A model generated the notes under the pieces. It was not told the DNA's origin, ran no database searches, and saw only the letters and a list, made by a program, of their open reading frames with translations. A stretch of 41,709 bases of DNA from positions 1 to 41,709 of the forward strand of contig NTKX01000005.1 of NCBI GenBank assembly GCA_002457135.1, read 5' to 3'. The first letter of the stretch is position 1; the number at the start of each line of letters is the position of its first letter. The stretch is from SAR116 cluster bacterium MED-G04 (GTDB taxonomy: Bacteria; Pseudomonadota; Alphaproteobacteria; Puniceispirillales; UBA1172). This document shows, one piece after another, positions 1-41,709 of this stretch. The position numbers were made by a program, and so were the translations under genes.

Positions 1-79
1 AGCAACTAATTATGCAATGGACAAAGGGTATATTTATTCACCCGATGACAAACATATTTGTTTGACGAAGAGAGATTAG
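1..79 (+). CDS. Possible 3' end of a gene cut by the window start
   Basis: An open frame enters from base 2 and stops at TAG 77-79, giving 25 residues with a mixed, protein-like composition (it contains YIYSPDD and ends in LTKRD). No family can be named from so short a tail. It may be the end of a gene beginning left of the window, or chance in AT-rich DNA. Confidence 0.2.
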   Translation, partial: ATNYAMDKGYIYSPDDKHICLTKRD

Positions 80-217
80 TCTTGATGTCCTGCTATTTCT
101 GCTATTTCTGAGCAAAAGGTACTTACTTTAGGTTGTTTGTACGGGTAATTCACGACCGCATAAGTTGCTTAGCAACAGAATTTTGAATTTTAGTTTCATT
201 ATTCACGGGAGATAAAA

Positions 218-398
218 ATGAATGCTTTTCTGGCGGAATTATTTGTACTTTAAATGCTGAAGGAATCCCAGACAACAAGGACTTCCTCCCATCGGATATG
301 TCGAACTTAGATCCAAACAGTATGACTATGCTTCACGGTTTTTCAGGGCATATTTAGATGAAGGTGAAAAGCAACCTCTGGATAATGTAAACAGGTGA
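218..398 (+). pseudogene. Decayed small gene, frame broken near its start
   Basis: An ATG at 218 has a good ribosome site (GGGAG at 207-211) but stops after 11 codons. A different frame then reads from 261 to the TGA at 396-398 with protein-like content, including the segments GLPPIGYVELRSKQYDYASR and AYLDEGEKQPLDNVNR, and has no start codon of its own. The simplest reading is one gene broken by a frameshift close to the start. The family is unknown. Its end runs into the ribosome site of the next broken gene, as in a former operon. Confidence 0.3.
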
Positions 399-403
399 AG
401 AGA

Positions 404-809
404 ATGTCTGAATTGACCGAATTTCAACTTCGCCAAAAAGCCAAGATTTATGATGACTTTGAAAAGGAATGTAATCGTATCCTGCATATGACTTTAAACG
501 AGGTGCGGAAGGTATTTGAATTTGATGGGGACATGTTTGAGGAGTTTGACCAAGCATTTGAAGAGAGCGGGTCATCAATGATGTGGTTCCTGATGATGGT
601 GTTGACTGCAACCCCACTAAAGTTAGTTTTTCAGTTGAAAACTGAGCAACAGACAATTTTTTTTTATAAATGATGCGGGTAGTTTTAATGACGTTGATTG
701 CATATTAAAGGTAGTCGGAAATCATAAAACCAATTTAGTTGGCTTTGAGGAAAGGCTTTCAAGTGCAATCAAAACAAATGTTTTTTTCATAGGTAATCAA
801 TCAACATAA
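404..809 (+). pseudogene. Frameshifted hypothetical gene
   Basis: ATG 404 follows a purine-rich GTGAAGAG stretch. The first frame gives an acidic, helical N-terminus starting MSELTEFQLRQKAKIYDDF. Near 575 the protein-like reading moves to the second frame (PDDGVDCNPTKVSFSVEN). Near the run of nine T at 657-665 it moves to the third frame (INDAGSFNDVDCILKVVG and on to FFIGNQST), ending at TAA 807-809. Read without shifts, the first frame ends at 673 in a low-quality tail. I infer a gene of about 135 codons with two frameshifts. The family is not recognised. Confidence 0.42.
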
Positions 810-954
810 AACCGTCCTGTCCCGCTCGAAAGTGGCATAAAACAAGTATATCTCCTTAATAGGGTAAAAATCGTAACGGTTCAAACTAACAATTAAAATA
901 AATCTCAATCTGGCTCAACGCTAGTAGATAGTTCGCAAGGTCTGCTGTACCAAT

Positions 955-973
955 CTGCACTATAAGAGTGCAG
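955..973. repeat. Perfect 7-bp inverted repeat (hairpin or operator)
   Basis: CTGCACT (955-961) and AGTGCAG (967-973) are exact reverse complements around the 5-base centre ATAAG. No T-run follows, so it is not a classic terminator. It lies 141 bases upstream of the winged-helix gene and could be a protein-binding site. Confidence 0.4.
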
Positions 974-1060
974 AATTAAGCAGTATGGTGCCTCTAACAT
1001 CAATGGAACGTAAACGTTTTAGCTTTTTCCTAAACATTTTTAATTTGCAGACGTAATAAA

Positions 1061-1074
1061 TTGGGACATCCCAA
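1061..1074. promoter_or_regulatory. Palindromic operator candidate before the winged-helix gene
   Basis: TTGGGA and TCCCAA are exact reverse complements separated by CA, 40 bases before the ATG at 1115. A compact dyad just upstream of a small DNA-binding protein is the usual layout for an autoregulated repressor. That role is inferred from position only. Confidence 0.35.
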
Positions 1075-1114
1075 GTTGGACCGTCATCACCAAAATGGAA
1101 CAAGAGAATTTTAG

Positions 1115-1399
1115 ATGGATAAACCACTACATAAAATCAGGCTATTGCTGCATGACTTGGAAAAGTCTTACGGCCGTGTTGAACTAACTTCTACTGAGCG
1201 TGATGTGCTTTACGTGATTGAGAACTTGGCTGAGGAAAAGCCGATCATCGCATCACAAGATATATTGGCCCACGATCTGACCAATAAAATCTCACGTCAG
1301 ACAATCTACAGGTCACTCAAAACCCTTCTTAAGAAAAACTTTATTGCTAAAAGCAATATTGCTGATCGTGGCTTTTTCACTATCAACTCTCAAACCTAA
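1115..1399 (+). CDS. Small winged-helix DNA-binding protein upstream of flagellin
   Basis: A 94-residue protein. The middle reads as a winged helix-turn-helix: a first helix around LTSTERDVLYVIENLA (residues 25-40), a recognition region around SRQTIYRSLKTLLKKNFI (about 68-85), then a short wing ending in GFFTINS. The shape resembles MarR-like regulators, but no named family is certain. AAGAGAAT precedes the ATG as a modest ribosome site. The stop is 12 bases before the flagellin start, so the two genes are probably co-transcribed and the protein is a candidate local regulator of the flagellin. The palindrome at 1061-1074 may be its own site. Confidence 0.75.
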   Translation: MDKPLHKIRLLLHDLEKSYGRVELTSTERDVLYVIENLAEEKPIIASQDILAHDLTNKISRQTIYRSLKTLLKKNFIAKSNIADRGFFTINSQT

Positions 1400-1413
1400 G
1401 GGGAGTTAGCTGA

Positions 1414-2601
1414 ATGCTTTCTATTGGAACAAATGCTGGCGCCATAATGGCCCAATCTGCAGCTTATTCTGTCACTCGTGACATGGAGACAGCTATGCAT
1501 CGGTTATCTACGGGTAAGCGGATTAATGCTGCAGCTGATGATGCTGCAGGGGTGGCAATCAGTTCTAGGCTGGACAGCAGTGTCAGAGGCTTAAACCAAA
1601 GCATCCGTAATGCTCTTGATGCACAGGCTCTGGTCGATACTGCAGAAGGAGCAATGCAGGAAATAGAATCCATTCTGCAAAGGATTAGGCAATTATCGAT
1701 ACAAGCTGCTAATGACACCAACTCTGCGGATGATCTGGCTAATTTGAATGCGGAGGCCCAAAGCCTCCTCACTGAAATTGATAGAATATCTTCCTCTACC
1801 ACTTGGGCTGGCCAAAGCCTTTTGGATGGAACCTTCACCAATAAAAGCTTTCAGGTCAGTACGGGCGCTATATCTGATGGTCAACTGGTAACTTCTATTG
1901 CAGGTGCGTCCTCCGACCTTTTAAGTATAAAAAATATTAATCTAACGGAAAGTAATGAGGAAATAATTAACTTTGCGGCTACCGACTCTGTAGGCGTCAC
2001 CGTTAAACTTGAAGCAGGTACCTACAAATTTGTGCCAATTGGGATTGCTGAAGGAGGACAATATGACGTCTATTCAGGTCATCCGAGCGATACAACCTTT
2101 TTCTATGAATATACTGTCACAGCTACAGAGCTAGGTGGGGCTAATCGAATTAATTTCCCCTCCACAAGGTACGCAAACCCAAGAGATGCAATAGATAATG
2201 CCCCAAGTTACGAATTTACATTAACTCAAGCTGGATCAGTTAACGTAAGCCGATATGATAACCCGAATGATTATGGAGACAACTCTGGAGGTTTATCGAT
2301 AAAGTTAGTGAAGCCAACAGGCGCTAAGAACGCGATATCACTAATTGACACCGCCCTTCAAACTCTAAATTCGCAACGAGGTTTACTTGGTGCTATCTCA
2401 AATCGACTAGACCATATTGTAGCCAATAATACTAATGTTGCTAATAATATTGCCAAATCATTAGGTCGCATTCAGGACGCAGACTATGCTGCTGAAAGCA
2501 CAAGCTTAGGGAAGAACCAAATTCTACTGAAAGCTTCAACTGCTATGCTGGCTCAAGCCAATGCTTCTAAGCAGAATATTCTCGAACTTCTGCAGAACTG
2601 A
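1414..2601 (+). CDS. Flagellin (flagellar filament protein)
   Basis: A 395-residue flagellin, the exported subunit of the flagellar filament. The N-terminal D0/D1 region (about residues 1-150) has the family pattern, including HRLSTGKRINAAADDAAG and QSIRNALDAQALVDTAEGAM. The C-terminal D1/D0 region (about 315-395) contains SNRLDHIVANNTNVANNIA and ends with AQANASKQNILELLQN. The middle, about 185-315, is a divergent surface domain rich in Tyr, Asn and Thr that I cannot match. GGGGAG upstream of ATG 1414 supports this start. No chaperone, FlaF, FlbT or other flagellar gene is nearby, so this is an orphan flagellin in the AT-rich region. It may be an alternative or acquired filament subunit. Confidence 0.93.
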   Translation: MLSIGTNAGAIMAQSAAYSVTRDMETAMHRLSTGKRINAAADDAAGVAISSRLDSSVRGLNQSIRNALDAQALVDTAEGAMQEIESILQRIRQLSIQAANDTNSADDLANLNAEAQSLLTEIDRISSSTTWAGQSLLDGTFTNKSFQVSTGAISDGQLVTSIAGASSDLLSIKNINLTESNEEIINFAATDSVGVTVKLEAGTYKFVPIGIAEGGQYDVYSGHPSDTTFFYEYTVTATELGGANRINFPSTRYANPRDAIDNAPSYEFTLTQAGSVNVSRYDNPNDYGDNSGGLSIKLVKPTGAKNAISLIDTALQTLNSQRGLLGAISNRLDHIVANNTNVANNIAKSLGRIQDADYAAESTSLGKNQILLKASTAMLAQANASKQNILELLQN

Positions 2602-2765
2602 ACAACACCTCTTCCTACCCAAAGACTAATCAGGCTACCCCAGCACCAGCCTCCACACCCCGTGGACTGATGAAGTAGCTGAAGAATATTTAAACACTGG
2701 CTGGAATGAAGGAATGTGACGAACATAATAGTAAACACCATCACGATTCATCATGTGTTCGGGGG
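2602..2765. other. Intergenic stretch after flagellin; possible gene debris
   Basis: The whole gap to the next gene is 425 bases (2602-3026), and 2766-2896 is the repeat listed below. On the minus strand, 2754 to 2635 is open for 39 residues beginning MMNRDGVYYYVRHIPSF. The GVYYYVRHIP part recalls the first residues of some phage integrases (the RRGxYYFRRxVP pattern). It is too short and lacks the rest of any integrase, so it could be a remnant or chance. No convincing flagellin terminator was seen before the one at 2853-2883. Confidence 0.2.
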
Positions 2766-2896
2766 CAATTTCATCAAAATTAAATATCACGGAAACGTTT
2801 TTGTAAAACTGCGTCTACATATTCATAGGTGTTGAATGCCCAAAGAAAACTTGCCCATCGCATCTCCCCGCGGTGGGCTTTTTGTTTGTTTAGAGG
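2766..2896 (+). repeat. 131-bp duplicated element, copy 1
   Basis: This stretch recurs at 4083-4213. The left arm of 55 bp differs at one base between copies, and the right arm of 51 bp differs at two. Between the arms lie 25 bp (2821-2845) that are unrelated between the copies but equal in length. The left arm contains the small hairpin GTTTT-TGT-AAAAC (2797-2809) and the right arm contains a terminator. It could encode a short RNA with an exchangeable middle. No strong promoter is visible, so the strand is inferred from the terminator. Confidence 0.75.
2853..2883 (+). terminator. Rho-independent terminator in repeat copy 1
   Basis: GCCCATCGC (2853-2861) pairs with GCGGTGGGC (2870-2878), 9 bp with one T-G wobble. 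The loop is ATCTCCCC and a T5 run follows. It would end transcription from the flagellin gene or from a short RNA starting inside the repeat. Confidence 0.75.
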
Positions 2897-3026
2897 TTGC
2901 AGGCTAACTCATTGGCTGGTTACCCGGTCGTGGGGCATTTTTTGCAAAAAAAACTCATTATTGTAACATATTCGTATAATCAAGCCCTCAAATTATATAC
3001 TCGTAATTCTAGAGAGGAGAACAACA
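2897..3026 (+). promoter_or_regulatory. Leader and possible promoter of the 134-residue gene
   Basis: A consensus TATAAT occurs at 2975-2980, about 47 bases upstream of the ATG at 3027, but no good -35 lies 16-18 bp before it. A strong ribosome site (AGAGAGGAG) sits just before the start. The promoter call is tentative. Confidence 0.3.
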
Positions 3027-3431
3027 ATGCTTGGTGATAAAGTTGGTTCAATGACATTGCAGGAAACAAGTAAGCCAATTGAATCTGGTAAATTTGGTCT
3101 GCCTGCGATGGAAACTCATAATAAGGGGGGTGGAACACTGCTAGGCCACGATGTTCAGGCGCAAGCAGCATTTACAGCTCACATGCGACCAGATGGTTCT
3201 TGGTTGGGACATGCTCACGCTGGTGTTGTGATGTGCGCAGAAGGTATGGCCACATTCAAGTGTGACGGTGTTGGAAACATGACCGAAGAAGGGGGCGTTT
3301 CTTTCAGAGGCGGAGCCATATTCGAAACCACATCTGAAGCGTTTTCTGAACTGAACGGTAAGTATTTTATGTTTACCTACGAAGCCGATACAGACGGCAA
3401 AGCAGTTTGGGAGCTTTACCCCTGCAATTAG
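3027..3431 (+). CDS. Unrecognised 134-residue protein, probably beta-rich
   Basis: I do not recognise the family. There is no signal peptide and no membrane segment. The sequence is rich in Gly and in alternating polar/hydrophobic stretches. Short motifs such as MRPDGSWLGHAHAGV, CDGVGNMTEEGGVSFRG and LNGKYFMFTYEADTDGK look like strands and turns of a small beta-barrel (lipocalin-like or cyclase-like). That is inference from pattern only. It has a very strong ribosome site (AGAGAGGAG) and its own downstream terminator (3470-3507), so it is probably a single, well-translated gene. Two Cys lie mid-protein and one near the C-terminus. Confidence 0.75.
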   Translation: MLGDKVGSMTLQETSKPIESGKFGLPAMETHNKGGGTLLGHDVQAQAAFTAHMRPDGSWLGHAHAGVVMCAEGMATFKCDGVGNMTEEGGVSFRGGAIFETTSEAFSELNGKYFMFTYEADTDGKAVWELYPCN

Positions 3432-3469
3432 AGACTGAAGGCTCACCCTTTCAACCGGTGTTACATGCT

Positions 3470-3507
3470 AACCCTCACCGAACTTTTCCCGGTGGGGGTT
3501 GGTTTTT
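3470..3507 (+). terminator. Rho-independent terminator, first of two near-identical copies
   Basis: AACCCTCACCG (3470-3480) pairs with CGGTGGGGGTT (3490-3500), 11 bp with one wobble pair. GG and T5 follow. It ends the 134-residue gene. The same hairpin and loop recur at 4037-4074. Confidence 0.85.
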
Positions 3508-3589
3508 AAGTGGGCAATTCACAAAAAGGTAATATTTTTAAAATAAACGATTTTAATAGGTTTATTTATTGTGTTTGTTAGAGACCGAT

Positions 3590-3880
3590 ATGTCTGTCTA
3601 TATGCTTGTTGACGTCGATGTACACAACAAAGAAGAATATAAAAAGTACATGGAAATTGTTAAACCTATGATCGAAGACTATGATGGCGTATTTCTGATT
3701 CGTGATGGAGAGATTGATGCTCTTGAAACAAGTTTATGGAGACCAACTAGAATTGTATTAGTTAGGTTTCCTAACAAAGAATTAGCATCGAATTGGTATA
3801 ATAGTGAAGAATATAGACCCTATAAGAAATTAAGATTGGAAAAAGCTACATCTAACATTTTATTTATTGAAGGGTTATAA
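3590..3880 (+). CDS. DUF1330 family protein
   Basis: A 96-residue protein with the DUF1330 pattern: the opening strand MSVYMLVDVDVHNKEEYKKY, an FLIRDGE segment in the middle, WRPTRIVLVRFPNKELASNWY, and a YRPYKKLR helix near the end. The family adopts a dimeric ferredoxin-like alpha/beta-barrel fold; its biochemical role is not established. An in-frame TTG at 3569 would add seven residues, but ATG 3590 gives the family's normal N-terminus. The gene is AT-rich like the rest of the accessory region and stands alone between two terminator-bearing repeats. Confidence 0.85.
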   Translation: MSVYMLVDVDVHNKEEYKKYMEIVKPMIEDYDGVFLIRDGEIDALETSLWRPTRIVLVRFPNKELASNWYNSEEYRPYKKLRLEKATSNILFIEGL

Positions 3881-4036
3881 TTTAAAGACTTAAAAACACA
3901 AAAATATCAGATATTTTTAATATTAAGCACTTTTAAATAAAACCTTGAATGCCCACACATAACTGGCTCATAGCACCCTTTTATAATTTTTTTAATATTT
4001 GAGAATTAGATGCACTATACTAGAGCTATAATAACT
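3881..4036. other. AT-rich gap with a palindrome and -10-like boxes
   Basis: No gene is seen here; the whole gap to the next gene is 326 bases (3881-4206) including the elements listed below. AAAATATC/GATATTTT (3901-3917) is a perfect 8-bp dyad 20 bases after the DUF1330 stop and could act as a weak terminator. TATACT (4016-4021) and TATAAT (4027-4032) resemble -10 boxes but lack well-placed -35 partners. TTGAATGCCCA at 3945-3955 also occurs in the variable centre of repeat copy 1 (2832-2842). Confidence 0.4.
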
Positions 4037-4074
4037 AACCCTCACCGAACTTTTCCCGGTGGGGGTTGGTTTTT
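4037..4074 (+). terminator. Rho-independent terminator, second copy
   Basis: The hairpin is base-for-base the same as at 3470-3507: AACCCTCACCG (4037-4047), a nine-base loop, CGGTGGGGGTT (4057-4067), then GG and T5. It lies nine bases before the second 131-bp repeat, so the two repeat types are fused here. Confidence 0.8.
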
Positions 4075-4082
4075 ATGTGGGT

Positions 4083-4213
4083 CAATTTCATAAAAATTAA
4101 ATATCACGGAAACGTTTTTGTAAAACTGCGTCTACATCATAATTATCGTTCTGACCTTGAAAAAAACTTGTCCATCGCATCTCCCCGCGGTGGGCTTTTT
4201 GTTTGATTAGAGG
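4083..4213 (+). repeat. 131-bp duplicated element, copy 2
   Basis: The left arm 4083-4137 matches 2766-2820 at 54 of 55 positions. The right arm 4163-4213 matches 2846-2896 at 49 of 51. The 25-bp centre (4138-4162) shows no more than chance similarity to the other centre. The last seven bases overlap the 3' end of the exported-protein gene on the opposite strand. Confidence 0.75.
4170..4200 (+). terminator. Rho-independent terminator in repeat copy 2
   Basis: GTCCATCGC (4170-4178) pairs with GCGGTGGGC (4187-4195) using two wobble pairs. The loop ATCTCCCC is identical to copy 1, and T5 follows. Confidence 0.7.
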
Positions 4214-4449
4214 CGCCCTTTTCTACACCAAAATTCTCCAGTGCCAACCGCACAGAAAAAGATTCTTGCGTCATATCTGACTATGAAACTAGTTTGGTAA
4301 GCACTTTTATGTGGTTCAGAGAGAATTTCGCCATTTGCCATTATCTCGTTTGCATTTTTTCCCACAATAATCATAACTTTGTCATGGCCATTACCCCAAC
4401 TAGGGCTGGCGAACAGTATAACGGCGAGAGTAGTTAGAATTAGACGCAT
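4207..4449 (-). CDS. Small exported protein of unknown function
   Basis: An 80-residue protein. Residues 1-19 form a clear signal peptide: MR, then the hydrophobic LILTTLAVILFA, then SPSWG. The mature part is about 60 residues with two Cys (in FFCAVG and FWCRKG) that could form one disulfide in the periplasm. No family is recognised. The start lies four bases after the stop of the 212-residue gene on the same strand, and the integrase is upstream of that, so it is probably the last gene of the integrase operon. Confidence 0.6.
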   Translation of the reverse strand: MRLILTTLAVILFASPSWGNGHDKVMIIVGKNANEIMANGEILSEPHKSAYQTSFIVRYDARIFFCAVGTGEFWCRKGRL

Positions 4450-4453
4450 TATG

Positions 4454-5092
4454 TTACTCCTTCCGAACAGTAAGTTTGTTGAACCAATCTAGACCACCGA
4501 CTTCAATCCAGCCCTTATATGCGTGACTTGGGTCGTGTTCATCTTCAAAGACTATGTCGAAAAACTCTTCCAGAAACCTTTGAAACTCACCTGAGAGCGT
4601 TTTGTTCTCCGGCTTTCTCTTAGTTGCTTTTAAATATGCATATGCGCCAGCGTGGACAGCTTGTAGTGCCTCAGGGTTCTTCTGGGTTTTGATCTTCTCA
4701 TTAAGCAGCTTTTCCGGGTCATTAACTATTTCTTCCAGCGCTTCTAGATCCCCCATCAAATTTATGAAGCGGGGCATAATATTTGTCCCCGCCTCATTGG
4801 CAACTCTTCCACCGCGCTTCTTATCAAGTTCTACCATTATATCATTGCGAACTGATGGTAGAGAGCTTAAGGCACGCCTAGCCTTATAGATAAGGGTGTG
4901 GACAATTTTAATGTCATTAGCATCGTTTGAACGTGTTAAGTGTCTAGGGGGCCAAAATTTTCCATCCAGCTTTTCATTAATAAGTTTTATGTAGTCCGCA
5001 CTCACAGGGTTTTTGCTAGACGAATAGCGTATCATCAGGTCTTCTATTGATTTCGTACGCTTTTCAATATCCTGTAATTTCCAATTAGCCAT
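4454..5092 (-). CDS. Unknown 212-residue protein coupled to the integrase
   Basis: The family is not recognised. The protein is mostly helical and charged, without signal peptide or membrane segments. Visible segments include FWPPRHLTRSNDANDIKIVH (about residues 47-66) and a C-terminal part with GEFQRFLEEFFDIVFEDEH and WIEVGGLDWFNKL. The start codon overlaps the end of the integrase gene by eight bases, which implies co-transcription and probably translational coupling. An accessory role for the mobile element (directionality, regulation or a passenger function) is inference from context only. Confidence 0.7.
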   Translation of the reverse strand: MANWKLQDIEKRTKSIEDLMIRYSSSKNPVSADYIKLINEKLDGKFWPPRHLTRSNDANDIKIVHTLIYKARRALSSLPSVRNDIMVELDKKRGGRVANEAGTNIMPRFINLMGDLEALEEIVNDPEKLLNEKIKTQKNPEALQAVHAGAYAYLKATKRKPENKTLSGEFQRFLEEFFDIVFEDEHDPSHAYKGWIEVGGLDWFNKLTVRKE

Positions 5093-6383
5093 TGCTTTTC
5101 ACACCTCTGAGGAAGTTATCCCATTTGGTCATCATTTCTTTGCGATGGTCGGATATAGAAGTGTCATGATTGTATCGAGCGCCGACACCCCGTTTTGATC
5201 TTGCGCTTTGTGCCTCTGACAGCTCATCGGGATAGTCGTGAGCAGATGCCCAAGTTTTAAACGTATGTCTAATTCCGTGGGCAACAGGCGTGTTATCAGA
5301 GTCTAGTCCACGCCAGTCATCAAGATGGCTCTTACCAATTACACGCTTTAGCGTTCTGGCAGGACTGTTGTGTTCAACGTGACCAGCTTTTGTCTCACTT
5401 GCAAATATAAACTTGCTACCGTCAGCTAATTCTTGTCTTTTGTTTAAAATGTCTTGAACTATTGGCGATATCCAGCATTCATACTTCTGGCGCTCATCTG
5501 GCCTTCCTTTCATTTTTCTGGCTGGTATAACCCACCTCTCATTTTCTAGGTCAAACTCAGACCACTCAGCTTCGCATGCATTCTCTGGTCGCACGGCTGT
5601 AGCAAGGATCAGCAAAAGGCATTGGTGGTGTATGTTATTCGAGTTGGCAAGTTTAGAATAAAGCTCTGGAGCGCGATCATAATCAAAGTATCCTCGTGGT
5701 TGCTCAAGATGCTTAGTATTCAATCCCTCAGCATCGAGACTTATCTCGGCGGGGTTATCATTTCGGATAGAATAACGTTCGCTTCGAGCAAGCGAAAATA
5801 TCTGCTTGGTGTTACGAAGCACCTTTTTCATTGTGGGATGTTTGTTGTACCACTTGTCATCCCGCTTTAGCATTTCAATAACCTCAGTCGTTGTTATCTC
5901 TTCAACAGGTCTTCTGCCAAGGACTGGAAAAGCGTGATTTACTAAGTAGGACCAGTTTTGCTTTGCTACCTTTTCCTGTGACCACTCTTTATTCTTAGTT
6001 TTGTTTGCGTGCCACACTTCGGCAAATTCTTGAAAGGTTTGGCCAGATTTTGTGGCATTTGGGTTTGAGATGTTTTGTTTGGTTGTGGCAGGACTTTTAT
6101 TGCCCTCAATTGCACTCTTAATCCTGTCTATAGAAAAACCCTGTTTGAAGTAGTCTTTGGCTTCTTGGTTGCGCAGTCTTGCTTGTGAAAGGGTAATCTC
6201 TGGGTAGAGACCAAGTGTTATTATCGAAACTTTTCCACTACTGTCTTTAAGTCTACTTCTAAAAGTTTTCTTTTTGGTAGAGGTCACTCGGAGTTGCAAA
6301 TTGTTTCCGCAGGAATAGTCCTTGTATGAACTGCCACCACCACACTTGGCTGCACGCACTTGATTGTCTGTTTCGAGCCGCAT
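5085..6383 (-). CDS. Tyrosine-recombinase integrase
   Basis: A 432-residue phage/island integrase. Residues about 10-80 match the DUF4102 arm-binding domain (NNLQLRVTSTKKKTFRSRL, then TLGLYPEITLSQAR). A core-binding domain spans about 115-200 and the catalytic domain about 230-425. I see catalytic Arg265 (ATAVRPENA), His369 and Arg372 (HGIRHTF) and the nucleophile Tyr404 (GARYNHD). The His usually found about ten residues before the Tyr is replaced by a Ser/Ala stretch (SEAQSARSK), which may lower activity or mark a divergent subgroup. There is no clear ribosome site. An att-like sequence and a repeat-covered promoter lie just upstream. The gene points away from the att site at 6570. Confidence 0.9.
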   Translation of the reverse strand: MRLETDNQVRAAKCGGGSSYKDYSCGNNLQLRVTSTKKKTFRSRLKDSSGKVSIITLGLYPEITLSQARLRNQEAKDYFKQGFSIDRIKSAIEGNKSPATTKQNISNPNATKSGQTFQEFAEVWHANKTKNKEWSQEKVAKQNWSYLVNHAFPVLGRRPVEEITTTEVIEMLKRDDKWYNKHPTMKKVLRNTKQIFSLARSERYSIRNDNPAEISLDAEGLNTKHLEQPRGYFDYDRAPELYSKLANSNNIHHQCLLLILATAVRPENACEAEWSEFDLENERWVIPARKMKGRPDERQKYECWISPIVQDILNKRQELADGSKFIFASETKAGHVEHNSPARTLKRVIGKSHLDDWRGLDSDNTPVAHGIRHTFKTWASAHDYPDELSEAQSARSKRGVGARYNHDTSISDHRKEMMTKWDNFLRGVKSNG

Positions 6384-6386
6384 AAT

Positions 6387-6408
6387 GTTCGAATCCCTGT
6401 TTGGATGC
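6387..6408. repeat. Degenerate second copy of the att core, abutting the integrase start
   Basis: GTTCGAATCCC (6387-6397), five differing bases, then GGATGC (6403-6408). The same two blocks with the same 5-base spacing occur at 6570-6591, 183 bp away. The block ends three bases from the integrase ATG. It may be an old or secondary attachment site. Confidence 0.5.
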
Positions 6409-6410
6409 TG

Positions 6411-6436
6411 GGTACCTAAGGGTACCTAAAGGTACC
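6411..6436. promoter_or_regulatory. Three GGTACC repeats at exact 10-bp spacing
   Basis: GGTACC occurs at 6411, 6421 and 6431, each part of a GGTACCTAAG-like unit; the third unit continues CCTTT. A 10-bp period puts every palindrome on one face of the helix. They cover the -10 and early transcribed region of the predicted integrase promoter, as an operator would. Confidence 0.55.
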
Positions 6437-6457
6437 CTTTTCCGAGTAGCGGGTCAA
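6429..6457 (-). promoter_or_regulatory. Predicted integrase promoter
   Basis: Reading leftward, TTGACC (6457-6452) is separated by exactly 17 bases from TACCTT (6434-6429). The -10 box overlaps the rightmost GGTACC unit. It is placed to drive the integrase gene starting at 6383. Confidence 0.45.
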
Positions 6458-6569
6458 TTACAGACTGTTTCAGTTGGTTACTGGTAGTGGTAAGAATTCA
6501 GGTTAAAATACTGTTATTATTACTAAATAAAAGCTTAATATCTTATTTATCAGCTAGTTAAGAAACCTA

Positions 6570-6593
6570 GTTCGAATCCCCTACGGGATGCCA
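6570..6593 (+). other. tRNA-like 3' end; probable attachment site at the island edge
   Basis: The sequence reads as the final part of a tRNA gene: G53, the T-loop TTCGAAT, T-stem strand CCCCT, acceptor strand ACGGGAT, discriminator G and CCA. The bases before it (AAACCTA) cannot form the matching 5' T-stem, so this is only a 3' fragment. Such fragments are left when an element integrates into a tRNA 3' end. The parent tRNA should then lie at the other end of the element, left of the window. The tRNA identity is not clear. Confidence 0.6.
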
Positions 6594-6630
6594 TTTACTG
6601 ATACTGGCCACTATCAAAATGGCCCTGAAT

Positions 6631-6656
6631 AAAACCGCATCATTGATGCGGTTTTT
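6631..6656. terminator. Bidirectional terminator at the island-chromosome border
   Basis: AAAACCGCATCA and TGATGCGGTTTT form a near-continuous dyad (6631-6655) with T-runs on both strands. It can end the leftward photolyase gene, and also a tRNA transcript that originally ran rightward through 6593. Confidence 0.85.
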
Positions 6657-6670
6657 GTTGTTTTGGGGCC

Positions 6671-8215
6671 TCACTCAGCGGCCAGGGTCGTTGCGCCATC
6701 GGGGTCGTTGAGCAGTTTCTGGCTGTCGGACTGGTTGGCCTGCCGCTTTTCCGGGGTCATTCTGGCCAGATTGCGGTAGGGCATGCCGAGCCTTGGGTTG
6801 CCCGACAGCGTTTCACTGTTGCGATCGAGGAAATCCCAGTACAGGTAGTTGAAGGGGCAGGCATCAGGCCCGTTCTTGAGGCTCACCTTATAGCGGCATG
6901 ACCGGCAGTAATTCGACATCCGGTTGATATAGGCACCGCTTGCGGCATAGGGCTTGCTGGCCAGATAGCCGCCATCGGCAAACAGCGTCATGCCGCTGAC
7001 ATTGGGCAGCTCAACCCATTCATAGGCATCGGCATAGACCCCCAGGAACCAGGCATTGACCTCAGCCGGGTTGATCCCCGCCAGCAGCGCGAAATTCCCC
7101 AGCACCATCAGCCGCTGGATATGGTGGGCATAGGCATTGTCGCTGGTCTCACGCACGCATTGGCTGATGCAGTTCATGGCGGTGTTGCCGGTCCAGTAGA
7201 AATCGGGCAGGGGGCGCGTGGCCTCCAGGTGATTGAGCGCGGCGTATTCCGGCATCTTCATCCAGTAGATCCCGCGCACAAATTCACGCCAGCCCATGAT
7301 CTGGCGAATGAAGCCCTCAACGGCGTTGAGCGGGGCGGTGCCATCCCGCCATGCGGCCTCGGCCTTGCTGATCGCTTCCATCGGCTGCAACAGCCCGGCA
7401 TTGAGGTAAAGCCCGATATGGGCGTGGTACATCCACGGCTGGTCCTGAACCATGGCATCCTGCCAGGTGCCGAAATTGGGCAGCCGTTCATGGATAAACC
7501 GGTCAAGCACGGCAAGCGCGTCATCCCGCGTCACGGCGAAATGGAAATCATCAATGGACCCGAAATGATCCCCGAACAGGGTTGAGACATCGTTGATGAC
7601 CTCCCTTGTGATCGCATCGGGTTCGCATCGGTGGGGGTCAGGCGGGGTCAGGCCCTGTTTCGGCGGTTGCCGGTTTTCCTGATCATAATTCCACTGCCCG
7701 CCGGCAGGGTCCTTGCCCTCCATCAGGATACCGTATCGCCGCCGTGCCTCACGATAGAAAAACTCCATGCGCAGGGATTTGCGGCCCTCTGCCCAGGCGG
7801 CGAAATCTTCATGGCTTGTCAGGAAGCGGGTGTCAGCCCTGATATCAACGGGCAGGCCAAGCCGTTCCTGCCATCCATCCATGATGTTGGTCAGCCGCCA
7901 TTCCCCGGCCTCGGTCACCACGACGCGATCAGCGTTGTTGCGGCTGATGGCACGTTTTACCTCACCTTCCAGGCTGCCGCTATTGCCATCATCCGTGATC
8001 CTGATGTAATCCACGCTGATGCCCTCGGCCCTCAGGCTTTCCGCAAAATGCCGCATCGCTGAAAAGACGAAAACCAGCTTCTTTTTATGGTGATTGGCGT
8101 ACCCGGCCTCATCCCTGACCTCGGCCATCAGCACCGTGTCACCGGGGGCGATATCCCCGAGGCTGGAGACATCGCGCGTCAGCTGATCCCCCAGAATGAG
8201 CCTTAATACAGGCAT
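6671..8215 (-). CDS. PhrB-like iron-sulfur cryptochrome/photolyase
   Basis: A 514-residue member of the FeS-BCP branch of the cryptochrome/photolyase family. Relatives such as Agrobacterium PhrB repair (6-4) photoproducts using FAD, a ribolumazine antenna and a 4Fe-4S cluster. The N-terminus (MPVLRLILGDQLTRD) is the family's antenna-domain start. Cys349, Cys437, Cys440 and Cys453 match the four cluster ligands known in PhrB with a uniform offset of one residue. The FAD-binding helical region lies around 280-430 (FIRQIMGWREFVRGIYW, NFALLAGINP). The gene stands alone, divergent from fabD, and ends at a bidirectional terminator. The GC-rich composition matches the chromosome to its right. Confidence 0.93.
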   Translation of the reverse strand: MPVLRLILGDQLTRDVSSLGDIAPGDTVLMAEVRDEAGYANHHKKKLVFVFSAMRHFAESLRAEGISVDYIRITDDGNSGSLEGEVKRAISRNNADRVVVTEAGEWRLTNIMDGWQERLGLPVDIRADTRFLTSHEDFAAWAEGRKSLRMEFFYREARRRYGILMEGKDPAGGQWNYDQENRQPPKQGLTPPDPHRCEPDAITREVINDVSTLFGDHFGSIDDFHFAVTRDDALAVLDRFIHERLPNFGTWQDAMVQDQPWMYHAHIGLYLNAGLLQPMEAISKAEAAWRDGTAPLNAVEGFIRQIMGWREFVRGIYWMKMPEYAALNHLEATRPLPDFYWTGNTAMNCISQCVRETSDNAYAHHIQRLMVLGNFALLAGINPAEVNAWFLGVYADAYEWVELPNVSGMTLFADGGYLASKPYAASGAYINRMSNYCRSCRYKVSLKNGPDACPFNYLYWDFLDRNSETLSGNPRLGMPYRNLARMTPEKRQANQSDSQKLLNDPDGATTLAAE

Positions 8216-8394
8216 GGTTCTTCCTTTTCGACAGATAATGGCTTCACCAGCCGAGGTATGGCCCCGCCCGCTGTCTTCAAGCCCCGGGATGGCCCCTTTC
8301 CATGATTTTGGGGTGATCAGTTTTCTTGCGGGGGCATGGCATCTCTGCTAGGAACGTCCAAACCTTTTCAGGCGCATCGTAAAGGATGGATGAA
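8216..8394. promoter_or_regulatory. Divergent photolyase/fabD control region
   Basis: This 179-bp gap must contain both promoters. For fabD, TTGCGG and TAGGAA lie 17 bp apart (about 8326-8354), a weak match to a sigma-70 promoter. No operator is obvious. Confidence 0.25.
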
Positions 8395-9339
8395 ATGACA
8401 AAAACCGCGTTTCTTTTCCCCGGTCAGGGTTCACAGGCAGTCGGCATGGGCCGTGCTGTTTTTGATGCATCGGCCGCTGCACGTGAGGTTCTTGAAACCG
8501 TCAACACCAGCCTTGATGAGGATCTGGGCGCGATCATGCTGGATGGACCCGAGGACAGCCTGCGGATGACCCGCAACGCCCAGCCCGCGCTGATGACAAC
8601 CGCGCTGGCTTGCGTTCGTGAAATTGAAACCCGCCTCGGCCGCACCATTGATACAATCGGCGATGCGGCGGCTGGCCATTCGCTGGGTGAATACGCGGCA
8701 CTGGCGGCGGTCAAATCGCTCGATATCGCCACAGCTGCCAGCCTGCTCAGGCTGCGCGGTGATGCCATGCAGAACGCTGTCCCCGTTGGTGAAGGCGCGA
8801 TGGCAGCGCTGCTCGGCGTTAACCTTGATCAGGTTGAAGCGATGCTGGCCAGCCGTGACTGGATCGCGCTCGATATCGCCAATGACAATGCCCCGGGGCA
8901 GGTGGTGATCAGCGGATCGGTTGCCGATATTGACACCGCGCTGGAAATGGCAAAGGAAAACGGCATTCGCCGTGCCGTCAAACTGCCGGTCAGCGCACCT
9001 TTTCATTGCCGCCTGATGGCCCCCGCCGCCGATGCCATGGCTGAGGCACTGGCCGGCGTGACCCTGCATCCGCCCAGCCTGCCGGTCTGGTCCAACGTGA
9101 CGGCCCGCCCTGTCGATGACCCGGCGGAGTTGCGTGAAAACCTGATCACCCAGGTGACGGGCATGGTGCGGTGGCGTGAAACGCTGGAAAACATGGCCGC
9201 TGATGGCATTACCCGTTTTGTTGAGATCGGCACTGGCAAGGTGCTGGCCGGGCTGGTCAAGCGGACCCTGCCTGATGCCGAGGCCATGTCGATCGAAGAC
9301 CCGGAAGACGTTGACGGCTTTCTCAACAGCATTGCATAG
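8395..9339 (+). CDS. fabD: Malonyl-CoA:ACP transacylase
   Basis: FabD moves malonyl from CoA to acyl carrier protein, supplying the extender unit for type II fatty-acid synthesis in the cytoplasm. The 314-residue protein opens MTKTAFLFPGQGSQ. The nucleophile is Ser96 in GHSLGEY, with Arg121 (LLRLRGD) for the malonyl carboxylate and His204 in APFHCRL. An in-frame ATG at 8386 lies inside the ribosome site. ATG 8395 sits eight bases after AGGA and gives the standard N-terminus, so I chose it. It heads the run fabD-fabG-acpP-fabF, and its products feed the following enzymes. Confidence 0.96.
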   Translation: MTKTAFLFPGQGSQAVGMGRAVFDASAAAREVLETVNTSLDEDLGAIMLDGPEDSLRMTRNAQPALMTTALACVREIETRLGRTIDTIGDAAAGHSLGEYAALAAVKSLDIATAASLLRLRGDAMQNAVPVGEGAMAALLGVNLDQVEAMLASRDWIALDIANDNAPGQVVISGSVADIDTALEMAKENGIRRAVKLPVSAPFHCRLMAPAADAMAEALAGVTLHPPSLPVWSNVTARPVDDPAELRENLITQVTGMVRWRETLENMAADGITRFVEIGTGKVLAGLVKRTLPDAEAMSIEDPEDVDGFLNSIA

Positions 9340-9404
9340 TTGATTTCATCGCATCAATCATCCGGGCCTGATTGGTCAGGCCTGCCCTCTGGAGGAAACA
9401 CCCC

Positions 9405-10145
9405 ATGTTTGATTTGACCGGAAAAACAGCCCTTGTCACGGGCGCAAGCGGCGGCATTGGTTCCTGCATTGCCAGGGCTTTGCACGGTCAGGGCGCGCAG
9501 GTTGTGCTGACCGGCACAAGGCGTGAAGCCCTGGATGAACTGGCGGCCAGTCTGGGGGATGGCGCGTTCGTCATGACCGCCAATCTGTCCGATGCCGAGG
9601 AGGTTGCAGGCATTGCCGCCGCCGCCACCGAACTGGCGGGTGCGCCCATTGATATTCTGGTCAACAACGCCGGGATCACCCGTGACGGGCTGATGATGCG
9701 GATGAAGGATGAAGACTGGGATGCGGTCATGGATGTCAACCTGAAGGCGGCCATGATCCTGTCACGGTCGGTGATGCGCCCGATGATGAAAAACCGCTGG
9801 GGGCGGATTATCCAGATATCGTCAATCGTCGGCTATACCGGCAACCCGGGGCAGGCCAATTATGCCGCCGCCAAGGCTGGCATGGCCGGGTTTACCAAGG
9901 CCCTCGCGGCTGAGGTGGCATCACGCGGGATCACCGCCAACATGATCGCGCCCGGGTTTATCCGCACGCCGATGACCGATGCGCTCACGGATGACCAGAA
10001 AACAGCATTGCTGGGCAATGTTCCGGCTGACCGGCTGGGTGAGGCCGAAGAAATCGCCGCCGCCGTGGTCTACCTCGCCAGCCCGCAATCGGGTTACACC
10101 ACCGGGGCGACAATGCATATCAACGGCGGGATGGCCATGCTCTAG
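9405..10145 (+). CDS. fabG: 3-oxoacyl-ACP reductase
   Basis: FabG performs the NADPH-dependent reduction of 3-oxoacyl-ACP in each elongation cycle. The 246-residue SDR has the cofactor motif TGASGGIG (12-19), NNAG (87-90) and the catalytic residues Ser140, Tyr153 and Lys157 (NYAAAK). GGAGG at 9391 precedes ATG 9405. An earlier in-frame start at 9372 would add eleven non-conserved residues. It lies 65 bp downstream of fabD and upstream of acpP, the usual order in many proteobacteria. Confidence 0.96.
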   Translation: MFDLTGKTALVTGASGGIGSCIARALHGQGAQVVLTGTRREALDELAASLGDGAFVMTANLSDAEEVAGIAAAATELAGAPIDILVNNAGITRDGLMMRMKDEDWDAVMDVNLKAAMILSRSVMRPMMKNRWGRIIQISSIVGYTGNPGQANYAAAKAGMAGFTKALAAEVASRGITANMIAPGFIRTPMTDALTDDQKTALLGNVPADRLGEAEEIAAAVVYLASPQSGYTTGATMHINGGMAML

Positions 10146-10308
10146 TCAAGGCATGGCCTGGCCCCCTTATCACCCTGCTTCAAAAACTTGCAATACCAGC
10201 GCATTGATTATCTAGCCATGGCGTGAAAATTTTGGTATCACCACCCGATTAACGCCGTGTAGACTGCATGGCAACTAACCTGACCAACCCACCCAAGGGG
10301 AGACCGTA

Positions 10309-10545
10309 ATGAGTGACATTGTTGTTCGCGTACAAAAGATTGTTGTTGAGCATCTTGGTGTAGATGAAGCCAAGGTTGTTGAAAGTGCCAGTTTCATCGA
10401 TGATCTTGGTGCCGACAGTCTTGATACCGTCGAACTCGTCATGGCATTTGAAGAAGAATTCGGTTGCGAAATTCCTGACGATGCTGCCGAGAAAATTCAA
10501 ACCGTCAAGGATGTGGTCGATTTTCTTTCTGAAAACGCCAGCTGA
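10309..10545 (+). CDS. acpP: Acyl carrier protein
   Basis: A 78-residue acidic carrier protein that holds the growing acyl chain on a phosphopantetheine arm. The attachment Ser37 lies in the [10 protein letters not shown] motif. Length and acidity are typical. A strong ribosome site (AAGGGGAG) precedes ATG 10309. The 163-bp gap after fabG leaves room for a separate promoter; TTGCAA near 10188 and TATCTA near 10209 are a possible but closely spaced pair. A hairpin directly after the stop may reduce read-through into fabF, so ACP could be made in excess. Confidence 0.97.
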
Positions 10546-10555
10546 TTAGATGATC

Positions 10556-10577
10556 GGGGCTAACTGCCCCTCTTTTC
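10556..10577 (+). terminator. Weak intercistronic terminator between acpP and fabF
   Basis: GGGGC (10556-10560) pairs with GCCCC (10566-10570) around TAACT, followed by TCTTTTC. The short stem suggests partial termination only. It fills the space between the acpP stop and the fabF start at 10583. Confidence 0.4.
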
Positions 10578-10582
10578 TGCCT

Positions 10583-11848
10583 ATGAGACGCGTCGTCATC
10601 ACCGGTATGGGCATTGTAAGCCCTCTTGGGGTTGGGCTTGACCACAACTGGTCGACCCTGCTTGCCGGAAATCACGGATTTGCCCCCATCACCCGTTTCA
10701 AGGTGGATGATCTGCCCTGCCAGATCGCCGCCTGTGTTCCGTTTGGTGATGGCACCAAGGGTTCGCTTGATCCTGATCAATGGGTTGAACCCAAGGATCA
10801 GCGCAAAATCGACCCTTTCATTCTCTTTGGACTTATTGCCAGCCAGATGGCTGTTCAGGATTCGGGCTATGTCGCCGAAACCGAGGAACAGCAGCACCGC
10901 ACCGGTGTGATTGTCGGCTCCGGTATCGGCGGGCTTCAGACCATTGATGAAACCAGCCGGTTGCTGGAAGAACGCGGCCCTCGCCGGGTCAGTCCGTTTT
11001 TCATCCCGTCATCCCTTATCAACTTGATTTCAGGTCATGTTTCCATCAAATACGAGTTCAAGGGGCCGAACCATTCTGTGGTGACGGCCTGCGCCACCGG
11101 CACCCACGCCATCGGTGATGCCACCAGGCTGATCAAGTATGGTGATGCTGATGTGATGGTCGCTGGCGGGGCCGAGGCCGCGATCTGCCGCCTCGGGATT
11201 GCCGGTTTCGCCGCCGCAAGGGCGCTTTCCACCAGCTACAACGATGATCCGGGCAGTGCGTCACGCCCCTGGGATACAGGCCGTGACGGTTTTGTCATGG
11301 GTGAGGGGTCCGGCGTTGTCGTGCTGGAAGAACTGGAACACGCCCGCGCCCGCGGTGCCCGGATTTATGCTGAGGTCAAGGGCTATGGTCTTTCCGGCGA
11401 TGCCCATCACATCACCGCGCCTGCCGAGGATGGCAATGGCGGCTTCAGGGCGATGGAGGCCGCGATGCGCGATTCAGGCCTCGCTGCTGATGAGATTGAT
11501 CATATCAACGCGCATGGCACGTCAACCCCGCTGGGTGACCTGATTGAGGCCGGGGCCGTGCGCCGCCTCTTCGGCTCATCGGTTGAGGGCATTTCAATGT
11601 CTTCCACCAAGAGCGCGACCGGCCACCTGCTGGGTGCGGCGGGCGCGATTGAGGCAATCTATTCGGTGCAGTCGATCATCAACGGCGTGGTGCCGCCGAC
11701 ACGCAACCTGACCAGTCCTGCCGAAGAAGTGGCAGGGCTTGATCTCGTTCCGCATGAGCCAAAGGAAAGGCCTGTTCGTAACGCCATGTCCAATTCGTTT
11801 GGCTTTGGCGGGACCAATGCCAGCCTTGTCTTCGGCCAGATCGACTAG
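10583..11848 (+). CDS. fabF: 3-oxoacyl-ACP synthase II
   Basis: FabF is the condensing enzyme that elongates acyl-ACP with malonyl-ACP. The 421-residue thiolase-fold protein has the Cys-His-His triad: Cys170 (VTACATGTH), His311 (NAHGTSTPLGD) and His348 (KSATGHLLGAAG), plus the C-terminal NSFGFGGTNAS loop. ATG 10583 gives the family start MRRVVITGMGIVSPLG. An upstream in-frame ATG at 10550 adds eleven residues and lies at the base of the hairpin, so I prefer 10583, although it lacks a clear ribosome site and may depend on coupling to acpP. Confidence 0.95.
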   Translation: MRRVVITGMGIVSPLGVGLDHNWSTLLAGNHGFAPITRFKVDDLPCQIAACVPFGDGTKGSLDPDQWVEPKDQRKIDPFILFGLIASQMAVQDSGYVAETEEQQHRTGVIVGSGIGGLQTIDETSRLLEERGPRRVSPFFIPSSLINLISGHVSIKYEFKGPNHSVVTACATGTHAIGDATRLIKYGDADVMVAGGAEAAICRLGIAGFAAARALSTSYNDDPGSASRPWDTGRDGFVMGEGSGVVVLEELEHARARGARIYAEVKGYGLSGDAHHITAPAEDGNGGFRAMEAAMRDSGLAADEIDHINAHGTSTPLGDLIEAGAVRRLFGSSVEGISMSSTKSATGHLLGAAGAIEAIYSVQSIINGVVPPTRNLTSPAEEVAGLDLVPHEPKERPVRNAMSNSFGFGGTNASLVFGQID

Positions 11849-11868
11849 ATCATGCCGGTTTCGGTATC

Positions 11869-12939
11869 ATGACCGACCAGCCCCCCCAGGATGAGAGCGA
11901 TCTTTCGGAAGAACCCCGGCCCGGGATAATTTCCCGCATCATATCGGGCGTGAAGAATGGCCTGATCAGCCTGCTGGGGCTGGTGGTCATCATCATGATC
12001 GCGGCTGGCCCGCTGTGGTATTATTCTGAGCTGCATCGCCCGGGTGTGCTGGGTGAAGACCAGCGCATCATCATTCCCGAAGGCGCAGGCCGCGTTGTCA
12101 TCAGCGCCCGGGTCAACTCAGCCGGTATCCGCCACAGCGTCTGGGTCTACCGGCTGGAGGAATGGCGGCGGGGTGAGGATTACAGGCCCAAGGCCGGTGA
12201 ATTTGCCCTGCCCGAAGGCACCAGCCTCGATCAGGCGCTATCCATCATTCACAAGGGCGATTCCATCCAGCATGCTTTCACCATCCCTCCGGGCCAGACG
12301 GCGGCTGAGTTCATCCTCGCGCTCAACAGTGATCGCCGGTTCAGCGGGGTTGTAACGCCGTTGCCATCCGAAGGCGATCTGATGCCGGAAACCTATTTCT
12401 TTACCCGGGGGACGGACCGCAACCGTTTCATCAATCGCGTCACTGGCTCGCGTGATGTCGCCCTCGCCAGCCTGTGGTCTGAACGCCAGGCCGATCTGCC
12501 TTACAAAACATTGGATGAGGCTGTGGTGATGGCCTCCATCATTGAAAAGGAAACTGCCCTCGCGGAGGAACGCGGCCTGGTGGCATCGGTCTTTGTCAAC
12601 CGGCTGAGGAAGGGGATGAAACTGCAATCCGATCCAACGGTCCTCTATGGGCTTGTTCAGGATGGTCAGCCTGTCAAAATCCTCAAGCGGCGGCATCTGG
12701 ACCATAACTCCCCCTGGAATACCTATCGCAACAAGGGCCTGCCCCCGACCCCGATCTGCAATCCCGGTTATGACAGCCTCAAGGCTGCGCTCAACCCTGA
12801 GGACAGTCTGTATTTCTATTTCGTGGCTGATGGCAAGGGCGGGCATGCCTTTGCCCGAACCCTCACCGAACACAACCGCAATGTTAAGGCATGGCGGGCG
12901 ATCCGTGATCAGGCTGGCGGTGATGCAGGCAGCCAGTAA
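11869..12939 (+). CDS. mltG: Endolytic murein transglycosylase
   Basis: MltG cuts nascent peptidoglycan glycan strands and helps set their length. It is an inner-membrane protein with its catalytic domain in the periplasm. The 356-residue protein has a cytoplasmic head, one membrane segment at about 30-52 (GLISLLGLVVIIMIAAGPLW), a LysM-like region, and the YceG catalytic domain. The likely catalytic Glu226 is in MASIIEKET, the site matched to Glu218 of E. coli MltG, followed by VFVNRLRKGMKLQSDPTVLYG. It follows fabF by 20 bases. fab genes next to mltG is a common arrangement, often with the kinase gene downstream as here. Confidence 0.94.
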   Translation: MTDQPPQDESDLSEEPRPGIISRIISGVKNGLISLLGLVVIIMIAAGPLWYYSELHRPGVLGEDQRIIIPEGAGRVVISARVNSAGIRHSVWVYRLEEWRRGEDYRPKAGEFALPEGTSLDQALSIIHKGDSIQHAFTIPPGQTAAEFILALNSDRRFSGVVTPLPSEGDLMPETYFFTRGTDRNRFINRVTGSRDVALASLWSERQADLPYKTLDEAVVMASIIEKETALAEERGLVASVFVNRLRKGMKLQSDPTVLYGLVQDGQPVKILKRRHLDHNSPWNTYRNKGLPPTPICNPGYDSLKAALNPEDSLYFYFVADGKGGHAFARTLTEHNRNVKAWRAIRDQAGGDAGSQ

Positions 12940-13050
12940 CGGCAGCGCATCGGGCCGCATCAGCAAGGGGGATTACAGCCTGAAAGGGATTGCTTGTTGT
13001 GATGCCGCGATGCTGACGATAAACTGCCCCCAATGACGGGAGTGACGACA

Positions 13051-13713
13051 ATGCAGGCCGAAAACAACCTCAATTCCATTGCCCACGGGATCAGCCGTCG
13101 CGGGCTGATGCTGGTGCTGTCCTCCCCGTCCGGGGCAGGCAAATCATCCATTTCAAGGCGGCTGCTTGCGTCTGAGGATAATCTGCATCTGTCGGTTTCG
13201 GCCACATCACGCAAACGCCGCCCGGGTGAGGTTGAGGGCGTTGATTATCAGTTCGTCAATAACGAAGACTTTCGCCTGATGATCAACAATGACGAATTTC
13301 TTGAATACGCCAAGGTGTTTGATCATTACTACGGCACCCCCCGCGCCCAGGTTGAGGGTAATCTGGCCAGCGGCAGGGACGTTCTGTTTGATATCGACTG
13401 GCAAGGCACCCAGCAGCTCAAGGCAAGCGCGCGTGAAGACCTGGTTTCGGTGTTTATCCTGCCGCCATCGGTAGCTGAACTGGAACGCCGCCTGATGAAG
13501 CGTGGTCAGGACACGGCAGAGGTCGTGGCCCGCCGCATGGCCGAGGCCTCATCCGAGATGTCGCATTACGCCGAATACGACTACATCATCATCAATGAAG
13601 ACCTTGATGCCTCGGTTGAGCGGGTTGCCTCAATCCTGATGGCTGAACGGTTGAGGCGGGATCGCCAGACCGGCCTGACCGGGTTTGTCAAATCCCTGCG
13701 CGAAGGGCGTTAA
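13051..13713 (+). CDS. gmk: Guanylate kinase
   Basis: Gmk phosphorylates GMP/dGMP to GDP/dGDP in nucleotide metabolism. The 220-residue protein has the P-loop SSPSGAGKSS (about 24-33), GMP-binding residues in SATSRKRRPGEVEGVDY, and FDIDWQGTQQL. GGGAG at 13038-13042 lies eight bases before ATG 13051, so this start is chosen over ATG 13033, which would add six residues. It is convergent with rsmA 28 bp away and no clear terminator lies between them. Confidence 0.95.
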   Translation: MQAENNLNSIAHGISRRGLMLVLSSPSGAGKSSISRRLLASEDNLHLSVSATSRKRRPGEVEGVDYQFVNNEDFRLMINNDEFLEYAKVFDHYYGTPRAQVEGNLASGRDVLFDIDWQGTQQLKASAREDLVSVFILPPSVAELERRLMKRGQDTAEVVARRMAEASSEMSHYAEYDYIIINEDLDASVERVASILMAERLRRDRQTGLTGFVKSLREGR

Positions 13714-13741
13714 TCCCTCCCGGCTTTAAGCTCTCGAAGCT

Positions 13742-14620
13742 CTAGGTTCTCGCGGCTTTGACTGCCTCGGCAAGGCGGCAGAAATCCTCTATCTCCAGCC
13801 GTTCCGGGCGGCTCTGGCCATCAATGCCTGTCGCCTCCAGCAGATGGGCCGGGTCAATGGCCTTGCCCTTGACCTTCATCTGGCTGGCCAGGGTCTTGAG
13901 CGAAGCCCTCAACATCTTGCGACGCTGGCCGAACAGCACCCTTGTTACGTCTTCCAGCAGGGTCTTGTCGGCTTGCGCCAGCGGGTTTGGCCGGGGGATC
14001 AGCTGGACCACGCTTGACGTGACCTTTGGCGGCGGCACAAAGGCCTGGGGCGGGATATCGAACAGCATGACAGCCCGGCAAAGCCACTGGCACATGACGG
14101 CAAGCCGGCCAAATTCACCGCTGCCCGGGCTGGCGGTAATGCGTTGCCCGACTTCTTTCTGGAACATCAGCGTCATGGCGCTCAGATGATCGAGCTGGTC
14201 CAGCCAGTTGAGCAACAGCACGGTGGCGATATTATAGGGCAGGTTGGCAACGATCTGGCCCTTTGGCCCGACCAGACTGGCGATATCAACCTCCAGCGCG
14301 TCGCCCTCAATGATCCTGAGCCGTCCCGCCGCCGCATCAACCAGCGGGGCCAGCGCGTCAATGGCGCGGCGATCCTTTTCAATGGCGATGACATCCTCGG
14401 CGCCTTCCATCAGCAGCGCACGGGTCAGCCCGCCGGGGCCGGGGCCAATTTCAACCACGGTGGAGCTGAACGGAGCCGCACTGCGGGCAATCCGCCCCGT
14501 CAGGTTGAGGTCAAGCAGGAAGTTCTGGCCAAGGTTTTTCCGCGCATCCAGCCCGTTGGAACGGATGGTTTCACGCAAGGGCGGCAGGGACGCGATGGCA
14601 TCGATGACAGCGTCAGTCAC
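13742..14620 (-). CDS. rsmA: 16S rRNA dimethyladenosine transferase
   Basis: RsmA (KsgA) dimethylates two adjacent adenosines in the 3'-terminal helix of 16S rRNA during small-subunit maturation. The 292-residue protein shows KNLGQNFLLD near the N-terminus, the SAM motif VVEIGPGPGGLTRALL, and catalytic motif NLPYNIAT. It is the last gene of the lptF-lptG-surA-pdxA-rsmA operon, a widely conserved order, and its start overlaps the pdxA end by eight bases. Confidence 0.96.
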   Translation of the reverse strand: MTDAVIDAIASLPPLRETIRSNGLDARKNLGQNFLLDLNLTGRIARSAAPFSSTVVEIGPGPGGLTRALLMEGAEDVIAIEKDRRAIDALAPLVDAAAGRLRIIEGDALEVDIASLVGPKGQIVANLPYNIATVLLLNWLDQLDHLSAMTLMFQKEVGQRITASPGSGEFGRLAVMCQWLCRAVMLFDIPPQAFVPPPKVTSSVVQLIPRPNPLAQADKTLLEDVTRVLFGQRRKMLRASLKTLASQMKVKGKAIDPAHLLEATGIDGQSRPERLEIEDFCRLAEAVKAART

Positions 14621-15617
14621 GGCTGCGTTGCCTGTTGGCGGCCATCCTTGCCGCCAGTTCGATGGATGCTATCAGCGATGCCGGGTTGGCGGTAAACGCA
14701 CCGGCCTGATCCAGCGCCGTACCATGGTCAGGGCTGGTGCGAATGAAACTCAGCCCCAGGGTAGTGTTGACCCCGCCATGGAAATCCAGCGTCTTGACGG
14801 GGATCAGGGCCTGATCATGATACATGGCGATGACAGCATCATAGTCACCGCGGCGATCCTCATGGAACAATGTATCGGCGGAATACGGCCCGGTGATATG
14901 CATCCCCATCTGTTGCAGGCGTTGCAGGGCAGGGCGGATAATCTCCTCTTCCTCCCGGCCGAGCGTTCCATCCTCCCCGGCATGGGGGTTCAGCCCGGTG
15001 ACAGCAATGCGGGGGTAATCCAGGCTGAAATCACGGCGCAGGGCATCATCAACGATGCTGGCGGTTGTTTCAATCCGCTCCCCGGTGATCAGCCCCGGCA
15101 CCTGGGCCAGCGGCACATGGATGGTGAGCGGGACAATGCTCAGCATTTCGGAATAGAGCAGCATCACCGGATGGGCATTGTCACCATCCAGCTGGCCGAG
15201 GTATTCGGTATGGCCGGGGCAGTCAAAACCGGCGGCGTAGAGCGTTGCTTTCTGGATAGGGTTGGTCACGAGGGCCGCAGCATCACCATCACGGGCGAGG
15301 CAGGCGGCCCGGGTGATCGCATCAATAACGGTGCCGGCATTGGCATCGGATGGCTGGCCCGGTTGCGGGGCCTCGGGCCAGGACAGCGGCATGATGGCGA
15401 GGCAATCCGGCGCAAGGTTCAGGGCATCCTGCGGGGCCTCAATGACCGCTGATTTGAGGTTGATACCCATGGCGGCGGCCATACTGGCCAGCCGTTCCGG
15501 GTCATCAAGGGTGATCAGGCCGGTTGCACCAGCCTCAATCGCTTTCAGCAGGATTTCCCCCCCGATACCGGCGGGTTCACCAGGCGTGACAATCAGGCGT
15601 GGGGTCTGGGTCATCAT
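14613..15617 (-). CDS. pdxA: 4-hydroxythreonine-4-phosphate dehydrogenase
   Basis: PdxA oxidises 4-phosphohydroxy-L-threonine in the DXP-dependent route to pyridoxal phosphate. The 334-residue protein has the family start VTPGEPAGIGGEI, the metal-site region CPGHTEYLG, TGLNPHAGEDG, MYHDQALIPVK and TSPDHGTALD near the C-terminus. These carry the conserved His residues that bind the divalent metal and substrate. It lies nine bases after the surA-like gene and overlaps rsmA. Confidence 0.95.
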   Translation of the reverse strand: MMTQTPRLIVTPGEPAGIGGEILLKAIEAGATGLITLDDPERLASMAAAMGINLKSAVIEAPQDALNLAPDCLAIMPLSWPEAPQPGQPSDANAGTVIDAITRAACLARDGDAAALVTNPIQKATLYAAGFDCPGHTEYLGQLDGDNAHPVMLLYSEMLSIVPLTIHVPLAQVPGLITGERIETTASIVDDALRRDFSLDYPRIAVTGLNPHAGEDGTLGREEEEIIRPALQRLQQMGMHITGPYSADTLFHEDRRGDYDAVIAMYHDQALIPVKTLDFHGGVNTTLGLSFIRTSPDHGTALDQAGAFTANPASLIASIELAARMAANRQRSRD

Positions 15618-15626
15618 CAGCCCCGA

Positions 15627-16919
15627 TCACCCATCCTTGTATTCGATGATGGCCTTGCGCCGCAACTGTGCCAGATAGCGTGAAGACAGCACCGAAAAAT
15701 GACGGTTGCGAATGCGCGTTTCGATTTCGCTCTGGGTCGGCAGGTTGAGCTTGGGAACAGCCTTGTCGCAGACCATGAAAACAACGATCCCTTCACTGTA
15801 ATTGATCGGGTCCGACATTTCATTGATACCAAGCGGCAGCAGGATTTCACGCAATAACGGGGAGAATTCAGCCAGCTTGAATTCACCGAAATCGAAATCG
15901 GAGCTTGAACCATAACCTTCATGAATACGATTCAGGTCCTGACAGGTTTTGACCTCGGCAATAGCCCCGAAAACCGTGTTGGCAGCGGCCTTGCGGCTTT
16001 CCAGGTCCTCAGCCTCAACCGGCAGGATCATGCGGCCAACCCTGACAATGCTTTCCAGCGGGTCGGCATTGCCGTTCAGCCTGATGCCATTAACGCGATA
16101 GATCACCACCGCGCCGTCAATCTGGACAGGGTTGGCGACTGTCCCAGAGGGCAGGTTTTCCACAATGGCGCGGATATCATCAGGCAGGCGTTCTAACACC
16201 ACCCAGCCGACATTGCCGCTTTCCTGGCTGGTTCCCGCCACTGAAAACTGCTGGGCAATGCGGCCGAAATCAGCGCCTTTCTTGATCGCGGCAACCATCT
16301 GATTGGCAACCTCGGCGGTCTGCTGCATGGTCCGGTTTGGCCCGGGAACCAGAACGATTTCATCCAGGTCAATCTGCGGTTTGCGGGCATTGGCCTTGAC
16401 CCGTTCCAACTCCTTGACGGCTTCATTCTGGACATTGGCAAATTCTTCGGCAAAGCGCGTCTGAACGGTGGAGGCCCAGAGAACATCAGTGAAGAATTTC
16501 TGTTCGGCAAAGCTGCGGTCAATCCCCAGCCGTTTCAGCACATCGTTCGGGTTTTCGCCATGCTGGGAAAACGAGATATCGATAATCTCATCAGCGCGTT
16601 GGCGGGCCACCTCTTCCATGCCGCGGCCTATCCTCATCCCTTCTTCGCGCTTGATGATATCATCCACCAGCATCTGGAGCACATCCTTGTCGATCTGCTC
16701 ACCGGTTTCAGCGTTATCCACAATACCCGTGGTCTTGATCAGGAAATTCCGCCGTTCCTCAAAATCGATATTGGTGATCGGGGTTCCGTTGACCACGGCC
16801 AGAACCGAAATGCTGGCGGCACCTGAATGCTGAACAACCCCGAGGGCAGCAAACACCATCAGCGCAGAGCCAATGATCCAGCGAATGGACAACATCCTGA
16901 AGATTTTGGAATAATTCAT
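15627..16919 (-). CDS. surA: SurA-like periplasmic peptidyl-prolyl isomerase
   Basis: A 430-residue periplasmic chaperone that, by family, escorts outer-membrane proteins to the BAM complex. A signal peptide (about 1-35, hydrophobic core WIIGSALMVFAALGVV) is followed by the SurA N-terminal domain (AVVNGTPITNIDFEERRNF). A parvulin domain at about 180-285 includes ADFGRIAQQFSVAGTSQESG and a GWV-type strand. Only one parvulin domain is evident, whereas E. coli SurA has two. ATG 16919 follows AGGATCACG, a good ribosome site; an earlier in-frame start at 16961 overlaps lptG and would extend the signal peptide. Its place after lptFG and before pdxA-rsmA matches the known operon. Confidence 0.88.
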   Translation of the reverse strand: MNYSKIFRMLSIRWIIGSALMVFAALGVVQHSGAASISVLAVVNGTPITNIDFEERRNFLIKTTGIVDNAETGEQIDKDVLQMLVDDIIKREEGMRIGRGMEEVARQRADEIIDISFSQHGENPNDVLKRLGIDRSFAEQKFFTDVLWASTVQTRFAEEFANVQNEAVKELERVKANARKPQIDLDEIVLVPGPNRTMQQTAEVANQMVAAIKKGADFGRIAQQFSVAGTSQESGNVGWVVLERLPDDIRAIVENLPSGTVANPVQIDGAVVIYRVNGIRLNGNADPLESIVRVGRMILPVEAEDLESRKAAANTVFGAIAEVKTCQDLNRIHEGYGSSSDFDFGEFKLAEFSPLLREILLPLGINEMSDPINYSEGIVVFMVCDKAVPKLNLPTQSEIETRIRNRHFSVLSSRYLAQLRRKAIIEYKDG

Positions 16920-16950
16920 CGTGATCCTATCAGAGCAAAATTCTTGCGGT

Positions 16951-18054
16951 TCAATTTTCATCCGCCCGCATCAGCAGGATGACCCCCAAGCATACCATGA
17001 TCACCCCGGGAGAAAAACCGGCAACAATAGGATGCAGCCGCCCCGATGTTCCCATGACATGCAGGAAATCTTTCACAAAATAGAAAATCAGCCCGCCAGC
17101 CAGGCTCAATACCACAAGATGAATCCAGCCCCCGCGATTACTGAAACCAAGCGTCAGCCTGGCGACAATCATCACCATGCCAATCAGCACAAAGGGCAAC
17201 CCAAGCTGGGTGTAGAGATAAGAGGCATGGCCAAGGGTGGGCAGGCCGGTGCTTTCCAGCACCTTGATATAGTTCCACAGCTCAAACACCGGGATCGTTG
17301 CCGGGGGCTTGTTGGAATGGCTGAGATCGCGTTGCCTCAAATCGGTTTTGATATGGCGACCTTTCATGGGGATGACATTGCCGGCCTGATCCATGTAATT
17401 GCCGCCCCTCAAATCCCAATACCCCCGCTTCAGCACCATCTTTTCAGGGAAATAGCGTGCGATCACCTGATCATTGCGATCAAAGCTGTAAACCTCGGGG
17501 TTGATGATCGATGCCTCATTGAGGCCGATGGAATCGCCATGGATGATGAGCGAGACATTGCTGCCCTGATCACGCATCCAGATGCCTTCGGTCGAAACAG
17601 TCAGGTTGCGGGCATTGCTGCCGAAAATTTCGCTTTCCATGGTCTCATACCGCTTGGCGGTTGCCGAGGCGATCGGGTCAATGACCACCAGCATGAAGAG
17701 CGCCAGAACCAGGGCAAACACACTGGCGGGGATCACCAGCCTGATCTGCGACAGCCCGCTGGTCCGGGCAATGACAATCTCATTGCTGAGGCGCATTTTC
17801 TGAAAGCTGATGATGGAGCCGACCAGCACACCAAAGGGGATAAGTTCAGGGATCATGGATGGTATCTTGACGACTTCGAGGGACAGAACCGTCAGCACGC
17901 CGCTCCCCTGTTTTTCCGCAACCCGGCGATAGAGTTCGGCGATGTCGATGACCCCGACAATCGCGATGATGATTAAGGCCGCCATCAGCACCCGCATGGC
18001 AAGGTGCTGAAACATATAGCGAAACAGAATGGGGGAAATATTGATCCGGTTCAT
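16951..18054 (-). CDS. lptG: LPS export permease LptG
   Basis: LptG is one of two inner-membrane permease subunits of the LptB2FG transporter, which extracts lipopolysaccharide for transport to the outer membrane. The 367-residue protein has N-terminal membrane segments (ALIIIAIVGVIDIAELYRR at about 20-38, and more near 55-115), a periplasmic beta-jellyroll, and three C-terminal segments (LPFVLIGMVMIVARLTLGF and following). ATG 18054 overlaps the lptF stop as ATGA, indicating translational coupling; the longer reading from 18099 would add 15 unsupported residues. The C-terminal end lies 32 bp before the surA start. Confidence 0.93.
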   Translation of the reverse strand: MNRINISPILFRYMFQHLAMRVLMAALIIIAIVGVIDIAELYRRVAEKQGSGVLTVLSLEVVKIPSMIPELIPFGVLVGSIISFQKMRLSNEIVIARTSGLSQIRLVIPASVFALVLALFMLVVIDPIASATAKRYETMESEIFGSNARNLTVSTEGIWMRDQGSNVSLIIHGDSIGLNEASIINPEVYSFDRNDQVIARYFPEKMVLKRGYWDLRGGNYMDQAGNVIPMKGRHIKTDLRQRDLSHSNKPPATIPVFELWNYIKVLESTGLPTLGHASYLYTQLGLPFVLIGMVMIVARLTLGFSNRGGWIHLVVLSLAGGLIFYFVKDFLHVMGTSGRLHPIVAGFSPGVIMVCLGVILLMRADEN

Positions 18055-19145
18055 GATCCCGCAACCTTGTAAATCCGGGATGGCTGCCGCAACGTCCACA
18101 GCCCGGCCAGAATGGGGAACACGGCCACGGCGTATTGCCCCAGGTAAAGGCCGGGGTATTCAATGGTCAGGCTGCGCGTGATGATCAGGGCAATCTGGAT
18201 AACGATGGCAGTGAACCCGCCAAGGGCTAACATCCTCCAGCTTGAGGCACGGACGTATTGCCGGCTCAAAATCGCGGCGGCACCGATGATCACCATGGCA
18301 AGGCCCAGCAACGGGCTGGCGAGGCGAAAATGACCCTCTGCCCACATTTCACGAATGTATTTCGGGTTTTTGTTGCGGCCCATCAGCAGGGTCTGGATGC
18401 CCATCTCGTTATAATCGAGCGCCCGCGCAACACCTGGCTTGAAATCCGAGGTCAGGTCGAGGGCATAGCGTTTGAAATTCAGCATCGCCGCCTTGGTGTC
18501 ACCATCGGTGAGTTCCGACCGCGTCCCCCTGAAGAAAACCAGCTGGGGTGTCGGGTTGACCAGATCGAGGTAGCCGCTGTCAGCCACCACCTCGACTGTT
18601 TTTTCAGGGTTGCGGCGATCACTGACAAAGATGTTGTTGAACTGATAACGCCCCTTTTTTTCCTTGATGAAGACCGTCAGGCCATCGGTGATATCGGTGA
18701 AAACACCCTGTTGCAGAACAACGATCGGTGCCGCCGTCCGCAAATTGGACATCATCGATTTATAGCCGGAAAAGGTGAGGGGCAGGATCAGCGCCGAATT
18801 GACGTAGAGAAAAATGGTCATGGCCAGGCCCACCGCCAGCGGCCCCCGTATGATCACAAGGTTGCTCATCCCGATTGAACTGAGGGCCGTAATCTCCCTG
18901 TCCTGTTGCAGCTTGTTCAGCACCAGCATGGTGGCAATGAGGGCAGCCGTTGGCAGGATCACGATCAGCCAGAGCGGGATAGTGAGGATACTGAGCAGAA
19001 CGAAATCAGTGAAATCAGCGCCTTTATTAACCAGCAATTCGATCAGCCGGAGCGTCTGCGACAGCCACACAATGCCGATCAGCGCAGCCGTGCTGATCAC
19101 AATCCAGATCAGGATCTGCTTTGAAATATAGCGATAAAGAAGCAT
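18051..19145 (-). CDS. lptF: LPS export permease LptF
   Basis: LptF is the partner permease of LptG in lipopolysaccharide export. The 364-residue protein starts MLLYRYISKQILIWIVIST, with a first membrane helix at about 12-35, further helices near 55-80 and 100-120, a periplasmic domain at about 125-260, and three C-terminal helices. GLTVFIKEKKG and LSSIGMSNLVIIRGPL fit the family. It is the first gene of the leftward operon, so its promoter should lie in the gap shared with pepA (19146-19423). Confidence 0.93.
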   Translation of the reverse strand: MLLYRYISKQILIWIVISTAALIGIVWLSQTLRLIELLVNKGADFTDFVLLSILTIPLWLIVILPTAALIATMLVLNKLQQDREITALSSIGMSNLVIIRGPLAVGLAMTIFLYVNSALILPLTFSGYKSMMSNLRTAAPIVVLQQGVFTDITDGLTVFIKEKKGRYQFNNIFVSDRRNPEKTVEVVADSGYLDLVNPTPQLVFFRGTRSELTDGDTKAAMLNFKRYALDLTSDFKPGVARALDYNEMGIQTLLMGRNKNPKYIREMWAEGHFRLASPLLGLAMVIIGAAAILSRQYVRASSWRMLALGGFTAIVIQIALIITRSLTIEYPGLYLGQYAVAVFPILAGLWTLRQPSRIYKVAGS

Positions 19146-19316
19146 TCGCCAGTCAAGCCTCGGTCAGTGCGCTTTGGTTAATAAGTACGAAGAACCATAT
19201 TTTCAGCATGGTTTCAATACCCTGCCTGCCTGATGTTATCCCGTATCGGCCCCGTGTTGGCCGCATATCAGCCCCGAAGTGGCCCCATACCAGCTGGGAA
19301 TGATCATCCTTACGGT

Positions 19317-19336
19317 CTTGATCTTATCAGATCAAG
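19317..19336. promoter_or_regulatory. Perfect 8-bp inverted repeat upstream of pepA
   Basis: CTTGATCT and AGATCAAG surround a four-base centre TATC, 88 bp before the pepA start, in the 278-bp gap divergent to lptF. The lack of a T-run argues against a terminator. It could be an operator. The rest of the gap (19146-19423) shows nothing else I can name. Confidence 0.35.
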
Positions 19337-19423
19337 CACCGATACTGCCAGTGGAAACCATCATCGCGGCCTTTCCGAGCAGCATCAACATAACCATCAA
19401 CCGCCCCCAGGGAGCTGTCCCCC

Positions 19424-20905
19424 ATGACATCGACACTTGATCTTTCTTTCGCGCCCCAGCCCACGAAACCGGCTTTTCCGATGCTGGCTTTTGCCTTTGC
19501 CTCAGGGGATGACAAAAAGCCGCCAATCCTTTCGGAAAGCGCGATCCAGGCCGATGCCGCTTGCGGGGGTGCCATCACCCAGGCGATCAAGGATACCGAA
19601 TTCAAGGCATCGGCAGGGTCATCCCTCACGGTGCGCTGTGCTGATGGTGCCGTGGTGATCATTGGTGCGGGCAAGGCCTTCACCCCCGGCAAGGAGGCTG
19701 AGGATATCGGCGGCCATATCACCGCTGCCCTCGCCAAGAACAGCCTTATCAAGGCGACCCTGATGATCGACAGCGATGATGCCGCGATTATCAGCGGTAT
19801 CGGCCTCGGTGCCGTGCTGGCGGCGTACAAGTTCAGTCATTATTTCACCAAGGGGGACAAGGCCAAGCCGAAACAGCGCAAGCTGACCATCACCTCACCC
19901 CTCGGGCGAAAGGCCTTGACAGCGTTCAAGGCTGAAAAGGAACTGGCCGAGGGCGTGTTCCTCGCCCGTGATCTCGTTTATGAGCCTGCCAACATGCTCT
20001 ACCCTGAGAGTTTCGCAAAGCGCTGCAAGATGCTGGAGAATGAATGCGGGCTCAAGGTTGAGGTGCTGGACGAAAAGGCCATGAAAAAGGAAGGCATGGA
20101 CCTGCTGCTATCGGTCGGCCAGGGCAGCACCAAGAAAAGCCAGATGGTGATCATGCGCTGGGATGGTGGCAAAAAGGGTGAAAAACCGCTTGCCCTCATT
20201 GGCAAGGGTGTCTGCTTTGATACCGGCGGTATCTCCATCAAGCCTGCTGGCGGGATGGAAGACATGAAATGGGATATGGGCGGTGCCGCCGCCGTGACCG
20301 GGGCCATGCGTTCCATCGCTGGCCGCAAGCTGAAGCGCAACGTCATCGGCCTGATCGGGCTGGTTGAAAACATGCCTGATGGCAATGCCACCCGCCCCGG
20401 TGATGTGGTGAAATCCATGTCAGGGCAAACCGTTGAAATCATTAACACCGATGCTGAGGGCAGGCTGGTGCTGGCTGATGTGCTGACCTATACATTGCGC
20501 CATTTCGAGCCTGAAAAGATGGTCAACCTGGCGACCCTGACCGGGGCGATTATCGTCTCACTTGGCAAGGAACACGCTGGCCTGTTCAGCAATGATGATG
20601 ACCTTTCCGGTGCCATCACCGCAGCAGGGCTGGATACCGGCGAGAAGGCATGGCGGATGCCGCTGGGCAAGGACTATGATGATCTGCTCAAATCCCATAT
20701 CGCTGATATGAAAAATATCGGTGGCCGCTGGGCCGGGTCGATCACCGCCGCCTGTTTCCTCGAACGTTTTGTTGAGGGCGTGCCATGGGCGCATATCGAT
20801 ATTGCCGGTATGGCCTGGGCCGATAAATCCCGGCCAACGGTTCCTTCCGGAGGGACGGGGTATGGTGTTCGCCTGCTGACCCGATTTGTTGAAAACGGTG
20901 CCTGA
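19424..20905 (+). CDS. pepA: Leucyl aminopeptidase (M17 family)
   Basis: A 493-residue cytosolic dizinc aminopeptidase that removes N-terminal residues from peptides. The catalytic C-terminal domain has the metal/catalytic segment GKGVCFDTGGISIKP (from about 259), DMGGAAAV, and the signature NTDAEGRLVLAD (about 341-352). The N-terminal part (1-160) is the more variable M17 domain. Some homologues also bind DNA, which cannot be judged here. A GGGAG sits before ATG 19424. The stop codon overlaps the holC start (TGATG), as is common for this gene pair. Confidence 0.95.
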   Translation: MTSTLDLSFAPQPTKPAFPMLAFAFASGDDKKPPILSESAIQADAACGGAITQAIKDTEFKASAGSSLTVRCADGAVVIIGAGKAFTPGKEAEDIGGHITAALAKNSLIKATLMIDSDDAAIISGIGLGAVLAAYKFSHYFTKGDKAKPKQRKLTITSPLGRKALTAFKAEKELAEGVFLARDLVYEPANMLYPESFAKRCKMLENECGLKVEVLDEKAMKKEGMDLLLSVGQGSTKKSQMVIMRWDGGKKGEKPLALIGKGVCFDTGGISIKPAGGMEDMKWDMGGAAAVTGAMRSIAGRKLKRNVIGLIGLVENMPDGNATRPGDVVKSMSGQTVEIINTDAEGRLVLADVLTYTLRHFEPEKMVNLATLTGAIIVSLGKEHAGLFSNDDDLSGAITAAGLDTGEKAWRMPLGKDYDDLLKSHIADMKNIGGRWAGSITAACFLERFVEGVPWAHIDIAGMAWADKSRPTVPSGGTGYGVRLLTRFVENGA

Positions 20906-21360
20906 TGACAGCAGTGGCGTTCTATCACCTGACGCGATCTAGCGCGGTTGAGGCGTTGCCCCTGTTGCTGGCAAAGACGCTTGATGCCGGTAAAACCGCG
21001 CTGGTCTGCTGTGATGATGCCCGTTTCAATCAGTTCAGCACGGCGATCTGGTCGCATCAGCCCAACAGCTGGTTGCCCCATGGCATTGCCGGGCGGGATG
21101 ATGACGATGCCGGTATCTGCCCGATCTGGATCACCAACACCCCTGATCAGAACAGCAATGATGGCCGTTTCATCTTTTATCTTGACGGGCTTGAAGTGGA
21201 TATTCCGCAAACCGCGGAGCGGGTTTTTGTCCTCTTTGACGGGCGTGATGATGCTGCTGTCGGGCATGCACGCCAGCAGTGGAAGGGCCTGCGTGACCAT
21301 GGCCATGACCTGACCTACTGGCAACAGAACGACCGTGGCGGCTGGCAACAATCAGCCTGA
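20905..21360 (+). CDS. holC: DNA polymerase III chi subunit
   Basis: A 151-residue HolC homologue; chi links the clamp-loader complex to SSB at the replication fork. The protein starts MTAVAFYHLTRSSAVEALPLLLAKTL. It has the family segments GKTALVCCDDARFNQFSTAIW, SWLPHG, and VFVLFDGRDDAAVGHARQQW. The start overlaps the pepA stop by one base, so translation is probably coupled. It precedes ndk by 84 bases. Confidence 0.9.
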   Translation: MTAVAFYHLTRSSAVEALPLLLAKTLDAGKTALVCCDDARFNQFSTAIWSHQPNSWLPHGIAGRDDDDAGICPIWITNTPDQNSNDGRFIFYLDGLEVDIPQTAERVFVLFDGRDDAAVGHARQQWKGLRDHGHDLTYWQQNDRGGWQQSA

Positions 21361-21444
21361 TGCCCTTATCGCTTGCCAAGCCGTAAAGCGGGTTCTATAA
21401 GGCCTTTACCGACCCATCCATAACCCACAGAGGATAGTGAGACC

Positions 21445-21867
21445 ATGGCCCTCGAACGCACCTTTTCCATCATCAAGCCTGATGCCACCCGCCGCAACAT
21501 TACCGGCCAGGTTGCTGCCCGCCTCGAAGACGGCGGCCTGCGCATCGTTGCCCAGAAACGCATCAACATGACCCGCGAACAGGCCGAAGGCTTCTACGCT
21601 GTTCACAAGGAACGCCCTTTTTATGGTGATCTTGTCGCGTTCATGACCTCCGGCCCTGTTGTGGTGCAGGTGCTTGAAGGCGAAAACGCTGTTGCCCGCA
21701 ACCGTGAAATCATGGGGGCGACCAACCCTGCCGATGCCGATGAAGGCACGATCCGCAAGGATTTCGCCGAGAGCATTGAGGCCAATTCCGTGCATGGCTC
21801 CGACAGCCAGGAAAACGCCGCGATTGAGATCGCCTTTTTCTTCAGTGATGATGAAATTACCGGCTGA
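21445..21867 (+). CDS. ndk: Nucleoside diphosphate kinase
   Basis: Ndk transfers the gamma phosphate from ATP to other nucleoside diphosphates through a phospho-histidine. The 140-residue protein has the family start [18 protein letters not shown], and the active-site His117 in [19 protein letters not shown] precedes ATG 21445. A strong terminator follows, so it is the last gene of its unit. Confidence 0.97.
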
Positions 21868-21891
21868 TTGATCCCGGTCGCATTCAAGGGT

Positions 21892-21916
21892 AAAGGGCCG
21901 CAAATGCGGCCCTTTT
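21892..21916 (+). terminator. Rho-independent terminator after ndk
   Basis: AAAGGGCCGCA and TGCGGCCCTTT form an 11-bp stem around AA, followed by T residues. It is positioned 25 bases after the ndk stop. Confidence 0.88.
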
Positions 21917-21961
21917 CATATCTTGCCCCTTGATGGCGGGATGATGAGCGTTGTTCCGCTG

Positions 21962-22093
21962 CTAGAGCAGGAAAGTCGCCATCAGGATCAGCACAACGGC
22001 AATCGCCACGGCTGAAACCATCATGAAACTCATGAACCCGTTATAGAAGTTCAGATGCTGCTTCGACTGGCTGTCAAAATCTTCTGTATCCAT
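21962..22093 (-). CDS. aa3-type cytochrome c oxidase subunit IV (micro-protein)
   Basis: A 43-residue protein easily missed because of its size. It starts MDTEDFDSQSKQHLNFYNGF with a polar head, then one membrane helix (about 21-43, VSAVAIAVVLILMATFLL). This head-FxGF-helix layout matches the small bacterial aa3-type oxidase subunit IV family found in Alphaproteobacteria, which sits beside the catalytic subunits in the inner membrane. The reverse strand shows AAGGGGGT before the ATG at 22093, a strong ribosome site. It stands alone between the ndk terminator and purN. The family assignment rests on layout and a few residues. Confidence 0.68.
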   Translation of the reverse strand: MDTEDFDSQSKQHLNFYNGFMSFMMVSAVAIAVVLILMATFLL

Positions 22094-22145
22094 TATTACC
22101 CCCTTAAATACTCCTTCACTTTTATGACCCAAACCCCGGCTTTTT

Positions 22146-22814
22146 TCAAGCCTGCCATGTTAGGGGGGAGGGCAGGTCCGTGATCACCCCGGGCAGGGGG
22201 CCGGAGCGGTGTTCAACCGTCTCTCCCTTGAGGGTAATCAGCCCTTCGGCCATCGCCCCCAGCACCAGCGGGTAGAGCTGGTGTTCCAGCCCCAGAACAC
22301 GCCCGGCCAGACTGTCCGCTGTATCATCAGCATGGACAGCCAACTGGCGTTGCGCGATGACCGGGCCATCATCCATCCCGGCCGTGACGAAATGCACGCT
22401 GCATCCATGCACCGCATCCCCGGCATCAATCGCTTTCTGGTGAGTATCCAGCCCTTTATGGAGCGGTAACAGGGACGGGTGAATATTGATCATCCGTCCC
22501 TCGAAATCCCGGCAGAAATCAGCCGATAGCAGACGCATGTATCCCGCCAGGCAGATCAGTTCAACCCCGCCCTTGGTGAGCGCATCCGTGGTGAGCGCAT
22601 CCTTGATGGCGGCTTCATGATCGCGGCGTGATGCGAAATCCGGCCGTGGCAGGGCAAGGGTTTTGATGCCGTGACGGGCGGCGATATCCAGCCCCGGGGC
22701 CGGGCCATCCGCCACCACCAGCACGATTTCAGGGCGGGTTTCCGGCTGGGTGGCATAATCCAGGAGGGCGGCCATGTTGCTGCCACGGCCTGAGATCATC
22801 ACCGCGGTTTTCAC
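22146..22814 (-). CDS. purN: Phosphoribosylglycinamide formyltransferase
   Basis: PurN transfers a formyl group from 10-formyl-THF to GAR in purine synthesis. From GTG 22814 the protein is 222 residues and begins MKTAVMISGRGSNMAAL, the family N-terminus. Catalytic residues are Asn110 and His112 (INIHPSLLP) and Asp148 (MDDGPVI). Longer in-frame starts at 22859 and 22958 would overlap purM. GAGG lies only two bases before the GTG, so the start is a best guess. A 15-bp direct duplication (22575-22602) encodes DALTTDALT at about residues 72-80. Confidence 0.93.
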   Translation of the reverse strand: MKTAVMISGRGSNMAALLDYATQPETRPEIVLVVADGPAPGLDIAARHGIKTLALPRPDFASRRDHEAAIKDALTTDALTKGGVELICLAGYMRLLSADFCRDFEGRMINIHPSLLPLHKGLDTHQKAIDAGDAVHGCSVHFVTAGMDDGPVIAQRQLAVHADDTADSLAGRVLGLEHQLYPLVLGAMAEGLITLKGETVEHRSGPLPGVITDLPSPLTWQA

Positions 22815-22818
22815 GTCC

Positions 22819-23928
22819 TCAATCCCATGCTGATAATGCGTTAAACTGAACCCGGTCATCGCCGCCGGGCCGATCAGCCAGATGCCCTGCAACCCAGGAT
22901 GAATACCCGGCAGCGTTGAGCGCATCAATCGCCGCCCCGGCATCATCAGCATCAACATAGAGCATCAGTCCGATACCGCAGTTAAAGACCCTGGCGCATT
23001 CCATGGCATCGATCTGCCCGACTTCCCTAAGCCAGCGGAACACGGCCGGAAGCTCCCATGAGGCGGCATCCAGCTCCAGCTTCAGGTCATCACGGAAGGC
23101 GCGGGGCGGGTTTTCAACCAGCCCGCCGCCGGTGATATGGGCCAGCCCGTGAATACGCTCAACCGCCCCCAGCTTCTCCAGCACGGCGGCGTAGGCCCTG
23201 ATATAAAGCCGCGTTGGCTCCAGCAGTGCCTCCCCCAGACTTTTACCGGGCGTCTTTCCGGGCGTCTTTCCGGGACTGAAAGGCGCCTCTTCCTCAAGGC
23301 CGACCCTTGAGCGTTCAATCACCTTGCGGATCAGGGAATAGCCGTTGGAATGCGGGCCTGAGGACGCAACAGCAATGGCCACGTCACCAGCCATGGTGCG
23401 GGACGGGTCAATATGCTGGCCGCGTTCAACCGCCCCGACACAGAACCCCGCCAGATCATAGCCCCCGGCCGGATACACCCCGGGCATTTCAGCGGTCTCG
23501 CCGCCAATCAGCGCGCATCCTGCCTCAACGCAGCCATCGGCAATCCCGGCAACAACATCAGCGGCAACCCCCTGTTCGAGTTTTCCGGTGGCAAAATAAT
23601 CAAGAAAGAACAGCGGCATGGCACCCTGGGCCAGCACATCATTGGCGCACATCGCCACCAGATCAATGCCCAGCCCGCGATGCCTGCCGGTGGCGCGGGC
23701 CAGTTCCAGCTTGGTGCCGACACCATCGGTGCCGGCGACCAGAACAGGGTCATCAAAGCCAGCGGCCCTGAGGTCAAACGCGCCGCCAAACCCGCCCAGC
23801 GAGACTGCAGCCCCGGGCCGGCTCGTCCTGGCGGCATCATCGCCGATCGCCTCAATAAAAGCATCGCCAGCGTCGATATCAACGCCGGCATCAGCATAAG
23901 TCAGCGGAGTGTCTTCTTTGTTTCCCAT
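22819..23928 (-). CDS. purM: Phosphoribosylformylglycinamidine cyclo-ligase
   Basis: PurM (AIR synthetase) closes the imidazole ring in purine synthesis using ATP. The 369-residue protein starts MGNKEDTPLTYADAGVDIDA, with GTDGVGTKLELA, DLVAMCANDVLAQGA, FFLDYFATGKL, GGETAEMPGVY and HITGGGLVENPPR. A 12-bp repeat (about 23246-23275) inserts GKTPGKTPGK in a loop near residue 220. It is transcribed just ahead of purN with a four-base gap. The gene is divergent from the DUF2066 gene by 48 bp. Confidence 0.95.
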   Translation of the reverse strand: MGNKEDTPLTYADAGVDIDAGDAFIEAIGDDAARTSRPGAAVSLGGFGGAFDLRAAGFDDPVLVAGTDGVGTKLELARATGRHRGLGIDLVAMCANDVLAQGAMPLFFLDYFATGKLEQGVAADVVAGIADGCVEAGCALIGGETAEMPGVYPAGGYDLAGFCVGAVERGQHIDPSRTMAGDVAIAVASSGPHSNGYSLIRKVIERSRVGLEEEAPFSPGKTPGKTPGKSLGEALLEPTRLYIRAYAAVLEKLGAVERIHGLAHITGGGLVENPPRAFRDDLKLELDAASWELPAVFRWLREVGQIDAMECARVFNCGIGLMLYVDADDAGAAIDALNAAGYSSWVAGHLADRPGGDDRVQFNALSAWD

Positions 23929-23976
23929 TGATATGTTAGCCTCCGGTTATACGTCGATGCCTGTTGGTGATGGTTA

Positions 23977-25146
23977 ATGTTCACTCGTGGAATGTACACT
24001 TTTTTTGGGCTGTTTTGCATCAGTCTTTTAGGGCTGAACCCGGTTTCGGCGAATACCGGTGAAACCTGTCCCCATCAGGCCTTTCATGTGAAGGAGGTTG
24101 AGGTATCGGCCAGCGCCAACAGTGGCAGCGAGGCCCGCACCATCGCCACCGCCGAGGGGCTCAATCAAGCCTGGCAACAATTGAAAAGCAGGCTCCTGGT
24201 CGATGAGCTTGGCAATGAAAACAAGGGCGGCAATGATGATAAGAAGCCCGCCGCGAACGAAACAGTAACAGGCGAAGAAGGCATCGGCGACCTGCTGGAT
24301 CATGTTCGCATCGTCCGTGAAACCGTTCTGCCGAAACGTTATATCGCGGCCTTTGATTACTGCTTTGACCGCGCCAAGACACGGCAATATTTCGCTGAAA
24401 AAAAGGTTCGCCACGCTGAGCTGGTTTCCGCCCCGATGCTGATCCTGCCTGTCTGGAACGCGGGTGGGAAGCCGCGCATCTGGCGGCAACCCAACCCGTG
24501 GGTAGGGGCGTGGGAGGATATCCTGAAGGCCCGCAACGGGCTGGTGACCCTGCGCCTGCCTGAGAGCCTGGCCACCGAAAGGGCGATTGCCCCGCAGGCC
24601 ATCATCGACAGGGACCGGAAGGCGATTGCGAGGGCCGCAAGGCTGGAGAATGCTGAAAAAGTCATCGTCACGGTCATCACGCCTGAAATCGCTGATGACA
24701 TCATGACGGTGACGGTTTCCGCCAGCCTGTTCACGCGGCAAGGACTAATCGAGTCTGAATTCTACACCTCTGATGAGCTGTCATTCCCGGTCAACTCAAC
24801 GGGTGAAACAACGGCCTGGCTGGCCACCGAAATCGAAAACGGCATTGAACGGGTGTGGCGCACCGTCAACGCCATCGTGGTTGACGAAAAAGATGAGATC
24901 ATGGTTTCGATACCGGCTGACAGCATTGCCGAATGGCGCGCCCACCTCAGGGCCTTGCGCGGCCTGCCGACGATTGACCGGGTCAGGGTGATGCAACTGT
25001 CGCGTGAAGGCGGGGTGGTTCAGCTCAATCTGTCGGCATCAATGCAATCGCTGCTCTACGCGCTGGAGGCCACCGGGCTTGCTATCGAAAGAAAGGTCGG
25101 CGAAAATGGCGTTGTGACCCTGATGCTGGTCACCCGCAATGGTTGA
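23977..25146 (+). CDS. DUF2066 exported protein
   Basis: A 389-residue protein of the DUF2066 family, function unknown. Residues 1-25 are a signal peptide (TFFGLFCISLLGLNPVSA), so the protein acts outside the cytoplasm. The DUF2066 part covers about 30-250 (FHVKEVEVSASANSGSEA, then DYCFDRAKTRQYFAEKK, then VTVSASLFTRQGL). The C-terminal 130 residues hold a domain with WRAHLRALRGLP and MQLSREGGVVQLNL. Genes of this family sit between purM and hda in other Proteobacteria, and the same order is seen here. ATG 23977 has a weak ribosome site; Met6 (23992) is an alternative. Confidence 0.85.
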   Translation: MFTRGMYTFFGLFCISLLGLNPVSANTGETCPHQAFHVKEVEVSASANSGSEARTIATAEGLNQAWQQLKSRLLVDELGNENKGGNDDKKPAANETVTGEEGIGDLLDHVRIVRETVLPKRYIAAFDYCFDRAKTRQYFAEKKVRHAELVSAPMLILPVWNAGGKPRIWRQPNPWVGAWEDILKARNGLVTLRLPESLATERAIAPQAIIDRDRKAIARAARLENAEKVIVTVITPEIADDIMTVTVSASLFTRQGLIESEFYTSDELSFPVNSTGETTAWLATEIENGIERVWRTVNAIVVDEKDEIMVSIPADSIAEWRAHLRALRGLPTIDRVRVMQLSREGGVVQLNLSASMQSLLYALEATGLAIERKVGENGVVTLMLVTRNG

Positions 25147-25169
25147 CCCTTGCTTGAGAAAACGCCCGA

Positions 25170-25850
25170 ATGCCTGAACAGATCAGTCTCCGATTTGACC
25201 GTGAACCGAATTACGCCCGAAAGGATTTCGTGCTGGGGTCGTGCAATGCCATGGCAGCGGACTGGATTGATCGCTGGCCCGACTGGCCGGGGCGTATCAA
25301 GGGGCTGGTGATCCACGGCCTGCCGGATTCGGGGAAATCGCATCTGGGCGCAATCTGGGCTGAGATCAGCGGTGCCAGCATGGTGACCAGGCTGGATGAC
25401 CAGACCCTCCAGACCCTCGCCGATAACCCTCATATCCTGCTGGATCATCCGGCAAGCGGCGACGACTGGCCCGAAGAAATCTTCTTTCACCTGCTTAACA
25501 GGCTGATTGAGCTGGACGGAACGGTGCTGATCCTGTCCCGGCAGCCTGTTTCTGCGCAATCATGGGGCCTGGCTGATCTGTCATCGCGGCTGGCTGGCCT
25601 GATGTCGGCTGAAATCGGGGTGCCTGATGATACCGTGCTGATGGCGGTGATGCAGAAAATCGCTGATGATCTGGGGCTTGCCCTGTCACCGGAAATCCTT
25701 TCCTATACCATCGCACGCATGGAACGGAGCTTTACGGCAGCGCGCCAGACTGTTGAAATGATTGACAGCATTGCCCTTGCACGCAAAAAGAAAGCCAGCC
25801 TTGCCATGGTCAGGGAAATCATGGACAGCATGGAACCAAGGCTGCTTTAG
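25170..25850 (+). CDS. hdaA: DnaA-homologous replication regulator HdaA
   Basis: A 226-residue DnaA-like AAA+ protein without the DnaA DNA-binding domain. By family it works with the sliding clamp to promote ATP hydrolysis on DnaA and prevent re-initiation. The N-terminal QISLRFD resembles a clamp-binding motif. Walker A is GLPDSGKS (50-57), the Walker B region is HILLDHP, and a DLSSRLAG arginine-finger-type segment follows. The C-terminal helical lid ends at MDSMEPRLL. It lies 24 bases after the DUF2066 gene, so the two are probably co-transcribed. Confidence 0.87.
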   Translation: MPEQISLRFDREPNYARKDFVLGSCNAMAADWIDRWPDWPGRIKGLVIHGLPDSGKSHLGAIWAEISGASMVTRLDDQTLQTLADNPHILLDHPASGDDWPEEIFFHLLNRLIELDGTVLILSRQPVSAQSWGLADLSSRLAGLMSAEIGVPDDTVLMAVMQKIADDLGLALSPEILSYTIARMERSFTAARQTVEMIDSIALARKKKASLAMVREIMDSMEPRLL

Positions 25851-25952
25851 GCATGAAATGTCATCATTGTGTGGGTTTACCCTGCCATATTGGGTATAAG
25901 GAACAGGCAGGATTAAAGAATAACAGCGAACAGGAACGTAAAGGATCAGCAA

Positions 25953-26738
25953 ATGGATTTGGGTATCAAGGGTCGTCTGGCCATCGTCTGTGCATCGAGC
26001 AAGGGGCTTGGCTTTGGCTGCGCCGAGGAATTGGCGGCAAACGGGGTCAACCTTGTCATGAACGCCCGCAGTGAAGAGCTGCTGAAATCATCGGCGGCTC
26101 ACCTGCGTGACACCTACGGGGTTGAGGTTACGGCGGTGGCAACGGATATCACCACCCCTGAAGGCCGCGCCGCCGTGCTGGATGGCGCTGCTGGCAGAAC
26201 CGTGGATATTCTCGTCAACAATGCCGGTGGCCCGCCCCCCGGTGATTTCCGTGACTGGGAACGCGAAGACTGGATGGGGGCGGTCAATTCCAACATGCTG
26301 ACCCCGATTGAGCTGATCAAGGCGGTGATCGACCCCATGATCGACCAGCGTTTCGGGCGCATTGTCAATATTACCTCGGGTTCGGTTCGTAACCCGATCC
26401 CCCAGCTTGGCATGTCAAACGGGGCGCGGGCCGGGTTGACCGGTTTTGTCGCCGGGCTGGCGCGTCAGGTTGCCCAGCATAACGTCACCATCAACAACCT
26501 CCTGCCGGGCCAGTTCGATACTGACCGTATCTCCTCCCTCTTTGAAGCCGCCGCCAGTAAGGCGGGCAAGGAAGCGGCTGAAATCCGCGCTGCGGCCGAG
26601 GCAGCCAATCCATGCCACCGGATCGGCCATATCAAGGAGTTTGGCCATGCCTGCGCCTATCTGTGCAGCGCCCATTCCGGTTATATGGTCGGCCAGAACC
26701 TGCTGATTGACGGCGGGGTATTCAACTCCAGTTTCTAG
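25953..26738 (+). CDS. SDR-family protein with replaced catalytic Tyr and Lys
   Basis: A 261-residue short-chain dehydrogenase/reductase fold protein. The cofactor region is CASSKGLGFG (13-22), followed by NNAGG (89-93) and NITSGSV. By alignment with FabG in this window (Ser140, Tyr153, Lys157), Ser142 is kept but Tyr becomes Ser155 and Lys becomes Arg159 (SNGAR). A subgroup of SDRs annotated as 3-oxoacyl-ACP reductases shares this change, so the reaction should not be assumed. AAGGAT precedes ATG 25953. It stands between hdaA and ppk1 and its substrate cannot be deduced. Confidence 0.85.
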   Translation: MDLGIKGRLAIVCASSKGLGFGCAEELAANGVNLVMNARSEELLKSSAAHLRDTYGVEVTAVATDITTPEGRAAVLDGAAGRTVDILVNNAGGPPPGDFRDWEREDWMGAVNSNMLTPIELIKAVIDPMIDQRFGRIVNITSGSVRNPIPQLGMSNGARAGLTGFVAGLARQVAQHNVTINNLLPGQFDTDRISSLFEAAASKAGKEAAEIRAAAEAANPCHRIGHIKEFGHACAYLCSAHSGYMVGQNLLIDGGVFNSSF

Positions 26739-26811
26739 TTTTATCGCAAGCCGGGGGTGGCGGCGGCCATCCCCCCCTGTGAAGGAGTTAAAAACGGTGA
26801 GGGAGTTAAAA

Positions 26812-28986
26812 ATGAACAGTATTGATACAGCCAGTCTGCCTGAAGGTCATGATGAATTGATCAGTACACCGCCAATTCCGCCGATTGGCCGGGAGGCTGA
26901 ATGCCAACTGATCAACCGGGAAATTTCCTGGCTTGCGTTTAATGAACGGGTCCTGGCTGAGGCTGAAAACAGCCGCCATCCCCTGCTTGAGCGGCTCCGT
27001 TTTGTTGCGATTTCGGCCAATAACCTCGATGAATTCATGATGGTGCGGGTTGCCGGGGTCAAGCATCAGGTGGCCCGCGGCCTCCATGACAGTGAGGCCA
27101 GCCCCGCCCACCCTGCCGATGTGCTGAACAGCATCAATAACCGTGTTGCCGCCCTCATGGCCCGCCAGCAGACAGTGCTGCCGAAACTGCTTGATGCGCT
27201 GTCAGGGGCAGGGGTTTCGCTTGTCGGGCAGGATGATCTCAATGCCGAAGAAACGGCCTTTGTGGAAGAGTATTTCGAACGTGAAATCCTGCCGGTGATC
27301 GCGCCCATGACCATCGACCCGGCGCATCCTTTCCCGTTCATCGCGAACCGGGGTTTCGGGGTCTATCTGGTGCTGAAGAACCCCAAGGGCAGTGAGAGCA
27401 ACGCCGTCATCCTGCTGTCGAGCAACATGAAACGTTTCATCAACCTGCCGGGTGAGGGCAACCGCGTCATCGCGCTTGAAGATTGCGTCATCCTCAACAT
27501 GAATTCGATCTTCCCTGATCATGAGCTGGTTGAACATTTCGCCTTCAGGGTCCTGCGTGACAGCGAACTGGAAGTCGATGAAGAGGCTGAAGACCTGGTG
27601 GCAACCTTTGAGACCGCGCTCAAGGCCCGCCGCCGTGGCAACGTGATCGCCCTGCAAATTTCATCATCCCGGTCGGATAAGGCCATTCGCGGATTGTGTG
27701 AGGCGATGGACGTTGAGGAAGAGGGCGTGGCGCTGATCGGCGGCATGATCGGGCTGTCTGACCTCAGCCAGTTGTGTTCGCTGGGTGATGAAAGCCTCCG
27801 TTTCCCGTCCTACAAGGCGCGATTCCCTGAACGCATTCGTGATTTCGGCGGGGACTGTTTCGCGGCCATCAGCTCAAAAGACATTCTCGTTCACCACCCT
27901 TATGAGAGCTTTGATGTGGTGTTGCAGTTTCTGCGGCAGGCAGCCGAAGACCCCAAGGTTGTGTCCATTCGCCAGACTCTGTACCGGACCATGCCGGATT
28001 CGCCGATTGTGCGGGCGCTGATTTCAGCCGCCGAAAGCGGCAAGTCGGTCACCGCCATGGTGGAAATCAAGGCCCGGTTTGATGAAGAACTGAATATCCG
28101 CCTTGCCCGTGATCTGGAACGCGCCGGGGTTCAGGTGGTGTACGGGTTTGTTGACCTCAAAACCCATGCCAAACTTTCCCTGGTTGTGCGTCAGGAAGAA
28201 ACCGGGCTGAAATCCTATGCCCATTGCGGCACCGGCAATTATCATCCGATCACGGCGAAAATCTACACCGACCTGTCCTTTTTCACCTCGGACCAGGATA
28301 TCTGTTCTGATATTGTGCGCATTTTCAATTACATGACCAGTTATGTCGAACCCAAGAACCTGAACAAGGTCGGCTATGCCCCGGTGACAGCGCGGAGCAT
28401 CCTGACCGATGGCATCGACCATGAAATCAGCGCTGCCCGGGCTGGCAAGCCCTGCGGTATCTGGATCAAGCTGAATTCGCTGGTGGATCAGCCCATTATC
28501 GAAAAGCTGTATGAGGCATCACAGGCGGGTGTGCCTATCCATATCGTTGTGCGGGGGATCTGTTGCCTGAGGCCGGGGGTAGAGGGCCTGTCTGAGAATA
28601 TCCGCGTGACCTCCCTCATTGGCCGTTTTCTGGAACATGCGCGGATTTATATCTTCGCCAATGGCAAGACCCTGCCTTCGGCAAACGCAAGGGTGTATAT
28701 CTCTTCGGCTGATCTGATGCCGCGCAACCTCAATCGCCGGGTTGAAATCATGCTGCCGATTGAGAACCCGACGGTGCATCGCCAGATCATTGATCAGGTG
28801 ATGATGGCGAATATCGATGATATCGCCAACAGCTGGCAGCTCCAGCCTGATGGCAGTTATGTCCGCCTTGCCCGGGCTGATGATGAGGATGCCTTTTCAG
28901 CGCACCATTTCTTTATGACCAACCCCAGCCTTTCCGGTCGCGGGTCGGCGCTGACAAAAGATGTGAAACCCGGCCGCAAGGCCTGA
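26812..28986 (+). CDS. ppk1: Polyphosphate kinase 1
   Basis: PPK1 builds polyphosphate chains from ATP. The 724-residue protein has the N-terminal domain start NREISWLAFNERVLAEAE, and IAPMTIDPAHPFPF and RGFGVYLVLKN in the head domain. The PLD-like catalytic domains include KSVTAMVEIKARFDEELN and the autophosphorylated His471 in YAHCGTGNYHP. GGGAG lies seven bases before ATG 26812; the frame stays open to 26707, overlapping the SDR gene, but those residues are not conserved. It is directly followed by the ppx gene, the typical pairing of synthesis and degradation. Confidence 0.95.
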   Translation: MNSIDTASLPEGHDELISTPPIPPIGREAECQLINREISWLAFNERVLAEAENSRHPLLERLRFVAISANNLDEFMMVRVAGVKHQVARGLHDSEASPAHPADVLNSINNRVAALMARQQTVLPKLLDALSGAGVSLVGQDDLNAEETAFVEEYFEREILPVIAPMTIDPAHPFPFIANRGFGVYLVLKNPKGSESNAVILLSSNMKRFINLPGEGNRVIALEDCVILNMNSIFPDHELVEHFAFRVLRDSELEVDEEAEDLVATFETALKARRRGNVIALQISSSRSDKAIRGLCEAMDVEEEGVALIGGMIGLSDLSQLCSLGDESLRFPSYKARFPERIRDFGGDCFAAISSKDILVHHPYESFDVVLQFLRQAAEDPKVVSIRQTLYRTMPDSPIVRALISAAESGKSVTAMVEIKARFDEELNIRLARDLERAGVQVVYGFVDLKTHAKLSLVVRQEETGLKSYAHCGTGNYHPITAKIYTDLSFFTSDQDICSDIVRIFNYMTSYVEPKNLNKVGYAPVTARSILTDGIDHEISAARAGKPCGIWIKLNSLVDQPIIEKLYEASQAGVPIHIVVRGICCLRPGVEGLSENIRVTSLIGRFLEHARIYIFANGKTLPSANARVYISSADLMPRNLNRRVEIMLPIENPTVHRQIIDQVMMANIDDIANSWQLQPDGSYVRLARADDEDAFSAHHFFMTNPSLSGRGSALTKDVKPGRKA

Positions 28987-29036
28987 ATCAACCCGGCCGC
29001 AAGGCCTGAACCTACACGGCCATGAGGCCTGACGAT
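28969..29036 (+). repeat. Three tandem 23-bp units across the ppk1 stop
   Basis: CGGCCGCAAGGCCTGAA begins at 28971 and again at 28994; a diverged third unit (CGGCCATGAGGCCTGA) begins at 29017, an exact 23-bp period. Each unit contains GGCC on both sides of four bases and a TGA. The first unit encodes the end of PPK1. Confidence 0.75.
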
Positions 29037-29048
29037 AAAGACAGACGA

Positions 29049-30530
29049 ATGGCAACAGCAGTCGAATTGACATCCTTCCAGCCCGAAACCCTCTATGGCG
29101 ACAAGAAAGTTGGCCTTGTTGATATCGGGTCCAGTTCGATCCGGCTGGTGATCTATCGTGCCGGGGGCAGGTTGCCGCATCCACAATTCAATGAACGCGA
29201 AGTCTGCCGTCTGGGGGCTGGCCTGGGTGAAACAGGCCAGCTTGACCCTGACCGCATCGCCCATGCGCTGGAAACCCTGTCACGGTTTTCGATCATCGCC
29301 CGGTTCAGCAATCTTGACCGGCTGGATGTTTTCGCGACTGAGGCCGTGCGCAAGGCCAGCAATCAGGCTGATTTCATCAAACCGGCTGAGGCATTGCTGG
29401 GGTGCGGTATCCGTATTCTTGACGGGGTTGAAGAGGCCCGTTACGCCGCGCTCGGGGTGATCAGCGGTTTTGTCGAGGTTGACGGGGTGGCGGCTGATCT
29501 GGGGGGCGGCAGTCTTGAGCTTCAGCCCATCCGGCACAGCCAGCTGATGCCTGTTCCAAAGGGCGAAAGCAGCCTGCCCATTGGCCACCTCAACCCGCTT
29601 GAAACAAAGACTGTCAGGGGTGCCGTGGCCACTCTCGGCTGGCTGGATGATTTCAGGGGCAGGAATCTCTACGCGGTGGGCGGCACCTGGCGTGCCATCG
29701 CAACGGCGTTTTCAACCCAGTCCAAAAAGCGGCTGGATATCGTCCATGGCATGACCCTCACCATCCCCAAGCTGGAATTGATGATGGAACGCATTGATGA
29801 GGCCAACGGCGAGGTTGACGGTATTCCCCCGGCGCGGCGTTCCAGCATGCGTCAGGCCATCAAGGTGCTGCGCTGCCTGATTGATGCGCTTGAACCCGAA
29901 GCCGTGGTGTTTTCCGGCTATGGCGCGCGGGAAGGCATACTCTATGAACAGCTGGATGCCACCAATGCCGATATTGACCCGCTGATTGCAGGGGTCAGGG
30001 AATACGCCGGCATGTGGCAGCGTTATGACGGCATGGGTGATGCGCTGATGGATGTGATGGAACCGTTCATCAGTTTCCTGCCAAAGCCGATGCATCGACT
30101 GGCGCGGAGCTGCGCCCTGTTGGCTGATCTGTCATGGCTGGATTTTCCGGATTATCGCGGGTCACTGTCGGCCGAAAAAATCCTTGGACTGTCGGTGGTT
30201 GGTATTACCCACCCTGAACGCATCTGGATGGCGGCTGTACTCTATATCCGGTACCATGGCCGCTTTCCTGATCGCGGGCTGTTCAGGGGCAAGCTGACCC
30301 GCAAGGAACGCCAGATGGCGAGCTACACAGGCCTGGTCTTGCGAATGCTGATGAACCTGACGGGCGGCTTGCCACGGCTGCTTGGCGGTATTTCCGCTGA
30401 TCGGGAAAAGAGATCCATCTATCTCAGCTTCCCTGATGACATGCGGGGACTGATCACGCCACTGTTCAAACGCCGTGTCGATGCGGTGGCCAGGTTCAGC
30501 CCGGCGAAAATCATCGTCCGCCAGCCCTAA
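29049..30530 (+). CDS. ppx: Exopolyphosphatase (Ppx/GppA family)
   Basis: A 493-residue Ppx/GppA phosphatase that releases phosphate from polyphosphate or converts pppGpp to ppGpp. ASKHA-fold motifs are GLVDIGSSSIRLVIY (22-36), FATEAVRKASN, ADLGGGSLEL and AVGGTWRAIA. The C-terminal half is the helical HD-like domain of the long Ppx form. ATG 29049 gives the better N-terminus; an in-frame ATG at 29022 lies in the repeat array. Close spacing to ppk1 suggests a shared transcript. The stop overlaps the rnd stop on the other strand. Confidence 0.92.
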   Translation: MATAVELTSFQPETLYGDKKVGLVDIGSSSIRLVIYRAGGRLPHPQFNEREVCRLGAGLGETGQLDPDRIAHALETLSRFSIIARFSNLDRLDVFATEAVRKASNQADFIKPAEALLGCGIRILDGVEEARYAALGVISGFVEVDGVAADLGGGSLELQPIRHSQLMPVPKGESSLPIGHLNPLETKTVRGAVATLGWLDDFRGRNLYAVGGTWRAIATAFSTQSKKRLDIVHGMTLTIPKLELMMERIDEANGEVDGIPPARRSSMRQAIKVLRCLIDALEPEAVVFSGYGAREGILYEQLDATNADIDPLIAGVREYAGMWQRYDGMGDALMDVMEPFISFLPKPMHRLARSCALLADLSWLDFPDYRGSLSAEKILGLSVVGITHPERIWMAAVLYIRYHGRFPDRGLFRGKLTRKERQMASYTGLVLRMLMNLTGGLPRLLGGISADREKRSIYLSFPDDMRGLITPLFKRRVDAVARFSPAKIIVRQP

Positions 30531-31690
30531 TCTTTTTCCAGCCTGTGCAGATGAACCTTGCGGCCCCGGGTGGATAGCGCAATCCGGCCTTCGGCAAGAT
30601 CAATGGCATCCTTGCCAAACAACTGGCCGCGCCAGCCGGTGAGGGCATTGACACCGTCACGCTCACCGAGGGCGATCCGGTCCAGCTCATCACTGCTGGC
30701 AATCAGCCTCGGGGCAACGCCGGCATCCTCCGCGCAATGTTTCAGCAACACGCGCAGCAGATCAGCCGCAGCCTGGGGCGGCGGGGTCCGGTATTCGCGG
30801 GAAACTTTCGGCCAGTCATCCTTTTGGACATCATTGGCCTTTTTCAGGATTTTCAGCGCCGGTTCAACCAGCTTGCTTGATGCGCCGCCGGGAAAACCCC
30901 TGATGCGGTCAAACCCGGCCTTGTTCGACGGGTTGACATCAGCCAGTGCCAGCAGGGTTTCATCCTTGATCAGGCGACTTTTCGGCATGTTGCGCCGCCT
31001 TGCCTCCTCCTCACGCCAGGCCGCCAGATAGCGCAGCCGGTTGAGGTTCATGGGCTTGTTGCCGCGTTGCTTGACCTTCATCCATGCGTCCATCGGGTCA
31101 ATCTGGTAGATCGCCGGGTTGGCCAGATTGTTGATTTCCTCAACCACCCAGTCGGTGCGGTTGGCGGTTTCAATCTCATCCCTGATGATCGGGTAAATTG
31201 ACGCCAGATGGATCACGTCATCGAGGGCATAGCGCAACTGCCTGTCGGAAAGCGGACGCTGGGCCCAGTCCGTGAAACGCGGGCCTTTATCCAGGATGAT
31301 ATCGAGAACGCCCTTGACCAGTCTGTCATAGCCGACCTGCTCACCATAACCACAGACCATGGCGGCGATCTGGGTGTCATAGATCGGTGCGGGCAGGCAA
31401 TTCATCAGGGTAAAGAAAATCTCAAGGTCCTGCCGTCCGGCATGAAAGACCTTCATGATCGCCTCATTCTTCAGCACTTCGAAAAGCGGGGTGAGGTCAA
31501 TCCCCGGGGCGAGGGGGTCAATAGCGGCGATGCTGTCCCCCGCGGCCACCTGGATCAGGCAAAGCTGGGAATAATAGGTGTTCTCTCTCAGAAACTCTGT
31601 ATCAATCGCGATGAATTCCTCAGCCGACAGTGCATCGCACAATGTCCTGAGCGTTTCGGTATCCTTGATCAGGGGCGGTAGATCGGTCAT
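30527..31690 (-). CDS. rnd: Ribonuclease D
   Basis: RNase D is a 3'-5' exoribonuclease that trims tRNA precursors. The 387-residue protein has the DEDD residues in AIDTEFLREN (Asp30, Glu32), FHAGRQDLEIFF and the RYALDDVIHL segment. An HRDC domain follows at about 210-290 (AAWREEEARRRNMPKSRLIKDE). CAGGAAACCG precedes ATG 31690, which gives the start MTDLPPLIKD; the open frame before it is not conserved. It is convergent with ppx, overlapping by the stop codons. Confidence 0.94.
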   Translation of the reverse strand: MTDLPPLIKDTETLRTLCDALSAEEFIAIDTEFLRENTYYSQLCLIQVAAGDSIAAIDPLAPGIDLTPLFEVLKNEAIMKVFHAGRQDLEIFFTLMNCLPAPIYDTQIAAMVCGYGEQVGYDRLVKGVLDIILDKGPRFTDWAQRPLSDRQLRYALDDVIHLASIYPIIRDEIETANRTDWVVEEINNLANPAIYQIDPMDAWMKVKQRGNKPMNLNRLRYLAAWREEEARRRNMPKSRLIKDETLLALADVNPSNKAGFDRIRGFPGGASSKLVEPALKILKKANDVQKDDWPKVSREYRTPPPQAAADLLRVLLKHCAEDAGVAPRLIASSDELDRIALGERDGVNALTGWRGQLFGKDAIDLAEGRIALSTRGRKVHLHRLEKD

Positions 31691-31754
31691 CGGTTTCCTG
31701 TCAATCCGCTGATAAGCAAAAAGGAGGGTGAAAACCCCTTGCATGCGGCCAGAT

Positions 31755-31782
31755 TTGGAACACATTATAGTATTACTATCCT
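31755..31782 (+). promoter_or_regulatory. Predicted eipB promoter
   Basis: TTGGAA (31755-31760) and TATCCT (31777-31782) are 16 bp apart, in an AT-rich spot of the divergent rnd/eipB gap, about 31 bases before ATG 31813. This is read by eye only. Confidence 0.35.
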
Positions 31783-31812
31783 ATCACAACCTTTAATGAT
31801 TTTGTGATCCCA

Positions 31813-32601
31813 ATGCTAAAACAACTTTTCTCGCTCAGCTTGATGATTGGTCTGGCTTTCCCGGCTTTTGCCAAGCATGACACGGTATCCCATCGCGCGA
31901 TCTATGATCTGAAAATCAACAAGTCGCTATCATCAGCGGCGGTCAAATCCATTATCGGGCGAACCGTTTTCACGATGCAACGCCATTGCGATGGCTGGCA
32001 GACGATTGAGGATTACGCCATTGCGTTCGGGCTTGAACAGGGCCAGACCAGTTTCATTTCGCATTACGAAACGTGGGAGGCGATGAACGGCAGCGCGTTT
32101 TCCTTCACCGTGCATGAGAACGACAGTGCAAACGATTTCAATCACTTCAGCGGGTTTGCCCATAGCAATGACGGCGTTACCGAGGCGTATTTCATCAATG
32201 GTGAGGATAAAACCATGACCCTGCCCGAAGGCACGGTTTTCCCCATGAGGCACATGCAGTCCCTGCTCCAATCAGCCCGTGACGGGGAGAAGTTTCAGCA
32301 CGCTGTTGTTTTTCTTGGCGGTGATGAGGAAGATGCCTTCTATCAAGTGTCATCCGTGATCGGCAATCGCCAGCTTACGGATGACAGCACCATCAATTTT
32401 GGCCAGTTATCAGAAGATGGCTACTGGCCGATGCGGCTGGCCTATTTCACCCCCGGTGCGCTGGAAAGCGAGCCTGAATACGAGATTGAGTTCGACATGC
32501 AGGATAACGGTGTCATCCGGTCCTATCTGGTTGATTATGGTGATTTTTCCATGCGTGGATCGCTGAAAAATATCGTCCCCCTGCTGGAACCCGATTGCTG
32601 A
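31813..32601 (+). CDS. eipB: EipB-like envelope integrity protein (DUF1849)
   Basis: EipB-family proteins are periplasmic beta-spiral proteins needed for envelope integrity in Brucella and common in Alphaproteobacteria. The 262-residue protein has a signal peptide ending AFPAFA (residues 15-20). The mature part begins KHDTVSHRAIYDLKINKSLS, and QRHCDGWQT and FISHYETWEAMNG follow. Cys59 and the final Cys262 match the conserved disulfide pair of the family. The start may also be GTG 31804, adding three residues; neither has a clear ribosome site. It ends 15 bp from the convergent dinB. Confidence 0.88.
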   Translation: MLKQLFSLSLMIGLAFPAFAKHDTVSHRAIYDLKINKSLSSAAVKSIIGRTVFTMQRHCDGWQTIEDYAIAFGLEQGQTSFISHYETWEAMNGSAFSFTVHENDSANDFNHFSGFAHSNDGVTEAYFINGEDKTMTLPEGTVFPMRHMQSLLQSARDGEKFQHAVVFLGGDEEDAFYQVSSVIGNRQLTDDSTINFGQLSEDGYWPMRLAYFTPGALESEPEYEIEFDMQDNGVIRSYLVDYGDFSMRGSLKNIVPLLEPDC

Positions 32602-32616
32602 TCACCTCCGGCCGGA

Positions 32617-33909
32617 TTACTTCCCGGTTTCATCACCATCCAGGCCTAACCGTCTGCCCTTGATGATCTTGTCGCCGCCGTGACGATCACGAACCTTGTC
32701 CATGGCCTGTTCCAGACGGTGCCGCCTGTCCCGGTCAGGATCAGCCAGATCAGGCGGGTCCGCACCCTCCAGATCAGTGAGCGTTTCAACCCCGATACCG
32801 ATCAGTCGCCAGCGTTTGCCCCGGCCAATTTCTTTTTCGAGCAGGGTGCTACCATGGCTGAAAATCTGCTCACTCATGCGGGTGGGGGCCATCAGCGTGA
32901 CCGACCGGGTGATGAGCTTGAAATCCGCTGTCTTGAGCTTTAGTACCACCCGCTTGCCGGCCAGCTCCTTTTGCTTGAGCCGGGATGAAACCTTTTCCGA
33001 CAGGGTGAGCAGCCAGGCCAGCAGACGTTCACGATCCTCAATATCCACATCAAAGGTTGTTTCGGATGAAATGCTCTTGGCGGCTTCATCAGGGATGACC
33101 TTTCGGTGGTCAATTCCGGCGGCGCGTTCCTGCAATCTGGGGCCGATCTCACCCGCCAGCATCATCACCGTGCGCGCATCAGCCGCCGCCAGCTCGCCGC
33201 AGGTTCTGAGGCCATTGTCATTCAGCTTCCGCACCAGGGCCTTGCCTGCCCCGTAGAGGATGGATACAGGCTTTTCCGCCAGCCATGCCGCCGCCTCATC
33301 CCCGCCGATAATGTGAAATCCGTTGGGCTTGTCCTGATCGGATGCAATCTTGGCCATGGATTTATTGGCGGCCAGACCGATGGAGATGGTCACGCCGATG
33401 TCCCGCTTAACGCGATGCGCCAGATCAGCCAGGCTGGCCGCCGGATGCTTGCCATGCAGGCGTTCCGTTCCCGTCATGTCCAGAAAGGCCTCATCAATCG
33501 ACAGCGGTTCCACCAGGGGGGTCAGCTCCCGCATCAGGGTTCTGATCCGCATACCGGCATCACGATAGACCTGCATTCTGGGTTTGATCACCACGGCATC
33601 GGGGCAGAGCGCCAGTGCCTTGAACATCGGCATCGCGGACCGGACACCGTTGATCCGCGCCACATAGCATGCGGTGGCAACAACCCCGCGCTTGCCGCCG
33701 CCAACGATCACCGGCTTGTGCAGCAGATCAGGGTTATCGCGTTTTTCGATGCTGGCGTAGAAGGCATCACAATCGATATGCGCCAGTGAAAGCCGGGCCA
33801 GTTCGGGGTGCTGAATAATCCGGTGACTGCCGCAATCAGGGCAGGTTTCCCTGATCGGCAGGCTTGCGGTCAGCCCGCAGTCACGGCATAGGGTATCACG
33901 CTGTGCCAT
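32617..33909 (-). CDS. dinB: DNA polymerase IV
   Basis: A 430-residue Y-family translesion polymerase. The metal residues are in AHIDCDAFYASIEKRD (Asp46, Asp48) and SIDEAFLDMTG. Other family parts are VVATACYVARINGVRSAMPM and the helix-hairpin-helix near ILYGAGKALVRKLND. The N-terminus has an extra zinc ribbon (Cys8, Cys11, Cys23, Cys26), seen in alphaproteobacterial DinB versions. ATG 33909 starts MAQRDTLCRDCG and overlaps the end of the ROK gene by 14 bases; the earlier ATG at 33954 adds residues without family support. Confidence 0.93.
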   Translation of the reverse strand: MAQRDTLCRDCGLTASLPIRETCPDCGSHRIIQHPELARLSLAHIDCDAFYASIEKRDNPDLLHKPVIVGGGKRGVVATACYVARINGVRSAMPMFKALALCPDAVVIKPRMQVYRDAGMRIRTLMRELTPLVEPLSIDEAFLDMTGTERLHGKHPAASLADLAHRVKRDIGVTISIGLAANKSMAKIASDQDKPNGFHIIGGDEAAAWLAEKPVSILYGAGKALVRKLNDNGLRTCGELAAADARTVMMLAGEIGPRLQERAAGIDHRKVIPDEAAKSISSETTFDVDIEDRERLLAWLLTLSEKVSSRLKQKELAGKRVVLKLKTADFKLITRSVTLMAPTRMSEQIFSHGSTLLEKEIGRGKRWRLIGIGVETLTDLEGADPPDLADPDRDRRHRLEQAMDKVRDRHGGDKIIKGRRLGLDGDETGK

Positions 33910-34801
33910 CGCCCCAGAGCCAGGCAGCGCCACGGACACCGCTTGAGTCCCCATATTTCGGTTTCAGGAGAGGGGTTTTGACCGGGGAAGAGGAAAAAAC
34001 GAATGACGAAAACTTGCGCGGTACATTCGTGTAGATCCGGTCAAGATTGGATAGCCCGCCCCCGAGAACAATAGCATCAGGGTCAATCAGGGTGATCATC
34101 TGGCTGAGGGCGCGGGCCAGCCTGTCTTCAAACGCCTGCAATACGCATTGCGCGGCCAGATCAAGATGGGCATTGGCGGCGATTTCCTGAACCGTCATGG
34201 CCTTGCCGCTGAGTTTCTCATATTCGGCTGAAACCGCAGGCCCGGCCAGATAGGTTTCAAGGCAACCCCTCATCCCGCACCAGCAGTCATGGTCAACGTA
34301 TTCATCGTCAATCGGCCAGGGCAGGGGAGTATGCCCCCATTCACCGGTGATGTTGTGCTGGCCACTGATAACCTTGCCGCCATGGACGAACCCGCCGCCG
34401 CAGCCTGTGCCGAGGATCGCGCCAAAGACAACATTATGACCAGACGCCGCGCCATCACTGGCTTCGGACAGGACAAAGCAGTTGGCATCATTCTCAAGCC
34501 GGAAGTCACGCCCGGTTGCCGCCTCACAATCGGTTTTCAGGTTCTGCCCGTTCAGCACCTGGGTGCTGGCCCCGTGGACCGTGCCATCAGACGGGTTGAT
34601 GCTGCCGGGAATACCCATACCGACAGGGCCGGTAAATCCGGTCTCATCGGCAGCATCGGTGATGAGCTGGCTGATGGAGGTGATGATGGCTTTATAGTCG
34701 AGCTGGGGGGTGGGCTGGCGTTTGCGCCAAATAATAGAGCCGTCATCACCGAGGATGACGGCTTCGGTTTTGGTGCCCCCTAGATCAATACCAAGTCGCA
34801 T
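33896..34801 (-). CDS. ROK-family sugar kinase (fructokinase-like)
   Basis: A 301-residue ROK kinase that probably phosphorylates a hexose or amino-hexose with ATP. ATP-binding DLGGTKTEA is at 6-14, the catalytic Asp is in NDANCF (Asp105), and the zinc site is His157, Cys173, Cys175 and Cys180 (GHTPL and CWCGMRGC). These features and the length fit the Mak/NagK-like group. The exact sugar cannot be told. It begins 25 bp after rpmG and overlaps dinB, so the three are probably co-transcribed. Confidence 0.9.
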   Translation of the reverse strand: MRLGIDLGGTKTEAVILGDDGSIIWRKRQPTPQLDYKAIITSISQLITDAADETGFTGPVGMGIPGSINPSDGTVHGASTQVLNGQNLKTDCEAATGRDFRLENDANCFVLSEASDGAASGHNVVFGAILGTGCGGGFVHGGKVISGQHNITGEWGHTPLPWPIDDEYVDHDCWCGMRGCLETYLAGPAVSAEYEKLSGKAMTVQEIAANAHLDLAAQCVLQAFEDRLARALSQMITLIDPDAIVLGGGLSNLDRIYTNVPRKFSSFVFSSSPVKTPLLKPKYGDSSGVRGAAWLWGDGTA

Positions 34802-34826
34802 GGCCTATTCCTCAGAATAACCAAGT

Positions 34827-34994
34827 TTACTTGATTTTGGCCTCACGGAAAAGAACGTGCTTTCGGGCGCGAGGATCGTATTTTTTCAGTTCAAGCTTTT
34901 CCGGCTTGGTGCGCGGGTTTTTCTTGGTCACATAGTAGTAACCGGTGTCAGCGGTGCTGACCAGCTTGATCTGAAGGGTTGCCGGCTTTGCCAT
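34827..34994 (-). CDS. rpmG: 50S ribosomal protein L33
   Basis: A 55-residue basic protein, [20 protein letters not shown] followed by [20 protein letters not shown], is a standard L33 of the large subunit. It lacks the CxxC pairs, so it is the zinc-free form. It lies 79 bp downstream of rnr on the same strand. Confidence 0.96.
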
Positions 34995-35073
34995 GACAGA
35001 ACTCCATCAACAGCGCCAGATGGCGCATTCCATAGGCGCGGAAAATCGCCTATCCACCGGGGAATGTCAAGCC

Positions 35074-37404
35074 TTAACGGGGCTGTTTTTTGCCCTTTTT
35101 CGAAGCCCGCCCTTTTGAGCCGACACCTTTACCAGCGCCTTTACCGGCACCTTTGCGGGCTGATGGACGGTTCCGGCCGGATGCGCCGCGCCGCCCGGGC
35201 CTGCCGCCATGGGATGCGCCGCGCTCAACCGGCTTGCCATCATCAACATAGGTCAGCCCCACCATGGCCTTGAGCGGGGAGACATCCTCAATCATGATGG
35301 TGATGCTGTCGCCTGTGCGCAGGGTCAGCCCGCTCTGGCGACCCTTGATGATGCCTTCCACCGCATCAGCCTCATAGTAGTCCTGGGGCAGTCGGCCAAG
35401 GGGGAGCAGGCCTTCAACCCCGCTGTGATCGATTTCAACAAACGCCCCGAATGAGGTGATCGTGTTGATCTTGCCTTCGACCATCTGGCCGATGCGATGC
35501 TGCATCAGGCTGGCGGCGAAACGGTCAATGGTGCGGCGTTCGGCAGCCGCAGCCTGGCGTTCGGTTTCGGAAATCGACGTGGCGGTTTCAGCGGCCTTGA
35601 CGGTATCGGTATCAGGGTCGCGGTTTTCCAGCAGCGCGATGATCTGGCGATGCACCATCAGATCGGCGTATCGCCGGATCGGTGAGGTGAAATGCGCGTA
35701 TTGCAACAGGGCAAGCCCGAAATGCCCGGGGTTGGTGATGCGATAATCCGCCTGGGACTGGCTCCTCAAAACGGTTTCGTTGAGGAGCGCAAACCCTGCC
35801 GGATCATCTTTCTTTTGGGCAGCCTGGAGCAGGGTGTTGAAATGCCGGGGCCGGATAACCTGACCCTTGGGGAAAGACAACTCCATGCTGCGGGCCAGCA
35901 GATGCAATGCATCCACCTTTTCCGGGGCAGGCGGTTCATGCGCACGAAAAACGCAGAGCCGGTTGTTGCTCTCCAGCGTTTCAGCCGCGGAAACATTGGC
36001 CAGGATCATGAACTCTTCGATTAGTTTCTGGCTGATCGTTTGCCTCTTGCGATCAATCGCAACGGCCTTGCCGTCATCATCAAAGCGGACCCGTTTTTCC
36101 GGCAGATCAAGTTCCAGCGCACCGCGTTCCCGGCGACTGGCGGCAAGGCATTCATAGGCATCCAGCATGGTGTTGATGACCGATGCCTCCAGCCCGGCGG
36201 GGGGGTCGGTATCATGGCCAAGCCTGAATTCTTCAACCGCATCATAGGTCAGCCTGGCATGCGACAGCATCAGCCCGCGCATGAACCGGTGCTTTGTCTT
36301 ATGGCCGTTTGCATCAATCATCATCTCAACGGCGAGGCAGGCCCTTTCCTCACCCGGGACGAGGGAACACAGACCATTGGACAGAACCTCCGGCAGCATC
36401 GGGATGACGCGATCAGGCAGATAAACCGAATTGCCGCGCTGGATGGCCTCACGATCAAGGGCGCTGTCTTCTGCCACATAATGGGCCACATCGGCGATGG
36501 CGACCACCACCCTGAACCCGCCCCCGGGCAGGGGTTCGGCACAAACGGCATCATCAAAATCACGGGCATCTGCCCCGTCAATGGTCACCAGCTTGAGGTC
36601 GCGTAAATCCTCCCGCTCACCCAGAACAGGTTTTTTTGCCTTGTCGGCTTCAATCAGGGCCTCTTCGGGGAAAGCGTGCCTGATGCCGTATTCCGCCACC
36701 GCCAGGGCCGAATACGCCCCGGGCTGATCGGCGGGGCCAAGGTTGCGGGTGACCCTTGCCTTTTTGTTGGCGTAACCCGAAGAACGCAAAACCTCTGCCT
36801 CAATCAGGTCACCATCCGCAAAGGGTATCTTGTCTTCGGGGGGCAGCAGGTCCAGCGGGCTGCGTGCGTTGCGTTCCACCGGCTCCAGCATAAAACCGTT
36901 GCGGGCTGATATCACCAGCCCGAACATGACCGGGCGATGACGATCGAGCTTGCGGATTATCCGCGCCTCGTATTCATCAGGGCCGACCAGGGTCAGCTTG
37001 GCCAGAACCCGCTCACCCTTGCCAAAGGCCTTGCCGCGTCTCCGGTCAGGGACCACCAGTATCCTGGCGTTGTGATCCAGCCTGTCTTCAACCGGCGCGG
37101 CGATGCCTTCACCATCATGGTTGATCTCAACAATATCCAGCACAGCCACCGGCGGCAGCCGTTCCGGTGCGGCCATCCTGCGGCCATCAATGCTCTTGAG
37201 CTGGCCCGTTTCGGCGAGATGCCGCAGATGACGGCGCAATTCAGCCCGTTTATCCGCCCTGATGTTAAAGGCACGGGCGATTTCCTTGACCTTGGGCGGT
37301 TCGGGCTGTTCGGTGATAAAGGCAATCAGGCTGGCATCATCGGGAAGTGCGTCCTCAGCGGGAATATCATCTTCATCCCTCTCATGATCATCAGCATCAG
37401 CCAT
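35074..37404 (-). CDS. rnr: Ribonuclease R
   Basis: A 776-residue RNB-family 3'-5' exoribonuclease that degrades structured RNA. An N-terminal winged-helix region is at about 25-85, cold-shock domains at about 90-240, and the RNB domain has the metal residues IDGADARDFDDAV (275-287) and HFTSPIRRYADLMVH. An S1 domain begins near 645 (GKINTITSFGAFVEI). The last 50 residues are a Gly/Lys/Arg-rich tail with repeated KGAGKG. The gene follows topA by 10 bp, so they form an operon. Confidence 0.95.
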   Translation of the reverse strand: MADADDHERDEDDIPAEDALPDDASLIAFITEQPEPPKVKEIARAFNIRADKRAELRRHLRHLAETGQLKSIDGRRMAAPERLPPVAVLDIVEINHDGEGIAAPVEDRLDHNARILVVPDRRRGKAFGKGERVLAKLTLVGPDEYEARIIRKLDRHRPVMFGLVISARNGFMLEPVERNARSPLDLLPPEDKIPFADGDLIEAEVLRSSGYANKKARVTRNLGPADQPGAYSALAVAEYGIRHAFPEEALIEADKAKKPVLGEREDLRDLKLVTIDGADARDFDDAVCAEPLPGGGFRVVVAIADVAHYVAEDSALDREAIQRGNSVYLPDRVIPMLPEVLSNGLCSLVPGEERACLAVEMMIDANGHKTKHRFMRGLMLSHARLTYDAVEEFRLGHDTDPPAGLEASVINTMLDAYECLAASRRERGALELDLPEKRVRFDDDGKAVAIDRKRQTISQKLIEEFMILANVSAAETLESNNRLCVFRAHEPPAPEKVDALHLLARSMELSFPKGQVIRPRHFNTLLQAAQKKDDPAGFALLNETVLRSQSQADYRITNPGHFGLALLQYAHFTSPIRRYADLMVHRQIIALLENRDPDTDTVKAAETATSISETERQAAAAERRTIDRFAASLMQHRIGQMVEGKINTITSFGAFVEIDHSGVEGLLPLGRLPQDYYEADAVEGIIKGRQSGLTLRTGDSITIMIEDVSPLKAMVGLTYVDDGKPVERGASHGGRPGRRGASGRNRPSARKGAGKGAGKGVGSKGRASKKGKKQPR

Positions 37405-37414
37405 GATCTGCCCC

Positions 37415-40039
37415 CTAGCTCTTTTTACTGGCGGGAGATTTTTTTGCTGATGCTTTCTTTTTGGCCGGTGACTTTTTGGCAGCGGTTTTCTTTTTGCTGC
37501 TGCCTTTGGGGGCTTTCTTGCGCGATGGGCCCTTGGCTTTCTTTTCGGTGATCAGCCTGATGGCTTCTTCCAGCGTCAGGGTTTCCGGGTCCATGGCTTT
37601 GGGGATCGTGGCCCGGATGCTGTCCTGTTCGACATAAGGCCCGAAACGGCCGGATTTGATGCGGATTTCGGCCCCGCCCTCAGGCTGGCCCAGGCTGCGG
37701 GCCGGGGTCTTGCCGGACTGGTCGATCAGCTCAACCGCATGGTTGATCCCGATGGTGATCACGGTGTCATCGGCGGGCAGGCTGACGTAATTGCCGGCAT
37801 AACGCAGGAACGGGCCATAGCGGCCGATCCCGGCCTCAATCATCTCATTTGTATTGGGGTGCGCGCCGATATCACGCGGCAGCTCCAGAAGCGACAGCGC
37901 GATGCCGAGGTCGATGCTGGTATGCGTCATGTCCTTGGGCAGGCTGCAACGTTTCGGTTTTTTCACGTCAGCCCCGCCAAGCTGGACGTAAAGCCCGTAT
38001 GGCCCTTTCTTGAGCCAGACTTCCATGCCGCTTTCAGGATCGGAGCCGAGCTGCTTTTCACCATCGGCGAAACTGTCATGGCCAGCGTCGCTTTCATCGG
38101 AATCGAGCTGGCGGGTGTATTTGCATTCGGGGTAGTTTGAACAGCCGATAAACGCACCATAGCGGCCCAGCTGAAGCCCGAGGATACCATCAGCGCAATG
38201 ATTGCATTTGCGCATCGGTTTGCCGTCATCACCGGTGGGGAAGAAATGCTGTTCCAGCAGCATATCGACCTTTTCCAGCACATCACCCCGGCTGAGATCG
38301 GTCATGCCATCAATCTGGGCCTTGAAATCCTTCCAGAAGGAGGCAAGCAGCTCTTTCCAGTCGACCTTGCCATCGGAAACACGGTCCAGGTCTTCCTCCA
38401 GCCGAGCGGTGAAGCCGTATTCGACATAGCGGGCAAAGAAGCTCTCAAGGAAGGCGGAAACTATCCGGCCGGTGTCTTCGGGAATGAAACGGCCACGGTC
38501 CTTGATGACGTATTCACGGTCCTGCAACACCGAAATGATGCTCGAATAGGTTGACGGGCGGCCAATGCCCAGTTCTTCCATCTTCTTGACCAGGCTGGCA
38601 TCGGTGTAGCGCGGTGGCGGCTGGGTGAAATGCTGTTCGGCCTTGCTGTCCTTCAGGCCCAGCGGCTCACCACTCGCCAGTGGCGGCAGGAATTTGCGGT
38701 CATCATCATCACCTTTACCCCCAGCCGGGCCGGGGCCGTTGGCATCATCCCGGCTTTCCCGATAGATTGACAGGAAGCCTTCAAACACGATGACAGAACC
38801 ACTGGCCCGCAACGTCACCTTGCCGGCACGGTCAACGATATCAGCACCGGTCTGGTCGATTTCGGCGGATTGCATCTGGCTGGCCATGGTGCGCCGCCAG
38901 ACAAGGTCATAGAGCTTGCGCTGGTCATCATCGAGGAAACGGGCGATATCTTCGGGCCTGCGGCTGATATCGGTTGGCCTGATCGCTTCATGGGCCTCCT
39001 GCGCGTTGGCGGCACGGGATTTATAGACCCGTGGTGTGGTCGGCACAAAGCGATCCCCCTTGAGGGTTGAGATCGCCTTCCGGATATCGCCGATGGCTTC
39101 CTGGCTGAGCTGAACCCCGTCGGTCCGCATATAGGTGATCAGCCCTGTAGTCTCGGCACCGATATTGATGCCTTCATAGAGTTTCTGGGCCACGCGCATG
39201 GTCCGTGATGCCGAAAAGCCGAGCTTGCGGCTGGCTTCCTGCTGCATGGTTGAGGTGGTGAAGGGCGGTTGCGGGTTGCGCTTGACGCGGCGGGTTTCGA
39301 CTTCCTCGACTTCGAGCGTGGATGCCTTGACCGCCTCCACCGCGGCCAGTGCCATGGTTTCATTGGACAGATCAAGCTTGCCCAGTTTCTTGCGGTCAAG
39401 ATGGGTCAGCCTGACGACCAGATCGCTGCCATCCTCTTTGGTGACGACAGCTTCGACTGACCAGTATTCATCAGCGTTGAAGGCCTCAATTTCGGCTTCA
39501 CGCTCACAGATCAGCTTGAGGGCGACCGACTGGACCCGCCCTGCCGAGCGCGCCCCGGGCAGTTTGCGCCACAGCAGGGGGGAAATCCCGAACCCGACCA
39601 GATAATCGAGCGCCCGCCGGGCCAGATAGGCCTCAACCAGTTCACTGTTGATCTGGCGGGGTTTCTGCATGGCATCGAGAATGGCGTTCTTGGTAATCTC
39701 ATTGAACACGACCCGTTCAACCGGCATGGAACCGATGGCCTTTTTCTCATTCATGACTTCGAGAACATGCCAGGATATCGCCTCACCCTCACGGTCAGGG
39801 TCAGTGGCGAGGATCAGCTTGGTGGCCCCTTTGAGGGCGCTGCGAATATCACCGATGGGCGTGTTGCTGCGGGCCGAGACCTCCCATTTCATGGCAAAAT
39901 CACGGTCGGGGTCAACCGATCCGTCTTTCCGGGGCAGATCACGGATATGCCCGACCGAGGCCAGCACCTTGTAGCCGTCACCCAGATACTTGTTGATGGT
40001 TTTTGCTTTGGCTGGTGATTCGACAACAACAACTTTCAT
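37415..40039 (-). CDS. topA: DNA topoisomerase I
   Basis: An 874-residue type IA topoisomerase that relaxes negative supercoils. The Toprim domain starts MKVVVVESPAKAKTINKYLG and has ATDPDREGEAISWH. The active-site Tyr303 lies in GLITYMRTDG. One four-Cys zinc finger (CNHC to CSNYPEC) at about 610-635 is followed by glycine-rich C-terminal repeats (KKGPYGLYVQLGG, GRYGPFLRYAGN, SGRFGPYVEQDS). The end is a tail of about 40 residues made mostly of Lys, Ala and Ser with KKSPAKKKASAKKSP, like those of many Alphaproteobacteria. It lies 59 bp after dprA. Confidence 0.97.
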   Translation of the reverse strand: MKVVVVESPAKAKTINKYLGDGYKVLASVGHIRDLPRKDGSVDPDRDFAMKWEVSARSNTPIGDIRSALKGATKLILATDPDREGEAISWHVLEVMNEKKAIGSMPVERVVFNEITKNAILDAMQKPRQINSELVEAYLARRALDYLVGFGISPLLWRKLPGARSAGRVQSVALKLICEREAEIEAFNADEYWSVEAVVTKEDGSDLVVRLTHLDRKKLGKLDLSNETMALAAVEAVKASTLEVEEVETRRVKRNPQPPFTTSTMQQEASRKLGFSASRTMRVAQKLYEGINIGAETTGLITYMRTDGVQLSQEAIGDIRKAISTLKGDRFVPTTPRVYKSRAANAQEAHEAIRPTDISRRPEDIARFLDDDQRKLYDLVWRRTMASQMQSAEIDQTGADIVDRAGKVTLRASGSVIVFEGFLSIYRESRDDANGPGPAGGKGDDDDRKFLPPLASGEPLGLKDSKAEQHFTQPPPRYTDASLVKKMEELGIGRPSTYSSIISVLQDREYVIKDRGRFIPEDTGRIVSAFLESFFARYVEYGFTARLEEDLDRVSDGKVDWKELLASFWKDFKAQIDGMTDLSRGDVLEKVDMLLEQHFFPTGDDGKPMRKCNHCADGILGLQLGRYGAFIGCSNYPECKYTRQLDSDESDAGHDSFADGEKQLGSDPESGMEVWLKKGPYGLYVQLGGADVKKPKRCSLPKDMTHTSIDLGIALSLLELPRDIGAHPNTNEMIEAGIGRYGPFLRYAGNYVSLPADDTVITIGINHAVELIDQSGKTPARSLGQPEGGAEIRIKSGRFGPYVEQDSIRATIPKAMDPETLTLEEAIRLITEKKAKGPSRKKAPKGSSKKKTAAKKSPAKKKASAKKSPASKKS

Positions 40040-40098
40040 TCGATTTCATACCTGCCGTTATCAGTAGACGCGAAAATAGTTCTGTATTCAATTTGTTA

Positions 40099-41199
40099 TC
40101 AGCTCTCGTAAACGCGAGATACACGATTGCCGAAATGCCGCATCACCTCGCCCGCCAGTTCCATTTCCAGCAAGGCACTGTGAGTGACAGCAGGTGACAA
40201 ATGACATTGACGGATCAATTCGTCAACCTCGGTTGCCTCATATCCGAGAAATTCCTTCAGTTTGTCGCGGGCTTTGGTGATATCCGCCGGGGCTGAGGTA
40301 TCATCATTGGCCGATTGGGCGGACCACGGCTTGCTGGGCGGAATGCTCAATTCAGGCTGACGCAGGTTTTCGATCACATCACGCGCCGATACCACCAGCG
40401 TTGCGCCATCACGGATCAGGCTGTTGCAGCCAAGCGAGCGCGGATCAAGCGGTGATCCCGGCACGGCCATAACCTCACGACCCCGATCAGAGGCCTCACG
40501 GGCGGTGATGAGCGAACCTGATCGCATGCCCGCCTCCACCACCACAACACCACTGCTGAGGGAGGCGATAAGGCGGTTACGGATCGGGAAATGCCGCGCC
40601 AGCGGTTGCATCCCGAACGGCATTTCGGCAATCAGCAGCCCCTGATCCGCGATCGCGTGATAGAGCTTTTCGTTTTCCCTCGGGTAAGTCTGGTCAATAC
40701 CGCCCGCCACCACCGCGATGGTTCCATGGGCCAGGCTGCCGCGATGCGCCGCCGCATCAATCCCCCGGGCGAGGCCCGATACCACCACCAGGCCTTCCTG
40801 CCCCAGGTCATCAGCAATCTTTTCGGAAAAGGTCACGGCATTGACCGAACAGTTGCGGGAGCCGACCATCGCCACCGCCGGTTTTTCCAGCAGCACCGAA
40901 TGCCCCCGCATGGTGATCGCCCCCGGGGCATCATCCAGCATGTCGAGAATAGGGGGGTAGCCATCCTCACCGCGAACGATGATCCTGCCGCCGTATTTCT
41001 CCACCCTGGCGATTTCATCCTCGATGCTGGTCATGCTGACCAGCTCCGGCTTGACCCCTGAACGCCGCGCCAGTTCAGGAATAGCCTTAACCGCGTCGAT
41101 GCCGCTACCGTAACGGGCCAGCAGGATGCCAAAGGTGATGGGGCCGATTTTGCTGCTACGGATCAGTTGCAGCCGGGCAAGTTTTTCCAGTGCTTTCAT
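40099..41199 (-). CDS. dprA: DNA-processing protein DprA
   Basis: A 366-residue DprA/Smf protein, which loads RecA on incoming single-stranded DNA during transformation. The Rossmann-like core has VAMVGSRNCSV, VVVSGLARGIDAAAH, GGIDQTYPREN, FPIRNRLIASLS and the GSLITAREASDRGREV segment. N-terminal helices (1-75) form a SAM-like region, and a C-terminal winged helix starts near 315 (EVDELIRQCHLSPAVTHSALLEMEL). It lies between plsY and topA. Genes of this family occur in non-competent species, so competence is not implied. Confidence 0.94.
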   Translation of the reverse strand: MKALEKLARLQLIRSSKIGPITFGILLARYGSGIDAVKAIPELARRSGVKPELVSMTSIEDEIARVEKYGGRIIVRGEDGYPPILDMLDDAPGAITMRGHSVLLEKPAVAMVGSRNCSVNAVTFSEKIADDLGQEGLVVVSGLARGIDAAAHRGSLAHGTIAVVAGGIDQTYPRENEKLYHAIADQGLLIAEMPFGMQPLARHFPIRNRLIASLSSGVVVVEAGMRSGSLITAREASDRGREVMAVPGSPLDPRSLGCNSLIRDGATLVVSARDVIENLRQPELSIPPSKPWSAQSANDDTSAPADITKARDKLKEFLGYEATEVDELIRQCHLSPAVTHSALLEMELAGEVMRHFGNRVSRVYES

Positions 41200-41253
41200 G
41201 GCGATCAGTATAAAGAGCGATCCTTAAGGAAGGCTTAAGCGCCAAGGAAAAAA

Positions 41254-41709
41254 TCAGCGGCCTATTTTTGGCTCCCGCCCTGCAAGGATACGCCCGATAT
41301 TACTGCGATGCTGCCACCACGATACCAGCGCGATGACAACGCCAGCCGCACCAAAGGCCTTGCCCGCATCAGCAGTGGCCAGCAGCATCAGGGCAACAGG
41401 GCAGACCGCATAGGCAATCAGCGCCGAGAGGGAGGATATACGGCTGATCCCGGCAACCACCAGCCAGGTCAGGATCATGGTCAGCCCGGCCAGCGGGGCC
41501 ATCGCCAGCACCACGCCGATGCCGGTGGCAACGCCCTTGCCGCCCCTGAAGCCGAGCCAGACCGAAAAGCAATGGCCAACCACGCTCATCACCGCAGCGG
41601 CAGCTATGGCAAGCGGCATCTGGGTGAGGGATGCTGCAACCAGCACCGCCATCGCGCCCTTGCCGCTATCCATCACCAGCGTCAGAAAGGCGGCCAGCTT
41701 GTTGCCGGT
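41254..41709 (-). CDS. plsY: Glycerol-3-phosphate acyltransferase PlsY (5' end missing)
   Basis: PlsY acylates glycerol-3-phosphate from acyl-phosphate in the inner membrane, the first step of phospholipid synthesis. The visible 151 residues begin at the window edge with TGNKLAAFLTLVMDSGKGAM, the family's second conserved motif; the first membrane helix and the GSGNIGATN-type motif should lie past base 41709. GFRGGKGVATGIG is the third motif. Several membrane helices follow, and the end is ILAGREPKIGR. It is upstream of dprA in the leftward block. Confidence 0.93.
   Translation of the reverse strand, partial: TGNKLAAFLTLVMDSGKGAMAVLVAASLTQMPLAIAAAAVMSVVGHCFSVWLGFRGGKGVATGIGVVLAMAPLAGLTMILTWLVVAGISRISSLSALIAYAVCPVALMLLATADAGKAFGAAGVVIALVSWWQHRSNIGRILAGREPKIGR

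Follow-up and report, generated by a model that had tools for sequence, protein, structure and literature searches.

The 41 709-nucleotide window analysed here, a whole contig of the 1.56-Mb draft genome (77% complete) of SAR116 cluster bacterium MED-G04, carries two units, E1 and E2, that are, on balance, probably duplicated sibling small-RNA genes on a genomic island integrated at tRNA-Glu; their transcription, promoter, use of Hfq, pairing and targets are predicted from the DNA alone. The units are direct copies 1.3 kb apart and bracket two genes, for a 134-aa protein and a DUF1330 protein. Their parts are as follows:

2762–2896, + strand: unit E1, predicted small-RNA gene copy 1; 87% overall identity to E2; 3' intrinsic terminator
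2766–2820, + strand: E1 left arm, putative promoter and/or RNA 5' part; 54/55 identical to 4083–4137
2821–2845, + strand: E1 centre, unrelated to the E2 centre; 9/25 identical, chance level
2853–2878, + strand: E1 terminator hairpin GCCCATCGC-ATCTCCCC-GCGGTGGGC, then TTTTTGTTTG; loop anti-Shine–Dalgarno-like
4079–4213, + strand: unit E2, predicted small-RNA gene copy 2; 3' intrinsic terminator
4083–4137, + strand: E2 left arm; 54/55 identical to 2766–2820
4138–4162, + strand: E2 centre; 9/25 identical to the E1 centre
4170–4195, + strand: E2 terminator hairpin; a C-to-T change preserves a G–U pair

E1 and E2 differ at 20 of 135 positions, and 16 of these differences lie within the central 25 bp, a clustering seen in none of 100 000 random placements. 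The first-pass annotation had described near-identical arms around a different centre of equal length (25 bp), with changes confined to one stretch, unlike evenly spread decay; its coordinates and counts (54/55, 49/51 and 9/25) are correct, and the clustering bears it out. The sole mismatch between the left arms is at 2775, and those between the right arms (2846–2896 versus 4163–4213, 49 of 51 identical) are at 2854 and 2889. Gapped alignment of the two centres is no better than that of shuffles (p = 0.54 direct, p = 0.28 for the reverse complement). The homology begins 4 bp to the left of the arms as first noted, at 2762/4079, and the similarity stops just beyond the terminator, which gives the duplicated unit gene-like limits. 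The last 7 bp of E2 overlap the stop-codon end of a convergent 80-aa ORF.

As expected of small regulatory RNA genes, both units have an intrinsic terminator at the 3' end. The right arm had been taken for a terminator, and it is indeed a strong one: a 9-bp stem plus a U-tract is present in both copies, the single stem change (C to T) keeps a G–U pair, and the loop, AUCUCCCC, carries the anti-Shine–Dalgarno motif CUCCCC. The small left-arm hairpin GTTTT-TGT-AAAAC, also described earlier, is present as sequence, but it amounts to only −0.4 kcal/mol and is absent from the predicted fold of both copies. Folding of the whole units is not better than that of shuffles (z = −1.5 and −1.25), no sigma-70 promoter match was found on the + strand of the left arm, and no open frame on the + strand is common to E1 and E2. 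An EcfG stress promoter (GGAAA-N16-CGTC) was considered for the left arm and rejected: the window contains this motif at chance frequency, and 41 relatives lack NepR, which was detected in a Caulobacter control.

The twin units are surrounded by the following features:

1414–2601, + strand: flagellin gene upstream of E1 (PF00669, PF00700); its Shine–Dalgarno sequence GGGGAG complements the CUCCCC loop
3027–3431, + strand: 134-aa conserved protein between E1 and E2, no Pfam match; relatives in two genomes
3468–3508, + strand: first copy of terminator T, downstream of the 134-aa gene; a stretch resembling the E start follows
3569–3880, + strand: DUF1330 gene (PF07045); likely ATG at 3590
3945–3975, + strand: probable degenerate partial third copy, E1-like (half of the centre plus the right-arm start); 81% identity to E1 over 31 bp
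4035–4075, + strand: second copy of terminator T, separating the DUF1330 gene from E2
4207–4449, − strand: 80-aa ORF convergent with E2; its start resembles a signal peptide
5085–6383, − strand: P4-type tyrosine integrase of the island (PF00589, PF13356, PF22022)
6571–6593, + strand: copy of the tRNA-Glu 3' end at the attachment site; the island ends here on the right

Terminator T is a 41-bp repeat, present in two copies, the second of which isolates E2 from upstream transcription. Because E2 lies between this copy and a convergent gene, the E2 terminator ends neither an upstream mRNA nor the mRNA of that gene. It has a role only for a transcript that begins within E2 or immediately upstream of it, and on this we chiefly base the case for a small RNA.

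Transcription of each unit would run rightwards, beginning within or close to the left arm and stopping at the right-arm terminator, and the RNA would be about 65 to 110 nt long. The CUCCCC terminator loop may then pair with the Shine–Dalgarno sequences of target mRNAs, the neighbouring flagellin mRNA being one candidate, and the divergent centre would be either a spacer that stays single-stranded or a second, sibling-specific pairing region. Among the 35 gene starts in the window, only that of flagellin has GGGGAG, the full complement of CUCCCC, at the ribosome site; this partnership is suggestive only, since any strong Shine–Dalgarno sequence comes close. An RNA duplex scan of the centres against the same 35 gene starts showed no standout beyond energies driven by G + C content.

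No Rfam family matches E1 or E2 above its gathering threshold. The matches below it are mostly to small RNAs, namely CyaR (26.7 and 21.6 bits, gathering score 47), ar14 (16.9 of 58.8) and mmgR (15.8 of 41), and the ar14 and CyaR alignments cover the E hairpin and its CUCCC loop. The alphaproteobacterial ar14 and mmgR (Rfam suhB), as well as CyaR, share with E a C-rich anti-Shine–Dalgarno stretch, located in the terminator loop in ar14, CyaR and E; the scores are far below gathering, and by this measure E belongs to none of these families. A short RNA, as first proposed, is the best reading of the units, in view of the C-rich-loop terminator, the autonomous position, the weak Rfam matches and comparable units on related islands (see below); the replaceable segment that formed part of the same proposal is unsupported.

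The G + C content is 41% at positions 1–6600 and 58% in the rest of the window. The integrase is 49% identical to that of a tRNA-Glu island in the complete genome G022, from the same order, and adjoins the 23 bp at 6571–6593 (TTCGAATCCCCTACGGGATGCCA). In G022, these 23 bases occur twice, at the end of the intact tRNA-Glu gene (L051, 7571–7646) and beyond the integrase. An integrase beside a direct repeat of a tRNA 3' end is the mark of a tRNA-integrated island, and since the arrangement is as in G022, we place E1 and E2 on a tRNA-Glu island whose other end lies off the contig. A third integrase of the P4/tRNA-Glu-island kind is found in the genome G043, with a tRNA-Glu gene about 7 kb away.

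The complete flagellin gene on the AT-rich tRNA-Glu island, preceded by a small winged-helix-like ORF (1115–1399), is possibly horizontally carried. The 134-aa protein has relatives of 92% and 71% identity in two genomes from another family of the order, which points to recent horizontal transfer. Close to the 92%-identical relative (L036), too, there is a remnant that resembles a tRNA 3' end. A GG-N10-GC motif at 2931–2947 (TGGGGCATTTTTTGC), upstream of the 134-aa gene, resembles a sigma-54 −24/−12 promoter. A DUF1330-like protein, identified by eye, is encoded near the integrase of the G022 island as well.

The genome itself contains no full copies beyond E1 and E2, but one probable remnant. 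Sibling small RNAs are expected in at least two closely related copies per genome; here there are two full copies and the remnant. Blast over 136 genomes of the order (135 besides its own) yielded nothing credible and a profile search of 385 genomes of the class no credible match, so that no further full copy with these arms was found, in collections that may omit the genome itself and very close genomes. E is absent from the islands adjoining relatives of the 134-aa gene or of the integrase, and from the viral contigs and the phage and plasmid records searched. Exact motifs gave no match in IMG/VR and only two 19-mer matches in GTDB contigs, about the number expected by chance; these, in a Formosa MAG and a Thaumarchaeota MAG, were discarded, as were a match at G003 (L019) and a model match at G235 (L042), both taken as chance.

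The remnant at 3945–3975 includes part of the E1 centre (TTGAATGCCCA), and a score as high is reached by 2 of 300 dinucleotide shuffles, so that a degenerate third copy of E is probable rather than certain. The left arm has no significant similarity to the adjacent 3885–3942 (p = 0.57), so the third copy would consist of the right half only. In addition, 73 bp at 3511–3583, after terminator T copy 1, resemble both ends of E (p = 0.02 and 0.04) without the middle, and possibly represent a fourth, internally deleted copy.

Units similar in design, with a C-rich-loop hairpin and a terminator, are present on the G022 island, where two near-identical copies of about 125 nt lie on the minus strand (L051, 15830–15999 and 16774–16943). 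Island and integrase type are the same as for E. The G022 units have no sequence homology to E, are placed immediately upstream of genes and have conserved middles. E as a member of a small-RNA-like family of G022 and G043 was rejected, as a model (R2) built from the units of these genomes misses E1 and E2; the units of G022 and G043 are analogues of E, not homologues.

In the same region of G022, a terminator hairpin (GGCCAGCCTTTGCGCTGGCC; L051, 13458–17728, minus strand) recurs six times with variation, between small genes. Four of these copies are additional to those in the duplicated units, and most of the four have another 5' sequence. An identical TTTTTTTGTGGCA tail occurs in four copies, three of them just upstream of gene starts. 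These recurring hairpins are possibly an array of leaders or small RNAs. Matches to mmgR, below the Rfam gathering score, were obtained in G022 (32.2 bits) and G043 (28.7 bits). The mmgR-like candidates at L056, 15236–15306 and L051, 17684–17753 (both minus strand) are alike and lie on two tRNA-Glu islands.

The contrast between arms and centre may have arisen by an old duplication in which only the functional ends were kept, or by recombination between the copies that kept the arms alike; the near-perfect arms favour recombination. Neither route requires a dedicated cassette mechanism. With two copies, centres of equal length are weak evidence; we put the probability of this by chance at roughly one in ten to twenty. 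Terminator T was duplicated separately, as would suit an island on which patches of this sort recombine.

That duplication is also compatible with E units that are repeated intergenic terminator segments, copied as homology patches along with small cargo genes, the middle having drifted or been replaced without any functional RNA. The degenerate third copy and the possible E-like end at 3511–3583 point in the same direction, as do the stop codon of the neighbouring gene within E2 and the sixfold occurrence of one terminator sequence between small genes of G022. However, the left arm is unneeded for termination and is conserved as much as the terminator, and E2, directly after another terminator, would be redundant in this role. 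We consider this explanation unlikely, though it deserves serious attention.

The exact length of the centre and its sharp borders in the two copies are what would be expected of a scaffold with fixed arms in which a 25-bp recognition segment is swapped, by recombination or otherwise, to change the target. Such a system should show numerous copies in which the arms are constant and the centres hypervariable but always equally long, whereas only two full copies emerged from all searches and the partial third copy retains the E1 centre. The centres have no match in the genome itself or in IMG/VR. The centre is flanked by neither a recombinase motif nor an inverted repeat, and cassette exchange at this position, the alternative origin raised in the first-pass annotation, likewise finds no recombination motif in its support. 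Exchange of this kind is very improbable.

A coding frame would also account for the equal length of the centres: on the minus strand, both are spanned by one open frame, whose start and stop they share and which would encode short peptides with a variable middle (MRWASFLWAFNTYEYVDAVLQKRFRDI and MRWTSFFQGQNDNYDVDAVLQKRFRDI). Yet no Pfam, PHROG or tblastn relative was found, GGGGAG abuts the ATG and is too close to serve as a ribosome site, and the frame passes through the terminator stem; a frame open in both centres is expected by chance in about one third of cases, by our estimate. We regard the peptides as very improbable.

Scarcely credible, finally, is a DNA-level att or attC-like recombination site: two direct copies do bracket a 1.3-kb cargo (the 134-aa and DUF1330 genes) on an island with a tyrosine integrase, but this integrase is of the P4 type, not an integron integrase, and adjoins the tRNA-Glu site, the island's own att, two islands with related integrases have no E, and E, which starts with GGGNCAATTTC and ends with TTAGAGG, has neither terminal inverted repeats nor, by reading, the RYYYAAC ... 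GTTRRRY pair of integron attC sites.

Duplicated small-RNA genes have a precedent in Escherichia coli, where the tandem small RNAs OmrA and OmrB are almost identical at their 5' and 3' ends but have different middles, of 32 and 26 nt (PMC12692685, PMC4211561). This is the closest known pattern to that of E1 and E2, with near-identical ends and different middles, and the two units most likely repeat this evolutionary pattern of sibling small RNAs. No sequence relation was found between the two pairs. Unlike OmrA and OmrB, the E copies lie on a mobile island and are separated by two protein genes, at a distance of 1.3 kb; the conserved 5' end of OmrA/OmrB is the seed and their promoters differ, whereas the conserved left arm of E may include the promoter.

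There is little likelihood of a broader scheme in which the tRNA-Glu islands of the order would carry small-RNA families with a fixed promoter/terminator frame and a middle that is replaced so that every copy targets another mRNA. Should E1 and E2 be expressed, a mobile island in a lineage that is largely uncultured would supply two regulatory RNAs of its own, with the adjacent flagellin gene as a possible target, and the small-RNA-like units of related islands would make island-borne small RNAs a testable theme.
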